Origin: Acidobacteriota bacterium
GTDB taxonomy: Bacteria; Acidobacteriota; Blastocatellia; HR10
Direction: 5' to 3'
DNA length: 64,000 nucleotides
Assembly (NCBI GenBank): GCA_030550025.1
Contig: JAUQQC010000009.1
Location: 1-64,000 of the forward strand
The translations under genes and the position numbers were made by a program. Position 1 is the first letter of the stretch. Each line of letters starts with the position of its first letter. The notes below the pieces were generated by a model. The model searched no databases. It saw nothing but the letters and a program-made list of their open reading frames with translations, and was not told where the DNA came from. Positions 1-64,000 of this stretch are shown in pieces.

Positions 1-501
1 TGCGCAGGCTTCGCGCGGCGATCTGCCCACGCGCGCGAAGAGCGCTCAGAGCTTCTTCAAGGGCGAAGTTTGGCCAGAGCGACGTGTCGAGCGAGAGGCC
101 GCGCGCGCGATAGAGCGTCGAACGACGAGGGATTCCTCGGCCGGCGTGTGGTCCTGCTCGGCCTCCCGCGCAACGCGCGCGAGCGCCTGTTGCTCTGCGA
201 AGGCGCGTGCCAGGATCCTCACTAGGTAAGCTCGCAAACGCGGGCGATTGGCCGCCGAATACGGACGATCCGCGGCGACCGTCGGGATGCCTCAGCGGGC
301 TTGCGTCCTGAGTCCACGCTCGTCAGAAGCGTCAACGCGAGCGCAAGGCCGAGGCCTCGCCGTTGGGGGCCTGTGTTCGGTGACCGATGGCGAACGCTCA
401 CGTGGAGGGAGCTTAGAAATCGCCATCGGAGAAGTCAAGCGCGGTGTTGTTCGGGCCGCGAGGTTCGTTTAAAATTGGCCTTCTCGACGCGATGTGGGAT
501 C
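1..501. other. Left-edge stretch without a confident gene
   Basis: No recognisable gene lies here. On the minus strand one frame stays open from about position 140 to the left edge, and its last 30 or so codons (for example LDTSLWPNFALEEAL) have protein-like composition with G or C in most third positions, so a minus-strand gene could continue beyond the window. I see no good start codon or family match. The right end carries the probable promoter of the next operon. Confidence 0.3.
447..475 (+). promoter_or_regulatory. Possible sigma70-type promoter of the DsrE-kdsA operon
   Basis: TTGTTC (447-452) and TAAAAT (470-475) are separated by 17 bases. The -10 is good and the -35 weak. Predicted transcription start is about 482, just upstream of the first gene. 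Confidence 0.4.
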
Positions 502-939
502 ATGCATGAGCAGGGGGATATGAGGAAGGTCGCGATCATTGTGTCCAACGGCAGTTTCAATAATCTCTTTCAAGTGAGCACGCTCATTCGCGCGTTGACG
601 GCGTCGCTGGAGACCTCCGTGCGCGTCTTCTTTCGCGATGAGGCCGTTGTGAAAGTCACCCGAGCGCGCATCAATGAGTTGAACTTCTCGGACTTCGCTC
701 GCCCGATGGAGCCGGAGATCGTGCGACGGCTTCGGGAAGCCGACTTCGTGGATTTACAATCCTTCCTGCGCGATTCCAAGGAACATGGCGATGACGTGAA
801 GCTCTTCGCCTGCACGTCCTCGATGTACATGTATGGCGTGCGGGAGGAAGAGTTGATTCCGGAGATTGACGGCGCGCGCACGCTCACGGACTTCCTCCTG
901 GAAGAAGTGAGCGATGCGGAGAAAGTCTTCACGTTCTGA
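502..939 (+). CDS. DsrE/DsrF-like family protein
   Basis: Small soluble protein of about 145 residues with the DsrE-like pattern: an N-terminal beta strand (KVAIIVSNGSFNN) followed by a helix, and a central strand ending in a cysteine (KLFACTSSMYMYGV) that sits where DsrE-type sulfur carriers keep their active Cys. DsrE proteins relay sulfur or act as small sulfurtransferase-like proteins, but many members have no known role and I cannot assign a substrate. The ATG at 502 is used; an in-frame ATG at 520, preceded closely by AGGGGG, is an equally plausible start. It lies 6 bases upstream of kdsA and is probably co-transcribed with it. Confidence 0.7.
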   Translation: MHEQGDMRKVAIIVSNGSFNNLFQVSTLIRALTASLETSVRVFFRDEAVVKVTRARINELNFSDFARPMEPEIVRRLREADFVDLQSFLRDSKEHGDDVKLFACTSSMYMYGVREEELIPEIDGARTLTDFLLEEVSDAEKVFTF

Positions 940-945
940 CCAGCG

Positions 946-1812
946 ATGGAGGGAACAAAAAGGAACTTTCGCATCGGCGACCTGGTGGTCGGGGGAGGGG
1001 ATCTGCTCGTCATCGCTGGGCCTTGTGTCATCGAGAGCGAGGAGCATGCCCTTCGGATGGCTGAGCGTTTGGCGCGCGTTGTGGGGCGGCTGGGGCTCCC
1101 CTATATCTTCAAGGCCTCCTACGACAAAGCGAATCGATCCTCGATCCATTCCTTTCGCGGGCCGGGGTTGGAAGCTGGATTGAAGATTCTGGAGCGGATC
1201 AAGCGCGAGGTGGGTGTGCCCATCCTCACCGATGTACATGAGACCGCTCAAGTCGGGCCTGCGAGTGAGGTCGTAGACGTCCTGCAAATTCCCGCCTTCC
1301 TCTCGCGGCAGACGGATTTGATCGTCGCCGCCGCGCGAAGCGGGCGCGCCATCAACATCAAGAAGGGGCAATTCTTGGCGCCATGGGACATGCGGTATGT
1401 GATCGAGAAGGCGACCACGGTCGGATGCGAGCGCATCCTGGTGACGGAGCGGGGCACGACCTTCGGCTACAACAACCTCGTCGTGGACATGCGCTCGCTG
1501 CCGATCTTGCGGACGTTCGGGTATCCGGTCGTCTTGGATGTGACGCACAGCCTGCAGTTGCCGGGAGGGGCGGGGGGGCGCAGCTCTGGACAAGCGGAGT
1601 TCATCGAACCCTTGGCGCGTGCGGGCGTCGCCTGCGGCGTGGATGGGGTCTTCATGGAAGTGCATGATCAACCGGAGCGCGCGCTCTCGGATGGTCCGAA
1701 TTCGCTCCCCTTGGAGCGTGTGGCTCCGCTGCTTGCTGTGCTCAAGGAGATTCATCAACTGGTTCGTTCCATCGAGGCGTTGCCTGGGGATGAGACGACG
1801 GTGGCCGTATAG
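946..1812 (+). CDS. kdsA: 3-deoxy-8-phosphooctulonate (KDO-8-P) synthase, metal-dependent type
   Basis: Condenses phosphoenolpyruvate with arabinose 5-phosphate to KDO-8-phosphate, the precursor of the inner LPS core sugar, in the cytoplasm. The 288-residue length fits. Visible motifs are IAGPCVIES (24-31), [12 protein letters not shown] (55-66) and [11 protein letters not shown] (198-208). Cys27, His201, Glu238 and Asp249 align with the four metal ligands of the Aquifex-type enzyme, whereas E. coli KdsA has Asn in place of the Cys; this is therefore predicted to be a metalloenzyme. The gene overlaps the next by 23 bases, and kdsC lies one gene further on, which supports KdsA over a DAHP synthase. 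Confidence 0.93.
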
Positions 1813-4129
1813 GCTTGGGGTGGGGCTTCTCGCGCTCGCGCTTCTTGGAGCATTGGGACATGCTCCGGCGCAGGAGCCAGCGGCGCCGGCCTATTTGCTC
1901 TTACGGGTGGAGCGCTACGAAGGGCATGTGCGCCTCATGCCGGATGAAGGGCGTGCGGCCGCGCAAATGACGCTCACGGTCACGAATCCCTCGTCGCGGG
2001 CCATAGATCGCCTCATGCTGCGCTTAGGGCCGATCGCGGAGGTCACGGAGATTCGCCTGGAGGAGGCGCCGCTCTCGTTCACCTCGCGCAAGGACGAGAT
2101 GACCGGTTTGGTCAATTACGCCCTGACGCTCTCGGAGCCTGTGCGAGCGGGACAAACCGTACGCCTTGCGCTCACCTACAACGTTCATGTGGAAGAAGCG
2201 ACGCCGCGCGCGGCGTTGACGCCGGAGGAATGCGTGCTCTTGCCCGAGAGCCTCTGGCTGCCGATGATTCACACGCCGTTTCAGATCGAATACCGTGTGG
2301 ACCTCTCGCCCTTCACCTTAAGCATTGAGAGCCCGGACGCGCTCTTGGGTCTCTCTTCGGGGCGGTTGATCGCGGAGAGGGTGGAGGGGGGGAAGCGCCT
2401 TGTGACGTTCGAGGAGCCGATGCTCGCGCAGCCCGTCTTCATCGCGCGCGATTTCGAGCGAATCGGAGGGGATCAGGGGGGCGTGGAATTCTATGTGCCG
2501 CGCGGGTTGCAGACGCTTCGTCCGGGGACGCTCGAACGCCTGCGGGCGGAGATCGTGCGCCTTCGCGAATTCTACACGGCGTTCTTCGGCATCCCCTTGG
2601 AGCGGACGGTTCGAGTCGTCGCTTCGAACGAGGTCCCGGCCTATGGCGCGCCGGGACTTTTGATCTTCGACGAACGCATCTTCGCCCGCGATGTGCTTGA
2701 TGAGGACGTGCTCTTCTTCCTGGCCACTCAAATGGCGCGGCTTTGGATGGGCGCCCGCGTGAACATTCAAGGAGTCGGGCATGCCCTGTTGGACCAAGGG
2801 ATGCCGAGTTATCTCGCCTTCCGCTATCTGGAGTGGCGGTTTGGAGCGGCCGGACGGGAGCGAGCGATCGAACGCTTCCGACGCGCTTACGCGACGCTGG
2901 TGAGTGGGGGGAGTGCCTACGATGTCCCGTTGTTGCGGCAGACGCTGCTGGCGCGCCAGTACTACACGAGCATCTTCAATAAGACGCCGATGGTGCTGCG
3001 GCTGCTGGCGCACGCGCTTGGACCCGAGCGCTTTCATGCGCTCGTGCGCGAGTTGTTCGCGCGTCCGGGCGGGAACCTCACGTTCGAGGATCTCCGGCGC
3101 GGGTGTATGGCGCTCGATGCGTCGGAGATCGTGAAGGGCATCTTCGATCAGTGGTTCGCTGATGTCGTGCTCCCGGATTTCGCCGTGGGGAAGCCCGTGG
3201 CGGAAGGGGACATGTGGACCGTTCAGGTGGCGAATTTCGGCAGCGGCGAGGTCACGGTGGACGTGGAGGCGCTCACGGTTCAGGGTCACTCGCAGCGGCA
3301 AGCGGTGCGCGTTGAAGCGCAAGGGTATGGGCAAGTGCGATTTCGCGAGGAGCCCGTGTCCGTCACCGTGGACCCGGATCGGCTTTATCTGCAGGCCGAT
3401 TACACGAACGATACATGGCCTCGACGTCCTTCCGTGGATCGGTTGGTGAGCCAAGGGACGTTGGCTTTGGTGCAAGGGAGGATTCAGGAGGCGGAGGCGA
3501 CGCTGCGTCAAGCACTCGCGCAGGATCCGGATCGTCCCCTCGCGCAGGCGGCGCTGGCTCGCGCGCTGGCGCTTTTAGGGAAAGGGGATGAGGCCGAGGG
3601 GTATGTGCAGAAGGCGCTCGCTCAGGAGCCGTTGGCGCTCGGGGTGTACGCGTGGGCGCAGATGGCGCTCGGCGAGATCGCGCTGGTGCGAGGGCAACCG
3701 GCGCTGGCGCTCGAGTATTTCCGCCAGGCGAGTCTTGCCTTCGCCGAGGACATCTCGGTGCTCATGGCTCGCGATGCCCTCATTCGCGCTGAGAGCGCTG
3801 CGCAGAGGCTCCCGGCCGTCGAACGTTCCGTTCAGGAGTTCATTCGTCGGCTCGACGATGCGCTCAGCAGCGGACGGCCGGCCGCCGTGCGAGAGCTCGT
3901 CACGCCGCAGAATTTGAAGCGATTCATCACGGGGGCGTCGTTCCTCAAGGGGTGGAAGACGGAGATCCTGCGCGCGGAGGCCCTTGATCGAAATCGCGTC
4001 CTGGTGGACGCTCGGATCGCGGCGACGACGATCGGCGGGAAGCAGACGTCGTCGCGCGCCCTCTATGTCTTGCGACGGAGCGATGGGCGGTGGATCTTGT
4101 ACGACATTCCCGTTTTCCTCGAACGTTGA
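1790..4129 (+). CDS. Exported M1-peptidase-like protein with TPR repeats, catalytic site lost
   Basis: 779 residues. A signal peptide ([21 protein letters not shown], about 8-28) is followed by an M1 aminopeptidase-like N-terminal beta domain, a gluzincin-like core (about 255-480), a beta domain, TPR-type helices (about 560-690; for example [19 protein letters not shown]) and a C-terminal NTF2-like domain (about 690-775). The normal HEXXH zinc motif is replaced by TQMAR (313-317), and the downstream zinc-binding Glu of the NEG motif is Gln336 (DQGMPSY). All metal ligands are thus missing, so it is probably a pseudo-peptidase with a binding or scaffold role in the periplasm. The ATG at 1790 follows CTGGGG and lies within the 3' end of kdsA, suggesting translational coupling. 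Its position between kdsA and kdsC hints at an envelope role. Confidence 0.8.
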
Positions 4130-4147
4130 GGGCGGGGAGGGGGAACG

Positions 4148-4705
4148 ATGGACGAGGAAGTGAAGCGTCGCACGCAGGCCATTCGCGTGCTCCTCATGGA
4201 CTGTGATGGGGTGCTCACGGACGGGCGCATCATCCTGCTGCCCGAGGGCGATGACATCAAGCTCTTCGACGCGCATGATGGTCAAGGGTTGAAACTCGCC
4301 GCGCGCGCCGGACTGCGCACGGGAGTGATCACGATCCGACATTCGCGCACGTTGGAGCGACGTGCGGCCGAAGTCGCCGTCCATTATCTGTGCCAAGGCG
4401 TCGAACGCAAGCTCGACGCCTACGAACGCATCCTTCGCGAGGAAGGTGCGCGCGATGAGGAGGTCGCATACATCGGGGACGATCTCCCCGATCTCCCCCC
4501 GATGCGGCGCGCGGGATTGGCCGTGGCCGTCGCCAACGCCGTCGAGGACGTCAAGCGCGCGGCGCATTATGTGACTCGATGCGAGGGCGGACGCGGCGCC
4601 GTGCGCGAGACGATCGAGCTGATCCTCAAGGCGCAGGGGAAGTGGGAGCGCGTGCTCGCCGACTATCTCGAAGCGTCGCCGCGCGAAGAGCGTTCGGCGC
4701 CGTGA
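4148..4705 (+). CDS. kdsC: KDO-8-phosphate phosphatase (HAD family)
   Basis: Hydrolyses KDO-8-phosphate to KDO, the step after KdsA. The 185-residue length is typical of KdsC. HAD motif I is MDCDGVLTDG (nucleophile Asp18, acid/base Asp20) and motif IV is YIGDDLPDLPPM. The motif II region reads GVITIRHS, where the family usually has ITGR(x)S, so one Gly is replaced by Ile. The start has a strong ribosome site (GGGGAGGGGGAACG) 19 bases after the preceding stop. KdsC proteins form tetramers without a cap domain. A generic HAD phosphatase is possible, but the operon context with kdsA makes KdsC likely. Confidence 0.88.
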   Translation: MDEEVKRRTQAIRVLLMDCDGVLTDGRIILLPEGDDIKLFDAHDGQGLKLAARAGLRTGVITIRHSRTLERRAAEVAVHYLCQGVERKLDAYERILREEGARDEEVAYIGDDLPDLPPMRRAGLAVAVANAVEDVKRAAHYVTRCEGGRGAVRETIELILKAQGKWERVLADYLEASPREERSAP

Positions 4706-4885
4706 GCCGCTCGAGGGCGAATCGTAGCATCGCGCGCCCGGGCTTCAGAGGAGTATCCCGAGTCGGCTCGCGCGTTCGGTCGGCCATCCCCTCGTTCTCG
4801 GTTCGCACATGGCGTCCCCCCTGCTGCTGGTCTCGGCCTGCACCGGTATGGTATAAAGGTGGGTGAGCGTACGGGGACTCCGGTG

Positions 4886-5743
4886 ATGAATGTGGATCGC
4901 AAACTCGTGGCGGACATCACTGAGGCCATTTTGGCCAAGCTGCGGGAACTGGATCTGCTTGAGGGACCGGGGCCGAGCGAGTGTTTCCAGCGACAACCTG
5001 ATCTGTTGCGCGGCGCGGTCGCTCTCGGGGCGGAGCGATTGGGGGGGAAGCCGGAGCCAGCTGAAGCAGCGCGCGATTTGGCTCGGTACATTGATCATAC
5101 GCTGCTGCGGCCGGAAGCCACGCGCGAGGAGATCATTCGGGTGTGCGAGGAAGCGCTCGCGTATGGATTCGCGGCGGTCGTGGTCAATCCTTACTGGGTG
5201 CGCGAAGTCGCGCGACGGCTTGAAGGCTCGGCGGTCAAACCGTGCGCGGTCGTGGGCTTCCCCTTGGGCGCGACGTTCTCCGACGTGAAGGTCTACGAGA
5301 CGCGGCGCGCGATCTTCGAGGGCGCGCGCGAGATTGATATGGTCATCAACATTGGGGCGTTGAAATCGGGGCAGGATGAGGTCGTCGAAGGGGATATTCG
5401 CGCGGTGGTTGAAGCTTGTCATGAGTTCGGCGTCCTCTGCAAGGTCATCCTCGAGACGGCGTTGCTGACCGAGGAGGAGAAAGTGAAGGCGTGCGTCTTA
5501 GCCAAGCGCGCGGGAGCAGATTTCGTGAAGACGTCAACGGGATTCAGCAAGGGCGGGGCGACGATCGAAGACGTCCTGCTCATGCGGCGCGTGGTCGGGC
5601 CGGAGATGGGGGTGAAGGCGGCTGGCGGCATCCGCGATGCCGAGATGGCGCGTCGCCTGCTCCAAGCCGGGGCGACGCGTCTTGGTGCGAGCGCGGGCGT
5701 GAAGATCGTACAGGAGGTTGCTCAAAAGGCGCGCCAACTGTGA
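4886..5743 (+). CDS. deoC: Deoxyribose-phosphate aldolase with N-terminal helical extension
   Basis: Cleaves 2-deoxyribose 5-phosphate to glyceraldehyde 3-phosphate and acetaldehyde. Class I aldolase motifs are clear: [32 protein letters not shown] and [14 protein letters not shown] with the Schiff-base Lys. The catalytic domain starts about residue 75, preceded by an amphipathic helix ([19 protein letters not shown]) and a Gly/Pro-rich linker; plain DeoC proteins are about 220 residues, against 285 here. The ATG at 4886 is preferred because GGGGA precedes it at good spacing. An in-frame GTG at 4859 has no ribosome site and almost abuts a TATAAA (4852-4857) that may be a -10 box. Confidence 0.88.
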
Positions 5744-5766
5744 GCGAGGCGTCCTCCGCAAGTCGT

Positions 5767-5795
5767 TTGACAGCCCGGGGGGCGGGGTCTAAGAT
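5767..5795 (+). promoter_or_regulatory. Sigma70-type promoter of the phosphatidyltransferase operon
   Basis: A perfect TTGACA (5767-5772) and TAAGAT (5790-5795) are separated by exactly 17 bases. Predicted start of transcription is about 5802, leaving only about 14 untranslated bases before the ATG at 5816, which has no clear ribosome site. Confidence 0.68.
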
Positions 5796-5815
5796 AAGTC
5801 ACGTCGGACGAGCGC

Positions 5816-6535
5816 ATGTTCAGCGAGGTGATCGGCAAATACGGTGGGATCGCGCGCGATGTCCTCGCCCGATGGTTGGCGGGCTATCGCTTGCATCCGA
5901 ATCTGCTGACGGTCATCGGCCTGCTGGTCACGATCTGGGCTGCCGTGCTCTTCGCCCACGGGCAATTCATTGCCGCCGGATTAGTGCTCATCGTCGCCGG
6001 AGCCTGTGACATCCTTGATGGCGCGCTGGCGCGCCTGACCCGTCAGGTGACGCGGTTTGGTGCTTTCTTGGATTCGGTCTTGGATCGCTATTCGGACGTC
6101 ATCATCTTCCTCGGCCTGATCGTCTACTTCGCTCGCCCGACGCCCGATCAGAGTCTCTTCTACGTCGTGCTGACGGGGATCGCGATGATCGGCTCCCTTA
6201 TGACGAGCTATGCGCGAGCGCGGGCCGAGTCGTTGATCTCCCATTGTCGCGTCGGGTTCTTGGAACGTCCGGAGCGGCTGACGTTGCTGATCATCGGCGC
6301 GCTGACGGAGGTGCCTGGAGCGGAGGGGAGCTATTTCCTTCATAAGATGCCCGCCGTTTTGTGGCTCATCGCAATTCTCTCGCATTGGACGGTCGCGCAG
6401 CGCGTCTACTACACGTGGAAGATGACGCGGGCTCTCGACGCGGAGACGTTCCCCTCGGCGGAGGCGACGCCGCGAGCCTTCTCCCAATCCGCCTTCGCGG
6501 GAGGAGCGAGCGTGGAGAAGGAGACGGAGTTATGA
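5816..6535 (+). CDS. CDP-alcohol phosphatidyltransferase family membrane enzyme
   Basis: Transfers a phosphatidyl group from CDP-diacylglycerol (or a similar CDP-linked donor) to an alcohol, in the inner membrane. The complete family signature D(x)2DG(x)2AR(x)8G(x)3D(x)3D is present at residues 65-90 (D65, D68, G69, A72, R73, G82, D86, D90). Several hydrophobic segments flank it (for example LTVIGLLVTIWAAVLF and the following two), as expected for the usual six-helix fold. 239 residues. The acceptor cannot be told from sequence; glycerol phosphate, inositol phosphate and others are all possible. The next gene starts inside its stop codon (ATGA). Confidence 0.8.
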   Translation: MFSEVIGKYGGIARDVLARWLAGYRLHPNLLTVIGLLVTIWAAVLFAHGQFIAAGLVLIVAGACDILDGALARLTRQVTRFGAFLDSVLDRYSDVIIFLGLIVYFARPTPDQSLFYVVLTGIAMIGSLMTSYARARAESLISHCRVGFLERPERLTLLIIGALTEVPGAEGSYFLHKMPAVLWLIAILSHWTVAQRVYYTWKMTRALDAETFPSAEATPRAFSQSAFAGGASVEKETEL

Positions 6536-7308
6536 AGCGAGCGTTGGAGAAAGCGTGTCCGAGCTGCGGGCGCAGGGTCGCTCTGGAAGCGACTGCGTGT
6601 GCATGCGGCGCGCGATGGGTGGCTTCTCAACCGACGGGACCCGAATTCCGAGTGCCGCGCGTGGGCATGCCCGTCGCAGCCGTGAGCGTGATCGCCTTGA
6701 CCATACTCATCGAGGCGATCCTCCTGGCGCATGAAGCGTATGTAAGTCCGTTTGTCTGGGCGGAAGCGATCGGCTCGACGCTCGTCTATCTGGCGCGCTT
6801 CTTCGTGCCGGTACTCCTGGTCGCGGCCTATCTCGCTTATCGGGGGAGCCGGCAAGCGCAGCGCGCGCCCGACCGATATGGTGGTGGGCGTCTGGCGCGA
6901 GCGGGGCTGGTGGCTGCGCTGCTCTTGCTCGCCGTTCATGCGGGCGTCTTCCTGACGCGCGCTCCTCGCCTGATCGAGAACAGGCGCATCCGGCAAGAGG
7001 CGGCCACGCGGGCGAACCTCTATCGCTTGGCATGGGCTATCGAAGCGTATCGGCAGCAGTATGGTACGTATCCACGCCGGCTCATTGATCTGCAAGAGAT
7101 GGATCCCCATTTGAAGCCGGCTGTGGATGCGTGGGGACGCGAGTTCGTCTATAGCACCATCTCTGGGGATGTCGCAGCGGCGGCGCCGATGCCGTTCCAA
7201 CGCTATCAGCTCGTCTCGAAGGGCCCGGACGGGATTCTGGGAACGGCAGATGATATCGTCCTGCGGGATGACGTCTTGCTGTCAGGGGGAGGGAGCGGGA
7301 CGCGGTGA
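6532..7308 (+). CDS. Membrane protein: zinc ribbon, three TM helices and GspG-like pseudopilin domain
   Basis: 258 residues. A short zinc ribbon (C9-x2-C12 and C23-x-C25) is followed by hydrophobic segments at about 45-65, 80-100 and 125-145. After the third comes an amphipathic helix and a small beta domain ending SKGPDGILGTADDIVL. That helix-plus-ending (TRANLYRLAWAIEAYRQQYGTYP, then PDG..GTADD) is characteristic of the major pseudopilin GspG of type II secretion, whose C-terminal loop binds calcium. No prepilin peptidase site is visible, so this is unlikely to be assembled as an ordinary pseudopilin. The start overlaps the upstream stop (ATGA) and the stop overlaps the next start (TGATG), so all three are translationally coupled. 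Function unknown. Confidence 0.7.
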   Translation: MKRALEKACPSCGRRVALEATACACGARWVASQPTGPEFRVPRVGMPVAAVSVIALTILIEAILLAHEAYVSPFVWAEAIGSTLVYLARFFVPVLLVAAYLAYRGSRQAQRAPDRYGGGRLARAGLVAALLLLAVHAGVFLTRAPRLIENRRIRQEAATRANLYRLAWAIEAYRQQYGTYPRRLIDLQEMDPHLKPAVDAWGREFVYSTISGDVAAAAPMPFQRYQLVSKGPDGILGTADDIVLRDDVLLSGGGSGTR

Positions 7309-8819
7309 TGTTTCGGAAGATCCTCATCGCCAATCGGGGAGAGATCGCTGTGCGCGTGATTCGCGCGTGTCGAGAGTTGGGGATCTCTCCGGTGGTCGTC
7401 TATTCGGAAGCGGACGAGCGCTCGCTGCACGTTCGGTTGGCGGACGAGGCGTATCTGATCGGCCCGCCTCCCTCGGTGGAGAGTTATCTGCGCGGGGATC
7501 GCATCATCGAGGTGGCGCTCCACTCCGGAGCCGAAGCCATTCATCCCGGATATGGGTTCTTGGCGGAGAATGCAGAGTTCGCGCGCGCCGTGGAAGACGC
7601 GGGCTTGGTCTTCATCGGGCCGAATTGGCGGGCGATGGAGCGATTAGGGCAGAAGACGCAAGCGCGCGCATTGGCGCAGGCGGCGGGGGTTCCCATTGTG
7701 CCGGGGACGGAGGAACCGATTGGAGACCTCGCGCACGCGCGGGCGGTCGCCGAGCAGGTGGGGTATCCGGTGATGTTGAAAGCGGCGGCCGGCGGTGGAG
7801 GTAAGGGCATGCGCCTGGTGCGTTCCCCTGAAGAGCTTCCGGGCGCCCTGGCCATGGCGCAAGCGGAAGCCCAAGCGGCGTTCAAAGACCCCTCGATCTA
7901 CATCGAGAAGGCGATCGAGCGCCCGCGTCACATCGAGATGCAGATCCTGGCCGACCGCTATGGACAGGTCGTGTATCTTGGAGAGCGCGAATGCTCCCTG
8001 CAACGGCGCCATCAGAAGGTGATCGAGGAGGCGCCGGCGAGCTGGAACGATCCTGAGCTGCGACGGCGGATGGGAGAAGCCGCCGTCCGTCTCGCCCGAG
8101 CAGCTGGCTATACGAATGCCGGGACGGTCGAATTCCTCGTGGATGAGGAACGCCACTTCTATTTCCTCGAAGTGAATGCCCGCATTCAGGTTGAACATCC
8201 GGTGACGGAGATGGTCACCGGCGTGGACCTGGTGCGCGAGCAGATTTGTCTGGCGGCGGGCGAACCGCTGCGCCTGCGACAGAGCGAGATTCAGTTGCGC
8301 GGATCCGCCATCGAATGCCGCATCTACGCCGAGGATCCGGAGAACGATTTCTTTCCCTCGGCGGGTCGGATCGAGACGCTTCGGCTTCCCTCCGGACCGG
8401 GCATTCGCGTGGACAGCGGCGTATATGCCGGATGGGACGTCTCGATCCATTACGATCCGCTCCTGCTGAAACTCATCGCGTGGGGGGAGACGCGCCAGCA
8501 AGCGATCGAGCGCATGCGCTGGGCTTTGGAGGAAACGGTCATCACGGGGATTCGCACGACGGTCCCGCTCTATCGCGAGATCTTTCGCGATCCCGATTTC
8601 CTGGCGGGGAGGATAGATACGGACTATCTCGCGCGCTTCCTCGCGGCTCGGGAGGAGACGTCCCGTTCGCGCGATGATCTCCTCTCGCGAGACGCCGCCT
8701 TGATTGCGGCTGCGCTTTTCGCTGCGAGCGAGCGGGAATCGCGCGAGCCGGCGTGGGCGACGCCTCCAAGCGCCTGGAAGTGGCAGGGACGGTTGCTGCG
8801 TCTCACATCGCGGCTATGA
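7308..8819 (+). CDS. accC: Biotin carboxylase subunit of an acyl-CoA carboxylase
   Basis: Carboxylates biotin on its carrier protein using ATP and bicarbonate. 503 residues with the full ATP-grasp set: the N-terminal domain FRKILIANRGEIAVRVIRA, the Gly-rich ATP loop AAAGGGGKGMRLV, GERECSLQRRHQKVIEEAPA, and the metal/active-site segment FLEVNARIQVEHPVTE. The length is slightly more than AccC of acetyl-CoA carboxylase (about 450) and is like the carboxylase subunits of propionyl- or other acyl-CoA carboxylases. The start is either the ATG at 7308 or the GTG immediately before it. The biotin carrier gene follows with a 4-base overlap; no carboxyltransferase gene is in the window. Confidence 0.92.
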   Translation: MFRKILIANRGEIAVRVIRACRELGISPVVVYSEADERSLHVRLADEAYLIGPPPSVESYLRGDRIIEVALHSGAEAIHPGYGFLAENAEFARAVEDAGLVFIGPNWRAMERLGQKTQARALAQAAGVPIVPGTEEPIGDLAHARAVAEQVGYPVMLKAAAGGGGKGMRLVRSPEELPGALAMAQAEAQAAFKDPSIYIEKAIERPRHIEMQILADRYGQVVYLGERECSLQRRHQKVIEEAPASWNDPELRRRMGEAAVRLARAAGYTNAGTVEFLVDEERHFYFLEVNARIQVEHPVTEMVTGVDLVREQICLAAGEPLRLRQSEIQLRGSAIECRIYAEDPENDFFPSAGRIETLRLPSGPGIRVDSGVYAGWDVSIHYDPLLLKLIAWGETRQQAIERMRWALEETVITGIRTTVPLYREIFRDPDFLAGRIDTDYLARFLAAREETSRSRDDLLSRDAALIAAALFAASERESREPAWATPPSAWKWQGRLLRLTSRL

Positions 8820-9313
8820 AGGTGGAGATCGAATCCGAGACGGGAAGGCATGTGGTGGAGATCGAAGAGCGCGATGGGGGTCTCCTCGCGCAGGTGGACG
8901 GGCGCTCCTATGAACTGAGGATCTTCACGCCGGAGCCTGGTGTTTACACATTGCTTTTCGGTCCGCAGGTGATCGAAGCGCGCGTGGAGGGGAACGCGCA
9001 GGCCGGATTCGTGACGGTGACGGTTCGAGAGCGCGCGTGGCATCTACGCGTGCGAGATCGGCGGTATCGGCGACGAGCGAGCGAGGCGGGATCGGAAGGG
9101 CGCGTCGCGCTCACGGCTCGCATGCCAGGAAAGGTCGTGCGCCTGTTGGCCGAAGTGGGAAGCTCGGTGCGGGCCGGGCAGGGGATCCTCGTGCTGGAAG
9201 CGATGAAGATGCAAAACGAGGTGAGGGCCCCCAAGTCCGGGCGCCTCGCCGAAGTCTACGTCCGCGAGGGGCAGACCGTTGGAGCTGGTGAGCTGCTCGC
9301 GGTGATCGAATAG
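8816..9313 (+). CDS. accB: Biotin carboxyl carrier protein
   Basis: 165 residues. The C-terminal biotinyl domain contains VLEAMKMQNEV with the biotin-accepting Lys131, and the conserved ARMPGKV before it. The N-terminal 90 residues form a beta-rich region ending in an Arg-rich linker, like the BT-type carrier segment of acyl-CoA carboxylase alpha subunits split off as a separate gene. The ATG at 8816 overlaps the carboxylase stop (ATGA), which decides the start over an upstream GTG. It works with the preceding biotin carboxylase. Confidence 0.9.
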   Translation: MKVEIESETGRHVVEIEERDGGLLAQVDGRSYELRIFTPEPGVYTLLFGPQVIEARVEGNAQAGFVTVTVRERAWHLRVRDRRYRRRASEAGSEGRVALTARMPGKVVRLLAEVGSSVRAGQGILVLEAMKMQNEVRAPKSGRLAEVYVREGQTVGAGELLAVIE

Positions 9314-9321
9314 GGAGGAGC

Positions 9322-9594
9322 ATGCCTACGAAACCGCGCATCGAGTTTCAGGTTGGCGATGAGGTCATGTACGCCGGAGCGGCGAGCGTGCGCTATGGGA
9401 CGGTCATCCGCGTCATCGGGGCGGGCAACGCGCAGATGGTTGAAGTCGAATTCGAGGACGGGAAGCGAGAGCTGAAGAAAGCGAGTGATCGCGCGCTGCG
9501 CTTACTGCGGCGGAAGGTGACCGAGGAAGTGCGTCAGGAATTCCGCGATCGTGAGGTTGAAGAGGTGCGTCGCAGCGAGACCCGTCGCCGATGA
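9322..9594 (+). CDS. Small protein with an SH3/KOW-like N-terminal half
   Basis: 90 residues, unrecognised. The first 55 residues (FQVGDEVMYAGAASVRYGTV, then VEVEFEDGKRELKKAS) look like a small SH3-type barrel of the kind seen in KOW or CarD-like modules. The last 30 are strongly charged and probably helical (Arg/Glu-rich). A good ribosome site (GGGAGGAGC) sits before the ATG, 8 bases after the biotin carrier, so it is probably the last gene of that operon. Nucleic-acid binding is a guess. Confidence 0.6.
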   Translation: MPTKPRIEFQVGDEVMYAGAASVRYGTVIRVIGAGNAQMVEVEFEDGKRELKKASDRALRLLRRKVTEEVRQEFRDREVEEVRRSETRRR

Positions 9595-9615
9595 AGAGGC
9601 CGTACGGCGGGCGAT

Positions 9616-11007
9616 TTAAGGCTTCGCGTGCGCCGGAGGGGGATTCTCCGGACGCGCGCGCTCGCTGAGCGTGATGGCGATATCGCTGTAGAGGACGTAC
9701 CCCATGAGCAAGAGGATGAGCGCCAACCCCACCGTTTGAATCTTCTCCCGAAGCGACATCGTCAGCTCTCTCCCCGCCAATCCCATCCCCCATTCCACGA
9801 AGAGCATGAGGATGAGCCCCCCATCGAGTACCGGGATGGGAAGGAGGTTGAAGAGGCCGAGGCTGAGGCTGATGAGGCTCATGACGACGAGCAACTCTTT
9901 CAACCCGCGTTCGGCCGCTTTCCCCGACAGATCGGCGATGCGCACGGGGCCAGCGAACGTCTCGCGCACGGTCCGTTGACCACGGAGGACTTCGACGAGC
10001 GCTTCCAACGTGAGGCGCGCGTAGAAGAGGTTTTGCCGAAACGATTCTCGCAGTGCCGCGCCCATCCCCATGCGCACGGTGCCGCGTTGAAGCGGTTCGG
10101 GCTCCGGAGCGATGCCGATTCGCCCTCGCCCGCGGTCGTTGAAGGGGACGACTTTCACCTGTCGGCGCTCTCCCTCGCGCACGTAGGTGAGCGTCAATTC
10201 CTTCCCGATGCTCCGGCCAACGACAGCTACGAGAATGGGGAAGGTCGTGATCTCCACGTCGTCAATGCGAACGATCTTGTCTCCCGGTCGCAGTCCGGCC
10301 GCTTCCGCGGGCGATCCGCGTTCGATCTGCGCGATGACCACACCATCGGTAGTCGGAGGGGGGAGCAATCCCGATTCCCCGATGATGTCGAATCGGCCCT
10401 GAACCGCTTCAAGCGTAAGCGGGACACGCAGGCGTCGCCCCTCGCGCTCAACGACGACGACGACCGTTTGGTTCGGCTTTGCGAGCGTGAGGTCCTCCAC
10501 TTCCCCCCAGGTGGGGTTCTGATGCCCGTCGAATTCGAGGATGACATCCCCCGGGCGCAGGCCCGCGCGTTCGGCGGGAGAGCCGGGGACGATCGCCCCG
10601 ATGCGCGCTTTCTCGACCCGATAGGCTGGGCCCGGATAGCTCACCATGAAGAGCGTAGCCGGAAGCGCGATCGCCAGCAGTAGGTTCATCGCCGGGCCGG
10701 CCAGCGCGACCAGGAACCGTTGCCACTTCGGTCGCGCCAGGAACGCCTCCGGCGGAAGGGGCCCGAGTCGCGCTTCCTCGGGATTCTCGCCGAGCATCTT
10801 CACGTAGCCACCCAGTGGAATGGCCGAGATGCGATAATCCGTCCCGCCGCGCCGAAAGCCGAAAAGACGCGGGCCGAAGCCGAGGCTGAAGACCTCGACC
10901 CGAATCTTGAAGAGTTTGGCGACCGCGAAATGACCCAACTCGTGGACGAAGATGAGGACCCCGATGACGAAGAGGAATACGATGAGCGTCGTCACAAAGT
11001 CCAGCAC
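9616..11007 (-). CDS. rseP: Site-2 intramembrane zinc protease RseP with two PDZ domains
   Basis: Inner-membrane protease that cleaves membrane-anchored anti-sigma factors or signal-peptide remnants. 463 residues. The zinc motif HELGH is at 22-26 within the first TM helix, two PDZ domains follow in the middle (PGSPAERAGLRPGDVILEFD and RGSPAEAAGLRPGDKIVRID), and the third zinc ligand lies in NLLPIPVLDGG near the C-terminus, followed by the last TM segments. Expressed leftward, 64 bases downstream of larE. No dxr, bamA or lpx genes are adjacent, unlike in proteobacteria. Confidence 0.93.
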   Translation of the reverse strand: MLDFVTTLIVFLFVIGVLIFVHELGHFAVAKLFKIRVEVFSLGFGPRLFGFRRGGTDYRISAIPLGGYVKMLGENPEEARLGPLPPEAFLARPKWQRFLVALAGPAMNLLLAIALPATLFMVSYPGPAYRVEKARIGAIVPGSPAERAGLRPGDVILEFDGHQNPTWGEVEDLTLAKPNQTVVVVVEREGRRLRVPLTLEAVQGRFDIIGESGLLPPPTTDGVVIAQIERGSPAEAAGLRPGDKIVRIDDVEITTFPILVAVVGRSIGKELTLTYVREGERRQVKVVPFNDRGRGRIGIAPEPEPLQRGTVRMGMGAALRESFRQNLFYARLTLEALVEVLRGQRTVRETFAGPVRIADLSGKAAERGLKELLVVMSLISLSLGLFNLLPIPVLDGGLILMLFVEWGMGLAGRELTMSLREKIQTVGLALILLLMGYVLYSDIAITLSERARPENPPPAHAKP

Positions 11008-11071
11008 GTCTTACTCCCCTTTCAGCGTCTCACGCGACAAAGTGTACTCGACGCGCGCGCCCTTGTCTATG

Positions 11072-11926
11072 TCAGTCGGGCTTCGGCGCCGCTTTGTCCT
11101 GAAGCGCGAGGGCTTCGTTGAGCGCTCCGGTGCGATATCCTTCCAAATCCAGTGTCACGAACGCGAAGCCGAGCGCTTTGAATTCCCGCACCAGACGCTC
11201 GAGCGTCGCCGGCTCCACGGCGCGGCCGAGTTCGTCGCGACCCAGCTCCAGACGCACCAATGGGCCGTGATGGCGAACGCGGAAGATCCGGAAGCCCAGC
11301 TCGCGCAGGACCTCCTCCCCCTGTTCGATGGCTCGGAGTTTCTCCACCGTCACCTCCATGCCGTAGGGGATGCGAGAGGCTAAACAGGCCGAGGCCGGTT
11401 TATCCCAGGTCGGCAAGCCGTGCCGTCGGGATAACTCTCGGATCTCAGCTTTGGTGAGATGGCATTCGATGAGTGGACTGAGGACGCCCAATTCTCGGGC
11501 GGCCTGGCGGCCCGGTCGAAAATCGTCGAGGTCGTCTACGTTCGCTCCGTCGCACACGGCGCGAAAGCCACGCTCACGCGCCAATCGGGTCAGCTGCTCA
11601 TACAGCTCGCGCTTGCAGTAGTAACACCGATTGGGCGGATTGCGGCGATAGTTGGGGTCATCGAACTCTTTGGTCCGAATCAGCAGATGCGGGATGCCGA
11701 AGCGTCGGGCGAACGCGATCGCCTCCGCACGATGCCGCGCGGCCAAGCTCGGGCTCTCGGCGGTCACCGCGAGCATCCGATCGCCGAGCACGCGAGCCGC
11801 GATGAAGGCGACATAGGCGCTGTCCACGCCCCCGGAATATGCGACGATCGCCGATCCCAACTCGCGGAACCACGCGCGCACGCGCTGTTCCTTCTGTTCC
11901 ACCTCATCCCACCTCGCCCCGCTCAT
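11072..11926 (-). CDS. larE: ATP-dependent sacrificial sulfur transferase LarE-like
   Basis: PP-loop ATPase family; LarE adenylates a pyridinium dinucleotide and supplies sulfur during synthesis of the nickel-pincer cofactor of lactate racemase and relatives. 284 residues with the PP-loop AYSGGVDSAYVAF (29-41). Cysteines C101 and C104 (NRCYYCKREL) plus C181 (ASACLASRIPYG) match the three-cysteine subclass reported to bind an iron-sulfur cluster rather than sacrifice its own Cys. larA, larB and larC are not in the window. The promoter predicted at 11938-11967 would start transcription about 5 bases before this ATG; a GTG at 11902, preceded by GAGGTGGG, is a credible alternative start. Confidence 0.82.
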   Translation of the reverse strand: MSGARWDEVEQKEQRVRAWFRELGSAIVAYSGGVDSAYVAFIAARVLGDRMLAVTAESPSLAARHRAEAIAFARRFGIPHLLIRTKEFDDPNYRRNPPNRCYYCKRELYEQLTRLARERGFRAVCDGANVDDLDDFRPGRQAARELGVLSPLIECHLTKAEIRELSRRHGLPTWDKPASACLASRIPYGMEVTVEKLRAIEQGEEVLRELGFRIFRVRHHGPLVRLELGRDELGRAVEPATLERLVREFKALGFAFVTLDLEGYRTGALNEALALQDKAAPKPD

Positions 11927-11937
11927 CTTGGCGGATC

Positions 11938-11967
11938 AGTATAGCGCACTCTCGAGCGCTTGATCAA
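11938..11967 (-). promoter_or_regulatory. Promoter of larE-rseP
   Basis: On the minus strand TTGATC (11967-11962) and TATACT (11943-11938) are 18 bases apart. Predicted start is about 11931, so the larE leader would be very short. Confidence 0.55.
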
Positions 11968-12070
11968 CGCGCTGCTCCCGCGCAAAAATGACCAGCTTGA
12001 TCTCGCGAGGCGAAGCGGAAGGCGCGAATCATTCGCCGTCGCTGGGAGACCAACTCGATGAGGGGGGACA

Positions 12071-13582
12071 ATGGCTGCGAGCAAAAGGAGACGAATCCTC
12101 ATCGTCGCACTGAGCCTCATCGGCATCGGCGCTCATATTGGGGAGGGATTGGCGCAGCCGCCGCTTCGGACCCTCCGGCAGCTTGAGCGGCGTTTCGAGG
12201 AGATCCTTCGACGACCCGAGTTCGCGACGACGCGCTGGGGGATTCTCGTGGAATCGTTAGATCGGCGGATGGTCCTTATCCAGCGTGAGGCGGATCAGCT
12301 CTTCACGCCGGCCTCGAACATGAAGCTGTATACGACGGCAGCGGCGCTGGTGCGCTTGGGACCGAATTTCCGATTCCGCACGTCGGTATATGCGCAGGCG
12401 CGACCGGATGAGCGCGGGCATGTGGAGGGAGATGTGATCCTCTACGGGCGAGGCGATCCCAATCTCAGCACGCGCACGCTCGTTGGGGGGTATCTGACGC
12501 CGTTCTTCGACCTGGCCGATCAGCTCGTGCGCGCAGGCGTGCGCGAGATCTTCGGCGATGTCGTCGGAGATGAGAGCTATTTCGTGGGGCCGCGATTGGG
12601 CGTTGGGTGGGAATGGGATGACCTGCAGTGGTATTACGGCGCGGAGGTGAGCGCGCTCTCGGTGGACGATAACTTCGTGGATGTGATCCTTCTGCCGGGC
12701 AAGCGTCCCGGCGATCCCGTGCAGGTGATCCTCTCCCCTCCGTCGTCCTACGTGACCATTCTCCCTGGCGTGGTAACGGTGGCCGAAGGGACGCCGCAGC
12801 GAATCGAGATCGAACGTGGGTTGCAGGACAATGTCGTGGAGATTCGAGGGGCGATGCCTCGAGATGGCCTGGGGTATCGGGCAGCCGTCGCCGTGCATCA
12901 TCCGGCGCTGTATGCGGCTACGCTCTTTCGCGAGGCGCTTCTGCGGCGTGGCATTCGCGTACACGGGCGCGCCGTCGCGGCCGATTGGAAAGTGCGGCGC
13001 GAGCGTCCGCTTGATCTCCGACGGATGGTCGAGCTGGCGGCCGTCGAGTCCATCCCTTTGAGCGAGGAGATTCGCGCCTTGAACAAGATCAGCCAGAATC
13101 TGCATGCGGAGATCCTCTTGCGGGTCCTCGGAGCGGAGGTGAAAGGCGAAGGCTCGGACGAGAAAGGGCTCGAGGTCATTCGCGAATTCCTGCAGGAGAT
13201 CGGGGCGCGGACTTCGGGCGTGCGCGTGCGGGACGGGTCGGGCCTCTCGCGCTTGAATCTGGTGACGCCGGCGACGACGGTGGATCTGCTCCGCTTCATG
13301 AGTCGGCACGAGCATGGCGCGATCTATCGGGAGTCGCTTCCGATCGCCGGCGTGGATGGGACGCTCGAGCGGCGCATGAGGGGGACGCCGGCAGAAGGGA
13401 ACGTACGGGCGAAGACTGGCACACTCGCCTACACCTTCACGCTCTCCGGATACGTGACGACGGCGCGTGGAGAGCAGCTCGTCTTCAGCTTCATGGCCAA
13501 TCATCACACGGGCGAAGCGACGAGCGTCCTTGCGGCCTTGAATGAGCTGTGCGCGGTGCTGGCGGCCTTCGCCGGACCGTGA
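12071..13582 (+). CDS. dacB: D-alanyl-D-alanine carboxypeptidase/endopeptidase (PBP4 family)
   Basis: Periplasmic peptidase of family S13 that trims or cuts peptidoglycan peptides. 503 residues: a signal peptide (RILIVALSLIGIGAHIGEGLA, about 8-28), the SxxK nucleophile motif SNMK (82-85), the SxN motif in KISQNLHAE (about 336-344), and the KTG motif in VRAKTGTL (about 448). The long inserted domain between the first two motifs is typical of PBP4. The start has AGGGGGGA before it. It converges tail to tail with the carbamoyltransferase 4 bases on. Confidence 0.92.
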   Translation: MAASKRRRILIVALSLIGIGAHIGEGLAQPPLRTLRQLERRFEEILRRPEFATTRWGILVESLDRRMVLIQREADQLFTPASNMKLYTTAAALVRLGPNFRFRTSVYAQARPDERGHVEGDVILYGRGDPNLSTRTLVGGYLTPFFDLADQLVRAGVREIFGDVVGDESYFVGPRLGVGWEWDDLQWYYGAEVSALSVDDNFVDVILLPGKRPGDPVQVILSPPSSYVTILPGVVTVAEGTPQRIEIERGLQDNVVEIRGAMPRDGLGYRAAVAVHHPALYAATLFREALLRRGIRVHGRAVAADWKVRRERPLDLRRMVELAAVESIPLSEEIRALNKISQNLHAEILLRVLGAEVKGEGSDEKGLEVIREFLQEIGARTSGVRVRDGSGLSRLNLVTPATTVDLLRFMSRHEHGAIYRESLPIAGVDGTLERRMRGTPAEGNVRAKTGTLAYTFTLSGYVTTARGEQLVFSFMANHHTGEATSVLAALNELCAVLAAFAGP

Positions 13583-13586
13583 AGCG

Positions 13587-15293
13587 TCATCGCCGTCGGA
13601 TCAGGAATCGGTCCATGACCAGATAGTCCATCTCCGAGCGAAGGAAGCAGTCGACGGCATCCTCGGGCGTACAAACGATGGGCTCTTGGATGTTGAACGA
13701 GGTGTTCAGCAAGACGGGGACGCCCGTGAGGCGCTCGAACTCGCGGATGAGTTGCCAGTAGCGCGGATTCGTCTTCCGGCTGACCGTTTGCGGGCGCGCC
13801 GTCCCGTCCACATGAACGACGGCCGGGATCACGGGTCGCATCTCCGGGACCACCGGGTGCACGGTGATCATGAAGGGGGCATGCAGGCGGTGGCCGAAGA
13901 TGCTCTGGACGCGCTCTTCGAGGACAGAGGGGGCGAAGGGGCGAAAAGGTTCGCGGAGTTTCACCTTCCGATTGAGCACGTCGCGGATCTCCGGTCGCCG
14001 AGGATCGGCGAGGATCGAGCGATTGCCGAGCGCCCGCGGTCCCCACTCCATGCGCCCTTGGAACCAGGCGATGATCTTCCCCTCAGCCAGAAGCTGGGCG
14101 ACGCGGCGAATGAGGGCGTCTTCTTCCAGCTCCTCCCACAAGAGGGGAGCTGCGGCCAGAGCATGCTGATAATCCGCGCGCTCGAACTGAGGTCCCCAAT
14201 ACGCGTGCTCCATCACGAAGCCTCGGGGGCGATTAAGGAGCGCGTGGCAGATGTAGAGCGCGGCGCCGAGGGCACCGCCGGCGTCATGGGCGGCCGGTTG
14301 GATATACACGGCCTCGAATTCGGCTTCACGCTCGATGCGTCCATTGAGCACGGCGTTGAGTGCACAGCCACCGGCCAGACACAGATTGCGCTCGCCCGTG
14401 ACCCGTTTCAGCCAGCGCAAGAGGTGAAGGACGGTCTCCTCGAAGACCTTCTGGGCGCTGGCCGCGATATTGAAGTGGCGTTCGGTGAACGGTTCGTCGG
14501 GCCGACGCGGCGGGCCGAGCACGCGCGTCAGGGCTTCGGGAAAGCGATAGTGCTTCGCCAGATGATGATCGAGCAGCGCCGTATTCAACTGGAAATCGGC
14601 CTCGCCCACAAGGCGCAGGACGTTCTGGCGGAAGAAGTCGTAGAATTCGGGCTCGCCGTAAGCGGCCGCGCCCATGACCTTGTACTCCTCGCCCTCGAAC
14701 ATGTCGAAGCCGAGGAAGTTCGTGATGGCCGAATAGAATTGTCCGAGCGAGTGGGGCAGGCGAATCTCTTTCAACTTCCGAATACGCGTCCCTTGGCCAT
14801 GCGCCAAGAGCGTCGTCGTGGCTTCGCCCGTCCCATCGAAGGTGAAGATGGCCGCCGACTCGAACGGGGAGCAGAAGAAGGCGCTCGCCGCATGACAGAG
14901 GTGGTGTTCGAGGTAATGGAATCGGAAGTCGCGGCCGCCGTATTGTTCGCGCAGCAGGCGCGGCAGGCGCATCATCGGGAAGTAATGGCCGGAGATCTGT
15001 TCGCGGCCGCGCACAACGCGTCGGACGAAATGATCGGGCGAGCGCGTGAGCGCCGCGAGCGTCGTCCGAATTCGATGGCCGAGCACCCAGGGGCGCCAGT
15101 ACAAGCCCACGTGCGCTACTTCGGCCATGCTGATTCGAGCTTCTTCCAGAACGTAGCGCAGGGCGTTATGAGGGAAGCCGACGTGATGCTTGATCCGCGA
15201 GAAGCGTTCCTCTTCGGCGGCGGCGACGAGGTCGCCATCGCGAAGCAGAGCGGCGGCTGCTTCTCCCATTGTGGCCAGGCCGAGGATGTACAT
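13587..15293 (-). CDS. NodU/CmcH-type carbamoyltransferase
   Basis: O-carbamoylates a hydroxyl (sugar or small-molecule) using carbamoyl phosphate. 568 residues: an N-terminal Kae1-like domain with EEERFSRIKHHVGFP, the metal-binding HHLCHAASAF (about 130-139) and the sugar-kinase-type loop FTFDGTGEATT, then a YrdC-like C-terminal domain with WGPRALGNRSILADPR and NTSFN. The first motif, normally an HD(S/A)-type sequence after the leading strand (G..xxHDS), reads GLATMGEAAAALL here, so the usual His-Asp are absent. The ATG at 15293 is chosen because the product then begins MYILGL as in the family. There is no ribosome site, and the promoter places the transcript start almost at this ATG. The substrate is unknown; no antibiotic cluster is adjacent. 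Confidence 0.85.
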   Translation of the reverse strand: MYILGLATMGEAAAALLRDGDLVAAAEEERFSRIKHHVGFPHNALRYVLEEARISMAEVAHVGLYWRPWVLGHRIRTTLAALTRSPDHFVRRVVRGREQISGHYFPMMRLPRLLREQYGGRDFRFHYLEHHLCHAASAFFCSPFESAAIFTFDGTGEATTTLLAHGQGTRIRKLKEIRLPHSLGQFYSAITNFLGFDMFEGEEYKVMGAAAYGEPEFYDFFRQNVLRLVGEADFQLNTALLDHHLAKHYRFPEALTRVLGPPRRPDEPFTERHFNIAASAQKVFEETVLHLLRWLKRVTGERNLCLAGGCALNAVLNGRIEREAEFEAVYIQPAAHDAGGALGAALYICHALLNRPRGFVMEHAYWGPQFERADYQHALAAAPLLWEELEEDALIRRVAQLLAEGKIIAWFQGRMEWGPRALGNRSILADPRRPEIRDVLNRKVKLREPFRPFAPSVLEERVQSIFGHRLHAPFMITVHPVVPEMRPVIPAVVHVDGTARPQTVSRKTNPRYWQLIREFERLTGVPVLLNTSFNIQEPIVCTPEDAVDCFLRSEMDYLVMDRFLIRRR

Positions 15294-15301
15294 TGGGGGC
15301 A

Positions 15302-15331
15302 ACTGTAGTCAACGCCGTCGCTCTCTGTCAA
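15302..15331 (-). promoter_or_regulatory. Promoter of the carbamoyltransferase, predicted leaderless
   Basis: On the minus strand a perfect TTGACA (15331-15326) and TACAGT (15307-15302) are 18 bases apart. The expected transcription start is about 15295, within a few bases of the ATG at 15293. Confidence 0.55.
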
Positions 15332-15358
15332 CCTCTCGGGAAAGAGAGGCTCCGCCCA

Positions 15359-15388
15359 TTGACACTCCGGCCTTGAGTTCGCTATCTT
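15359..15388 (+). promoter_or_regulatory. Promoter of the rplM-rpsI operon
   Basis: Perfect TTGACA (15359-15364) and TATCTT (15383-15388), 18 bases apart, about 37 bases before the rplM start codon. It is divergent from the carbamoyltransferase promoter. Confidence 0.65.
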
Positions 15389-15424
15389 TAGCGTTCGCCT
15401 TGAAGTCGAGCATCGAGGGAGAGC

Positions 15425-15859
15425 ATGAAGACCTACGTTCCGAGCGGGAAGGATTTGGACGCGCAGCGGAGATGGTATGTCGTGGACGCGGCGGGCATGA
15501 CCGTCGGTCGGTTGGCCTCGCGCGTGGCGCGGATCCTCATGGGGAAGCATAAGCCGACGTATACCCCTTTTCTGGATCTGGGCGATCACGTGATCGTCAT
15601 CAACGCGGCCAAGGTGCAGTTCACGGGGCGGAAGTGGGAGCAGAAGGTCTATCGGTATCACACGGGGTATCCCGGCGGATTGAAGGAGATTCCAGCCAAG
15701 CGGATGCTGGCTGAGCATCCGGAGCGGATCGTAGAGTGGGCGATCCTGGGGATGTTGCCCAAAACGAAATTGGGCAAGAGGATGGCGAAGAAGCTGCGCG
15801 TCTACGCGGGGCCGGAGCACCCGCATGAGGCGCAGCGACCGGAACCTTTGACCTTGTAA
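15425..15859 (+). CDS. rplM: 50S ribosomal protein L13
   Basis: 144 residues and complete. Family landmarks are [46 protein letters not shown], and the C-terminal [20 protein letters not shown] followed by [11 protein letters not shown]. Preceded by GAGGGAGAGC. rpsI follows 9 bases on in the conserved L13-S9 operon order. Confidence 0.97.
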
Positions 15860-15868
15860 GGAGTCGCC

Positions 15869-16264
15869 ATGGCGGAGTTGATTCAATATTGGGGGACGGG
15901 ACGGCGCAAGACCTCGACGGCGCGCGTCCTCTTGCGTCCGGGGGCGGGGCAGATTGTGGTCAACGGGCGTCCACTGGAGGACTATTTCCCGCTCGAGCGG
16001 CATCGCGCCATCATTCGGCAGCCGCTATTGTTGACAGATGCCTGGGGCAAATTCGACGTCCGCGTGAACGTGCGAGGCGGTGGGATCACGGGACAGGCCG
16101 AGGCGATCCGGCACGGGATTGCGCGCGCGCTGCTCGAATTCAATTCCGATCTGCGCCCCCGCTTGAAGGAAGCGGGTCTGCTCACCCGCGATGCGCGCAT
16201 CAAGGAACGCAAGAAATATGGGCAGAAAGGAGCCCGAAAGCGATTCCAATATTCCAAGCGGTGA
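15869..16264 (+). CDS. rpsI: 30S ribosomal protein S9
   Basis: 131 residues. Characteristic motifs: [12 protein letters not shown] near the start, [19 protein letters not shown] in the middle, and the basic tail [11 protein letters not shown] that reaches the P-site tRNA in ribosomes. The ribosome site AAGGAG precedes the ATG. Co-transcribed with rplM; 184 bases separate it from rpsB. Confidence 0.97.
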
Positions 16265-16448
16265 GCGCTCGGGAGCGATTCTCCTCGGACATCGTGGGCG
16301 ATCTCTGGCGAGGTTCGCACGCGTGATTCCATGGGGGCCTCCGTGGGCTGTCGGACCCTGCTTGGCCGTCGCCGCGATAGGGGATCCGCGCGCGACCAAA
16401 TGAGGACGGCCGGGCGCGAAAATCGTATTGAGGAGGTGAGGGACGACG

Positions 16449-17255
16449 GTGGTCACGATCACGATGAAGGAGTTGCTCGAAGCGGGCGTCCACTTCGGCC
16501 ATCAGACGCACCGCTGGAATCCGAAGATGCGCGAGTTCATCTTCGGCGAACGCAACGGTATCCACATCATTGATCTGCAGAAGACGCAGCGGTATTTCCG
16601 CGAGGCCGTGAAGTTTGTGACCGAGATGGCGGCACAGGGCAAGACCTTCCTCTTCGTGGGGACGAAGCGACAAGCGCAGGATGCCATCGCCGAGGAGGCC
16701 ATGCGATGTGGTCAGTTCTATGTCAACCATCGCTGGCTGGGTGGCTTGCTGACGAATTTCCAGACGATTCGCAAGTCCATTCAGAAGCTGCACGAACTGG
16801 AGCAGATGAAGGCCGATGGGCGGTTGGAACAGCTGCCCAAGAAGGAGGCCATTCGCCTGGAGCGGAAGCGGGCGGCGTTGGAGAAGAACTTCGCCGGCAT
16901 CCGCAACATGACCAGATTACCCGACGTGCTCTTCGTCATTGATACGGAAAAGGAGGAGCTGGCTGTTCGGGAGGCCAAGCGGTTGGGCATCCCGATCGTC
17001 GCCGTCGTGGATACGAATTGCGATCCGGAGGGGATTGATTATCCCATTCCGGGCAACGATGACGCGCTGCGCGCCGTGCGCCTCTTCGTCTCCAAGATCG
17101 CCGATGCCATCATCGAGGGTCGGCAGATGATGAAGGAAGCGGCGCCGGAGATGGCCGAGGTGGCTGTGACCCCGTCGGAGGCGGAAGCCTCGATAACGAG
17201 CGACACGGAGCGCTTCCTGGGGGAAATGGAAGAGGAGATTCCTGAGCGGGAGTGA
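16449..17255 (+). CDS. rpsB: 30S ribosomal protein S2
   Basis: 268 residues. Landmarks are [56 protein letters not shown] and [29 protein letters not shown] at 16449 is used because the ribosome site GAGGAGGTGAG (16430-16440) is well spaced for it; an ATG at 16464 is the alternative. The 184-base gap after rpsI has no clear promoter that I can find. The C-terminal tail is acidic and about 20 residues longer than the core. Confidence 0.96.
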
Positions 17256-17260
17256 GGACT

Positions 17261-17896
17261 ATGGCTGCGATCTCCGCAGAAGCGGTGAAAGCTCTTCGTG
17301 AGAAGACCGGCGTAGGGATCATGGAGTGCCGCGCGGCTTTGATCGAGGCCGGAGGAGATGAGGAGAAGGCCATCGAGATCCTCCGCAAGCGCGGTTTGGC
17401 GGCGGCCAAGCGGAAGGAAGGACGGGTGACCGCCGAAGGGATCATTGGCGCCTACATCCATCACGGGAGCAAGATCGGCGTCCTCGTCGAGGTGAATTGC
17501 GAGACCGATTTCGTCGCCCGTAATCCTGAATTCCAGCAGTTCGTCAAGGACGTGGCTATGCACATTTGCGCGGCCGAGCCCCGGTACATCCGCAAGGAGG
17601 ATGTGCCCGAGGACGTGCTCGCCAAGGAGCGCGAGATCGCTCGCGAGCAGGCGTTGGCCGATCCGAAGATGGCGGGGAAACCCGAGCGCGTCCTGGAACA
17701 GATCATCGAGGGGCGCTTGGCGAAGTTCTATGCGGAGACGGTGCTCCTGGAGCAGCCCTTCATCAAGGACCCGAGCCGGACGGTCTATCAATTGCTCGCG
17801 GAGTTGATCGCGAAGTTCGGGGAGAACATCCGCATCCGGAGGTTCACGCGCTACAAGTTGGGAGAAGATGCCACGCTCTCGGCCAAAAGCGGCTGA
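17261..17896 (+). CDS. tsf: Elongation factor Ts, short form
   Basis: Exchanges GDP on EF-Tu. 211 residues: N-terminal UBA-like domain with [16 protein letters not shown], then the core with [20 protein letters not shown] and the C-terminal [10 protein letters not shown] segment. It is shorter than the E. coli protein (283) and resembles the compact form seen in Thermus and related lineages, with a single core subdomain. The ATG at 17261 fits the usual [10 protein letters not shown] beginning; it is 5 bases after rpsB. A terminator follows directly. Confidence 0.95.
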
Positions 17897-17905
17897 GCCA
17901 CTGCG

Positions 17906-17934
17906 GCCCCTCCTTCGCGAGGGGCTTTTTTATT
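17906..17934 (+). terminator. Rho-independent terminator after tsf
   Basis: Stem GCCCCTC (17906-17912) pairs with GAGGGGC (17919-17925), a 7-bp GC-rich stem with a 6-base loop, followed by TTTTTTATT. It ends only one base before the AGGAGG ribosome site of pyrH. Confidence 0.85.
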
Positions 17935-17936
17935 AG

Positions 17937-18719
<783 letters not shown>

Positions 18720-18732
18720 GAGGGAGGGGGAT

Positions 18733-19290
18733 ATGATCAAGGACGTCTTGACCCATGCCAGGACCCGAATGGACGCGGCGGTCGAGGACTGTCGGCGAAA
18801 GCTAGCTGCGGTGCGGACGGGTCGGGCGTCGCCGAGTCTTCTCGATCAGATCACCATCGAATACTACGGCACCCCCATGCCGCTCACGCAGCTGGCCCAG
18901 GTGCACGCCCCGGAGCCAACGCTGCTGACGGTCCAGCCCTACGATCCATCGCTGCTGTCGGTGATCGAGCGCGCCATCTTGACGTCTGACCTCGGATTGA
19001 CGCCCTCCAACGATGGGCGCATCATTCGGATTCCCATCCCGCCGCTCACGGAGGAGCGCCGGCGGCAGTTGGCGAAAGTCGTCGGAGAAATCGCCGAAGA
19101 CCATCGCACGGCTGTGCGGAACATCCGGCGTGACGCCAACGAGCGCTTGAAGAAGATGTGTAAGGATAAGCTCATCTCCGAGGACGATGAGCGGCGCGCT
19201 TTGGAGGAAGTGCAGAAGCTGACGGATGCCGCCATCGAGCGGATCAACGAGTTAGCGAAGAAGAAGGAAGAGGAATTGCTTGGCCGCTGA
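18733..19290 (+). CDS. frr: Ribosome recycling factor
   Basis: Splits post-termination ribosomes with EF-G. 185 residues with the typical [29 protein letters not shown] and the C-terminal helical bundle ([30 protein letters not shown]). Strong ribosome site AGGAGGGAGGGGG. It is the last gene of the translation block and converges with the ATPase gene 4 bases away. Confidence 0.97.
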
Positions 19291-19294
19291 AGGC

Positions 19295-20443
19295 TCACAG
19301 CCGGTGGGCTGTGCCCCTATTCGAGGCCGCGCGCGTTCGCTCCCCTGCAGCGATGGTTTCGAAGAGGGCCGATTCCGTGTTGAGGGGGGAAGACCCCACG
19401 AGTGCCCCTCCGACTTCTTTCGCGAAGACCAGTCGCGTCGGATCCTTCGCGTCCACATCCACGATCACGACATCGCCCGTCTCGATCTGCCGCGTCGCCA
19501 CTAGATTTGAGAGCGGGAAGACCAGATATCGTTCCAGCGCCCGCCGGAGATGGCGCGCCCCGTATTTGTAATCGGTCCCTTCGCGCAGGAGCAATTCCTT
19601 GGCCGCCTCCGTGCACGTGAAGACGAACTTCGGCGCGGGAGATCTCATGATCCGTTGCTGAATGAGCTTCAGCTCGATCTCCAGGATTTGCCGTAGGTGT
19701 TCCTCCTTAAGGGAGCGGAAGACGATGACCTTATCAATGCGGTTCATGAACTCGGGGGAGAAGCGACGGCGAGCGGCTTCCAGAGCCGTGCGATAAATCT
19801 TCTGATCCACGACCGAATCCTGCTGCCCCTGTTTGGGGGCGAATCCGATCCCGCCGGAGATCAGCTCGGCCATCTCTTTGGCCCCGAGGTTCGAGGTCAT
19901 GATGATGATGCAACGGGAGAAGTCCACCTTGCGGTTATCTCCGAGCGTGAGCGTCGCCCGATCCAAGATGCCCAGCAGAAGCTGCCAGAGTGCGTCCGAG
20001 GCCTTCTCGATCTCATCAAACAGCACGAGAGTGAGCTTCAGCGTCTCCGTGTGATAACGATCCAGGTTCTCCTGGCTCAGAAGCGGCGGGGTCTCGCGAT
20101 GGCCGAGGTAGCCGGGCGGCGAGCCGATCAACTTGGCGATCTCATGGCTGTGTTGGAACTCGGCGCAGTCGATCTTCACCAGGGCGTTGGGATCGCCGAA
20201 CAGGATCTCCGCACAGGCCTCGACGAGGCGCGTTTTGCCCGATCCCGTCGGTCCCAGGAACAGAAGCGATCCGATCGGCCGCCCTGGCGGGCAAAGCCCG
20301 GAGAGATAGACTTGATAGAGATTGGCCAAACGCCGCACGGCCCGATCCTGACCGACGATGCGCTCCAGAAGCTTTCGCTCGAACTCCTCGACCTTCGGGT
20401 GCCGCCGTTCGGGATTGAGCAGAACTCGCGTTGGCGCCACCAT
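19295..20443 (-). CDS. Stand-alone ClpB/ClpA-like AAA+ ATPase (single D2 module)
   Basis: 382 residues, one AAA+ module of the Clp type. Walker A GPTGSGKT (64-71), Walker B LVLFDEIEKA (139-148), pore-loop region GYLGHRE, sensor 1 IIMTSNLG, FMNRID, and a C-terminal small domain with the sensor-2 Arg in YGARHLRRALER. It lacks the ClpB/ClpA N-domain, D1 ring and coiled-coil, and also the ClpX zinc domain. It could be a remodelling ATPase working with an unknown partner; no IGF/IGL-type ClpP-docking loop is obvious. The gene has its own promoter upstream. Confidence 0.8.
   Translation of the reverse strand: MVAPTRVLLNPERRHPKVEEFERKLLERIVGQDRAVRRLANLYQVYLSGLCPPGRPIGSLLFLGPTGSGKTRLVEACAEILFGDPNALVKIDCAEFQHSHEIAKLIGSPPGYLGHRETPPLLSQENLDRYHTETLKLTLVLFDEIEKASDALWQLLLGILDRATLTLGDNRKVDFSRCIIIMTSNLGAKEMAELISGGIGFAPKQGQQDSVVDQKIYRTALEAARRRFSPEFMNRIDKVIVFRSLKEEHLRQILEIELKLIQQRIMRSPAPKFVFTCTEAAKELLLREGTDYKYGARHLRRALERYLVFPLSNLVATRQIETGDVVIVDVDAKDPTRLVFAKEVGGALVGSSPLNTESALFETIAAGERTRAASNRGTAHRL
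19296..19313. terminator. Possible bidirectional hairpin between convergent genes
   Basis: CACAGCC (19296-19302) pairs with GGCTGTG (19307-19313), a 7-bp stem with a 4-base loop, immediately after frr. It has no T-run and overlaps the last codons of the ATPase gene, so it is only weakly supported. Confidence 0.3.
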
Positions 20444-20530
20444 GTTGCTTGTCCTCCCTCGCCATTCTCTTCGCGCTTCACCACCGCCTTAGACGTCGGC
20501 TCCGCGCGCGATGTTGCCTTCCAGAGGACG

Positions 20531-20561
20531 ATTATAGGAAGAGCGGTGCGCAGCCCGTCAA
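20531..20561 (-). promoter_or_regulatory. Promoter of the Clp-like ATPase gene
   Basis: On the minus strand TTGACG (20561-20556) and a perfect TATAAT (20536-20531) are 19 bases apart, about 88 bases upstream of the ATG. The spacer is slightly long but both boxes are strong. Confidence 0.55.
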
Positions 20562-20616
20562 GAACCAAGTGGGCGAGCCGCTGTGGTGGTAAGCCCCTGG
20601 AGGGGGAATTTTTTGC

Positions 20617-20643
20617 TTGACAACTCGTGATCTTGTCTATAGT
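20617..20643 (+). promoter_or_regulatory. Candidate promoter of the glycolipid cluster
   Basis: Perfect TTGACA (20617-20622) and TATAGT (20638-20643), but only 15 bases apart, so either a weak or an activator-dependent promoter. It would give a leader of about 220 bases before the ATG at 20869. Confidence 0.4.
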
Positions 20644-20868
20644 CTTTGCTACTCGCCGGCGTTCGGCCTCGCGAGCGCGCGGCTGCTCCGTGAACGCGCG
20701 GAGTCAAAAACCGGTCGATGGAGTGGAAAGCGTGTGTTTGCGAAAGCGACGAAGTGGGGAACCGTCCGCTCGCGGTGAGGGTCCCATTCTGATGATTCGT
20801 TTATGGAGTGAGCCTCACCCGCGGCCAGACCTTCGGCAGACGGGATCTCTCTCTCAGGAGGAGCGGCG

Positions 20869-21852
20869 ATGATCTACACCTACGCGAACATTCCCGCACG
20901 AATTGCAGCGACGGGTTCGTACTTGCCAGAGCGCGTGATCACGAACTCGGAGATCCTCGGGCTCGAAGAATCGGATGGGCAGATTCGGCGACTCCTGGGA
21001 GCCGTGGAACGCCGGGCGGTGAATGAAGATGAGGCCTGCTCGGACATCATCGTCAAGGCGGCGCGGCGGATTTTGGAAACGGCCCGCCTCTCGCCTGAGG
21101 AATTGGATCGCATCATCGTCAGTGCGACCCCAGGCGATTACCACGAGCCCTCGACGGCCAGCGTCGTTCAATATAAGCTCGGGGCCTATTGTCCGGCCAT
21201 AGACGTGGGCATGTCATGCGTCGGATGGGTTGCTGGGGTGGATTATGCCTTGCGCTGCCTCGCCACGGGAGAGCGGCGCATCCTCGTGCTGGCCGGGACG
21301 ATCGTCTCCCGTGGGAATCCCTTTCGTAATCCGATGCATCGGGCGATCTTTGGCGATGGCGCTGGCGGAGTTCTGCTTGAAGCCGCCGATCGCGGACATT
21401 TTTTCTCGGGCGGGCTGTGGACCAAGGGAGAATACTACGACGTGATCACCATGCCGCATGAGACGTCCTTGCATTCGCCCCGCATTCCGCCGGAGTATCG
21501 GGGGAGTTTCTACATGGGACGGCGCGAGATCATGTTCGAGGTCTTGCGCCATAATTTGGGGGCATGCATCGAAGGAGCGTTGCAAGCGGCCGGGATCTCG
21601 CGCGAGGAGATCGACGTGGCCTTCATCCATCAACCGAGCAAGCCGCTCTTTGAGGAGGCGGCGCGAGCGGCCGGCATTCCGCGCGAGCGCATCATCCAAG
21701 ATTACGAGCGCTACGGGAATACGATCTCGGCCGAACTCCCCATCTCGCTTGATGAGAACGTGCGTCGCGGTCGCGTGAAGCGGGGGGATAAGATCCTCAT
21801 GGTGACTTTCGGCGCGGGATTCAATGCGGGGGTTTTGGTCTTCGAGTATTGA
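20869..21852 (+). CDS. 3-oxoacyl-ACP synthase III-like (KAS III / FabH family) enzyme
   Basis: Thiolase-fold condensing enzyme, 327 residues. The catalytic triad is complete: Cys117 (DVGMSCVGWVAG), His254 (AFIHQPS) and Asn284 (YGNTISA), and the C-terminal FGAGFNAGVLVFEY is typical. It could start fatty-acid chains or, as a KAS III-like paralogue, transfer an acyl chain onto a specialised product. It is not next to other fab genes but heads a run of glycosyltransferase, methyltransferase and sulfotransferase genes, which favours a specialised lipid. AGGAGGAGCGGCG precedes the ATG. Confidence 0.83.
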   Translation: MIYTYANIPARIAATGSYLPERVITNSEILGLEESDGQIRRLLGAVERRAVNEDEACSDIIVKAARRILETARLSPEELDRIIVSATPGDYHEPSTASVVQYKLGAYCPAIDVGMSCVGWVAGVDYALRCLATGERRILVLAGTIVSRGNPFRNPMHRAIFGDGAGGVLLEAADRGHFFSGGLWTKGEYYDVITMPHETSLHSPRIPPEYRGSFYMGRREIMFEVLRHNLGACIEGALQAAGISREEIDVAFIHQPSKPLFEEAARAAGIPRERIIQDYERYGNTISAELPISLDENVRRGRVKRGDKILMVTFGAGFNAGVLVFEY

Positions 21853-21994
21853 TGCCTCTGCGGCGCTTGATGTCCGCGTCAGTCCTTAAGTCTGGGCGTC
21901 GGTCGGTCCCACCGAGGGTGGGTGAGCGTGCGGCGGCGAGCATGCGCCGGTCACACAGCGGCAGATGTCGCGCGAGTGAGCTTCGAGGGACCAC

Positions 21995-23290
21995 ATGAAG
22001 GGGCGGATCCTCTTCGCACCGGCCTCGACGGTCCTCGCCCACGCCGGACGCTGCCTGATGATCGCGCGTGAGCTGAATCGGCGTGGCCATCGCGTCCTTT
22101 TAGCAGGCGCTGCTCGTTTCCTTCGGGAGTGGGCGCTTCAAGACCCGCGTCTCGGCTACATCGAGCTGCCGGACATTCCGGCCGGCGAAGGGCTTCGCAT
22201 CCTGCGGTCGCTCTGGAAAAGACCTGATGAGCGGTGGCTCCAGGCGCATGTGCGCGCGGAGCTGGAGCTGCTGGATCGTGTGCGACCGGATCTGGTCGTC
22301 GTGGATTTTCGATTGACGATGTTCATCTCGGCGAGGGCGCGAAGAATCCCCATCGTTTCCCTTCTTGGGGGGCGATGGCTTTATCCCTATGCCGCCAAAC
22401 CCTATCGGGCATTTCGGACGGCGCCGGCCTTCTGGGTCCGGCGCTTGCTGGGGGAGCGCATCAGCGACGTGGTGATCCCCTGGGGCTTCCGTTGGCTCTT
22501 GCGCTATAAGATTCGCCCCTATCGGCGCCTGCTCGCGTACTACGGTTTGGAGCCTAAGCGCGATCTGTGGGAGCTTTTTCTGGGCGATCTGAACCTGGTT
22601 TTGGATAGTGAGCTTCTGGCGCCGACGCGACCGCTGCCGGAGAACTTCGTGCGCGTCGGCCCCGTACATTGGGAACCGTCGTCGCCGGAACCGGAATGGT
22701 TGGTAGAGTGGACGAGCCGACGCCCGGTCATCTACGTGACGCTCGGCAGCACGGGGCATCCCCAGTTATTTCGACGGGTGCTGGAAGTCCTCGGCCGCAC
22801 ACCGTATCGCGTTCTCATGACGACGGGGGGACAGATCTGCTTCGCGCCAGAGGAGATTCCTGAGAACGTGCGCGTCGAGGCGTTTCTACCCGGACGCTTG
22901 GTGATGGAGCGTTCGGATTTGGTGATCTGCCATGGCGGAGCTGGGACTATCTATCAGGCCATCGCCGCCGGGACACCCTGCCTGATCGTCGCCACGCATT
23001 TCGAGCAGGAGCTGCTCGGACAGGAGATCGAAGAGCGAGGGGCAGGGCGGCTGCTGGCCCTTCCCGAGGTCCTGGCAGATGAGACGCGGCTTCCTCAAAC
23101 TCTCGAGGAGATGCTCAGACATCGTGACGCGTACGCGCAAAACATGCAGAAGTTACGGCATGCCCATCGCGCCTTCGATGGAGTGAAGGCGGCGGCGGCC
23201 GCGATCGAAGCGTTTCTGAACGATCGGCTCAGGAATTGCGAGTCCGTGGGCGCAACAGCTCGACTTGTTCTTGGCACGGAAGGAGGATGA
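21995..23290 (+). CDS. MGT/UGT-type glycosyltransferase (GT1-like)
   Basis: 431 residues, GT-B fold. The N-terminal acceptor domain begins RILFAPASTVLAHAGRCLMIARELNRRGH. The C-terminal donor domain has VIYVTLGSTGHP, VEAFLPGRLVMERSDLVICHGGAG and TIYQAIAAGTPCLIVATHFEQ, as in nucleotide-sugar glycosyltransferases acting on lipids, carotenoids or macrolides. It is cytoplasmic or membrane-associated. It is the first glycosyltransferase of the cluster, 142 bases after the KAS III-like gene, with a ribosome-site-like GAGGGACC before the ATG. Confidence 0.8.
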   Translation: MKGRILFAPASTVLAHAGRCLMIARELNRRGHRVLLAGAARFLREWALQDPRLGYIELPDIPAGEGLRILRSLWKRPDERWLQAHVRAELELLDRVRPDLVVVDFRLTMFISARARRIPIVSLLGGRWLYPYAAKPYRAFRTAPAFWVRRLLGERISDVVIPWGFRWLLRYKIRPYRRLLAYYGLEPKRDLWELFLGDLNLVLDSELLAPTRPLPENFVRVGPVHWEPSSPEPEWLVEWTSRRPVIYVTLGSTGHPQLFRRVLEVLGRTPYRVLMTTGGQICFAPEEIPENVRVEAFLPGRLVMERSDLVICHGGAGTIYQAIAAGTPCLIVATHFEQELLGQEIEERGAGRLLALPEVLADETRLPQTLEEMLRHRDAYAQNMQKLRHAHRAFDGVKAAAAAIEAFLNDRLRNCESVGATARLVLGTEGG

Positions 23291-23294
23291 GGGG

Positions 23295-24560
23295 ATGGAG
23301 GGGCTCCTGTGGGCAATCGCCACGTTCTGGCTCACGCTCCTTATGCTCGGGATGATTCTCTGGCGATATCGGCTCTCTCTCGCGCCTGCGACGCCGATGG
23401 AACGAGATCCGGCAGAGGCGACTTCCGAGTGGCCTTTGGTCTCGGTGTTGGTTCCGGCACGGAACGAAGAGCATCGGGTTTTACGTGAGGCCATCGGATC
23501 GCTGCTGCGGCAAGATTACCCTCGGTTGGAGGTCATCGTCGTCAACGACCGCTCGACCGACCGCACGTTGGAGATCCTCAGAGAGATGGCGCGGTCGGAC
23601 TCCCGATTGCGCGTCATTGATGGGGAAGAGCCGCCTCCTGGATGGCGAGGGAAGCCGTTTGCGCTTCAGCAAGCGTTGGAGCAGGCTAAGGGAGAATGGA
23701 TCCTCGCTGTTGATGCCGACGTCATCGCCCATCCGGCTGCCGTGCGGACGGCGCTGGTGCTGGCGCGCGAGCGCGCGCTGGATGCCGTATCTCTACTGCC
23801 GAAATTCGAATACGTGAGTTTCTGGGATCGCGTCGTTGAGCCCCAGGCGTTGAATCTCTTGCGCTTGGGCATGCTCATCGCCGCCTGGCGGGAGAAGAAG
23901 CGTGGAGCCGGCTCGTCTGAAGGAGCGCGACGATGGCGTTCGTTTCATCCCCTGGCGCTTCTGTCGGCGTATGTGGGAGATTCGGGGTTCACCATCGGCG
24001 CGTTCACGCTCATGCGACGCGAGGCTCTGCGAGACATCGGTGGATACGCGGCGATTCGAGGAGAAGTGCTTGATGAGACGATCCTCGGCATGCGGCTGAA
24101 GCAGTGCGGCTATCGCGTCTTCGCCGTGGAAGGCGCTTCCTTGGTGCGCACGCCGGCGCGCGTGACGCTGGCGGAGATCTGGGAAGCTTATAGCCGTTCG
24201 ATCTGTTCGGCCGTCGGGCGAAGGTGGCTCGCCGCGCTCATCGGAGGGAGCGTGATCCTGCTGCTGGCTGTTTTCCCACCGCTGGTGCTCATTGGGGCTC
24301 TCATGGAGATCGTGAGAGTGGGAAGCCCTCCGACGCCGATAGCGATTCCGGCGGCTATCGCTTACGTGGCGATGGCCGGACTGAGTTTTCGATTGAGCGA
24401 GGCCGATCGGCTCACCCCGCTCTCGGCCGGCCTCGCTTTCCTCGGCTATGCGATCTTCGCAGCCATCGCCTTCGCCGTGCCGTGGCGCCTCTGGTCTGGC
24501 GCGGGCGTCATGTGGCGCGGACGATGCGTCTACGGGGTGGGGGAAGATGTATCGGGGTGA
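23295..24560 (+). CDS. Membrane glycosyltransferase family 2 (HpnB/CrtQ-like)
   Basis: 421 residues. A TM helix at about 3-22, then a GT-A domain (VSVLVPARNEEHRVLREAI, VIVVNDRSTDRT, VDADV), and three to four TM helices at the C-terminus (about 315-400). The segment GEEPPPGWRGKPFALQQAL resembles the loop of hopene-associated HpnB and carotenoid glycosyltransferases, so a lipid acceptor is likely. The ATG at 23295 is chosen for AGGAGG 8 bases upstream, overlapping the end of the preceding gene; a longer in-frame start would overlap that gene by 26 bases. Confidence 0.8.
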   Translation: MEGLLWAIATFWLTLLMLGMILWRYRLSLAPATPMERDPAEATSEWPLVSVLVPARNEEHRVLREAIGSLLRQDYPRLEVIVVNDRSTDRTLEILREMARSDSRLRVIDGEEPPPGWRGKPFALQQALEQAKGEWILAVDADVIAHPAAVRTALVLARERALDAVSLLPKFEYVSFWDRVVEPQALNLLRLGMLIAAWREKKRGAGSSEGARRWRSFHPLALLSAYVGDSGFTIGAFTLMRREALRDIGGYAAIRGEVLDETILGMRLKQCGYRVFAVEGASLVRTPARVTLAEIWEAYSRSICSAVGRRWLAALIGGSVILLLAVFPPLVLIGALMEIVRVGSPPTPIAIPAAIAYVAMAGLSFRLSEADRLTPLSAGLAFLGYAIFAAIAFAVPWRLWSGAGVMWRGRCVYGVGEDVSG

Positions 24561-24564
24561 GGAG

Positions 24565-25158
24565 ATGACGACCAGTCGAGCGTACTTCGAGTACCTCACG
24601 GGAGCGGGGTACCCGCGATGGCTCGTGCGCTTGGTCTTCGCCGTGTTGGAGCGGTCGTTTCGGCCTCATCTTCGGGAATTTCATGGGCGCGTGTTGGACG
24701 TCGGATGTGGCCTCGGCCATTTCTTCCGCCTCTATCCGGATGCCTTTGGCATAGATCACAACTTCTACTGCGTGCGATATTGCGTCGAGCGGGGATATCG
24801 GTGCGTGCAGGGCGACCTCTACCGCCTCCCCTTTCCGGCGGAATCGTTCGATGGCGTCCTGCTCTGCCACGTCTTGGAACACCTGGAGGCTCCGGAAGCA
24901 GCGCTGGAGGAAATCCATCGCGTTCTCCGGCCGGGTGGCGTGCTGAGCATTCGCGTGCCGACGGCGACGGGATTCAAAGTGGATCGCACGCACAGGACCT
25001 TCTTCGATTATCCGCGCCTGGTGCGCGTGCTCGCGCCGCGCGGATTCTCGATCCTCGCCAAGCGCTATTACCCGATCCCGTGGCGGTGGCTCGGCGAGTT
25101 GATCGTATACAACGAACTACGCGTTCTCGCTCTGAAACGAGACGCGACGACAGCATGA
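24565..25158 (+). CDS. Class I SAM-dependent methyltransferase
   Basis: About 197 residues. Motif I VLDVGCGLGHF binds SAM; then FDGVLLCHVLEHLEAPEAAL and VLRPGGVLSIRVP follow as in the Methyltransf_11 group. The substrate is unknown, but the neighbours suggest a sugar or lipid. The start is the ATG at 24565 (GGTGAGG just before it) or the in-frame ATG at 24547, which would overlap the glycosyltransferase by 14 bases. Its stop overlaps the next ATG (ATGA). Confidence 0.8.
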   Translation: MTTSRAYFEYLTGAGYPRWLVRLVFAVLERSFRPHLREFHGRVLDVGCGLGHFFRLYPDAFGIDHNFYCVRYCVERGYRCVQGDLYRLPFPAESFDGVLLCHVLEHLEAPEAALEEIHRVLRPGGVLSIRVPTATGFKVDRTHRTFFDYPRLVRVLAPRGFSILAKRYYPIPWRWLGELIVYNELRVLALKRDATTA

Positions 25159-26069
25159 AGACGATGGGGCCACGACGTGTAATCGCCGAGTGGACGGCAT
25201 GGCCTTCGGTCGCTCGGGCTTGGAGCATCGCGTCCGCCGTTATGGGAACGCTCAGAGAGAGTCAGGTCGTGTTCCTAGATGCGCGCGTGCGGCCGATCCC
25301 CCGATACGGCTATGGGAAGCCACCGCATGCCGCGCTCTACAAGGTCTTCGACCGGCAGCGGACGGCATATCGGGAGCGCTTGAGGAGCTTCTTGCGCTTC
25401 CGGGAAGAGCTGTGGGGCATCCCCATCGTCACGGGCGATCCGCAGGAACCGTGCTGGGGAGGGGGGAACCTCTGGATCCCGGCTTTGGATGCCGTGAGCC
25501 TTTACGCGTTCCTTCGCCTGTTCTCGCCGCGGCGATATGTCGAGATCGGCTCCGGATATTCGACGCGCTTCGCGCGTCGGGCCATTCGAGATGGAGGGCT
25601 CACGACGCGCATCATCGCCATAGATCCACGCCCTCGTGCCGCCATCGAAGCGGTCTGCGACGTCATCCTCCGCGAGCGCGTCGAAGATTTGGACCTTCGG
25701 CTCTTCGACGAGCTGGAGGCTGGCGATATCCTCTTCATTGACGGTTCGCACCGTTGCTTCATGAATTCGGATGTGACCGTTATCTTCCTTGAGGTCTTGC
25801 CGCGTTTACGGCGTGGGGTTCTCGTGCAGTTTCACGATATCTTCCTGCCTTACGATTATCCCCCTCATTGGGGGAAACGCTATTATTCGGAGCAGTATCT
25901 ATTGGCCGTATGGCTGTTAGCGCGTGAGCCGGGGATTGAGGTTCTGCTCCCCAATGCGTTCATCAGCCAGGATCCGGAGCTGTCGCAGGTGCTGGATCCG
26001 CTCTGGGAACATCCGGGAATGAAGGGGGTGAACCGAAATGGAGCCTCGTTGTGGATTCGCATCGCGTGA
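25155..26069 (+). CDS. SAM-dependent methyltransferase-like protein (Methyltransf_24 type)
   Basis: 304 residues. A central Rossmann core with YVEIGSGYSTRFARRAI as SAM motif I, IIAIDPRPRA as the acidic strand 2 region and DILFIDGSHRCFMNSD as strand 4. Proteins of this kind are common beside glycan and sulfotransferase genes; the acceptor is unknown. The start is fixed by the ATGA overlap with the upstream methyltransferase. The next gene starts 32 bases before its stop. Confidence 0.7.
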   Translation: MKTMGPRRVIAEWTAWPSVARAWSIASAVMGTLRESQVVFLDARVRPIPRYGYGKPPHAALYKVFDRQRTAYRERLRSFLRFREELWGIPIVTGDPQEPCWGGGNLWIPALDAVSLYAFLRLFSPRRYVEIGSGYSTRFARRAIRDGGLTTRIIAIDPRPRAAIEAVCDVILRERVEDLDLRLFDELEAGDILFIDGSHRCFMNSDVTVIFLEVLPRLRRGVLVQFHDIFLPYDYPPHWGKRYYSEQYLLAVWLLAREPGIEVLLPNAFISQDPELSQVLDPLWEHPGMKGVNRNGASLWIRIA

Positions 26070-26937
26070 GCGCGCGCCGGTGGCGAGTCTCTCGCAGGTA
26101 GACGTGGAACCCATTCGGACGTTGCAAGCGCCGCTTCTCATCCTCGGCATGCACCGTTCGGGGACATCGCTGCTGACAGATCTCCTGAGCGAGCTTGGCC
26201 TGATCACGGGGTGGAGTCTCAATAATGAGGAGTCGGCTTTTTTCCACCGCTTGAACCTCTACATCGAGCGAGAGACGGGAGGGCGTTGGGACGATCCGGA
26301 GCCGATCGCCCGAGCGGTCGAGGACCCCGCCCTCATGTCTCGCATTTTGAGGTTCCTGCGGCGGGAGGTCCTCAGCCCGAAGGTCGTCCTGTATTTCGGG
26401 GTGCGGCTCTTTGGGCGCTACCGGACGTTGGAGCGCATCGACCGGCCTTGGGGCTGGAAGGACCCGCGGAACACCTTCACTTTCGATATTTGGCGGCATT
26501 TGTTCCCCGAGGCCCGTATCATTCACATTTATCGTCATGGAGTGGATGTCGCAGCAAGTCTTCGAACACGGGAGTTGCATTCGCGCGTTCACGCCTTATC
26601 TCGCTATGCCTCGCCGCGGTGTCGTACGCTCTCTGGAGCCTTCAGCTTATGGCGCCGCTATGTGGAGAAGGCGTTCTCCCTTCAGCCGAGTGGAGGACAG
26701 AAGGCCATCTTCCACGTGCGGTATGAAGATTTGCTGAGCGATCCGGAGCCGATCCTAAAGCGACTTCTCGACTTTTGTGGGCTTCAACCCCATCCGAATG
26801 ATCTCCGCAAGGCTGTGAAGAGTGTGGATGGGCGGCGGGCCTTCGCTTTCCGTCAGGATTCGGAATTGCGGGCCTTTTATGAGCGCGTGAAGGATGATCC
26901 GTGGATGCGCTCCTTGGGATACGCCAACGTGGGGTGA
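26038..26937 (+). CDS. PAPS-dependent sulfotransferase family protein
   Basis: 299 residues. The 5'-phosphosulfate loop LGMHRSGTSLLTDLL (about 37-51) and a 3'-phosphate-binding segment IHIYRHGVDVAAS are recognisable. It probably sulfates a carbohydrate or lipid hydroxyl. It overlaps the upstream methyltransferase by 32 bases and a GT2 gene follows after 3 bases, indicating one transcription unit. Confidence 0.75.
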   Translation: MEPRCGFASRERAPVASLSQVDVEPIRTLQAPLLILGMHRSGTSLLTDLLSELGLITGWSLNNEESAFFHRLNLYIERETGGRWDDPEPIARAVEDPALMSRILRFLRREVLSPKVVLYFGVRLFGRYRTLERIDRPWGWKDPRNTFTFDIWRHLFPEARIIHIYRHGVDVAASLRTRELHSRVHALSRYASPRCRTLSGAFSLWRRYVEKAFSLQPSGGQKAIFHVRYEDLLSDPEPILKRLLDFCGLQPHPNDLRKAVKSVDGRRAFAFRQDSELRAFYERVKDDPWMRSLGYANVG

Positions 26938-26940
26938 GCG

Positions 26941-27861
26941 ATGGCGATTCGGTGCACGATCGTCGCTTCGATGTACAACGCTCGGCCTGATGTGTTGGAG
27001 GTGATCGAGCGCCTCTTCTTCCCGAGCTTGATCCGCAATGCGTCTTCACATTGGCAATTCCTTTTGCTCGACGATGCGTCCCCGCTTCAGGGGGAGACCG
27101 AACGCCTGGTCGCGCGATTCGCCCCGGACTTGCGCCGGGCGTTCGGCGACTTCCAATTCCTACGAAATCCTCGCAATTTGGGGTTCGCCGGAAGCTACAA
27201 TCGCGGGATGCGCCGAGCCGATGGGCAACACGTGATCCTTCTGAACGACGACGTCTATCTCCCTCAGGGATCGCTGGAGGGGTTGCTGGACGTTTTGCGC
27301 TGCGAGGCGGGAGCGGGACTGGTCGGCCCGGTGACGAATTGGGTATGCGGGTATCAGAACACGCGCCTTTTCCCACGCTTGAGGGATTTCTCGCCCTCGG
27401 AGCTGGAGCGCATCGAGGCATTCGCCCGCGAGTTGAAACGTCGTGTCGGACGACGCGTCATTCCCGTCACTCGGCTCATCGGGTTCTGTCTCGCCATCTC
27501 GGGCGATCTCATTCGCGAGATCGGGTATTTGGACGAGTCCTTCACGCACGGCCTCTACGAAGATGACGATTACTGTCTGCGGGCGCGGAAGGCCGGATAC
27601 CGGGTGCTTTTGGACGCTTCGACGTTCGTCGAGCATGGGGGACCGCGAGGCGGCGGTATGTCGTTTCGGCAAAATCTCCGGAAGACGCTGGCAGCAGCAG
27701 TGGCTAACGGCGTGCGTCTGGCGAAGAAACACGATATCCCCCTCTCCGCTCTCGCGCGACAGAGTCTGGAGGGCTTTTTGCAGTTCCTCCTGGATCGCCG
27801 TACCGTCACCGCTTATCTGAAGCCCTATCTGGCCGATGGGATGGAAGGGCACCATGTCTGA
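26941..27861 (+). CDS. Glycosyltransferase family 2
   Basis: 306 residues, GT-A fold. TIVASMYNA at the start, NLGFAGSYNRGMRRADG and the DxD-like LLNDDVYLP, then GFCLAISGDLIREIGYLDESF and YEDDDYCLRARKAGYR, as in rhamnosyl- and other surface-glycan GT2 enzymes. No TM segments, so it is cytoplasmic. Its end overlaps the following sulfotransferase by 8 bases. Confidence 0.83.
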   Translation: MAIRCTIVASMYNARPDVLEVIERLFFPSLIRNASSHWQFLLLDDASPLQGETERLVARFAPDLRRAFGDFQFLRNPRNLGFAGSYNRGMRRADGQHVILLNDDVYLPQGSLEGLLDVLRCEAGAGLVGPVTNWVCGYQNTRLFPRLRDFSPSELERIEAFARELKRRVGRRVIPVTRLIGFCLAISGDLIREIGYLDESFTHGLYEDDDYCLRARKAGYRVLLDASTFVEHGGPRGGGMSFRQNLRKTLAAAVANGVRLAKKHDIPLSALARQSLEGFLQFLLDRRTVTAYLKPYLADGMEGHHV

Positions 27862-28699
27862 GCGCGATATCGTCCTCACGGGGATTCCTCGATCGGGGAC
27901 GACGCTTGCTTGCTGGTTGCTCAACCAGCTCCCTGAGGTCGTCGCGTTGGTCGAACCACAAATGGGCGTACGATTTTGGCTGGGTCGCTGGGACCGAAGG
28001 TTAGCAAGCGCGGGCATTCGCCAATTCTTCAATAAGGTCCGCGAGCGCATTGCTACGGGGAGCACGGTCCCATCCTTCCACATTGATGGGGAGATCCCCA
28101 CGAATCCCGTGGAGGAGCAACGCGTCGGACGGTTGCGCCGCCCTGTGGCGCGACTCGGAAGGGTTCCCGTTGCGAAATCCCTCTCCGGGCGCTTCTGGCT
28201 CATCGTGAAGCATCCTGCCCCTTTCACCGTGCTCTTGAATGAGCTTGTGGAGCATTTTCCCGTATACGCCATCGTTCGTAACCCTCTGGCTGTCCTCGCT
28301 TCGTGGAATTCCGTCTCCCTTCCAGTGAATAAAGGACATGTGCCTGCGGCCGAGTGGTTCGATCCGTCTCTCCGGAGAACGCTCTCTCGGATCTCGGATC
28401 GGTGGGAGAGGCAGCTCTATCTTCTCGATTGGTTCTTCGAGACCTATCGGCGCATGCTTCCCGAAACGGCGATCCTTCGCTACGAAGACATTGTCGCCAC
28501 CGGCGGGCGCGCGCTCAGTGCGATCGTCCCGGAGGCCGCCGAGCTTAGCGTCCCTTTGCAGAGCAGAAACGCGAGTTCCCTCTACGACGCTTCGCTCATG
28601 CGCGCTCTGGGCGAGCGATTGCTCAAGACCGATGGAGCGTATTGGGATTTCTACTCGCGGGAGAGTGTGGAGCGACTGATTGCCGAGGTTAGCCGGTGA
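27854..28699 (+). CDS. Second sulfotransferase-like protein
   Basis: 281 residues. P-loop-like PAPS motif TGIPRSGTTLACWLLNQLP near the N-terminus and AIVRNPLAVLASWN as the 3'-phosphate site; FETYRRMLPETAILRYEDIV matches the conserved later motif. It is distinct from the sulfotransferase two genes upstream. The ATG at 27854 is preferred over an earlier one at 27836 because the overlap with the GT2 gene is then only 8 bases. Its stop overlaps the next ATG. Confidence 0.72.
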   Translation: MSERDIVLTGIPRSGTTLACWLLNQLPEVVALVEPQMGVRFWLGRWDRRLASAGIRQFFNKVRERIATGSTVPSFHIDGEIPTNPVEEQRVGRLRRPVARLGRVPVAKSLSGRFWLIVKHPAPFTVLLNELVEHFPVYAIVRNPLAVLASWNSVSLPVNKGHVPAAEWFDPSLRRTLSRISDRWERQLYLLDWFFETYRRMLPETAILRYEDIVATGGRALSAIVPEAAELSVPLQSRNASSLYDASLMRALGERLLKTDGAYWDFYSRESVERLIAEVSR

Positions 28700-29712
28700 T
28701 GCGCCTGGCTGTCGTGACGCGTTCGATAGATGCGCCGAGTCATCGGGTCTATCGGGAGAACCTGGCACGGGTACTTGCGGCTTCGGGGATCCACGTGATC
28801 CCGATGCGGAGGTGGGGGGCGATCCCTCCCAATTGCGACGTGGTTTGGGATCCCGGGCTGGGGATGCGCCCGATCCCCCCGATCCTGCGGGAGAGTCGCG
28901 TTCCTGTCATCGTGACGTTCCACGGCGCGCGCATCTTCTCGCCCGCTTATGTCCCGAAGGCAGAATGGGTCGTCGCCCGCATTTATAACCCCTGGCTGAA
29001 GGCCCGAATCCTGCGAGATCGAACGTGGTTTCGGGAGATCGTGGCGGCGGTGATCACGCCTTCGCGGTTCGCGGCTCGGGAAGCCGCGGAAGTTTTCGAT
29101 GTTCCACTTGAGAGGGTTCATGTCGTCCCGCACGGCGTTGACCACACGCTGTTCACGCCGGACGGAGCGGGGCTCGTGCGCGAGCGCCCGTATTTGCTCC
29201 ACATCTTCGGGGGGAATCCGATGAAGAACACCGAGCGAGTTCTCGTGGCGTATGCGCGGCTGCCGGAGTCCTCTCGCCCGGACCTCATCGTGATCTCGCC
29301 TCGAGACTGGCGCATTCTGCGAAAATTTCAGATCCGGGGAGTGAAGCTTATCCGACGGCTTCTTCCCCAACATGAACTCGCCAAGTGGTATCGAGGGGCA
29401 TTGGGACTCGTCGCACCTTCGCTGCGGGAGACGTTTGGGCTCACGCTCCTGGAAGCGATGGCCTGTGGATGTCCGGTGATCACGTCCAATCGCACGGGCT
29501 GTGCGGAAGTCGTGGGAGAGGCGGGATTACTGGTGGACCCGTATTCGGTGGAGGAAATCGCCGAGGCGATACGACAGTTGATCGCGGACGATTCTTTGCG
29601 GCGGCGCTTGCGGGAGCAGGGCATTCGTCGGGCCCAAACCTTCAGTTGGAGCCGATCGGCCGCCGAACACCTGAGGGTGTTTCAGGACATCCTGGCCGGG
29701 GCATCCTCGTAG
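28699..29712 (+). CDS. Glycosyltransferase family 4 (GT-B)
   Basis: About 337 residues. The C-terminal donor domain has VHVVPHGVDHTLFTP, LHIFGGNPMKNTERVL and the E-x7-E motif in LRETFGLTLLEAMACGCPV, followed by EVVGEAGLLVDPYS. It transfers a sugar, probably to a growing glycan, in the cytoplasm. The start ATG overlaps the upstream stop (TGATG with a preceding in-frame GTG at 28696). It is the last gene of the cluster. Confidence 0.85.
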   Translation: MRLAVVTRSIDAPSHRVYRENLARVLAASGIHVIPMRRWGAIPPNCDVVWDPGLGMRPIPPILRESRVPVIVTFHGARIFSPAYVPKAEWVVARIYNPWLKARILRDRTWFREIVAAVITPSRFAAREAAEVFDVPLERVHVVPHGVDHTLFTPDGAGLVRERPYLLHIFGGNPMKNTERVLVAYARLPESSRPDLIVISPRDWRILRKFQIRGVKLIRRLLPQHELAKWYRGALGLVAPSLRETFGLTLLEAMACGCPVITSNRTGCAEVVGEAGLLVDPYSVEEIAEAIRQLIADDSLRRRLREQGIRRAQTFSWSRSAAEHLRVFQDILAGASS

Positions 29713-29824
29713 CGTGAGTGAGCGGATTCACCTGATCTCCACCATCTTCCGCATTGGTTTCCTTATCCTTCAGTCGCGCTGTACAATTACCCTCGTGTGA
29801 ACTCTGATCGAAGGAGCGTGAGCT

Positions 29825-30922
29825 TTGCTGCGCGTTGGGATCATCGGGCTTCCGAATGTCGGGAAGTCCACGCTCTTCAATGCCCTCTTGCGCGGGCATG
29901 TGGCCGAGGTCGCGAGTTATCCCTTCTCGACGGTGGAGCGTAACGTCGGGATCATCGCCGTACCGGATGAACGGCTGGCATTGCTTGCGCGCGTGTACAA
30001 GACCTCGGTGACTGTCCCCTCGACGATCGAGTTCGTGGATATCGCCGGCTTGGTGCGCGGCGCGCATCGGGGCGAGGGCTTGGGGAATCAATTCCTCGCG
30101 CACATTCGTGAGATGGATGCCTTGGTCGAAGTCGTGCGCTGTTTCGAAGCCGAGAGCGTCGCGCACGTCGAGGGGACGCTCGATCCGATTCGCGACATGG
30201 AGACGGTGGAGATGGAGCTGGCGCTTGCGGATCTGGCGACCGTGGAGCGGCGGAAGGAGAAGGCGCAACGACAAGCGAAAGTCGGCGACAAGACGGTCGT
30301 CTTTGAGCTGGCGGTTCTGGAGAAGCTAGAAGCGGCCTTGAACGCCGGGATTCCGGTGCGTCGGTTGGCCCTCTCCGAAGAAGAGCGAGCCGTCGTTCAG
30401 CAACTCTTCCTTCTGACGGCCAAGCCGAAGATCTACGCGGCGAACGTCAGCGAAAGGGATCTCGGGCGCGAGACCCCGTGCGTCGCGCGCGTGCGCGAGC
30501 AAGCGCGCGCGTGGGAGGCCGACGTGATCGTTCTCTGCGCGCAATTGGAGGCCGAATTGGCCGATCTCACCGAGGAAGAGGCGGCCGAGTACTTGGCGAG
30601 TCTCGGCGTCGCGAGCACGGGCGTGCGCGAGTTGATCCACGCCGCCTATCGTCGGCTTGGGCTCATCACGTTCTTCACCGGCAACGAGAAGGAGGTACAC
30701 GCCTGGGCCGTGAAGGCGGGGACGAAGGCGCCGCAGGCAGCCGGATTGATTCACTCCGATTTCGAGCGCGGATTCATCGCCGCCGAAGTGATTCCCTTCA
30801 AAGATCTCATCGCCGCCGGATCCATCGCCAAGGCGCGCGAGCACGGATTGATTCGCCTGGAGGGACGCGACTATGTCGTGCAGGAGGGCGACGTGATCTA
30901 TTTCCGATTCCACGTCTCCTGA
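29825..30922 (+). CDS. ychF: Redox-regulated ATPase YchF (OBG family)
   Basis: P-loop protein that prefers ATP and associates with ribosomes. 365 residues: G1 [16 protein letters not shown]3 [20 protein letters not shown], the altered G4 (AANVSERDL, in place of NKxD, as in YchF), a helical insert and a C-terminal TGS domain. The start is a TTG at 29825 with AAGGAG upstream; no ATG fits the conserved beginning. A TACAAT at 29782-29787 may be its -10 box, with a poor -35. Confidence 0.94.
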
Positions 30923-30963
30923 AAGGGCGGAGCAGATGCCCCTTGGGATTCATCGGTGGACGC

Positions 30964-32151
30964 TCAATAGACGTTGATCTCCCCCTCGATCAGCCGACGC
31001 CAAAGGGAGGGCAGCTCATCGAGCTTGGCCATCGCCAGTTGGGAAGCGCGACCGCGCAAGCCGCGCGTGAGCCGTCGCGTGCGCAGTTTCAGATTCACGA
31101 CTTGGGGCTGTGTGATCGGCCGGCCAATCTGGCTGAGGATATAGCAGTACGCTTCCTCGACCTCCTCGATCTCTTCGAGGACCTGTTCGGCGATGCGTCG
31201 CGCCGTGATGTTGTAGAGTTTCCCCACGTGACTGATGGGATTTTTCCCGGCCGCCGCTTCTAAGCTCATCGGGCGAAAGGGGGTGATCAGGCCGTTGACC
31301 CGATTCCCGCGCCCAACTTGTCCATCATCACCAGCTTCGGCGCTCGTCCCCGTGAGCGTGAGATAGACCGAGCCCTTCGCCTCATCGTCGGCGGGATTGA
31401 CGTGCACGGTGACCGGACGATCCACGAGCTGTTCGGCGAAATGCGCGATCTCGCCCTGAATCGCCCGCTTCTTCTCCCGGTAGTCCGAGAGATCGCGAAC
31501 GTAAGCGGAGACGAAGGCGATGGCGACGGTGAGCACGATATCCTCGCCCCGCCGCATCCCCATCACCTTGACGTCCTCCCCGATCTCCGGATGGACGACT
31601 TTGAGCGGCTCTGAGTTCAGAAAGCGTTCCGTCTCATAAACCACCCGTTCGAGTCGGGTCAGCGGGGCGTAGCCGACGCCAAACGACGTATCGTTGGCAA
31701 GCGGCGTCGTCGTGGCGCGTTGGAAGAGATCCACGAGGTCGACACTTCCCGGTCGGATCACACATTGAAAGCGCATATGTCGCTCGGGGTCTAAGTGTCG
31801 AAAATGCCTCGCGACCCACGCCGTCGCGGCTTCGCGGTACAACTCTTCGATCGGGACGCGCCGATTCGCGACCTCAAGCGTCGCGCGCCCGACGAGCGTG
31901 AAGAGGATGGGGTCGAACATCTCCCCTCCGCCGAAGCGCGAGATCGTGCGCCCGCCGACGAGCAAGGCCTTGTCGAGATTGTAGTGAAGGACGCGCCCGA
32001 ATTCTCTCTCATAGTAGCGGCAGAGGGCGACGCTCGTGGCTTCGGCGATCCCGTCACACATCGTGTCCGGGTGTCCGATCCCTTTCCGCTCGACGATCTC
32101 GACCTCCAACGCTTCGACCTTCGGAAAATTCAGATGGTCCACGACGATCAT
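30964..32151 (-). CDS. Archaeal-type S-adenosylmethionine synthetase
   Basis: Makes S-adenosylmethionine from methionine and ATP. 395 residues of the archaeal MAT family (AdoMet_Synthase), distinct from bacterial Met[69 protein letters not shown] and [12 protein letters not shown]. The ATG at 32151 fits the family N-terminus and has GGGAG 8 bases before it; the same frame stays open upstream, but that part is antisense to the next gene. It converges with ychF. Confidence 0.9.
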
Positions 32152-32245
32152 CGTCTGCTCTCCCGCTTCAGCATTTGCTAAACTGTATCCCATGCTCGGG
32201 GTTTTCGTCCAGGCGATCCCCACAACCCTTCGAGAGGAGGGGCTC

Positions 32246-32274
32246 TTTACTGCGCGCGGTGGGCGTGATAGGAT
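32246..32274 (+). promoter_or_regulatory. Weak candidate promoter of the haem-propeller gene
   Basis: TTTACT (32246-32251) and TAGGAT (32269-32274), each matching four of six consensus bases, 17 bases apart, about 90 bases before the ATG at 32365. Confidence 0.3.
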
Positions 32275-32364
32275 ATGGCGCCCTACAGGAAGGCAAGGAG
32301 GCGAGGAAGCGATTCTCCGAAGGCTTTCGAGCTTTCGGCATCTCTTAGGGGAGGAGATCGGGCG

Positions 32365-34002
32365 ATGAGCGCGCTGCGTTGGTTCATCGGTATCTTCGTC
32401 TTCGTCGCCGTCGTCGCTGCCTTCTCCGGCGGACCACCTCCTGGATACACAGGAGCTCCAGGAGAACCGACGTGCATCTCGTGCCATCGTGGATTCTCGG
32501 TGAATCCCGACGATCGGGGGAAAGTGCGACTCGAGGGAGTCCCCATCGGCTATGTCCCCGGCGAGCGATATATCCTGAACGTGTCGGTGACCCATCCTGA
32601 TCCGGATCGTCGGCGATGGGGATTTCAACTGACGGCGCTCACGAGCCTCGGGAATGCTCCAGCTGGGGAGTTCCCGGTCGTCGAAGGGGATCGAGGATTG
32701 GCCGATCCGATACGGACGCAGCGGGAGATCGGGATGAGGCAGCGACAGTACATGTCCCATACCTTGGAGAGCGCTATGGATTTCCCGAAGCCCGGAGGCG
32801 ATCGTTGGTCGATCGCTTGGGAGGCGCCGGTGTCGGATGTCGGAGGCGTGACATTTTACGCCGCTGGGAATGCTGCCAATGGGGATAGAAATAGCACTGG
32901 GGACAAGATCTTCACGGCCTCGTTCGCGATCTCCGGAGTGCTCCGTTTCCTTCCGGAGGAGGCTTTCGCCCTGCCTTTCGTTCGCCCAATCCGGGCGCTC
33001 GCGTGGGGTGACTTCGATGGGGATGATTTCCCTGATCTCTTCCTCATCGGAGAGGGAGAGTACTTTCTCTTCCGAAACGATCGCGGGAAGCTCGTGGACG
33101 TGACCGAAGCCTCTGGGATCCCACGTCTTGGCCTGGGGCGTGCTGCCGCCTGGGGGGATTTCGACGGCGATGGACGCTTGGACCTCTACGTCGTCAATGA
33201 GGGGCAAGATTTCCTCCTCCACAATGAAGGGGGAACATTTCGTGAAGTCGCCGTCGCTGCAGGGATCGTTGAGAATGCTTCCGGTCGCGCGGCCGTATGG
33301 GGAGATTTCGATGGCGATAAGCACTTGGATCTCTACGTCGTCAACGATGGGCAAGATGTCCTCTATCGGAACAAAGGCGATGGAACGTTCGTCGCGCTTG
33401 ATCCGACCTCGGCCGGTCTCACCGAAAATCGGAGAGGGCGTGCGGCCGCGTGGGGAGATTTTGACGGAGACGGACGCTTGGACCTTTACGTGGCGAACGA
33501 AGGGCCGGACTTCCTCTATCGCAATCTTGGCGGCGGAAGATTTCAAAACATTGCGCCTTCGGTCGGAATCCTTCAGGAGGGGATCAGCGCGGACGTCGCT
33601 TGGCTCGATTTCGATGGGGATGGGCTCTTGGACATCTTCGTGGTTCGGGAGGGGCAGGATGTCTTGTATCGAAATCGAGGCGATGGGACGTTCGAGATCG
33701 TTGATCCAGAGGTCGCTGGACATGCGGATGAGGGGAGCGATGGGATACTCGCCGTCGCCGATTTCGATGGGGATGGACGCGCGGATATCTTCGTCGCGAA
33801 GGCGGGAATCGTCTTCCTCTTCCGCAATCGGGGCGATGGGACGTTTGGCCGGATCGTAGGGCGACCCGGATTCACGATACTGCCCGTGTCTCTCCCTCGT
33901 GGGGCGGCGTGGATTGATTTCGATCGCGATGGGAGAATGGACCTTTTCCTCGCTGGCGCTGACGGAACGTACGCGCTCTATCGTGGGAGAGTCGGCGGAT
34001 GA
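32365..34002 (+). CDS. Exported protein: single CxxCH site, Reeler-like domain and VCBS/FG-GAP propeller
   Basis: 545 residues. A signal peptide (about 1-21) is followed by GAPGEPTCISCHRG, with one haem c motif (C37, C40, H41), then a beta-sandwich of about 120 residues like the choice-of-anchor/Reeler type. From about residue 200, seven or so repeats of the form AAWGDFDGDGRLDLYVVNEG form a predicted calcium-binding beta-propeller (VCBS/FG-GAP, CRTAC1-like). Probably periplasmic or surface exposed. The ATG at 32365 has GGGGAGGAG upstream. A role in electron transfer or adhesion cannot be decided. Confidence 0.78.
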   Translation: MSALRWFIGIFVFVAVVAAFSGGPPPGYTGAPGEPTCISCHRGFSVNPDDRGKVRLEGVPIGYVPGERYILNVSVTHPDPDRRRWGFQLTALTSLGNAPAGEFPVVEGDRGLADPIRTQREIGMRQRQYMSHTLESAMDFPKPGGDRWSIAWEAPVSDVGGVTFYAAGNAANGDRNSTGDKIFTASFAISGVLRFLPEEAFALPFVRPIRALAWGDFDGDDFPDLFLIGEGEYFLFRNDRGKLVDVTEASGIPRLGLGRAAAWGDFDGDGRLDLYVVNEGQDFLLHNEGGTFREVAVAAGIVENASGRAAVWGDFDGDKHLDLYVVNDGQDVLYRNKGDGTFVALDPTSAGLTENRRGRAAAWGDFDGDGRLDLYVANEGPDFLYRNLGGGRFQNIAPSVGILQEGISADVAWLDFDGDGLLDIFVVREGQDVLYRNRGDGTFEIVDPEVAGHADEGSDGILAVADFDGDGRADIFVAKAGIVFLFRNRGDGTFGRIVGRPGFTILPVSLPRGAAWIDFDRDGRMDLFLAGADGTYALYRGRVGG

Positions 34003-34189
34003 GCCGCCGTGGCACCCGGTCGCGGGCGAGTCGGAGGATACCTGCCGTCGGCCGCGATGGGGATCTCGGCGCGCGATGCATCCGTGATGGGGGGCGATAT
34101 CAGCGGGATTCTCGCGCGGATCTCTTCGTATTGGGATTCCATGTCCCCTGTTCTTGAAGCGACGCGGTGGATTTGGTATTGTATCGCCC

Positions 34190-35401
34190 GTGATTCCGGT
34201 CGAGGAGGCGCAAGCGATCGTTTTGCGGAACGTCGCTCCGGTCGGTGAGGAGACGGTTCCGCTGGCTGAGGCTGTAGGGCGGGTCTTGCGTCAGCCGATT
34301 CGCGCCGACATGGATCTCCCCCCCTTTGATCGCGCGGTGATGGACGGTTATGCCGTGCGGGCCGAGGACACGGCGAAGGCGCCCGTGCGCTTGCGCGTGG
34401 TGGGGGAAGTGCTGGCCGGGATGGCTTTCTCCAGCTCGGTCGCTCCGGGTGAAGCGGTGAAGATCATGACGGGGGCGGCCGTTCCGACCGGAGCGGATGC
34501 CGTCGAACGCATTGAGAAGACCGAGCGCGAGGGCGAATGGGTGATCCTTCGCGAGCCCGTCCGGGTGGGACAACATATCACGCGGCGCGGGAGTCAAGCG
34601 CGAGAGGGAGAGATCGTGCTCGAGCCGGGGATTCGAATCGGTCCGGCGGAGATCGCTGTCCTCGCGGCCTTTGGATATGCGACGGTTCGCGTCGCGCGTC
34701 GGGTGACGCTGGGCGTGCTCTCGACCGGGAGCGAATTGGTGGAAGTCGGCGCGCGTCCTTCGCCCGTTCAGATCCGTGATTCCAATAGCCCGACGCTTCA
34801 TGCGTGTTTGACGATGGCGGGGGTTGCGGCGCACCCCTTGGGGATCGCCGCCGACGACCTCTCGCGGATCGAATCCTCCATTCGTTTGGCGCTGGAGCGC
34901 TTCGATGGGCTCCTCATCACGGGCGGGGTTTCGATGGGCGAGGCCGATCTGGTGAAAGTCGCGCTGCATCGGACCGGTGCGCGCCTGTTCTTCGAGCGAG
35001 TGCGCCTTCATCCGGGCAAGCCGTTTTGTTTTGCCCTCTTCGAGGGGAAACCGATCTTCGCGCTGCCCGGCAATCCCGTCTCCGTCCTGGTGACATTCCT
35101 CCTCTTCGTCCTTCCGGCACTCCGTCGCATGTTGGGATGCCGAGCGGAGTGGCTTCCTCTTCTTGAAGCGACGGTGACCGAGGACCTTCAGCATTCGCCC
35201 GAGCGGCGGAGTTATCTGCCGGCCTTCGTTTGGTTCGCCGAGGGACGGACGTTCGTTCGCCGTGTCCCCTGGGAAGGAAGTTCCGATCTCGTGGGGTTTG
35301 CCCGTGCGAACGCGCTGCTCATTGTCCCAGAAGGCGTGACGTCGGTGAAGGCAGGGGAGCGCGCGCGCGTGCTCCTGCTGCCGTGGGGGGAATCGTTGTG
35401 A
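34190..35401 (+). CDS. moeA: Molybdopterin molybdenumtransferase
   Basis: Inserts molybdate into adenylylated molybdopterin. About 403 residues: [19 protein letters not shown], the MPT-binding domain with [39 protein letters not shown] and [10 protein letters not shown]. The start is probably the GTG at 34190 (product begins [12 protein letters not shown]); the upstream in-frame TTG at 34154 is less likely. The ribosome site is weak. It overlaps moaC by 4 bases, forming a Mo-cofactor operon. Confidence 0.92.
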
Positions 35402-35877
35402 ACGACCTCACCCACGTGGACGCCGAAGGACGAATTCGAATGGTGGACGTGGGGACGAAGCCCGTGACCGAGCGACGGGCTGTGGCGAGTGGCTTCGTAC
35501 GCGTGCGCGAGGAGACGCTGCGCGCCATCCGAGAGCGGCGGACGCCAAAGGGCGATCCGCTGGAGGCCGCCCGATTGGCAGGCATCCTCGCAGCCAAGCG
35601 GACGGCGGAATTGATCCCTCTTTGTCACCCGCTTCCGCTCACCCACATTGATGTCGAGGCCGAGATGAAGGCGGACGGTGTCACTTTCATCGCCTCGGTG
35701 GCGACGACAGCACAAACGGGCGTAGAGATGGAGGCGCTTGTGGCCGTGAGCATCGCCGCGCTCACGTTCTACGATATGTGCAAGGCCATGGATCGGGAGA
35801 TGGTGATCACGGATATCCGTTTGGAGCGAAAGACTGGGGGGACATCGGGTGATTACGTGCGCCAAGAGGACGGATGA
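35398..35877 (+). CDS. moaC: Cyclic pyranopterin monophosphate synthase
   Basis: Converts the MoaA product to cyclic pyranopterin monophosphate in molybdenum cofactor synthesis. 159 residues, the usual length: [49 protein letters not shown] and the catalytic KTGG-type segment [13 protein letters not shown]. It starts with a GTG overlapping the moeA stop (GTGA). No moaA is in the window. Confidence 0.95.
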
Positions 35878-35932
35878 GCCGATCTCTCATCTGAGAGCCG
35901 AAGCGTCACGAAATCGCTTTGGGGTGGAGAAG

Positions 35933-37588
35933 GTGAAGCGAGCTTTCTTGAAGAAGAGGAGTGTTTTCGTCCGAAAGGTCGCTGCGCTCGCGGTGTTGAG
36001 CGGTACGCTCTTTGTGTGGGGCATCGGTGTGGGATGGGGGCAGCAGACGACGCCGCCGACGATTGATCTCGGCGCGCAAGGCGCCGTTCACGTCACCCTC
36101 AATGGCGCATCGAGTGGCGATCGCTTGGAGATCATTCGCGTGGCCGATGTCAACGGCGATGGCGTGGATGACGTCGTGGTCGCCGGGCGGTTGGCCAATG
36201 GACCGGAGGGGTTTCGTTTCGATGCCGGCGGCGTGTTCATCGTATTGGGAGGGGTGGACCTGATTCGCGGGACGACGCGGGATCTGCACGATCGCGCTGA
36301 CATCGTCATCCATGGGGCGGATGCGAACGACCGCCTGGGTACATCGCTCGCCGTCGGAGATGTCAATGGTGACGGCATCGCGGACATCATCGTGGGCGCT
36401 CCGGGAGCGGATGGGCCGGGCGAGGCGCGATCTGGAGCTGGGGAACTTTACGTCATCTTCGGCGGCCCGCATCTGATGCGCGGAACCATACGCGATATGG
36501 CGGGGCTGGTCGCTCCCGGAGCCGATATGGTGATCTTCGGTCCGGAACCCCTGGCTTCGCTGGGTTCTTCGCTCGCTGTCGGAGACGTCAATGGTGACGG
36601 GGTCGAGGACATCATTGCGGGAGCCGCGACATCCTCTCTGCCACAGGGCGAACGCCTCTTCGCCGGAACGCTCTACGTCGTCTTCGGTTCGCGCGACTTC
36701 GCGAGTGGTCTGGCGCGCGACCTGGCCGATCCGTGGAACGCGGATGTGACGATCTTCGGTCCCAGCCTCCTCAGCTTCTTCGGATTCCAGATCGCCGTCG
36801 GGGATGTGAATGGGGATGGCGTGCCTGATATTGTGACGAGCGCGCCACTGGCCGATGGTCCGCAGAATGAGCGACCGGAAGCCGGGGAGGTCTACGTGAT
36901 CTTTGGGAGCGTCCAATTGGTCAGGGGGACTGTGCGCGATGTCGCGCCGGGATCGGTTGCTGGAGCCGATGTCGTGATTTTCGGCGCTGCGGCTCAGGAC
37001 CTGCTCGGATATACGCTGCTTTTAGCTGAAGTGACCGGCGATGGCGTCCTCGATCTGGTCGTCGGTGCGCTCCAAGCGGATGGGCCGGAACGAAAGCGAC
37101 CGGATGCAGGCGAAGTGTACATCTTCTTCGGAGGAGGAGCGTTCGCCTCCTCGGCCGCGCGCGATGTTGCGGGACTTGTGGCGCCGGCGCCGGATGTGGT
37201 GCTCTATGGGGCCGAGCCCTTCGATGAATTCGGAGCGGCGCTGGCCGCCGTGGACTTGGATGGAAATGGCATCGCCGATCTCGTAGTTGGTGCCCCTGGA
37301 GGGGATGCTAAGGAGAATCAGAAGATCGACGCCGGCGAGGTCTACGTCTTCTTCGATCGGAACATATCCCAAAGTGGCACGGTGCGCGATGCCGGGCAAC
37401 CGGATCTCATCGTCTTCGGCGCGAATAACGGAGAGCGCGCCGGCAGTTTCATCGCCTTCGGTGATGTCAATGGCGATGGCGTTCTCGATCTCCTGGTGAG
37501 CGGTCCAGAAGGAGGCGGCGTTCGCCTGAGTGCCGGATCGGTCTACATCGTCTTCGGCCCCCTTGTGCCCCCTGCGGGAGGGGGATGA
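35933..37588 (+). CDS. Exported FG-GAP (integrin-alpha-like) beta-propeller protein
   Basis: About 551 residues. A signal peptide (AALAVLSGTLFVWGIGVGWGQ) is followed by seven repeats of about 70 residues, each with a calcium-loop segment such as VGDVNGDGVEDIIAGA and then GELYVIFGG. This fits a seven-bladed FG-GAP propeller like the head of integrin alpha. No enzyme domain or anchor is visible. The start is uncertain: GTG at 35933 follows GGAGAAG closely, and other GTG/TTG codons nearby are possible. It ends 41 bases before the NHL protein, so the two may be co-transcribed. Confidence 0.75.
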   Translation: MKRAFLKKRSVFVRKVAALAVLSGTLFVWGIGVGWGQQTTPPTIDLGAQGAVHVTLNGASSGDRLEIIRVADVNGDGVDDVVVAGRLANGPEGFRFDAGGVFIVLGGVDLIRGTTRDLHDRADIVIHGADANDRLGTSLAVGDVNGDGIADIIVGAPGADGPGEARSGAGELYVIFGGPHLMRGTIRDMAGLVAPGADMVIFGPEPLASLGSSLAVGDVNGDGVEDIIAGAATSSLPQGERLFAGTLYVVFGSRDFASGLARDLADPWNADVTIFGPSLLSFFGFQIAVGDVNGDGVPDIVTSAPLADGPQNERPEAGEVYVIFGSVQLVRGTVRDVAPGSVAGADVVIFGAAAQDLLGYTLLLAEVTGDGVLDLVVGALQADGPERKRPDAGEVYIFFGGGAFASSAARDVAGLVAPAPDVVLYGAEPFDEFGAALAAVDLDGNGIADLVVGAPGGDAKENQKIDAGEVYVFFDRNISQSGTVRDAGQPDLIVFGANNGERAGSFIAFGDVNGDGVLDLLVSGPEGGGVRLSAGSVYIVFGPLVPPAGGG

Positions 37589-37629
37589 GTGCACGCTGCA
37601 CCTGTAGATTCCCACTGAGGAGGATCCGC

Positions 37630-39771
37630 ATGCTCGAACAGATGGGAAGATGCGCGAAGATTCTCGCTCTCATCAGTGGATCTCTCGTGGGGCTCCCTCA
37701 CGGTGTCCTGCCGCTTCGTGCGCAGGAGACGCGACCGTTGATCATCGAGACGATCGCCGGAGGGGGGATCGGCGAAGGCGAGAGCGCACTCAATGCCGCA
37801 TTGGCGTCGCCCTCGGCGCTTCTGGTGACCGGGGAAGGGGAGCTGTTGATCGCGGATACGGAGAACCATCGGATCCGAAGGGTAGACCGAGATGGGCTCA
37901 TCACCACGATCGTCGGGACGGGAGTCACCGGATTCAGTGGCGATGATGGACCGCCGGATAAGGCGCAGCTCTGGTCGCCGCGCGGTCTGGCCTTCGATCC
38001 GAATGGGAATCTGCTCATCGCCGATACGGCGAATCACCGGATTCGCCGGATCGAGCGCAAGGGTGATGCGCTCGTCATCACGACGATCGCGGGGACGGGA
38101 TCCTCAGGCTTCGGCGGCGATGGAGGATCGGCCAAGAACGCGCAGCTCAGCGGTCCGCGCGGATTGGCCGTGGATGCCGCCGGCAACATCTACATCGCCG
38201 ATACGGGCAACCACCGCATTCGGAAGATTGATGGCAGCGGGAACATCTCGACGGTCGCTGGCAATGGGAGTCGTGGATTCGGAGGCGATGGAGGAGCAGC
38301 GACCTCGGCACAGTTGAACTCGCCGGTGGCCGTTGCCGTCTCGCCTTCGGGCGATCTCTTCATCGCCGATGCCGGGAATCATCGCATTCGCAAAGTCTCC
38401 GGAGGGACGATCACGACGGTCGCCGGAACGGGCCTGCCGATGTTCTCCGGGGATGGAGGTCCGGCCGCGCAAGCGGGATTGAACGTCCCCATGCATCTGG
38501 TCTTCGACAGCGCGGGAAACCTCTATGTGGCCGATTCCGGGAACAATCGGGTGCGCAAGATTGACGCTTCGGGCACGATCACGACGGTGGCCGGAAGCCG
38601 CGCTCGGGGATTCGCCGGAGATGGCGGGAATGCGCTGGAGGCGCGCTTGAACATGCCAGTGGCACTCGCTCTGGGCGCCGATGGGACGATCTTCATTGCC
38701 GATGCGGGGAACAATCGGGTGCGAGCGGTTGATCCGCAGGGCACGATTCGCACGGTGGCCGGTGGGGGCATTGGAGACGGCGGGGATCCGCGTCAGGCGG
38801 TGCTCAATCTGCCCTATGGCGTGGCCATGGACGCGCACGGCCGCCTCTACATCGCCGACACGCAGCATCATCGCATTCGCCGCGTGACGGTGGGCGAGGA
38901 GAATCCGCGCATCGAGACGATCGCGGGGACGGGCGTCTCCGGGTTCAACGGCGATGATCGGCCGGCCGTCGAAGCGCAATTGAATTTCCCACGTGGGCTC
39001 GCCGTAGATGCGCTCGGGAACCTCTACGTCGCCGATACGTTCAACCATCGCGTGCGCAAGATCACTCCCGAGGGCGTGATCACGACAGTCGCTGGAACGG
39101 GCCGAGCCGGGTTCTCCGGGGATGGGGACCTGGCTACGCGCGCCGAGCTGCGATTTCCGCTGGCCATCGCCGTGGACGTGGAGGGTCGGCTCTACGTCGC
39201 CGATGCCGGGAATAATCGGGTGCGTCGCGTGGACCTAGACGGCACGATCACGACCATCGCGGGGACGGGCAAGCGCGGGTTCGAGGGCGATGAAGGGCCG
39301 GCCGTCGCAGCAGCGCTCGATACGCCAGCGGCACTCGCTTTCGATAAGGATGGTCGGTTGCTCATCGCCGATATGGGCAATCATCGCCTGCGGCGCGTGG
39401 ATCTCTCTACGGGCACCATCGTCACGATCGCGGGGAAGGGAACGCCGGGCTCTGGCGGAGATGGTGGCGCGGCCAAAGATGCCGAATTGAATACGCCGGG
39501 CGGGCTCGCCGTAGATGGGGAGGGGACGATCTACATCGCCGATTCCGGGAATCATCGCGTGCGAAAGATCGGCAGCGATGGGAACATCAGCGCGGTGACC
39601 GGAACGGGGACGGCGGGATTTGGTGGCGACGGCACACTCGCGAGCGCCGCGACCTTGAATTTCCCAACGGGCTTAGCGATCGCCCCGGACGGACACTTGG
39701 TGATCGCCGATACGTTCAATCACCGCATCCGCAAATTGCGACCGCAGCCGGAGGAATCATCGGAACCCTAG
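37630..39771 (+). CDS. Exported NHL-repeat protein with twelve repeats
   Basis: 713 residues. A signal peptide (about 1-32) and then twelve NHL repeats of 54-59 residues, each of the form ITTVAGTG.xGFSGDGG...L.xPxGLAVD..GNLYIADTxNHRIRKV. This would build two six-bladed propellers. Such proteins are common in Acidobacteria and related phyla; the ligand is unknown. AGGAGG is well placed before the ATG at 37630, which decides the start. The repeats are also similar at the DNA level, so copy number may vary between strains. Confidence 0.85.
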   Translation: MLEQMGRCAKILALISGSLVGLPHGVLPLRAQETRPLIIETIAGGGIGEGESALNAALASPSALLVTGEGELLIADTENHRIRRVDRDGLITTIVGTGVTGFSGDDGPPDKAQLWSPRGLAFDPNGNLLIADTANHRIRRIERKGDALVITTIAGTGSSGFGGDGGSAKNAQLSGPRGLAVDAAGNIYIADTGNHRIRKIDGSGNISTVAGNGSRGFGGDGGAATSAQLNSPVAVAVSPSGDLFIADAGNHRIRKVSGGTITTVAGTGLPMFSGDGGPAAQAGLNVPMHLVFDSAGNLYVADSGNNRVRKIDASGTITTVAGSRARGFAGDGGNALEARLNMPVALALGADGTIFIADAGNNRVRAVDPQGTIRTVAGGGIGDGGDPRQAVLNLPYGVAMDAHGRLYIADTQHHRIRRVTVGEENPRIETIAGTGVSGFNGDDRPAVEAQLNFPRGLAVDALGNLYVADTFNHRVRKITPEGVITTVAGTGRAGFSGDGDLATRAELRFPLAIAVDVEGRLYVADAGNNRVRRVDLDGTITTIAGTGKRGFEGDEGPAVAAALDTPAALAFDKDGRLLIADMGNHRLRRVDLSTGTIVTIAGKGTPGSGGDGGAAKDAELNTPGGLAVDGEGTIYIADSGNHRVRKIGSDGNISAVTGTGTAGFGGDGTLASAATLNFPTGLAIAPDGHLVIADTFNHRIRKLRPQPEESSEP

Positions 39772-39778
39772 TGAGGAT

Positions 39779-39805
39779 GGGACCGAAGTGTTCAACTCCG
39801 GTCCC
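39779..39805. terminator. Hairpin between convergent NHL and octahaem genes
   Basis: GGGACCG (39779-39785) pairs perfectly with CGGTCCC (39799-39805) across a 13-base loop. It lies midway between two converging stop codons, so it may stop transcription from both sides; there is no T-run. Confidence 0.45.
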
Positions 39806-39814
39806 ACAATCCGC

Positions 39815-41137
39815 TCAGCGCCTTCTCGGTTGATGCGCGCGCCGCAGCTCTTCCGCCATCGCGCGGATTTCCGTGAGCGCGCGCTTCATCTCGCTCCATC
39901 CGTACCAGAGCGCGTAATCGGGATTCGCGTGAAACGTCCCCTGAAACGTTCGCATGCGATGCTCCAGATGCATGAGGAAGAGCTTCTGTTCGATCGGTGT
40001 CGGCGCATCATGAAAAGCGAGGAGGTCGGGGAAGGAATACGCATAATGGGCCGGTTTTTTCAAGATGCCGTCCTTGTAGAGCTCGGCGACGATGCGGATA
40101 GCTTCGGCCAGCAAGCGATCCGCCTCCCGAATCATCTGATCGCCCTTCTCCAACTCGGTGCGTGCGAAATGGAGCGAGTGACACTGGTTACAGATGCGAA
40201 GCATGCGCTCGCGCTCCTTCTGCCAATCCTCTTGCGTGAGACGCGCGACATCCGCTTGCTTCACCAGATCGAAGCGGGCCGTCGGCTTGCCCTCGGGATC
40301 GAGCACGCCGAGCGCCTGTAAGATCGTCGTCTGATCGGCCGCCCACTGTTTGTCTTCCGGCAGTGGCAACCGCACGGCGAGAAACCCCCAGGCTGTGCGC
40401 ACGGCGTGGTCTCCTTCGGGCATGTGACAGGTCTGACAGGTGGGGGCAGCGACCGTCTCCGGCAATGTCTTGTTCTGCTTCAGGAGGTATCGAACGCCAT
40501 GCTTGGAGGACGAGTACATCTCCCACTGTGGGTGGTCGAAGCCCATGTGGCAAGTTTGACAGGCCTGCGGTTGGCGTGCTTCCTCCGCCGAGAAGAGATG
40601 TCGCGTGTGGCACGCGTCGCACGAGGCGACGCCGAATCCCGCGCCTTGGCGCTTCAACTCACGGATCTCGGCCTCCGTCTTCAGTCCGATCTTGTGACAC
40701 CCCCCGCAGCCCTTCATCCCTTCGGTCAATGCCATCGGGAGCCAGTGCGTCGTCGGCATCGCCTTCATCGCCGCCCATCCGAGGGCATGCTTGCCCCGCT
40801 TGAATTGTTCGACTTGCGTCTCATGGCAGGGCGCGCATGTCTCCGGGGTCGGGATGCGCACCTTCTCCACATCTTCGGCCGACATGTGTTCCTCGCCGTG
40901 ACAGACGGCGCAATCAATCCCGTTCCGACTGTGCTTGCTCAACTGCCAATCCGAGACGATGTTGGGCGTGATCTTCTTATGGCATTCGACGCAGGCCGCT
41001 CCTTGCCGGGAGCGCGCTTCGACGGGGGATCGCGAGCGTCCTCGCGCATCTCCTTGAGGCCCACGCACCGCTTCGCCAAAGACGAAGATCATCCCGAGCG
41101 CAACCGCGATTCCGAACATCCGTCGAAATCCAGACAT
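39815..41137 (-). CDS. Octahaem cytochrome c, hydroxylamine oxidoreductase-like
   Basis: 440 residues with a signal peptide (about 1-26) and eight CxxCH motifs beginning at C49, C76, C101, C144, C173, C193, C234 and C316. Eight haems, the long helical C-terminus and the aromatic segment HANPDYALWYGW (403-414) point to the HAO/octahaem family, which oxidises hydroxylamine or hydrazine or reduces nitrite. It is shorter than Nitrosomonas HAO (about 550). I cannot tell whether the Tyr that crosslinks to the catalytic haem in true HAO is present. Periplasmic. Encoded just downstream of an ECF sigma/anti-sigma pair on the same strand. Confidence 0.78.
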   Translation of the reverse strand: MSGFRRMFGIAVALGMIFVFGEAVRGPQGDARGRSRSPVEARSRQGAACVECHKKITPNIVSDWQLSKHSRNGIDCAVCHGEEHMSAEDVEKVRIPTPETCAPCHETQVEQFKRGKHALGWAAMKAMPTTHWLPMALTEGMKGCGGCHKIGLKTEAEIRELKRQGAGFGVASCDACHTRHLFSAEEARQPQACQTCHMGFDHPQWEMYSSSKHGVRYLLKQNKTLPETVAAPTCQTCHMPEGDHAVRTAWGFLAVRLPLPEDKQWAADQTTILQALGVLDPEGKPTARFDLVKQADVARLTQEDWQKERERMLRICNQCHSLHFARTELEKGDQMIREADRLLAEAIRIVAELYKDGILKKPAHYAYSFPDLLAFHDAPTPIEQKLFLMHLEHRMRTFQGTFHANPDYALWYGWSEMKRALTEIRAMAEELRRAHQPRRR

Positions 41138-41205
41138 AGTGCATTTCCTCCCTTTGAGAATCGCGCTACTGCGGACGCTAATTATATGGGGGGCGCAAGG
41201 AGGCA

Positions 41206-41466
41206 TCAATTCGATCGTTCGGAACGCGCGAAGCGTCGGCGCCACTCTGCGCGAAGCCGCTCTTGCACGTCGCGGCGGACTTCTTCGGGCAACGGAGGAG
41301 AGGGCAGTTGTTGGCAGAGACGCACGGTCTCCTCCAGTGTGCGGAAGAAGGTCTGGCAGGGCGCGCATTCGCTCAGATGCGCGCGGATGTGGGCGCAGAC
41401 GTCTTCGGAGAGCTCCCCATCGAGGAATTCCGAGAGGCGCTCGAAAAGTTGGCGACAGCTCAACAT
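41206..41466 (-). CDS. Anti-sigma factor with zinc-finger (ZAS) domain
   Basis: 86 residues with the ZAS signature H(x3)C(x2)C at H30, C34 and C37 (AHLSECAPC). It has no TM segment, so it would be a soluble anti-sigma factor binding the ECF sigma factor encoded just upstream. The ATG at 41466 is placed best relative to GGAGGG; the ATG at 41472, which overlaps the sigma stop (ATGA), is the alternative. Confidence 0.82.
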   Translation of the reverse strand: MLSCRQLFERLSEFLDGELSEDVCAHIRAHLSECAPCQTFFRTLEETVRLCQQLPSPPLPEEVRRDVQERLRAEWRRRFARSERSN

Positions 41467-41468
41467 CG

Positions 41469-42083
41469 TCATCCCTCCGGATCGGGTATCGTCCGCTCTC
41501 GGCGCATCGCCAGATAGGGCGCCAGGCGCTCGCGCAGGAAGAGCCGGGCGCGATGAAGCCGTGTCTTGACCGTTTGTGGCGTGAGCCCGAGCGCGCGCGC
41601 CGTCTCCTCCGTCGAAAGATGCTCCACATCGCGCAGCAGCAGAACGCTGCGATACTTCGTCGGCAGCGCGGCGATGGCGTCTTCGAGGGCGGCGTTCAAT
41701 TCGATGCGCAGGAGCCGTTCTTCGGGGTTCGAAGCGGGATCGGGAATCTCCCGGTTTTGCTCTTCTCCCGCGGGGAAGAACGCCTCCACGGAGAATTCCT
41801 GCTCGGGCTCGAACTTCCCCCGCCGGCGCATCTTGCGGCAAGCGTTGGCGGCGACGTGAAAGAGCCAGGCTTGAAGCGAGCCTTCGCCGCGATAGGCGTG
41901 AAGAGCGCGTACCAACGCCAGAAGCGTCTCTTGCACGACATCGCGCGCATCTTCATCGTGTCGGCACATCCGGCGAGCGAAGTTGTAGAGTCGTCGGCCA
42001 TAGACATCGAGGAGGTGGCCGAACGCTTCCTCCTCACCGGCTTTCAGCTGCTTCACCAATTCGTGCTCTTCGACGGACATCAT
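41469..42083 (-). CDS. ECF-type RNA polymerase sigma factor
   Basis: About 204 residues. Region 2 has the helix RRLYNFARRMCRHDEDARDV followed by LQAWLFHVAANACR; region 4 has LPTKYRSVLLLRDVEHLS and LGLTPQTVKTRLHRAR as the DNA-binding helix-turn-helix. It is coupled to its probable anti-sigma factor (next gene) and lies upstream of the octahaem cytochrome, 69 bases beyond the anti-sigma gene. It may control that cytochrome. Confidence 0.9.
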   Translation of the reverse strand: MMSVEEHELVKQLKAGEEEAFGHLLDVYGRRLYNFARRMCRHDEDARDVVQETLLALVRALHAYRGEGSLQAWLFHVAANACRKMRRRGKFEPEQEFSVEAFFPAGEEQNREIPDPASNPEERLLRIELNAALEDAIAALPTKYRSVLLLRDVEHLSTEETARALGLTPQTVKTRLHRARLFLRERLAPYLAMRRERTIPDPEG

Positions 42084-42162
42084 CGGGGGAGAAGTCTATC
42101 CGCGTAAGGGGCGCGAAGCAAGGTACCCCCTCCTCTCTCGGAGAGGAGACCGACCGAGCGCT

Positions 42163-43575
42163 CTAGCACAGGCGCGCGCGCAGATACCGATCGATGCCCG
42201 CGGCGGCATCGCGGCCATCTCGCAGAGCCGTGGCCAAAAGGTCTGCGCCCCGTACGACGTCGCCTCCGGCAAAGACCCCGGGCCAGGAGGTCATCTTGTT
42301 CTCATCCACTTCGTAGGTCCCCCACGGGGTCCGCTTGAGTCGCGGATCTTCGAGCGGGATAGGCGACGGATCGAAGCCGAAGGCGATGATGACGACGTCC
42401 GCCTCCAACTCGAAGTTGCTTCCGGGAATGGGGATGGGTCTTCGACGTCCTTCCTCGTCGGGCTCGCCCAATTCCATGCGAATGCATTCGACCTTGCGCA
42501 CCCATCCATTCTCATCGCCGATGAATCGGACGGGATTAGTAAGCCAGAGGAATTCCACGCCCTCTTCTTTGGCGGCCTTCACCTCGCGGCGGCTGCCCGG
42601 CATGTTCTCTTCGTCGCGCCGATATGCGCAGATGACGCGCGCTGCCCCCAATCGCCGCGCCGTACGCAAGGAGTCCATCGCCGTATCGCCGCCGCCAAGG
42701 ACGACGACTGTTTTTCCCGTGAGATCATCTCGCGTCCAATCGCCGGGCGGGAGAAATCGCGGTTCCACATTGTTCCGAATGAGGAAGGGGAGCGCATCGT
42801 GAATCCCTTTGAGCTCGATCCCCTCGAGCTTCGGCCGCTTCGGGATTGTCGCTCCCGTGCCCAAGAAGATGGCCGAATAGCCTTGTGCGAAGAGGTCGTC
42901 CAAGGTCACGCGCTCCCCAATGCGGGTCCCGCAGACGAATTCGACGCCCAGCGCGCGCAGGTACGCGATGCGACGCTCGACGACCCACTTCTCCAGCTTG
43001 AAGCCGGGAATGCCGTAGATGAGCAATCCGCCGGGGAAGGGCCATGCCTCGAAGACCGTGACTCGATACCCTCGCTTGACGAGCTCCTCGGCGCACGCGA
43101 GCCCCGCCGGACCGGCACCCACGATAGCCACGCGCTCGCCGGTCGTCGGCGCCATCTCCGGACGCGGGATGCCGCCGAGTTGTCGGAAGGCATACTCATT
43201 GATGAACCGTTCGATGGCGCCAATGGCCACAGGCTCGTATTTGATCCCCAGCACGCATGCGCCTTCGCAGAGCCGATCCTGCGGGCAGATCCGCCCACAA
43301 ATCTCCGGCATGTTGTTCGTCTGACGCGAGCATTCGGCCGCTTCGAGGAAGCGACCTTCGGCCGTCAACACGAGCCAATCGCGAATGCGATTGTTGAGCG
43401 GACAGGCGTGCTCGCACGCCGGATTCTTACACCTGATGCATCGTGCCGCTTCGCTCTGCGCCTCCTCGGCCGTGAATTCCAATGAGACTTCAAGGAAATC
43501 GCGAATCCGCTCTTCAGGCGGACGCTTCCGTGGCTCGATCCGGGGCCGCTTGGCCGGAGCGACTCTTCCCGACAT
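42163..43575 (-). CDS. GltD-like NADPH-dependent flavoprotein (glutamate synthase small-subunit family)
   Basis: 470 residues. The N-terminal domain has cysteine clusters CIRCKNPACEHACPL and CGRICPQDRLCEGACVLG for two [4Fe-4S] clusters, followed by the FAD-binding VAIVGAGPAGLACAEEL (about 149) and the NADPH-binding VVVLGGGDTAMDSLRTARRLG. This is the GltD/NADPH-ferredoxin reductase-type module. No large glutamate synthase subunit or NfnA partner is adjacent, so it could be a stand-alone electron-input protein. Strong ribosome site (GAGGAGGGGGG). Confidence 0.85.
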   Translation of the reverse strand: MSGRVAPAKRPRIEPRKRPPEERIRDFLEVSLEFTAEEAQSEAARCIRCKNPACEHACPLNNRIRDWLVLTAEGRFLEAAECSRQTNNMPEICGRICPQDRLCEGACVLGIKYEPVAIGAIERFINEYAFRQLGGIPRPEMAPTTGERVAIVGAGPAGLACAEELVKRGYRVTVFEAWPFPGGLLIYGIPGFKLEKWVVERRIAYLRALGVEFVCGTRIGERVTLDDLFAQGYSAIFLGTGATIPKRPKLEGIELKGIHDALPFLIRNNVEPRFLPPGDWTRDDLTGKTVVVLGGGDTAMDSLRTARRLGAARVICAYRRDEENMPGSRREVKAAKEEGVEFLWLTNPVRFIGDENGWVRKVECIRMELGEPDEEGRRRPIPIPGSNFELEADVVIIAFGFDPSPIPLEDPRLKRTPWGTYEVDENKMTSWPGVFAGGDVVRGADLLATALRDGRDAAAGIDRYLRARLC

Positions 43576-44030
43576 CGTCCCCCCTCCTCATCCGAAGATT
43601 CTCCCCTCCTGAGATCGCGTGCATGGAGTAGCAAATCTCATGCCACCTCCTGATACGGAGCGAAGCGCCCGTGCGCTCAATCGGTTAGTCGTCACAAGGG
43701 GAAAGCCCGATCGCGCCTGGCGCGTCAAATGCCTCAACCGGTGCGCGAAATCGCTTCGCGAGGGCGAAGCGACCAGAACGAGTCGTGACCTCCAAATGCG
43801 GACGGGGGAATTCCCCCAGAAGTGGGAGAATTCGCGCGGGGGGATGAAAGCGCGCGCGCTCATCCGGCTCTTCCCCTCATGCGGCTAAGCCTCTGCCGGA
43901 CAAGTGCTTAAATCCGGAGCGCCTCGATGCGTTCGGCCCCCTCTTGGCAACACGGTACGGGATTTGCGAGAACTTGACGGCGGGGTAGAATTCGCGAGGC
44001 TGGAAGCAGGGACCGAAGGGGAACGGGAAG
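43576..44030. other. Intergenic region rich in inverted repeats
   Basis: About 455 bases between divergent genes, with no believable protein. It contains a hairpin TCGCTTCG/CGAAGCGA (43751-43758 with 43765-43772), a perfect 14-base palindrome GGGGGAATTCCCCC (43804-43817), an 11-bp imperfect stem GAATTCCCCCA/TGGGAGAATTC (43808-43818 with 43823-43833), a stem GGATGA/TCATCC (43842-43847 with 43860-43865) and CCGGC/GCCGG (43864-43868 with 43895-43899). A TAGAAT at 43986-43991 may be the -10 of the pentahaem gene, with a weak TTTGCG 17 bases upstream. Confidence 0.55.
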
Positions 44031-45206
44031 ATGAATCAAAGAGCAGTGCCGGGGTTTCTCTTTTTGGGCTTCTTCCTGTGGGGCGTGGTGACCTTCGGAT
44101 GCCGTCGTTCGGAGATGTCTGAACCGATCGTCTTTCCCGCGGGACGCTTCACTTCAGCCCAGCAGTGCGGCACCTGTCATCGGGACATCTATGCGGCTTG
44201 GCGTGGATCGCAACACGCGCGGGCGATCGAGAACCCTATCTTCCGGGAGTCCTACGAAGAGGCGGCGAAGATCGCCGGAGAATCGGCGACCCGACTCTGC
44301 CGCATGTGTCATGCCCCGACGGTCGTGCTCACGGGCGATCACACCCTCGCACAAGAAGTAACGCGGGAGGGCGTCACCTGCGATTTCTGTCACTCCCTGA
44401 CGGGGATCGATTTGGAGCGACGCGAGCACCCGTTCCTGCTCGATGTGGGGGCGACTAAGTACGGCCCAATCCGCGACGCCGCCTCGACCGGGCATCGCGT
44501 GGCCTTCTCCGAATTCCATCTCAGCTCTCTCCAGTGCGCGGGATGTCACGAATATCGAAACGCGCACGGCGTGCCCATCCTCTCGACCTATTCCGAGTGG
44601 GAGCAGTATCGGCAGCGTGGGGGGGATAAGGAGTGCCAACACTGCCATATGCCACAGGTCCTGGCCAACATCGTGGATCCGAAGGTGAAACGAGTGCAAG
44701 GCGCCTTTGTGAATCTCCACACGATGCCAGGAGGACACGCTCGCGATCAGCTCGTGCGCGCGCTGGAGATGCGGATCATGGAAGTGCAACGCACGCCGCG
44801 CGGAGTATACGTGAAAGTTCGACTGCGAAATGTCGGCGCGGGGCATGCCGTCCCCACCGGCAGTCCCACGCGAAAAGTGATCTTGCGCGTTGAGGTCATG
44901 ACCGGGAGCGGGCAGCGCGTTCGGCAGGAGCGTATCTATCAACGCATCGTGTTGGACCAGTGGGGCACGGAGATTCGTCGGGATAGCCTCCTCTTCACCG
45001 GGGCGCGAGCGATCGCCCGCGATACGCGATTGGCGCCTGCCGAAGAGCGCGTGGAGGAGTTCCTGCTGCCCGTCTCGGCTGATGAGAATCTCACCATCAC
45101 GGCGGCGCTCATCTACCTCTACTCGCCGCACGAGCGCCCGGAGACCGAGACGCGCATCGAGTTCCTCTCCGAGAGGAGGGAGTTGTTCTCCCGATGGGTT
45201 CGGTGA
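44031..45206 (+). CDS. Pentahaem cytochrome c (cytochrome c554-like) with C-terminal beta domain
   Basis: 391 residues. A hydrophobic leader (LFLGFFLWGVVTFGC) looks like a signal peptide, possibly a lipoprotein signal with Cys24, though the lipobox is imperfect. Five CxxCH motifs follow (CGTCH at 46, then CRMCH, CDFCH, CAGCH and CQHCH), with SQHARAIENPIF and further distal His, as in the cytochrome c554 family that relays electrons from HAO. From about residue 235 there is a beta-rich domain without cysteines. Periplasmic electron carrier; it lies 455 bases from the GltD-like gene on the opposite strand. Confidence 0.8.
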   Translation: MNQRAVPGFLFLGFFLWGVVTFGCRRSEMSEPIVFPAGRFTSAQQCGTCHRDIYAAWRGSQHARAIENPIFRESYEEAAKIAGESATRLCRMCHAPTVVLTGDHTLAQEVTREGVTCDFCHSLTGIDLERREHPFLLDVGATKYGPIRDAASTGHRVAFSEFHLSSLQCAGCHEYRNAHGVPILSTYSEWEQYRQRGGDKECQHCHMPQVLANIVDPKVKRVQGAFVNLHTMPGGHARDQLVRALEMRIMEVQRTPRGVYVKVRLRNVGAGHAVPTGSPTRKVILRVEVMTGSGQRVRQERIYQRIVLDQWGTEIRRDSLLFTGARAIARDTRLAPAEERVEEFLLPVSADENLTITAALIYLYSPHERPETETRIEFLSERRELFSRWVR

Positions 45207-45272
45207 GTCGTTTGTTCAGGCGTTTGATCTGGGGGAGAGCTCAGCGTGAGCCTCGCCCTACATGTGTGTCTC

Positions 45273-45300
45273 TTGACACCGACGGAACTCGTGATAGAAC
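45273..45300 (+). promoter_or_regulatory. Candidate promoter of the PQQ-like/Rieske/cytochrome b operon
   Basis: Perfect TTGACA (45273-45278) and TAGAAC (45295-45300), 16 bases apart, about 38 bases before the ATG at 45338. Confidence 0.45.
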
Positions 45301-45337
45301 GCTTTTCGCAATTTGTTCATCACTGCGAGGAGGTGCT

Positions 45338-46123
45338 ATGCGTTTTGGTTCTTTGAGGAGCAAAACGCGTTTCGTGCTTTTACCCGCGCTGCTCACGGGG
45401 GGATTGGGCGGGATGCCGCTGCAGGTCGCTTCGGCGCAAGGGATGATGGGACGTCCTGTGATGGGGGAAGAGACCGTCGCTGTGGGGACCGATGGGGTGA
45501 TCTACGTCGTAGCCTCTCCGCCACAACGGCGGATGGGACCCGAATTCGGGCGCGTGGCGCTTTTCGCTTTAGACCCGGGGACGTTTCGCATTCGATGGCG
45601 ATACGTGCTTGAAGATGAAGACCTCCTCGCCTCGCGTCCGGTTGTGGGTACGGACGGCACGGTCTATCTCACCGTGTCTGAGACGATGGAGCTTGGTCCA
45701 CCACTGGATCCCGCGACGACCTTTCGGAACGCTCGACTCCTGGCCGTTCGGGGGGGGATGCTCAAGTGGGTTTATGAATTTGACGCGCCGTTCGCCTCTC
45801 ATCCCGCGCTTGGCCCCGAAGGGTTGATCTTTGTGACCGTCGGGGCCGTGGGGCCGGTTGGAATGCCAGGGCCTTGGACGTTCGCGCGCTCCTCGTTCCT
45901 AGCCCTTGAGGATCGTGGGACATCGGCCGCCGTACGCGCGCGCCTTGATCTTGGCCCGCGCGCTGTGTCTGCTCCCGTCGTCAGTTCGCATCCGACGTTG
46001 CAATGGGCGGTCTACGTGACGGGAGCAGGGACCGGCATGGGGCCGGGCATGGGGATGGGTCAAGGGACGGTGTTGTTCGTCATCAGCCCGGACTTTCGCA
46101 TGACGTCCGTACTCCTGCGTTGA
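45338..46123 (+). CDS. Exported PQQ-like beta-propeller protein with Met-rich segments
   Basis: 261 residues. A signal peptide (about 8-32, ending VASAQ) is followed by beta-propeller-type repeats such as VGTDGTVYLTVSE and LGPEGLIFVTVG. It is only about half the length of a complete PQQ propeller. Met-rich stretches lie right after the signal peptide (GMMGRPVMGEE) and near the end (GTGMGPGMGMGQG), the kind of sequence that can bind copper. AGGAGG fixes the start at 45338. It heads the Rieske-cytochrome b unit, suggesting a link to electron transfer. Confidence 0.68.
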   Translation: MRFGSLRSKTRFVLLPALLTGGLGGMPLQVASAQGMMGRPVMGEETVAVGTDGVIYVVASPPQRRMGPEFGRVALFALDPGTFRIRWRYVLEDEDLLASRPVVGTDGTVYLTVSETMELGPPLDPATTFRNARLLAVRGGMLKWVYEFDAPFASHPALGPEGLIFVTVGAVGPVGMPGPWTFARSSFLALEDRGTSAAVRARLDLGPRAVSAPVVSSHPTLQWAVYVTGAGTGMGPGMGMGQGTVLFVISPDFRMTSVLLR

Positions 46124-46168
46124 GGCGTCGAGGGCTTGCCATTGGGAGATCAGGGGAGGGGAGCGCGT

Positions 46169-46606
46169 ATGCCGTCGTGGAGCGAGCAACGTCGGAAGCT
46201 TTTGAACATCCTTCTGGGGACGAGCGTGGGGGCGACGCTTGTGGCCATCTTCTATCCGATCCTCAAGTTCATGATCCCGCCGGAGGTGATCGAAGCGACG
46301 CAGGCGAGCGTCGTCGCCGGGCGCGTGAACGAGCTGCCGCCGAATTCTGGGAAGATCTTTAAGTTCGGGAACAAGCCCGGCCTTCTGGTGCGCACGCCGA
46401 CAGGAGAGTACAAGGCCTTCTCGGCCGTCTGCACGCACCTGGATTGCATCGTGCAGTATCGGCCGGATATGCGGCTGATCTGGTGCGCTTGCCATAATGG
46501 CCAGTACAACCTGAGCGGGAAGAACATCGCTGGTCCGCCCCCACGCCCCTTGGAGGAGTACGTCGTCAATATTCGCGGGGAGGAGATCGTTGTCTCCAAG
46601 GCGTAA
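46169..46606 (+). CDS. Rieske iron-sulfur protein of a cytochrome bc-type complex
   Basis: 145 residues. An N-terminal TM anchor (about 12-36) and a Rieske domain with CTHLDC (C88, H90, C93) and WCACHNGQY (C106, C108, H109): C88, H90, C106 and H109 ligate the 2Fe-2S cluster and C93-C108 should form the disulfide. It passes electrons from quinol at cytochrome b to the cytochrome c partner. The ATG at 46169 is preferred because GGGGAGGGG is well spaced. Confidence 0.93.
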
Positions 46607-46663
46607 CCTCGCTGAAGAATCCGTCGGTTGCGGGCGGGGGGAGAACCGACGTGTCGAGGGCCT

Positions 46664-47737
46664 ATGAGAGTCGAACTGCGAGTTGAAGCGTGGCGAGCGT
46701 GGTTGGATGAGCGCCTGGGAACAGACGCCGTGCGCGAATTCCTTCGCCGGAAGGCCGTCCCGATCCATCGCCACACGATCTGGTATTACTTCGGTGGCAT
46801 GACGCTCTTCCTCTTCGTCGTGCAGGTCGTCACGGGCGCCCTCCTGTTGCTCTACTATCGGCCGAGCGCGGAGGCGGCGTTCGAGAGCGTACAGTTCATC
46901 ATGACGGAGGTCGAATTCGGTTGGCTGGTCCGTTCGATCCACAGTTGGTCGGCGAATCTGATGATCGCGACGCTCTTCATCCACATGTTCAGCGCGTACT
47001 TCATGAAGGCCTATCGGCCGCCGCGCGAGCTCACGTGGGTGAGCGGCACATTCCTGCTGCTTCTTGCGCTCGCTTTCGGCTTCAGTGGCTACTTGCTCCC
47101 GTGGAATAAGCTGGCCTTTTTCGCGACGAAGGTGGGGACGGATATCGCGGGAGATGTCCCGCTCGTTGGGCGGTTCCTCCTGAGATTTCTGCGCGGGGGG
47201 GAAGAAGTGACTGGGGCGACGCTCACGCGCTTCTTCGGCTTTCACGTCGCCATCTTGCCGGGCATGACGACGATCGTGCTGGCGCTCCATCTCATCCTCG
47301 TGCAGAAGCATGGGATGAGCGTTCCGCCGAGCCTGGAGGGGAAGAGCCTGAGGAAGATGCCGTTCTTCCCCAATTTCCTGTTGCGCGATCTCATCGGGTG
47401 GGTCTTGGCCATCGGCGCGCTGGCGGCTTTGGCGGCGCTCTTCCCTTGGGGATTGGGGGAGAAGGCCGATCCCTTCGCGCCCGCGCCAGCGGGGATCAAA
47501 CCCGAATGGTACTTCCTCTTCATGTTCCAAACGCTGCGGCTTCTTCCGGCAAAGGTCGGGATCGTGGAAGGGGAAGTGCTCGGCGTCACGATCTTTTTGC
47601 TGGGGGGGATCTTCTGGATGCTCGTCCCCTTCTTAGACAAGCCCGCCTCTGGTCGGCGGAGCCGCTTCTTCACCGGCGTGGGCGTCTTCCTCGTCCTCTA
47701 TCTTGTGATCATGACCATCTGGGGGTATCTCGTCTGA
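46664..47737 (+). CDS. Cytochrome b of a bc-type complex (fused b and subunit IV)
   Basis: 357 residues with about eight TM helices. The haem-ligand histidine pairs are visible in [17 protein letters not shown] and in [12 protein letters not shown] with [11 protein letters not shown]; the Q-site motif is KPEWYFLF. N- and C-terminal parts are in one protein, unlike the split b6/IV type. It works with the Rieske protein upstream and the nine-haem protein downstream. The ATG at 46664 is chosen, but the ribosome site is weak and a slightly longer N-terminus is possible. Confidence 0.93.
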
Positions 47738-47751
47738 AGGGGGGAGGCATA

Positions 47752-49020
47752 ATGGCGTGTAAGTGGGGAATGCGACAATGGGCCGTCTTGACCCTGTTGC
47801 TCACGACATTCGGGGGATCCGGCGCGAATGTCGCTCGCGCGCAGAAGAAAGACTCCTGCGTCGAATGTCACGCGGCTTTGGAAGGACCACTTGCGGCTCC
47901 CGTCGAGGCGATGAACGAAGACGTCCACCGAGCGCGCGGATTTTCCTGCGCCGATTGTCATGGCGGGGATCCCTCGCGCGATGATCCGCTGGAGTCCATG
48001 GACCCGAGAAAGGGATTCCTCGCACGACCCTCGCCGCGCGCGATCCCGGCGCTCTGCGGCCGCTGCCACAGCGATGCCGAATTCATGAAACGATACAATC
48101 CCGCCCTGCGCGTGGATCAAGAGCGGGAATACTTCACGAGCGTTCACGGGAAGCGGCTTCGAGCCGGAGATGCGCGCGTGGCGACCTGTACGAGCTGTCA
48201 CGGCGCGCATGGGATTCGCCCTGCCCAGCATCCGCTTTCTCCCGTCTACCCCCTCCACGTGGCCGAGACGTGCGCGCGTTGTCATGCCGATGCCGCGTAC
48301 ATGAAAGAGTATCGAATCCCTTCCGACCAGTACGACCGGTACAAGCGGAGCGTCCACGCGCGCGCGCTTTACGAGCGGCAAGACCTCTCGGCGCCGACCT
48401 GCAACGATTGTCATGGGAATCATGGAGCGGTACCGCCCGGCGTCGCTTCGGTCGCGCATGTCTGCGGGCAATGCCACGTGCGGCAGTCCACGCTTTTTCA
48501 AGCGAGCCCGCATAAGGCGGCTTTCGATGCCATGCAACTGGCCGAATGCGTGTACTGCCATGGGAATCACGAGGTCCTTCCCCCCACAGACGAGATGATC
48601 GGGACGGGGGAGAAATCCGTATGCGTCTCTTGCCATCCTCCGGGGGATGCGGGGTATCAGGCGGCCGAGCGCATGCGCGCCTTGTTGGATGATCTCTCCC
48701 GCCATCTGGAACGCACTTTGGCGATCTTGGATCGCGCCGAGCGGGCGGGCATGGAGGTGAGTCGCGCGAAATTCGAGCTGAACGAGGCGCGCGACGCGCT
48801 CACGCACGCCCGCGTGCTCATCCACGCCTTCTCCGTGAAGGAACTGGAGAACGTCATCCGCCCGGGACTAGAGATCGCGCGACGGGGATACCAAGCGGGG
48901 GAGCGCGCTCTCGCCGAGTTGAACTATCGGCGCAAGGGGCTCGCCGTGTCGCTTCTGTTCATCCTCTTCCTCGCCTTCTTGCTCTATCTGAAAGTTCGAG
49001 AGATCGAAGGGGCCAGCTGA
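47752..49020 (+). CDS. Nonahaem cytochrome c, C-terminally membrane-anchored
   Basis: 422 residues. A signal peptide (about 8-30), nine CxxCH motifs (CVECH, CADCH, CGRCH, CTSCH, CARCH, CNDCH, CGQCH, CVYCH and CVSCH between about 36 and 290), then a long helical region and one TM helix (about 398-415). It follows cytochrome b after 14 bases with GGGGGGAGG as ribosome site and so replaces cytochrome c1 as the electron acceptor of the complex. Such Rieske/b/multihaem complexes are known in several deep-branching phyla. Confidence 0.88.
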
Positions 49021-49023
49021 GCC

Positions 49024-49857
49024 TCACTTCACCCGCACAGGCGTCGAGCTGGCGCGGAACAGCTCCTCTTCCGGAAGCGCGAGGACCTCATCGGCCGACA
49101 GAGCCGTCCAGCTCGGCCAGCGTCGCCCCGGCTCCAGCAGCACGTAGTTGTAGACGCGATCGTTGCGAATGAAGCGCACGAAGGGCGCACCGTGAAATCC
49201 GAGCGTCCCTCGACCCGGCGTCGCCCCGACGAGCGCCATCACGGCATCAATCACGCAGCCGGCATCCTCCGGAACGATGGCCTGCGTGCCCCAGGCTTCG
49301 GCGAAATCGAGGAAGGTCGAGCGGAAGTGTTCGACGAGGCGCGCGCCGAAGACCAATCCCCCACAGCGCTCGCCGTGAAAATTCTCCGCCTGAAGGAGTA
49401 GCGATTCCAGAAGCGCCTGACGGTTGGCCGGCCGTCCGATCTGCTCGTTGCGCGCCGCATAGATCGCGTCGCGGCTGCGAAAATATGGCTTCACGTCCAC
49501 AACGGGCGTGCCATCTACGAGATCCAACCGATCCACGTAGAGGCATGTCCCCTCGATCCGCTCGATTCGCGCCGCCGTCAGGGCGATGGGATTCGGACGC
49601 GTGGGCGAGCGCACGGCGAAGACTCCGTGCAGGCCCGCTTCGCTTTTGTCGCTCACGCCGCGCGGCGTCACCAGCAACCGCGTGCGATCGGCTTCGTGCA
49701 ACCATGCCAGAATCCACACGTGCGTATGCTTCTCCAGATGCCGCAGCCCGTCGGCGAATTCCGGAAAGATCTCGACCTGAGCGGGAACGCCAAAGGTCGG
49801 CATCGCCTGCCGATCGGTAATCGGACTCCGCACGACGCCAATGGGCGTGAGCACCAT
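49024..49857 (-). CDS. TrmO (TsaA/YaeB)-like domain fused to an FmdE-like domain
   Basis: 277 residues. Residues 1-130 match the TsaA/TrmO family, which N6-methylates threonylcarbamoyl-adenosine in tRNA: TPIGVVRSP, VEIFPEFADGLRHLEKHTHVWIL and SPTRPNPIALT. Residues 150-245 resemble FmdE, the zinc-binding subunit-like domain of formylmethanofuran dehydrogenase: FHGERCGGLVFG, with the usual HGHxCPG loop changed to HGERCGG, then EDAGC. The ATG at 49857 has AAGGAGC upstream and avoids overlap with the ribonucleotide reductase gene. The fusion partner's role is unknown. Confidence 0.78.
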   Translation of the reverse strand: MVLTPIGVVRSPITDRQAMPTFGVPAQVEIFPEFADGLRHLEKHTHVWILAWLHEADRTRLLVTPRGVSDKSEAGLHGVFAVRSPTRPNPIALTAARIERIEGTCLYVDRLDLVDGTPVVDVKPYFRSRDAIYAARNEQIGRPANRQALLESLLLQAENFHGERCGGLVFGARLVEHFRSTFLDFAEAWGTQAIVPEDAGCVIDAVMALVGATPGRGTLGFHGAPFVRFIRNDRVYNYVLLEPGRRWPSWTALSADEVLALPEEELFRASSTPVRVK

Positions 49858-49876
49858 GGGCGCGCTCCTTGCGCGC

Positions 49877-51658
49877 TCAGATGCGACATTCTTCGGGATC
49901 GCATCGAGAGGCGTAGTCATAGTGATGTGCTTCCTCGTCAAGACCCAGCTCCAAGACCTGCGCCGACTTGCTGCCGTAGCGGTAGATCGTGATCCCTTTC
50001 AATCCCAACTCCCATGCGCGCCAGTAGGCCCGGGCGACATCCTCGACCGTCGCTTCTTCGGGCAGGTTGATCGTCTTGGAGACCGAATTGTCCACGGCGC
50101 GTTGGAAAGCCGCTTGGATCTGGAGATGGCGGTCGGGAGAGATCTCCAGAGCCGTCACGAAGAGCCGTCGGAGCTCCTCCGGGATATGGGCGATGTCGCA
50201 CAATCGCCCTCGTGCGAGAACGGCCTCCAGTACTTCGTCCGCTTTGAGTCCATAGCGCTCCAGGTATTCGAGGAAGAGGGGATTCACTTCGTACAGCGTC
50301 TGCCCGCCGAGCACATGCGTGCGCCGATAGGCCAGGGCGAAAAGCGGCTCGATGCTCGCGCTCGTCTCGGCGATGATGCTGATCGTTCCCGTCGGAGCGA
50401 TGGCTGTGAGCGTGGCGTTGCGCACTCGCCGATTTCGCGCTTCGTGTACGCTCCCCTTCCAGTTTGGGAAGACGCCGCGCTCCTCCGCCAGTTCGATCGA
50501 GGTCGCCAACGCTTCTTCGGCGATCACCCGCATCAGCCGTTCGGCCAACTCCACGGCGTCGTCCGAATCATAGGAGATGCCGAGTCGAATGAGCATCTCG
50601 GCGAAGCCCATCACGCCGAGACCGATCTTTCGATTCCCGCGCGTCATGCGCTCGATCTCCGGGATCGGATACCGATTCACTTCGATGACGTCATCGAGGA
50701 AGCGCACGGCCTTTCGAACGGTCTCCCGCAGCTTCTCCCAATCCACCTCCGTTCGCCCATCGCGCTCGCGCAACATGTGCTTCAAGTTGATCGAGCCCAG
50801 GTTGCACGACTCGTAGGGGAGCAAGGGGATCTCCCCGCATGGATTCGTCGCCTCAATGGGGCCAAGGTGCGGCGTCGGATTCGCGCGGTTGATGGCATCG
50901 AGGAAGAGCAGTCCGGGGTCGCCCGTCTGCCACGCCGCGCGCGCGATCTCCTCGAAGACGCGCCGAGCGTTCAATCGGCCGACGACGCGCTCGGTCCGCG
51001 GGTTAATCAGCTCGTAATCGTCGCCTCGACGAGCCGCCTCCATGAAGGCATCGGTCACGGCGACGGAGATGTTGAAGTTCTGAAGGGCTCGCTCCTCTCG
51101 CTTGGCCGTGATGAACTCTAAGATGTCCGGATGATCCACGCGCAAGACGCCCATGTTCGCCCCGCGCCGCTTCCCCCCTTGCTTGATGTGTTCGGTCGCG
51201 CTGTCGAAGATCTTCATGAACGAGACAGGCCCGGAGGCCTCTCCTCCCGTCGAGGCCACGACATCTCCCTTCGGGCGCAATCGAGAGAAGGAGAAGCCCG
51301 TGCCGCCGCCCGTGCGCTGCACAAGCGCCATCTGCTTTACGGCCTCGAAGATCTCTTCCATCGTATCCCCGACCGGGAGCACGAAGCAGGCGCTCAATTG
51401 TCCAAGGGGCGTACCAGCATTCATCAATGTGGGGCTATTGGGGAGGAAATCGCGCGAGGTGAGCAGCTCGTGGAACGTCTCCTCCCACCGTCGGGCGCGC
51501 TCGGCCGTTCCCAATAAAAGCTCCGCTTCGGCGATGGCTCGCGCCACGCGCGCGAAGAGTTCCTCAGGGGTCTCCACAAGGCGACGCTCGGCATCCCGCC
51601 GCAGATAGCGGGCCTCCAAAACCCGACGGGCATTCGGCGAAAGCGGCAACTCCGCCAT
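49877..51658 (-). CDS. nrdJ: Adenosylcobalamin-dependent (class II) ribonucleotide reductase
   Basis: Makes deoxyribonucleotides without oxygen, using coenzyme B12 to form the thiyl radical. 593 residues: NSPTLMNAGTPLGQLSACFV, QRTGGGTGFSFSRLRPKGD, STGGEASGPVSFMKIFD, the active-site segment NPCGEIPLLPYESCNLGS, and a C-terminal Cys pair (RCDPEECRI) for re-reduction. No nrdB-like radical-generating subunit is needed or present. It is a short form without an ATP-cone. The ribosome site is weak. Confidence 0.93.
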   Translation of the reverse strand: MAELPLSPNARRVLEARYLRRDAERRLVETPEELFARVARAIAEAELLLGTAERARRWEETFHELLTSRDFLPNSPTLMNAGTPLGQLSACFVLPVGDTMEEIFEAVKQMALVQRTGGGTGFSFSRLRPKGDVVASTGGEASGPVSFMKIFDSATEHIKQGGKRRGANMGVLRVDHPDILEFITAKREERALQNFNISVAVTDAFMEAARRGDDYELINPRTERVVGRLNARRVFEEIARAAWQTGDPGLLFLDAINRANPTPHLGPIEATNPCGEIPLLPYESCNLGSINLKHMLRERDGRTEVDWEKLRETVRKAVRFLDDVIEVNRYPIPEIERMTRGNRKIGLGVMGFAEMLIRLGISYDSDDAVELAERLMRVIAEEALATSIELAEERGVFPNWKGSVHEARNRRVRNATLTAIAPTGTISIIAETSASIEPLFALAYRRTHVLGGQTLYEVNPLFLEYLERYGLKADEVLEAVLARGRLCDIAHIPEELRRLFVTALEISPDRHLQIQAAFQRAVDNSVSKTINLPEEATVEDVARAYWRAWELGLKGITIYRYGSKSAQVLELGLDEEAHHYDYASRCDPEECRI

Positions 51659-51702
51659 GGCTTGTCTATCTTACCGCTTTCGCCCTTTTGCGGCAATCGG
51701 TC

Positions 51703-51912
51703 TCACCCCTTCGCGTCGAGCCATTCGTTCAGCTCTCGAACGAGCCGTTCAATGGCCGCCGCATCGTATCCCTTCTCCCGCGCGTTCTCCTCAAGTGTCC
51801 CCCACGACGGTTCGCCGCATTCCAAGCAGCGAATCCCCTTCTGCTGCAGGAATCGAACCGACTCCGGATATCGGGAGACCAACTCTTCGATCGTGATGTC
51901 CTTCGTGATCAT
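51703..51912 (-). CDS. DUF1858-domain protein
   Basis: 69 residues. ITKDITIEELVSRYPESVRFLQQKGIRCLECGEPSWGTL matches the DUF1858 fold found at the N-terminus of hybrid cluster-associated and ScdA-like proteins, with its CxxC pair (CLEC). These small proteins are often encoded near anaerobic redox genes. It lies 6 bases after the haem protein gene (DUF3365) and upstream of ribonucleotide reductase, all on one strand. Function unknown. Confidence 0.78.
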   Translation of the reverse strand: MITKDITIEELVSRYPESVRFLQQKGIRCLECGEPSWGTLEENAREKGYDAAAIERLVRELNEWLDAKG

Positions 51913-51918
51913 AGCGGC

Positions 51919-52548
51919 TCAGTTCTCCGGGCTGAGGGGGATTTTGACGCTCACGGCTCCCCGCACGTCGCCGGAGCGATACCCAGTCGCTCGATCCTCG
52001 GGATACTTCTCGGCCAAGATCGCCCGCACCGAGGAGGGGATCGCTTCCTTCGGTCCGTGGCAGGTGATGCACATCGGGCCGACGAGGATCGGCCTCATGT
52101 AGCGGAGATACCGTCGGCCATCCTCGCGCACGACCTCGAAGGATTCGTCCGCGAGCGCGCGCGCGCGATGCTGCTGCTCGAATTCCTCGAGCTTGCGCCG
52201 CTCGTACTCGTCGGGGATGTCCTTCGGATTACGGTACCGCAAGCTCACCCGTCGGATCGAGACCCCCGTTCGCGCTTCGATCTCCCGCGGGATCTCTTGC
52301 GCGATCTCCGAACAGACGCGCACAGCGCCCTCGTAGCCGCCCTTCTCCAACTCCGCCGTGAGGAGCCCCCGAACCTTCTCCAACAACTCGTCTGCGAGCC
52401 GCCGCGCTTGGCGAAGCGCGGATTCCACGGATTCCTCTTGTGCCGCGCCTCCCGGCAGCTTGTCGAAATCAGCGCGCGGAGAGGCCGCGTTCATCCAGGT
52501 GAAGAACCCTATCAGGGCAGTAAGAGCGAAAAGCTTCGCCACCCACAT
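51919..52548 (-). CDS. Exported DUF3365 (Tll0287-like) monohaem protein
   Basis: 209 residues. A signal peptide or TM anchor (about 1-22), then a PAS-like sensor-type domain with YRNPKDIPDEYE and one haem c motif in GPMCITCHGP, ending KYPEDRATGYRSGDVRGAVSV as in the Tll0287-like family. Such domains act as redox or ligand sensors. This one has no output domain, so it is either an electron carrier or a soluble sensor partner. GGAGGAGGG precedes the ATG. Confidence 0.83.
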   Translation of the reverse strand: MWVAKLFALTALIGFFTWMNAASPRADFDKLPGGAAQEESVESALRQARRLADELLEKVRGLLTAELEKGGYEGAVRVCSEIAQEIPREIEARTGVSIRRVSLRYRNPKDIPDEYERRKLEEFEQQHRARALADESFEVVREDGRRYLRYMRPILVGPMCITCHGPKEAIPSSVRAILAEKYPEDRATGYRSGDVRGAVSVKIPLSPEN

Positions 52549-52659
52549 ATCCCTCCTCCAGAGGAGGTCTGCCGCTCCTTCATGACGCGCGCGAATGAAA
52601 CGTGACGAGAGCGCTCGAAGAGTCCAGCGGGGGGATGATCTCCCCCCACTGCGTTGCGC

Positions 52660-53115
52660 TCACTTCACCTTCAATTTGATCTCCTTGCGCTTGGCCTCTT
52701 CGGCCTTAGGCAGCCGAATCTCCAAGATCCCATCCTTATACGTCGCTTCCGCCTTCTCGATGTTCACCTTCACCGGCAGATCGATCGTGCGCGAGAATCG
52801 GCCATACGTCCGCTCGGCGCAATAGTAGTCGGCCTCTTTCACCTCCTCCTCGCGCTTGATCTCACCCGAGAGCGTGATCGCATCCTCGGTCAGTTCGATG
52901 TTGATGTCATCTCGGCTCATTCCCGGCAATTCGGCCTTGAGCACGATCTCATCGTCCTTCTCGTACATGTCCACAGCAGGCGCGAAGACGCGCGTGATCT
53001 CTCGCGCCCGGCGCGGGGCCGGGAATTCCCGCTCGAAGATCTCATCAAAGAGGCGATCAATCTCCCGTCGAAACATCTCCAATTCGCGGAATGGCCTCCA
53101 TCGAACGAGTGCCAT
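52660..53115 (-). CDS. Small heat-shock protein (Hsp20 / alpha-crystallin)
   Basis: 151 residues. The alpha-crystallin domain covers about residues 45-145 (VFAPAVDMYEKDDEIVLKAELPGM, then FSRTIDLPVKVNIEKAEATYKDGILEIRLPKAEE). ATP-independent holdase chaperone in the cytoplasm. AAGGAGGAGAACGCC before the ATG. It has no CIRCE-like inverted repeat in its 150-base upstream region that I can see. Confidence 0.93.
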   Translation of the reverse strand: MALVRWRPFRELEMFRREIDRLFDEIFEREFPAPRRAREITRVFAPAVDMYEKDDEIVLKAELPGMSRDDINIELTEDAITLSGEIKREEEVKEADYYCAERTYGRFSRTIDLPVKVNIEKAEATYKDGILEIRLPKAEEAKRKEIKLKVK

Positions 53116-53271
53116 AGGCGTTCTCCTCCTTCCTCGAGGGTTTCTTGAGGCCCGCTTCCTTGGGCCTGAATCCCGAACCGGAACGTTCGCGCTCCAGCTC
53201 GGCGTCTACACCGTAATGATCCACGAAGACGGCTGCGGTTTCATTCCTTCGGGATGAACCGCGCCGCCGGA

Positions 53272-53709
53272 TTATGGACTCCGCGGGAAAGGGCCGCGCA
53301 TGAAGCTGCGACTGAGACGAGCCGCTCGCGCTTGAATCTCAGCGATCGCTTTCGGGGAATCCGCCGTGATCTCCACTTCGACGCCGTTCTCCCGATGGGC
53401 GACCTTCATTCGTGCCCCTTCGACCGCCGCAGGACACGCCTGTTGATGACGAGGACCGGCTTGAGCGAACATCTGTTCGTGAGCCGTGCAGTGGGTTTGA
53501 ATCCGTCGGACGAACGCCGGATCATCGCTTGTGAGGCGAATTCGCACGCCCTTCTCGATGTTCGTGACCTCGCGCGTGACCGCCCACAGCAACATCGGGC
53601 ACGTCGGAGATCCACGGCGCGGCGGCTGCTGCGGGAGAACGGGCAGCGCTACTCCGATCGAAAAGCCCACGGCGATCGCGCCCATTGTTAGGGAACCTTT
53701 CGTTCGCAC
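53272..53709 (-). CDS. Exported protein with an internal two-fold repeat
   Basis: 145 residues, not recognised. An N-terminal signal peptide-like segment (SLTMGAIAVGFSIGVALPVLPQ) is followed by two similar halves: GVRIRLTSDDPAFVRRIQ and GVEVEITADSPKAIAEIQ, each about 18 residues. This suggests a duplicated small domain that could bind a metal (three Cys and several His) or a small ligand. The GTG at 53709 has AAGGAGGTGG upstream. It has its own promoter facing away from the Hsp20-like gene. Confidence 0.6.
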   Translation of the reverse strand: MRTKGSLTMGAIAVGFSIGVALPVLPQQPPRRGSPTCPMLLWAVTREVTNIEKGVRIRLTSDDPAFVRRIQTHCTAHEQMFAQAGPRHQQACPAAVEGARMKVAHRENGVEVEITADSPKAIAEIQARAARLSRSFMRGPFPRSP

Positions 53710-53733
53710 ACCCACCTCCTTCGGCTCGGGAAG

Positions 53734-53761
53734 GATATACCGTCCTTCAAACCTTTGTCAA
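53734..53761 (-). promoter_or_regulatory. Promoter of the two-fold-repeat secreted protein
   Basis: On the minus strand TTGACA (53761-53756) and TATATC (53739-53734) are 16 bases apart, about 25 bases from the GTG at 53709. Confidence 0.5.
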
Positions 53762-53794
53762 CGTCGTCTTGAGGACTGATCGAACGTCCTCGCA

Positions 53795-53824
53795 TTGCCT
53801 CCCCCTTCCCCGGTGGCCTAAAAT
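53795..53824 (+). promoter_or_regulatory. Promoter of the DUF2934-Hsp20 gene
   Basis: TTGCCT (53795-53800) and TAAAAT (53819-53824), 18 bases apart, 33 bases before the ATG. Divergent from the neighbouring promoter. Confidence 0.45.
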
Positions 53825-53856
53825 TGACGTGCGCTCTTTGATGAGGAGGGATCGAA

Positions 53857-54360
53857 ATGGCCGTCGTTCGCATTCATCCGTATTCATCGTCCATCCGCGA
53901 GGAAGCCGATCGGATTCGGGCTCGCATCGCCGAACGGGCGTATGAGTTGGCCGCGCAGCGCGGATATGCACCGGGACATGAATTGGACGATTGGCTGGCG
54001 GCTGAGGGCCAGCTGGTTTGGAAGCCGGAGCTGCGCCTGGAGGAGCATCCGCACGAATTCGTCTTGAAATTCCGGCTTCCTGGAGTCCGAGCCGCAGACG
54101 TGCGCGTCTTGACTGAGGCCGAGCGCGTTCTCCTTCTCGGAGAAGCGCGCCTTGAGAGCGTAGCCGAGGGCGTGCGCGTCCACGGCGATGAATTCCGCTA
54201 TGGGTCCATCTTCCGCGAGGTGTGGCTCCCACAGCCCGTGGATCCGACGCGCGCGCGAGCCCGTTTGAGCGATGGTGTGCTCACGGTGACGCTGCCTAAG
54301 CCCAAGGCCGAACGGCCTCTTCCTCGCCCGAAACGTTCGCGCCGAGAGAGCGCGGCCTAG
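53857..54360 (+). CDS. DUF2934 domain fused to an Hsp20-type domain
   Basis: 167 residues. The N-terminal IAERAYELAAQRGYAPGHEL with DDWLAAEGQL (about 23-52) matches DUF2934, a short helical module. It is followed by an alpha-crystallin fold (EEHPHEFVLKFRLPGVRAADV to ARARLSDGVLTVTLPKPK, about 60-155) and a basic tail. The second domain is probably an sHSP-like holdase; DUF2934 is of unknown function and is often attached to Hsp20 in Acidobacteria and Deltaproteobacteria. GAGGAGGGATCG is the ribosome site. Confidence 0.8.
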   Translation: MAVVRIHPYSSSIREEADRIRARIAERAYELAAQRGYAPGHELDDWLAAEGQLVWKPELRLEEHPHEFVLKFRLPGVRAADVRVLTEAERVLLLGEARLESVAEGVRVHGDEFRYGSIFREVWLPQPVDPTRARARLSDGVLTVTLPKPKAERPLPRPKRSRRESAA

Positions 54361-54370
54361 GAGGGACAGT

Positions 54371-54676
54371 ATGGCGCTTGTCGAAGTCAGCGTCGTTCCC
54401 GTCGGGACCGGGACGCCCAGCCTGGGCGATCATATTGCCGCGGCCGTTCGCGTGCTGGAGAAGGCCGGGGTCTCGTATGAGATCTCCCCCATGGGGACGT
54501 TGTTTGAGGGGGAGCTCAAAGACGTCTTCTCCCTTGCCCGCAAGATGCACGAAGCGGCTTTTCGTCACGGCGCGCAACGCGTCATCACGACGATCACCAT
54601 TGACGATCGCCGGGACAAGAGCGTGACGATGCGCAGTAAGGTCGCCTCGGTCAAAAGGCGGCTCGCGCGAAAATGA
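54371..54676 (+). CDS. MTH1187/YkoF-like thiamine-binding family protein
   Basis: 101 residues of the MTH1187/DUF77 family: LVEVSVVPVGTGTPSLGDHI, VSYEISPMGTLFEGELKDVF and ARKMHEAAFRHGAQRVITTI. Ferredoxin-like proteins that bind thiamine or related pyrimidines in some members. It lies 10 bases after the Hsp20-like gene with GGAGGGACAGT and is probably co-transcribed. Confidence 0.85.
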   Translation: MALVEVSVVPVGTGTPSLGDHIAAAVRVLEKAGVSYEISPMGTLFEGELKDVFSLARKMHEAAFRHGAQRVITTITIDDRRDKSVTMRSKVASVKRRLARK

Positions 54677-54750
54677 AGTCCCTCAGCCCCTGGAGCACGC
54701 TCGCGGCGGTCTCTGAGAGCGGATGGGGTCCTCCGCGATCGTGAGAGCAC

Positions 54751-55731
54751 TCATCGCGCATTCTCGCGCCACGCGATCCGGAACTTCCCGACGAGGACCT
54801 CTCGGTGATCCGATCGAGCATTGGGCCGAATGCCGAGCTGTCCGAACCCGTAGAAGAACCCATCGGCTCCCCTCACCATTGGAGTGAGACGGCCCGTTGT
54901 GTCCACTTCACATTGCTCTCCGCGATCGTTCAAGAGGACCAGGGACGTGCGACGCGTCTTCGGATCCACACGATTCACGATGATCGCTTCATCCCCCGTG
55001 AATGCAGCATGGATGTGTTCGAAGCCTCCTGAGACTTTCAGCCATGTCTTCTTCGGACCGAGGGCTTCGATCTCCCCACCCGGCTTGACCAGCAGCAACC
55101 GTCCGGCTCCATCCGAGAGCACATGCGCTTCCGACTCGAGAGCTTCGGAGAGAACGCGCTCGGACATTCTCTCGCCATCCGCGGAGAACGTCCGAAGGAC
55201 GCTCACCCCCTCGCCCTTCTCTGTCCAAACCGTTCCGATGACGCCGATGTTCGATCCAAGCCGCAGGAGCCGAGGATTCCCCAGCCCATCGAGCATTACC
55301 GTGCGCCGGAGGTCTCCAGATGTCTCAAAGATCAGCAGAGCGCTTTGCCAACGCCCTTTGTGCCATTGAGCGGTGGCGTAAACTCGGCCCTCCGAATACA
55401 TGGACGAGGTGATACGCGTCCACTGTGCTTCTTCGGGAACAGCAGATGGTCGTTCGAAAACCCGGATCAACGTCCCATGTGGGTCGTAGCTCGCGAGGAA
55501 CGCTCGCACCCGTTGCCCATCGCCCTCCGGTTGCCAGGACGAAAAGCTCACATACATGGTCCCACGCTCGTCCACGACCACGGCGAGGTCTTTAATGCCC
55601 GCTGATCCGGGAACGGGCAGGGAAAGACGATGAGAGGAGACCATCTCCACCGCGCATCCTTGCGGCGGGGTAGCCCAAGCCGTAGACGCGAGAAGACCGA
55701 CGACACAGGTCGCCAAAATGACCTTCCTCAT
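54751..55731 (-). CDS. Exported beta-propeller-like protein
   Basis: 326 residues. A signal peptide (about 1-20, ending TAWA) is followed by beta strands spaced like a six-bladed propeller: KDLAVVVDERGTMYVSFSS, RVRAFLASYDPHGTLI, GRWQSALLIFETSGDL, RLLLVKPGGEIEAL. No catalytic motif is recognisable. It is encoded 3 bases downstream of a small Cys-rich secreted protein, so the two are made together and may bind each other. Confidence 0.68.
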   Translation of the reverse strand: MRKVILATCVVGLLASTAWATPPQGCAVEMVSSHRLSLPVPGSAGIKDLAVVVDERGTMYVSFSSWQPEGDGQRVRAFLASYDPHGTLIRVFERPSAVPEEAQWTRITSSMYSEGRVYATAQWHKGRWQSALLIFETSGDLRRTVMLDGLGNPRLLRLGSNIGVIGTVWTEKGEGVSVLRTFSADGERMSERVLSEALESEAHVLSDGAGRLLLVKPGGEIEALGPKKTWLKVSGGFEHIHAAFTGDEAIIVNRVDPKTRRTSLVLLNDRGEQCEVDTTGRLTPMVRGADGFFYGFGQLGIRPNARSDHREVLVGKFRIAWRENAR

Positions 55732-55734
55732 GGC

Positions 55735-56091
55735 TCACCTCCATTCGATCAAACATTCGAGGGCAAGACAAATGCTCATTCGGATCGGACAGACGCCGAA
55801 GGACCCTTGAGAATCCGGTGGGGATTCGCAGACATCGGGATCGCCCTGCGCGATAAGCTCCTTCCTTCCAGGCCCGGCGTCGAAATCGAAGCATGCCGTG
55901 CATCCCCCTTCCGAATTGCAACACAGGAAGGACGCATTCCAACAATCGAACTGGCAGGGAAATTGTACTCCACCCGATGTAGGAGTGAAAGCGACGAACG
56001 TTCGCGCCGACGCCAGATCACCGCCCGGACCTGATGTGCTTCGCACAGAGGGCGCAGCCGTGAGCGCCGCTACGATCGCCATACAAAGCAT
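55735..56091 (-). CDS. Small Cys-rich secreted protein
   Basis: 118 residues, not recognised. A signal peptide (MLCMAIVAALTAAPSVRS) is followed by a compact Cys-rich region with CQFDC, CCNSEGGCTAC, then further single Cys near the end: at least ten in the mature part, probably in disulfides. The ATG at 56091 is preferred over the in-frame ATG at 56118 because AAGGAAG is well spaced. It heads a two-gene operon with the propeller-like protein and has a repeat-containing promoter. Confidence 0.65.
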   Translation of the reverse strand: MLCMAIVAALTAAPSVRSTSGPGGDLASARTFVAFTPTSGGVQFPCQFDCWNASFLCCNSEGGCTACFDFDAGPGRKELIAQGDPDVCESPPDSQGSFGVCPIRMSICLALECLIEWR

Positions 56092-56179
56092 TACGACTTC
56101 CTTTCTAAGCTGCCCCATTTGGAAACGGGTTTCCCATCTCCCTCCCGCCTGGCTTAATAACTCATCTCTGGCAACCCAG

Positions 56180-56204
56180 AATATACTGTCTGTCTGTCTG
56201 TCAA
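56180..56204 (-). promoter_or_regulatory. Promoter with a GACA tetranucleotide repeat in the spacer
   Basis: On the minus strand: TTGACA (56204-56199), then three more GACA units plus G, then TATATT (56185-56180). The -35 is perfect and the -10 matches five of six, but the spacer is 13 bases. The whole tract (CTGT)4C is 56186-56202. Adding one GACA would make the spacer exactly 17. The hairpin leader and the ATG lie about 80 bases downstream. Confidence 0.55.
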
Positions 56205-56461
56205 CCCCTTTTTCGCTTTTTCCAACACATTTTCGGAGGGGCGGGAAGGCTCTCCCCACAACCGATCCCGATCCTGAAGAGCGGCGCTCTCTTCATCTCC
56301 TCGGACAAGGTCTTCCTCAGGCCATCTTGATTCTGTGGTCTGTCCGCCACGCGTGTTTAGCAATTGCGAGAGGATGCGGGAGGTGGGGCCGCGGGTCGGT
56401 CAGCCCCGCAGGTGATCGCCGATCTGCTCGGAGAGGAAATCTCCACGAGCGCCTGCGCGCA

Positions 56462-56491
56462 TTGCCAATCTCTCCGTTCGGATCGTAAACT
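56462..56491 (+). promoter_or_regulatory. Candidate promoter of the superoxide dismutase gene
   Basis: TTGCCA (56462-56467) and TAAACT (56486-56491), 18 bases apart, 40 bases before the ATG at 56532. Confidence 0.4.
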
Positions 56492-56531
56492 GAAAGTCTT
56501 AGCGATTCTCGCTGAAGGAGGAAATCGCGCG

Positions 56532-57113
56532 ATGACGTACACGCCGAAGAACTACGAGCACCTGTTGGGCATGGATGGGTTTAGCGATCAGCTCTTGAGG
56601 AATCATTTCACCTTGTACCAGGGATATGTGGCCAACGCGAACAAGTTGGCCGAAGCGCTTCTGGAACTGGGGAAGAGCGGAAAGGCGGGGACGCCCGAAT
56701 ACGCGGAATTGAAGCGGCGCTTCGGCTGGGAATTCAATGGCATGCGGCTTCATGAGCTGTATTTCGATAATCTGACCCAGACGCCGGAGCCGCTTGAGGC
56801 GAATGCTCCTCTGGCGCGGCTCATTCGTGAGCAGTACGGATCGTTCGAGGCCTGGCGAGACGATTTCAAAGCGGCGGGAGCCATGCGCGGGATCGGATGG
56901 GTCGTGCTCTATCACGATCCGGTCTCCGGTCGGCTCTTCAACACATGGATTAATGAGCACGATCTTGGCCATCTGGCTGGATGCGCGCCGCTGCTCGTGC
57001 TGGATGTCTTCGAGCACGCCTATATGCTCGACTACGGATTGAAGAAGGCGGAGTACATCGAGGCGTTCTTCCACAACATCAACTGGAGGGTCGTGGCGGC
57101 ACGCTTAACATGA
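56532..57113 (+). CDS. sod: Fe/Mn-family superoxide dismutase
   Basis: 193 residues, cytoplasmic by sequence. Family segments are NHFTLYQGYVANANKLAE, RRFGWEFNGMRLHELYFDNL, DVFEHAYMLDYGLKKAEYIE and AFFHNINW. The C-terminal metal-ligand pair (Asp and His in LDVFEHAYMLDY) is present. The N-terminal metal-binding region has only one His (NHFTLYQGYV) where E. coli FeSOD has several, as in a distinct subgroup seen in Geobacter and relatives. Metal choice cannot be read from sequence. AAGGAGGAAATCGCGCG precedes the ATG. Confidence 0.88.
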   Translation: MTYTPKNYEHLLGMDGFSDQLLRNHFTLYQGYVANANKLAEALLELGKSGKAGTPEYAELKRRFGWEFNGMRLHELYFDNLTQTPEPLEANAPLARLIREQYGSFEAWRDDFKAAGAMRGIGWVVLYHDPVSGRLFNTWINEHDLGHLAGCAPLLVLDVFEHAYMLDYGLKKAEYIEAFFHNINWRVVAARLT

Positions 57114-57256
57114 GCGAGCCGGCGCGGTGATTCTCCAAAATCAGAGAGGAGAGGCCACGGGCGAGGTCGTGGGGGCTCCCGCACTTCGCGCGCCGAGGGG
57201 GGGTAACCAGCGCGGACGTGCATCCAGAGTGGGAGGTCGAGCATTCACCGCGTCCT

Positions 57257-58012
57257 TCAGGAGAGCGCGGCCCGCGCCATCTCCTCGGCCGGGATGTCGA
57301 AGTTCGCCGAGACGCGCTGCACATCATCGTGATCTTCGAGCGCGTCCATGAGCTTCAGCATCAGGGCGGCGTCCTTCCCCTGCAGGCGCACGTAAGACTG
57401 CGGGATCATCGTGATCTGGGCCGTGAGCGGTTGAATCCCCGCCTGCTTGACCTTCTCCAGGACGAGCTCGAAGTCCTCCGGGGCCGTGAGGATCTCGTAA
57501 TTCCCCTCATCATCCACGCGCACGTCTTCGGCGCCCGCCTCCAGGGCGAGATCGAAGATCGCGTCCTCGGAGAGGGCGCCTTTCTCCACGGCGATATAGC
57601 CTTTCTTTTGGAACATCCAGGCGACGCAGCCGCTCTCGCCCAAATTCCCGCCATATCGGGAGAAGATATGCCGCAGCTCGGAGACGGTGCGATTCCGATT
57701 GCTCGTGAGCGCTTCGACCAGGACGGCGACGCCGCCCGGGCCATAGCCCTCGTAAATGACCTCCTCGTACTGTTCGCCGGCGATCTTCCCCGTGCCGCGA
57801 TCAATGGCCCGCTGGATGGTCTCCTGCGGCATGTTATTGGCTTTGGCCTCGGCGATCGCCTTCCGCAAGCGCGGATTCGCCTCCGGATCCCCGCCGCCCA
57901 ATCGAGCCGCCACGCTGATCTCGCGGATCAGCTTGCTGAAGAGCTTCCCGCGCTTGGCGTCAGCGGCGAGCTTCTTATGCTTGATCTGATGCCACTTTGA
58001 ATGTCCCGACAT
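57257..58012 (-). CDS. YebC/PmpR-family protein
   Basis: 251 residues of the YebC/PmpR family: [32 protein letters not shown] at the start, [46 protein letters not shown] and the acidic C-terminal part. Family members act as transcriptional regulators or as ribosome-associated factors that help translate polyproline-type sequences. No operon partner is evident. Confidence 0.95.
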
Positions 58013-58112
58013 CGGTCCGTCCCCTGGCTCGATGTCTTCTCGGACGAGGTTCCCTCGTCGGAGGTCTCAATCATATCACGGTCTGCAAATGAGCGCCAAG
58101 CCCCGCTCTCGG

Positions 58113-58247
58113 CTACTTCGGCGCGAACTTCCGATAGAGCGCATAAGCGACGAGGAACGAGACGCAGAAGATCAACGAGGGTACGACGATCCCCCAAAAC
58201 ACGCTCTGCGGCCGCGCCGTCTCCACCAGGAGTGCTCCTTCAGGCAT
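58113..58247 (-). CDS. Tiny membrane protein, probable symporter accessory protein (44 aa)
   Basis: Encodes MPEGALLVETARPQSVFWGI followed by a single TM helix (VVPSLIFCVSFLVAYALYRK) and a short basic end. The ATG is preceded by AAGGAGGAAGACC, an excellent ribosome site, and the gene overlaps the small gene before it by 8 bases. Small one-helix proteins beside sodium:solute symporters are described as symporter accessory proteins; that assignment here rests on context. Confidence 0.7.
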   Translation of the reverse strand: MPEGALLVETARPQSVFWGIVVPSLIFCVSFLVAYALYRKFAPK

Positions 58248-58380
58248 GGTCTTCCTCCTTCCTCATCTGGACGCGTTCACGGCGTCGTCGGCGATAGGAG
58301 AGGTAGGCGAAGAGCATTCCAAGAAACGACGCCACATAGGCGATGGAGAGGCCGATCAGCACCGAGAGCCCTTCGTTCAT
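58240..58380 (-). CDS. Tiny membrane protein coupled to the symporter gene (46 aa)
   Basis: Encodes MNEGLSVLIGLSIAYVASFL, one TM helix continuing GMLFAYLSY, and then a strongly basic tail (RRRRRERVQMRKEEDHA). Its ATG overlaps the stop codon of the symporter gene (ATGA), so it is translationally coupled to it. Positive-inside charge predicts the tail in the cytoplasm. It probably associates with the symporter. Confidence 0.7.
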   Translation of the reverse strand: MNEGLSVLIGLSIAYVASFLGMLFAYLSYRRRRRERVQMRKEEDHA

Positions 58381-60257
58381 CGCACTTCCTCCCAACGCAG
58401 GATCTTATCCAGTTGCTCCAGGTAGGCCTTTTGCTTCTTCTCGTACTCGGTTGAGATGGCCTTGAGTTTCGGATCAATGATCCAGTGCATGATCGCCGTC
58501 AGCAAGATGCCCGCGATGAGGATCAGCACGCCACCCCTTATCCGAAGGAGCGTGAGCGCGACGCCGAGCATCAAGGCCATATACGCGAGCGGAGAGATGA
58601 AGATAGCCAACCAATCCTCGCGCGTCCATTCGTCGGCCTCCTCGGCCGACCACTCGCGCTTGAGGAAGGAATGGCGCGCCACGTTCCGTGGGGCAATCAA
58701 TCCCAGACGTTCGGCCTCCGCGCGGACGGGGCCCCACCAGCCGATGGGGCGCGACATGACGTAATAACGCACGAGTTGTCGCATGTCCTCGGGCGGCGTC
58801 AGATACGTCACCGGCACGTAGATGAGCGCACCCAATCCCATCAGAATCCAGAATTGCAAATAATCGGGCAGGTTCGGCAACACGCCGAAGGCCGGCAAGA
58901 CCCACACGATCACCCAGCTCAAGCCCAGATTCGCGATCCACGCGATCAAATACCCCCACGCATTGAAGCGCCACCAAACGACTTGCAGGATGTTGGGCAG
59001 CCATACGCCGGCCGCCATGATCCAGAGGGCGAAGATGAGCCATTTCGTGATCTCCTTCATCATCAGGCCGTAGAAGAAGGAGCCCAGAAGTACCAGGAGC
59101 GTCGAGATCCGCCCCACCCAAACGAGTTCGCGTTCGGAGGCCTGCGGTCGGATGTAGTGGTGATAGAGATCTCGCGTTGCGTACACGGCACCCAGGTTCA
59201 AGTGCGAAGCGATCGTCGAGAGATGAATGGCGACGATCGCTGCGAAGAAAAAGCCCAGCATCCCCGCAGGGAGGAGCTCCAGTCCCAGTCGGTACCATCC
59301 CAGTTCATACTGGGCGCGATCGGAGATGTTCGGGTAGAGGACATAGAAGCCTAAAATGGCGACGGCCCAGAGCGCGTTCCGCGTGAGTACGAGCATCGTC
59401 CCCCACCAGATCGAGTAGGAGGCATCGCGGACGGACCGAGCCGATTGAATCCGCTGGGCCTCGACATACCAATCAATGGCCGTGCCCATGCCGAACCCCC
59501 CCATGACAGCGATCACCAGCATCGTCGCGAACCACGCGACGGGAAAATCGCCCGCGAATAGGCCTGTGAAGGCGAAGGGACTGGTGCGCCACCCTTCCCC
59601 CATCGCTTGCAGCTTCGAGACGATCCCCTGTGGCCCTCCCGCCTCGAAAATCCCCCAGAGGGAGACGATCAAGATCGCGACGAAAGCAATGACGCCCTGC
59701 TGGAAATCGGCCATGACGACTCCCCAGTACCCCGCAGCCAGGACGTAAACGGCGCACACGGTCGAGAACAACACGAGGCCGACCCACTCTGGCCAACCGA
59801 AGATCAGCTGGCAGAGCTTCCCCATCGCGATGCCGACCCAGCCGAGGATGAACATGTTCATGAAGACCATCCAGCCGGCGATCCATCCACGCAGGAGTTC
59901 GCTGCCCAACCCGCTGAAGCGCAAGCTTTGCCATTCGGCCTGACTATAAGCGAGCGAGCGGCGGAAGATGCGCGCGCTGACGAAGGCGCTGATGGCGCAC
60001 CAAGCAGAGAAGAACGTGTACCAGAGGCCGCGCAAGCCGTGCTGATAGACGATGCCGGTGACCCACATCGGCGTATCCGTCGCCGTATGCGTGGCATAGA
60101 CCGAAGTGGCCGGCAGCCACCATGGCAGCCCTCGCCCGGCCAGGAAGAAATCCGCCTCCGACCGCTTGCCCAAGCGATAAAAGAGCGCGCCGCATCCCAC
60201 CATCAGCAGCAGATACAGCACCACCCACACCCAGTCGAGCGTCGTGAAGCGCACCAT
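58377..60257 (-). CDS. Sodium:solute symporter family (SSS/SLC5-like) transporter
   Basis: 626 residues with about 13-14 TM helices. Beginning DWVWVVLYLLLMVGCGALFYRLGKRSEADFFLAGRGLPWWLPATSVYATHTATDTP matches the SSS fold start; later segments such as FGMGTAIDWYVEAQRIQSA fit the family. The substrate cannot be told from sequence; the family carries sugars, amino acids, carboxylates and others. The C-terminus has a soluble helical stretch (KLKAISTEYEKKQKAYLEQL). GGAGGGATGAGGTCCT before the ATG. Two tiny membrane-protein genes follow in the same operon. Confidence 0.9.
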   Translation of the reverse strand: MVRFTTLDWVWVVLYLLLMVGCGALFYRLGKRSEADFFLAGRGLPWWLPATSVYATHTATDTPMWVTGIVYQHGLRGLWYTFFSAWCAISAFVSARIFRRSLAYSQAEWQSLRFSGLGSELLRGWIAGWMVFMNMFILGWVGIAMGKLCQLIFGWPEWVGLVLFSTVCAVYVLAAGYWGVVMADFQQGVIAFVAILIVSLWGIFEAGGPQGIVSKLQAMGEGWRTSPFAFTGLFAGDFPVAWFATMLVIAVMGGFGMGTAIDWYVEAQRIQSARSVRDASYSIWWGTMLVLTRNALWAVAILGFYVLYPNISDRAQYELGWYRLGLELLPAGMLGFFFAAIVAIHLSTIASHLNLGAVYATRDLYHHYIRPQASERELVWVGRISTLLVLLGSFFYGLMMKEITKWLIFALWIMAAGVWLPNILQVVWWRFNAWGYLIAWIANLGLSWVIVWVLPAFGVLPNLPDYLQFWILMGLGALIYVPVTYLTPPEDMRQLVRYYVMSRPIGWWGPVRAEAERLGLIAPRNVARHSFLKREWSAEEADEWTREDWLAIFISPLAYMALMLGVALTLLRIRGGVLILIAGILLTAIMHWIIDPKLKAISTEYEKKQKAYLEQLDKILRWEEVR

Positions 60258-60443
60258 AGGACCTCATCCCTCCTCGTCTTCGATCCCTTCGGCCTCTTCC
60301 CTTGCGCACTCCACGTGACCGGGAGCCGAGGCCAAAAACCGGAGCCGGCATTATAACACTCCGTCGTCCCGAGAAGAAACCCGATGGCGGCTGGCTTTCC
60401 AGCAGGTCCCTTCGTACAATGAGGGACGCTGGGAGAGGAATCG

Positions 60444-60965
60444 ATGCCTCGGGCGAGGACTCATGATGCGATAACGCTGGCGCTCGCTCCGCCGACGTTT
60501 CTGCTCACGCACGCGCTCACGGGGAGTCGCGATCTGGCTTGGCTGGTGACGCTCGCTACGCTCTTCTCCGGATTCTTGTTCAATCCCGACCTGGATATTC
60601 GGAGCAAACCCTACGCCCGGTGGGGACCGCTCCGAGTTCTCTGGTGGCCGTATCAGGTGCTCGTCCGCCACCGCTCGCGGCTCTCGCACGGGCTTTTGCT
60701 CGGCACGTTCGTGCGCACGGTGTATCTCTCGATCATGCTCGCCCTTCTTGGTGCGACCGGGATCGTACTCTGGCATGCGCTTCACGAGCAGCCTGGAGCG
60801 AGCGAGAGCGCGCGTCAGGCCTTCGATTTGCTGAAGCGATGGCTCCTCTCGGTAGAACGCCGATATTGGCTCGCCCTCTGGTTCGGCCTCTGGTGGGGCT
60901 CGGCCGCTCACACGCTCGCCGATTGGCTCTGGAGCCTCTGGACCCAGACCAAACGCCTCCTATGA
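60444..60965 (+). CDS. DUF2227-like membrane protein with conserved His/Asp
   Basis: 173 residues. Hydrophobic segments alternate with conserved polar motifs: RTHDAIT at the start, FNPDLDIRSKP, VRHRSRLSHGLLLGTF and AAHTLADWLW. This pattern of His and Asp pairs is that of the DUF2227 putative metal-binding membrane family. GGGAGAGGAATCG precedes the ATG. No operon partner. Confidence 0.75.
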   Translation: MPRARTHDAITLALAPPTFLLTHALTGSRDLAWLVTLATLFSGFLFNPDLDIRSKPYARWGPLRVLWWPYQVLVRHRSRLSHGLLLGTFVRTVYLSIMLALLGATGIVLWHALHEQPGASESARQAFDLLKRWLLSVERRYWLALWFGLWWGSAAHTLADWLWSLWTQTKRLL

Positions 60966-60979
60966 GCTGAACGAGCGGT

Positions 60980-63580
60980 TCAGTCCAAGGCGAGCCGATA
61001 TATCACCAGTCGCGAGTCGGCCTTGAGAACCGCTCCTACGAAGACGATGCTCCCTCCGGTCGCCAAAAGCGGTGGAATCGGCGTCAACAGCTCCCCTTCC
61101 GGCCCAGGCTGCCAAGCGGCGATGAGCCGCTGAAGCGTCCCTTGCTTCCAGAGATAGAGATTCGTTTGGTCGGACGTGAGGCTCAAAAAGACGATCTCCC
61201 CAGTGGGGGCCATACTGTGAACCGGCAAAAGCGGAAACGCGATCGGCACGCCCTCAGGCGTCGGATCGCCATCGGCCACGACCTTCACGAGCGACCCACC
61301 CGAGTACGCAAAGAGCGCGCGCTTTGTGCCCCCTCCGGGCGAGCTCACCACTCCGATGAAACTCACAACCCTTTGGGCGTTGACTTGAAGGGAGGAGAAG
61401 ACCTCCGGCGCGAATGCGCCGAGCTGCAACTCCGAGCCGCGGGAGAAGGTTCCCTCGATGGGCGTCGTACCGCCGCTCTCGGCGATCTTCTGGAAGGTAT
61501 ACCCGGAACCCATCCGTCGGGGCGTCGCGAGGATAACTCCCTCATCGCGTGGCGCACGTACCGTGAGAGCAATCGTCCCATCATCGGCGAGCGCTACGTC
61601 CATGATGAAGATCGCTTGTACGTTCCGAATGCGGGGGAGCATGCTTAGGTCAATGGTCCGATTCGAATCAATGCTGTATCCTCCGGTCGTCGGTTGAGCC
61701 AACAGCACCAGGTTCCGCACGTTCGCGCCCGTCGTGTCGGCGAGGTTGGCGACGAACGCGATCTGACCTGCCCCATTCAAGCTGATGTCGAAGATGTCAA
61801 CCACAAGCTGATTGAAGACGGGGTCTCCGGAAGCGACCACCTTTTGATACGATCCTCCTCGACGGACCAGGAGTGCCGATCCATCCTCCGTCTCCACCTG
61901 CAGGGCGATCACGCCCGCATCATTGATCGCCGCTTCCGTGATGGAACGAATCTTCATCCCTTCGATCACCTGTCCCTGATATGCCACAAGCTCGATCGTG
62001 CCCTCGCGAACCCGGAAGAGGTGCCGGCCTCCGCCCACGTTCCCGATGAAGAGGAGATCACCGCTGCCGTTGGCGGCGAGATTGGGGAAGCTGAGGAGGG
62101 GGGTATCTGGGGAGACGGACTCGACCGGACCAAGGAGTGTTTCCGCAGGCGCTGATCCCGTATGAAGCCGAAGCGAGATGTTCAGTCCGAAGGCAGGCTT
62201 GTCGAAGGGACCGGTCGGCGTCCCGAAGTTCTGATTCAGGGCGACGACGATGTGATCATACACGGCCTGACCCCGGCGGTTGATCGCGTAAGGCGGCAAG
62301 TTCTCCTCCGTTTGCGAGGTTTCGGGAAACTCTTGCGCCTGTCGTTGACTGCCCGCAAAGCGAAGAATTCCTCCGCCGAGGATGGCGCGCGAAGCCACGC
62401 CGCAGTAGATCACTCCGCCTTCGCCCAAAGTGGGCGCCGTGAGAAACTGCACGCTGAGACTGCCGACGTTCTGTCCCGTGCGGACGATCTCTTGAAGGCC
62501 GCTTCCGATCGTGTAGCGATAGAGCGCGAAGGTCGGATTCTGCTGATTCGGCCGGCGAAACGCGCCGACGAAAACGAGATCGCCACTCGGGGCGAGCGAA
62601 TTCGGCGAGAGCAGGAAAGGCACGGCCGGGAAGATCGTGTTAACAGGCGGAATGATGTCCACGAATGTTCCTCCCGAGGCGTTCGGCGCCGTATCGCCGA
62701 TCTTCACAACGCGAATCATCGAAGCACCGGTCTTCACGTAGAGCGCTTGCTCCGCTTGGTCCAGGAAGGCGATCACCTCGCCCTGCGGGCTCACGGCCTG
62801 GAGGACAGGGGTCGTGATCATTCTTCCCCCAGCACTCGGATCGCCTGTCCGCACAAGGAGATCAAGCGTCTGTCCAGCAGAGCGAAAGATCGCCGTCTGC
62901 AAGTCTCCCTGCGTCGTGCGCACCGAGGCCGTGAAGTACGCCTGGCCGTCGTTCGTCAGTCGCGGGTTCGAGAAGCCGAGGATCGTTCCGGCCGAGGTCG
63001 TTGTCCCTGTCTTGAGCACCGCGACGATCGTCCCTCCATCAGCCAAGAATAACCCGGCGCTTGGTACTCCCACTTCGGGCGGTAGCCCCGAGGTCTCCGC
63101 CACGAAGAGAATCTGTCGCCGATCGTTGAGAGAGAACTCGATGAGACGCGTGAAGACTTCACCTTCCGGCGTGCGATCCCCAATCTGAACGATCCGCCGC
63201 AGCGTGCGCGTCGCCGCCTCGCGGAGGAAGATCGCCCCACGCAGCGTGCCCGTCTCTTCAGCGAGAGCAAACGCGACATCCTGTGCCGCGTTGATCTGGT
63301 GCTCGCGGAGGACGGATCCAAGCCACTTCGCCCGATAGAACGCCTTGTTCCCGAAAATGCCCTGTCGGACGTCCATGCCGTTATTGTTCATCACACTCAG
63401 GCGATACTCGTACGGCCCTGGCGGGGGAAGTTCGCCCGTCCTCACGATCCGTTGCAAGGGTGCCTGAGCCAAGCGGGGGAGGGGAAGGGCCAGCCATAGA
63501 AGTCCGATCGCCAGACGGGCTATCGCCTTTCGCCATTCAAAGTCCATTGGGGGAAACGCTATCCTTCGGGAAATTCGCAT
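60980..63580 (-). CDS. Large exported repetitive beta protein
   Basis: 866 residues. A signal peptide with a long basic start (about 1-40, ending LPRLAQA) and then many repeats of about 60-70 residues containing phrases like NDAGVIALQVETEDG, LSLNGAGQIAFVANLAD and LADDGTIALTVRAPRDEG (N..G.IAF type), typical of choice-of-anchor/tandem-blade propeller proteins found in Acidobacteria and Planctomycetes. No enzyme motif or anchor is obvious. The ATG at 63580 is chosen because AAGGAGGACGGGAT is spaced ideally; a shorter start at 63547 lacks a ribosome site. Confidence 0.72.
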   Translation of the reverse strand: MRISRRIAFPPMDFEWRKAIARLAIGLLWLALPLPRLAQAPLQRIVRTGELPPPGPYEYRLSVMNNNGMDVRQGIFGNKAFYRAKWLGSVLREHQINAAQDVAFALAEETGTLRGAIFLREAATRTLRRIVQIGDRTPEGEVFTRLIEFSLNDRRQILFVAETSGLPPEVGVPSAGLFLADGGTIVAVLKTGTTTSAGTILGFSNPRLTNDGQAYFTASVRTTQGDLQTAIFRSAGQTLDLLVRTGDPSAGGRMITTPVLQAVSPQGEVIAFLDQAEQALYVKTGASMIRVVKIGDTAPNASGGTFVDIIPPVNTIFPAVPFLLSPNSLAPSGDLVFVGAFRRPNQQNPTFALYRYTIGSGLQEIVRTGQNVGSLSVQFLTAPTLGEGGVIYCGVASRAILGGGILRFAGSQRQAQEFPETSQTEENLPPYAINRRGQAVYDHIVVALNQNFGTPTGPFDKPAFGLNISLRLHTGSAPAETLLGPVESVSPDTPLLSFPNLAANGSGDLLFIGNVGGGRHLFRVREGTIELVAYQGQVIEGMKIRSITEAAINDAGVIALQVETEDGSALLVRRGGSYQKVVASGDPVFNQLVVDIFDISLNGAGQIAFVANLADTTGANVRNLVLLAQPTTGGYSIDSNRTIDLSMLPRIRNVQAIFIMDVALADDGTIALTVRAPRDEGVILATPRRMGSGYTFQKIAESGGTTPIEGTFSRGSELQLGAFAPEVFSSLQVNAQRVVSFIGVVSSPGGGTKRALFAYSGGSLVKVVADGDPTPEGVPIAFPLLPVHSMAPTGEIVFLSLTSDQTNLYLWKQGTLQRLIAAWQPGPEGELLTPIPPLLATGGSIVFVGAVLKADSRLVIYRLALD

Positions 63581-63730
63581 ATCCCGTCCTCCTTGGTGAA
63601 TTCGTCGGTCGCGCGTCTTCCGGACTGCTCAACGTCACGCTGCGCAATATAGTGAAGGCAGCGCGCACTGTCAATGCGGGTTCGTTTTCGGGGGACTCCC
63701 CAGCAGTTTGAGGATGCACGCGCACCGTCG

Positions 63731-64000
63731 TCATCCTCGCCGGAAGAACATCCGAAGGCGCTGCCACAAGTATCGCAGGAATGTTCGGAGGATTCCATGT
63801 CGAGGAGGGGTAACGGGGGCTCCCGTCGTCTCCGCATTTTGAAGCGCGGCGACCTCGGCTTCCAACGCCGTGAAGAATTGTCCGGCGAGCATGCGGGCCG
63901 TCCCTTGCAATAGGCGCTGTCCAACGCTAGCGATTGGACCACCTACTTGCACGTCCCCGGAGTAGTGAATGAACGTCTCCGCGTCGCGCTCTTCCAAGAC
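63731..64000 (-). CDS. CoxG-like (SRPBCC) protein, partial at the right edge
   Basis: The last 90 or so residues of a gene that continues beyond the window. The segment GDVQVGGPIASVGQRLLQGT followed by RMLAGQFFTALEAEV is characteristic of CoxG, the subunit G/recruitment protein linked to carbon monoxide dehydrogenase and related molybdenum hydroxylases. The C-terminus ends in a basic, possibly membrane-associating stretch (LRYLWQRLRMFFRRG). With moeA and moaC elsewhere in the window, a molybdenum hydroxylase operon may lie just outside. Confidence 0.75.
   Translation of the reverse strand, partial: VLEERDAETFIHYSGDVQVGGPIASVGQRLLQGTARMLAGQFFTALEAEVAALQNAETTGAPVTPPRHGILRTFLRYLWQRLRMFFRRG

Follow-up and report, generated by a model that had tools for sequence, protein, structure and literature searches.

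Does a tandem repeat that fills the space between the -35 and -10 boxes of a promoter set the output of the operon behind it? The question is raised by a site on the minus strand of the window (the whole 64,000-nucleotide stretch of Acidobacteriota DNA analyzed here), for which the original prediction had proposed a promoter with a 13-base GACA spacer. Direct reading of the minus strand gave TTGACA (56204-56199), then GACAGACAGACAG (13 nt), then TATATT (56185-56180), the plus-strand letters at 56180-56204 being AATATACTGTCTGTCTGTCTGTCAA. Tandem Repeats Finder reported CTGT x 4.2 at 56186-56202 with a 100% match, the only four-base array in the window, so that both boxes and the spacer are present exactly as had been described. 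The array takes in the final 4 bases of the -35 box and makes the whole 13-nt spacer (56186-56198). The features of the locus are the following.

56205 to 56212, minus strand: conserved box AAAAGGGG immediately ahead of TTGACA, AAA.GGGC in the family consensus, absent from ordinary promoters.
56199 to 56204, minus strand: -35 box TTGACA, 6/6 by direct reading, found at 28/32 family sites.
56186 to 56202, minus strand: GACA tandem array of 4.25 units, 17 nt (direct reading, Tandem Repeats Finder), of variable length at homologous sites.
56180 to 56185, minus strand: -10 box TATATT, family consensus TATAMT (direct reading, family alignment).
56170 to 56176, minus strand: GGTTGCC, counterpart of the family GGCCGCC box, 3 nt past the -10 box, absent from ordinary promoters.
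56122 to 56264, minus strand: promoter region, with a decayed second copy (81% identity) at G000:C21:107131-107274 (nucleotide search).
55735 to 56118, minus strand: Cys-rich protein of 127 aa with a signal-peptide-like N-terminus, start at 56118, alternative start at 56091.
54751 to 55731, minus strand: second gene of the operon, a 326-aa secreted protein, propeller-like according to the original prediction.

The GGTTGCC/GGCCGCC box lies about where the transcription start would be expected. Behind it, the Cys-rich protein has a 60% identical ortholog in the relative G004, and the 326-aa protein has orthologs that are 66-67% identical in G001 and G004 and 34% identical in G005, a genome of the sister genus. 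Pfam and NCBIfam profiles gave no usable match for either gene; the pairing of a Cys-rich secreted protein with a second secreted protein was borne out, and the propeller assignment was left without confirmation from either profile set. A superoxide dismutase gene lies divergently upstream of the promoter (56532-57113). Its neighbourhood in G002 (G002:C13:62887-62927; L024, L194) keeps only a relic, CTTGACAGACAG, and a search of G002 for a homolog of the 326-aa protein found none.

The spacer has to be read against the ordinary promoters of these genomes. Pairs of the form TTGACA-N-TANNNT were enriched at 17-19 bp in the window's own genome (G000) and in G001. The pattern TTGACA-N15-19-TAWRMT matched 26-43 sites per genome vs 0-2 in the reversed control, mostly with spacers of 16-18 bp, and housekeeping promoters, ahead of genes that we take from their N-termini to be those of GroES, MraZ, NuoA, L13, EF-P and IspH, have spacers of 17-18 bp. 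These genomes thus use sigma70-type TTGACA/TATAAT boxes at about 17 bp. The 13 bp spacer of the window is outside the sigma70 range of 15-19 bp, and its site is missing from the generic promoter scan (spacer 16-18), an omission that is expected at this length.

The window site is one member of a family spread over many loci and marked by conserved flanking boxes of its own, which goes beyond the single site originally considered. Pattern search found 13 exact sites in G001, 10 in G004 and 1-2 each in G000, G002, G003 and G005, and the reversed-pattern control of the first pattern gave 0 matches. Exact and near matches together make a curated set of 32 GACA-spacer promoters in six genomes of the window's family, several of the compared genomes being draft metagenome assemblies, with the consensus AAA.GGGC-TTGACA-(GACA)n-G-TATAMT-nnn-GGCCGCC. 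At most of the sites a Shine-Dalgarno sequence and a start codon follow 30-50 nt past the -10 box. Nucleotide searches among relatives likewise returned short matches centred on the GACA repeat, at unrelated places. The identical position and layout ahead of unrelated secreted-protein genes support the view that the sites are a promoter-class element; the recurring layout, together with the use of sigma70 boxes at 16-18 bp in the genus, also supports the promoter reading first made from consensus boxes.

Outside this family, the 156 other genomes of the class yielded 3 non-repeat matches only, and a search of 84,980 species gave only single matches per genome, one third of them with 17 bp spacing. 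A literature search found no paper that deals with these bins or describes promoters of this type in Acidobacteriota. Clostridia contigs from rumen or gut carry a homologous GACA-spacer promoter of 17 bp in L045 and 13 bp in L056 and L070; the next long frame in L045 reads like fructose-bisphosphate aldolase. The one-unit difference between L045 and L056/L070 is, judging from these contigs, an independent 13-versus-17 case.

Could the repeat be a neutral microsatellite, present by chance or copied along with duplicated genes? Some sites are tandem or recent paralogs, and the window promoter region is itself a copy of another promoter: its decayed counterpart in G000 stands upstream of another secreted-protein gene. 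This sharing between two unrelated operons (81% identity) suggests an exchange of promoter regions between loci. The region at 56122-56264 is also 78% identical to G002:C4. However, most downstream genes are mutually unrelated, the flanks outside the boxes differ, and the GACA tract of at least 13 nt is found nowhere else in the six genomes: all 24 such tracts (GACAGACAGACAG) recovered by whole-genome pattern search lie at promoters of this kind, a count that includes one array cut by a contig end and not among the 32 curated sites (G001:C59). Sequence statistics, taken from samples of about 400 kb of two genomes and from whole-genome pattern searches, agree. In these samples, tracts of at least 17 nt were formed by the GACA unit only, the G001 sample held 7 GACA tracts of at least 13 nt vs 1 for all other units together, and the window array was the only tetranucleotide tract of at least 17 nt in about 400 kb of its own genome. 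As this tract is unique there and the layout recurs 32 times in six genomes vs 0 in the reversed control, the arrangement in the window is not due to chance. We consider the explanation by chance or copying very improbable, and refuted in the main. At the end of contig G001:C59 a GACA array breaks off after at least 25 nt (G001:C59:10946-10970), perhaps because its length varied in the population sampled.

The genes behind these promoters are mostly unrelated to one another, and most of them code for exported proteins. A hydrophobic N-terminus was found in 27/32 first genes vs 24% of the background (p ~1e-11), and 18/32 exceeded the background 95th percentile for Cys. Start codons were chosen automatically, hence a few of the remaining first genes are probably secreted too. 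Partner genes include AhpC/TSA-type thiol proteins, an ABC transporter ATPase and a weak VWA match. At G001:C12:11439-22161 (L177), four repeat-bearing promoters and one decayed promoter, which contribute to the tandem or recent paralogs mentioned above, are found within 11 kb; they precede small Cys-rich secreted proteins, thiol-redox proteins and predicted membrane proteins, and the cluster may serve to export Cys-rich peptides.

Does the repeat number vary, as a switch would demand? Across the 32 sites, the spacer measures 5 bp (4 sites), 9 bp (12), 13 bp (7), 14 bp (1), 20 bp (1), 21 bp (4), 25 bp (2) or 33 bp (1). When orthologs of G004 and G001 were paired by downstream genes or shared flanks, the spacers were 21/14, 9/5, 20/21, 25/13, 5/9, 9/9, 9/9, 9/13 and 33/9, that is, unequal in 7/9 pairs and mostly in steps of 4. 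For ordinary promoters of the same two genomes, spacing was identical in 17/19 pairs and off by 1 in the remainder, in a comparison that sees only spacers of 15-19 and is biased toward agreement. The 21 vs 14 and 9 vs 5 pairs have 0 gaps in their 60-nt flanks, which are 85-95% identical; the change is thus concentrated in the GACA tract. Perfectly pure tracts occur at 23/32 sites, though flanks are only about 65-95% identical. The window spacer of 13 corresponds to 21 in G004 and 14 in G001. In G005 the promoter of the homologous operon reads TTGACA-N17-TAAAAT; its spacer is not a repeat, and a GGTCCGCC box is present. A 5 bp spacer is kept in one orthologous set across two species (G000, G003), with boxes intact. 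Invariance of the repeat in relatives, the outcome that would have spoken against a switch, did not hold, and these comparisons indicate that the GACA repeat number is unstable over evolutionary time.

From these data we put forward a family of sigma70-type promoters with a slippage-prone GACA microsatellite as spacer, in which repeat number sets output, a reading to which we give about an even chance. The mostly 4-step changes and the pure tracts point to replication slippage as the source of the altered repeat number, and since both boxes are near-perfect, spacing would decide output. With a spacer of 14 bp or less, no -35 sequence would be in register and the promoter would be off or dependent on a regulator; at 17 bp, a perfect TTGACA would be in register and expression strong; from 20 bp upward, CAGACA supplied by the repeat would be in register and expression would be weak. 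In a register analysis with the -10 box fixed, using approximate E. coli weights and promoter strength rules borrowed from E. coli, the 5-14 bp forms lacked a good in-register -35, one site (G004:C5:31615) excepted, and spacers of at least 20 bp placed CAGACA (4/6) at 16-17 bp. An alternative in-register -35 for the short-spacer forms was clearly better than random at G004:C5:31615 only. The window copy would be off or weak and would need one more unit to reach the strong state; its operon would then yield the exported Cys-rich protein in rare cells only, or with an extra regulator acting through the conserved flanking boxes. The whole looks like a slippage-driven expression switch, and the site is a candidate phase-variable promoter.

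Several observations were counted against a simple 13-to-17 switch. No repeat-bearing spacer of 15-19 bp occurs among the 32 family members (probability ~0.02 under a geometric fit), and 16/32 sites stand at 5 or 9 bp, where the repeats are too few for slippage to be frequent. The 5 bp promoters of G000 and G003 also count against our preferred reading, because a dead promoter would not keep its boxes. The sequenced genomes, one consensus genome per species, show only spacings predicted to be off or weak, as one would expect of contingency loci that are seldom switched on, or of promoters held in a detuned state. The empty 17-bp class is the main puzzle; it fits rarely-on loci, selection against overexpression or a separate regulatory protein. 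Moreover, 2-4 repeat units slip rarely, and a tract of 4.25 units is short for frequent slippage; the window copy would be a slow switch at best. Loss of mismatch repair as the cause of instability was rejected, as each of the six genomes has homologs of MutS and MutL.

The same facts lend themselves to a second explanation, in which slippage is variation over evolutionary time only and selection holds each gene low, with no reversible switching in the population; the missing 17 bp class would then reflect selection against overexpression. The 0/32 count at 15-19 bp, the short tracts and the mismatch-repair homologs agree with it. On the other hand, long pure arrays (spacers up to 33 bp, and the contig G001:C59 ending in its array) should change length within populations, and the boxes are near-perfect, though weakening a box would be a simpler route to low expression. 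We judge it unlikely.

A third explanation takes the array as an operator: a dedicated regulator would bind AAA.GGGCTTGACA and/or the GACA repeats and drive or block RNA polymerase at TATAMT, repeat number tuning its occupancy, so that copy-number change would be the evolutionary tuning of an ordinary regulon and not phase variation. The AAA.GGGC and GGCCGCC boxes are conserved and unseen at ordinary promoters, which suggests that a regulator takes part as well; compact forms (5 and 9 bp) are the most frequent and in part conserved across species, and the downstream genes form a coherent set. Nevertheless, a protein that contacts DNA in a fixed geometry would not accept conserved halves set anywhere from 5 to 33 bp apart, both TTGACA and TATAMT match the sigma70 consensus almost perfectly, the homologous promoter of the sister genus is spaced by 17 bp of non-repeat sequence, and the analysis identified no candidate regulator. 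An operator is rather unlikely in our estimation, yet somewhat less so than promoters merely held low.

The spacing-dependent promoters proposed here have known counterparts. In the Haemophilus influenzae hifA/hifB fimbrial promoter, a (TA)n tract was proposed to alter the -35/-10 spacing (PMC2651432, citing van Ham 1993 and Geluk 1998). In both systems, the distance between -35 and -10 depends on a simple repeat within the promoter, which would control a surface or secreted product. The hifA/hifB tract is a dinucleotide in one divergent promoter pair, whereas the GACA family has a tetranucleotide at up to ~14 mostly unrelated operons per genome, carries extra conserved flanking boxes, and occurs in uncultured environmental bacteria. 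Here too the repeat lies exactly between -35 and -10 and its number differs between related genomes at one locus (7/9 pairs); an allele with the optimal 16-18 bp spacing was found at 0/32 repeat-bearing sites, only the non-repeat G005 homolog standing at 17 bp. The repeat unit of nadA is TAAA. This Neisseria meningitidis gene has a variable repeat tract in its promoter, acting with the NadR repressor (PMC2791445). Its promoter repeat number sets expression through spacing and a regulator also acts, as in the operator explanation, but the tract alters the spacing of NadR operators and other distal elements, leaves the -35/-10 spacer alone, and concerns a single gene. The tetranucleotide tracts of H. 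influenzae lie mainly inside reading frames. They resemble the GACA family in that one tetranucleotide class extends over many contingency loci of surface function (PMC2651432). GACA tracts differ in being found only in promoters and in being shorter. Relative to hifA-type spacer repeats, the new feature is one tetranucleotide common to many loci.

Most known cases of phase variation by repeats come from pathogens and commensals that live with a host. A promoter family with a shared spacer repeat in apparently free-living bacteria (two relatives are the metagenome bins HRbin08 and HRbin10, the nearest named relatives being Blastocatellia) would, if true, show this strategy outside hosts. The spacers also offer a natural series from 5 to 33 bp for testing spacer length against promoter output. 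More tentatively, the family may amount to a stochastic regulon, in which about a dozen GACA promoters per genome in the richest relatives would drift independently through off, strong and weak states, each cell exporting its own random Cys-rich subset. The family also draws attention to the Cys-rich exported proteins of these bacteria, which form a large and uncharacterised set.
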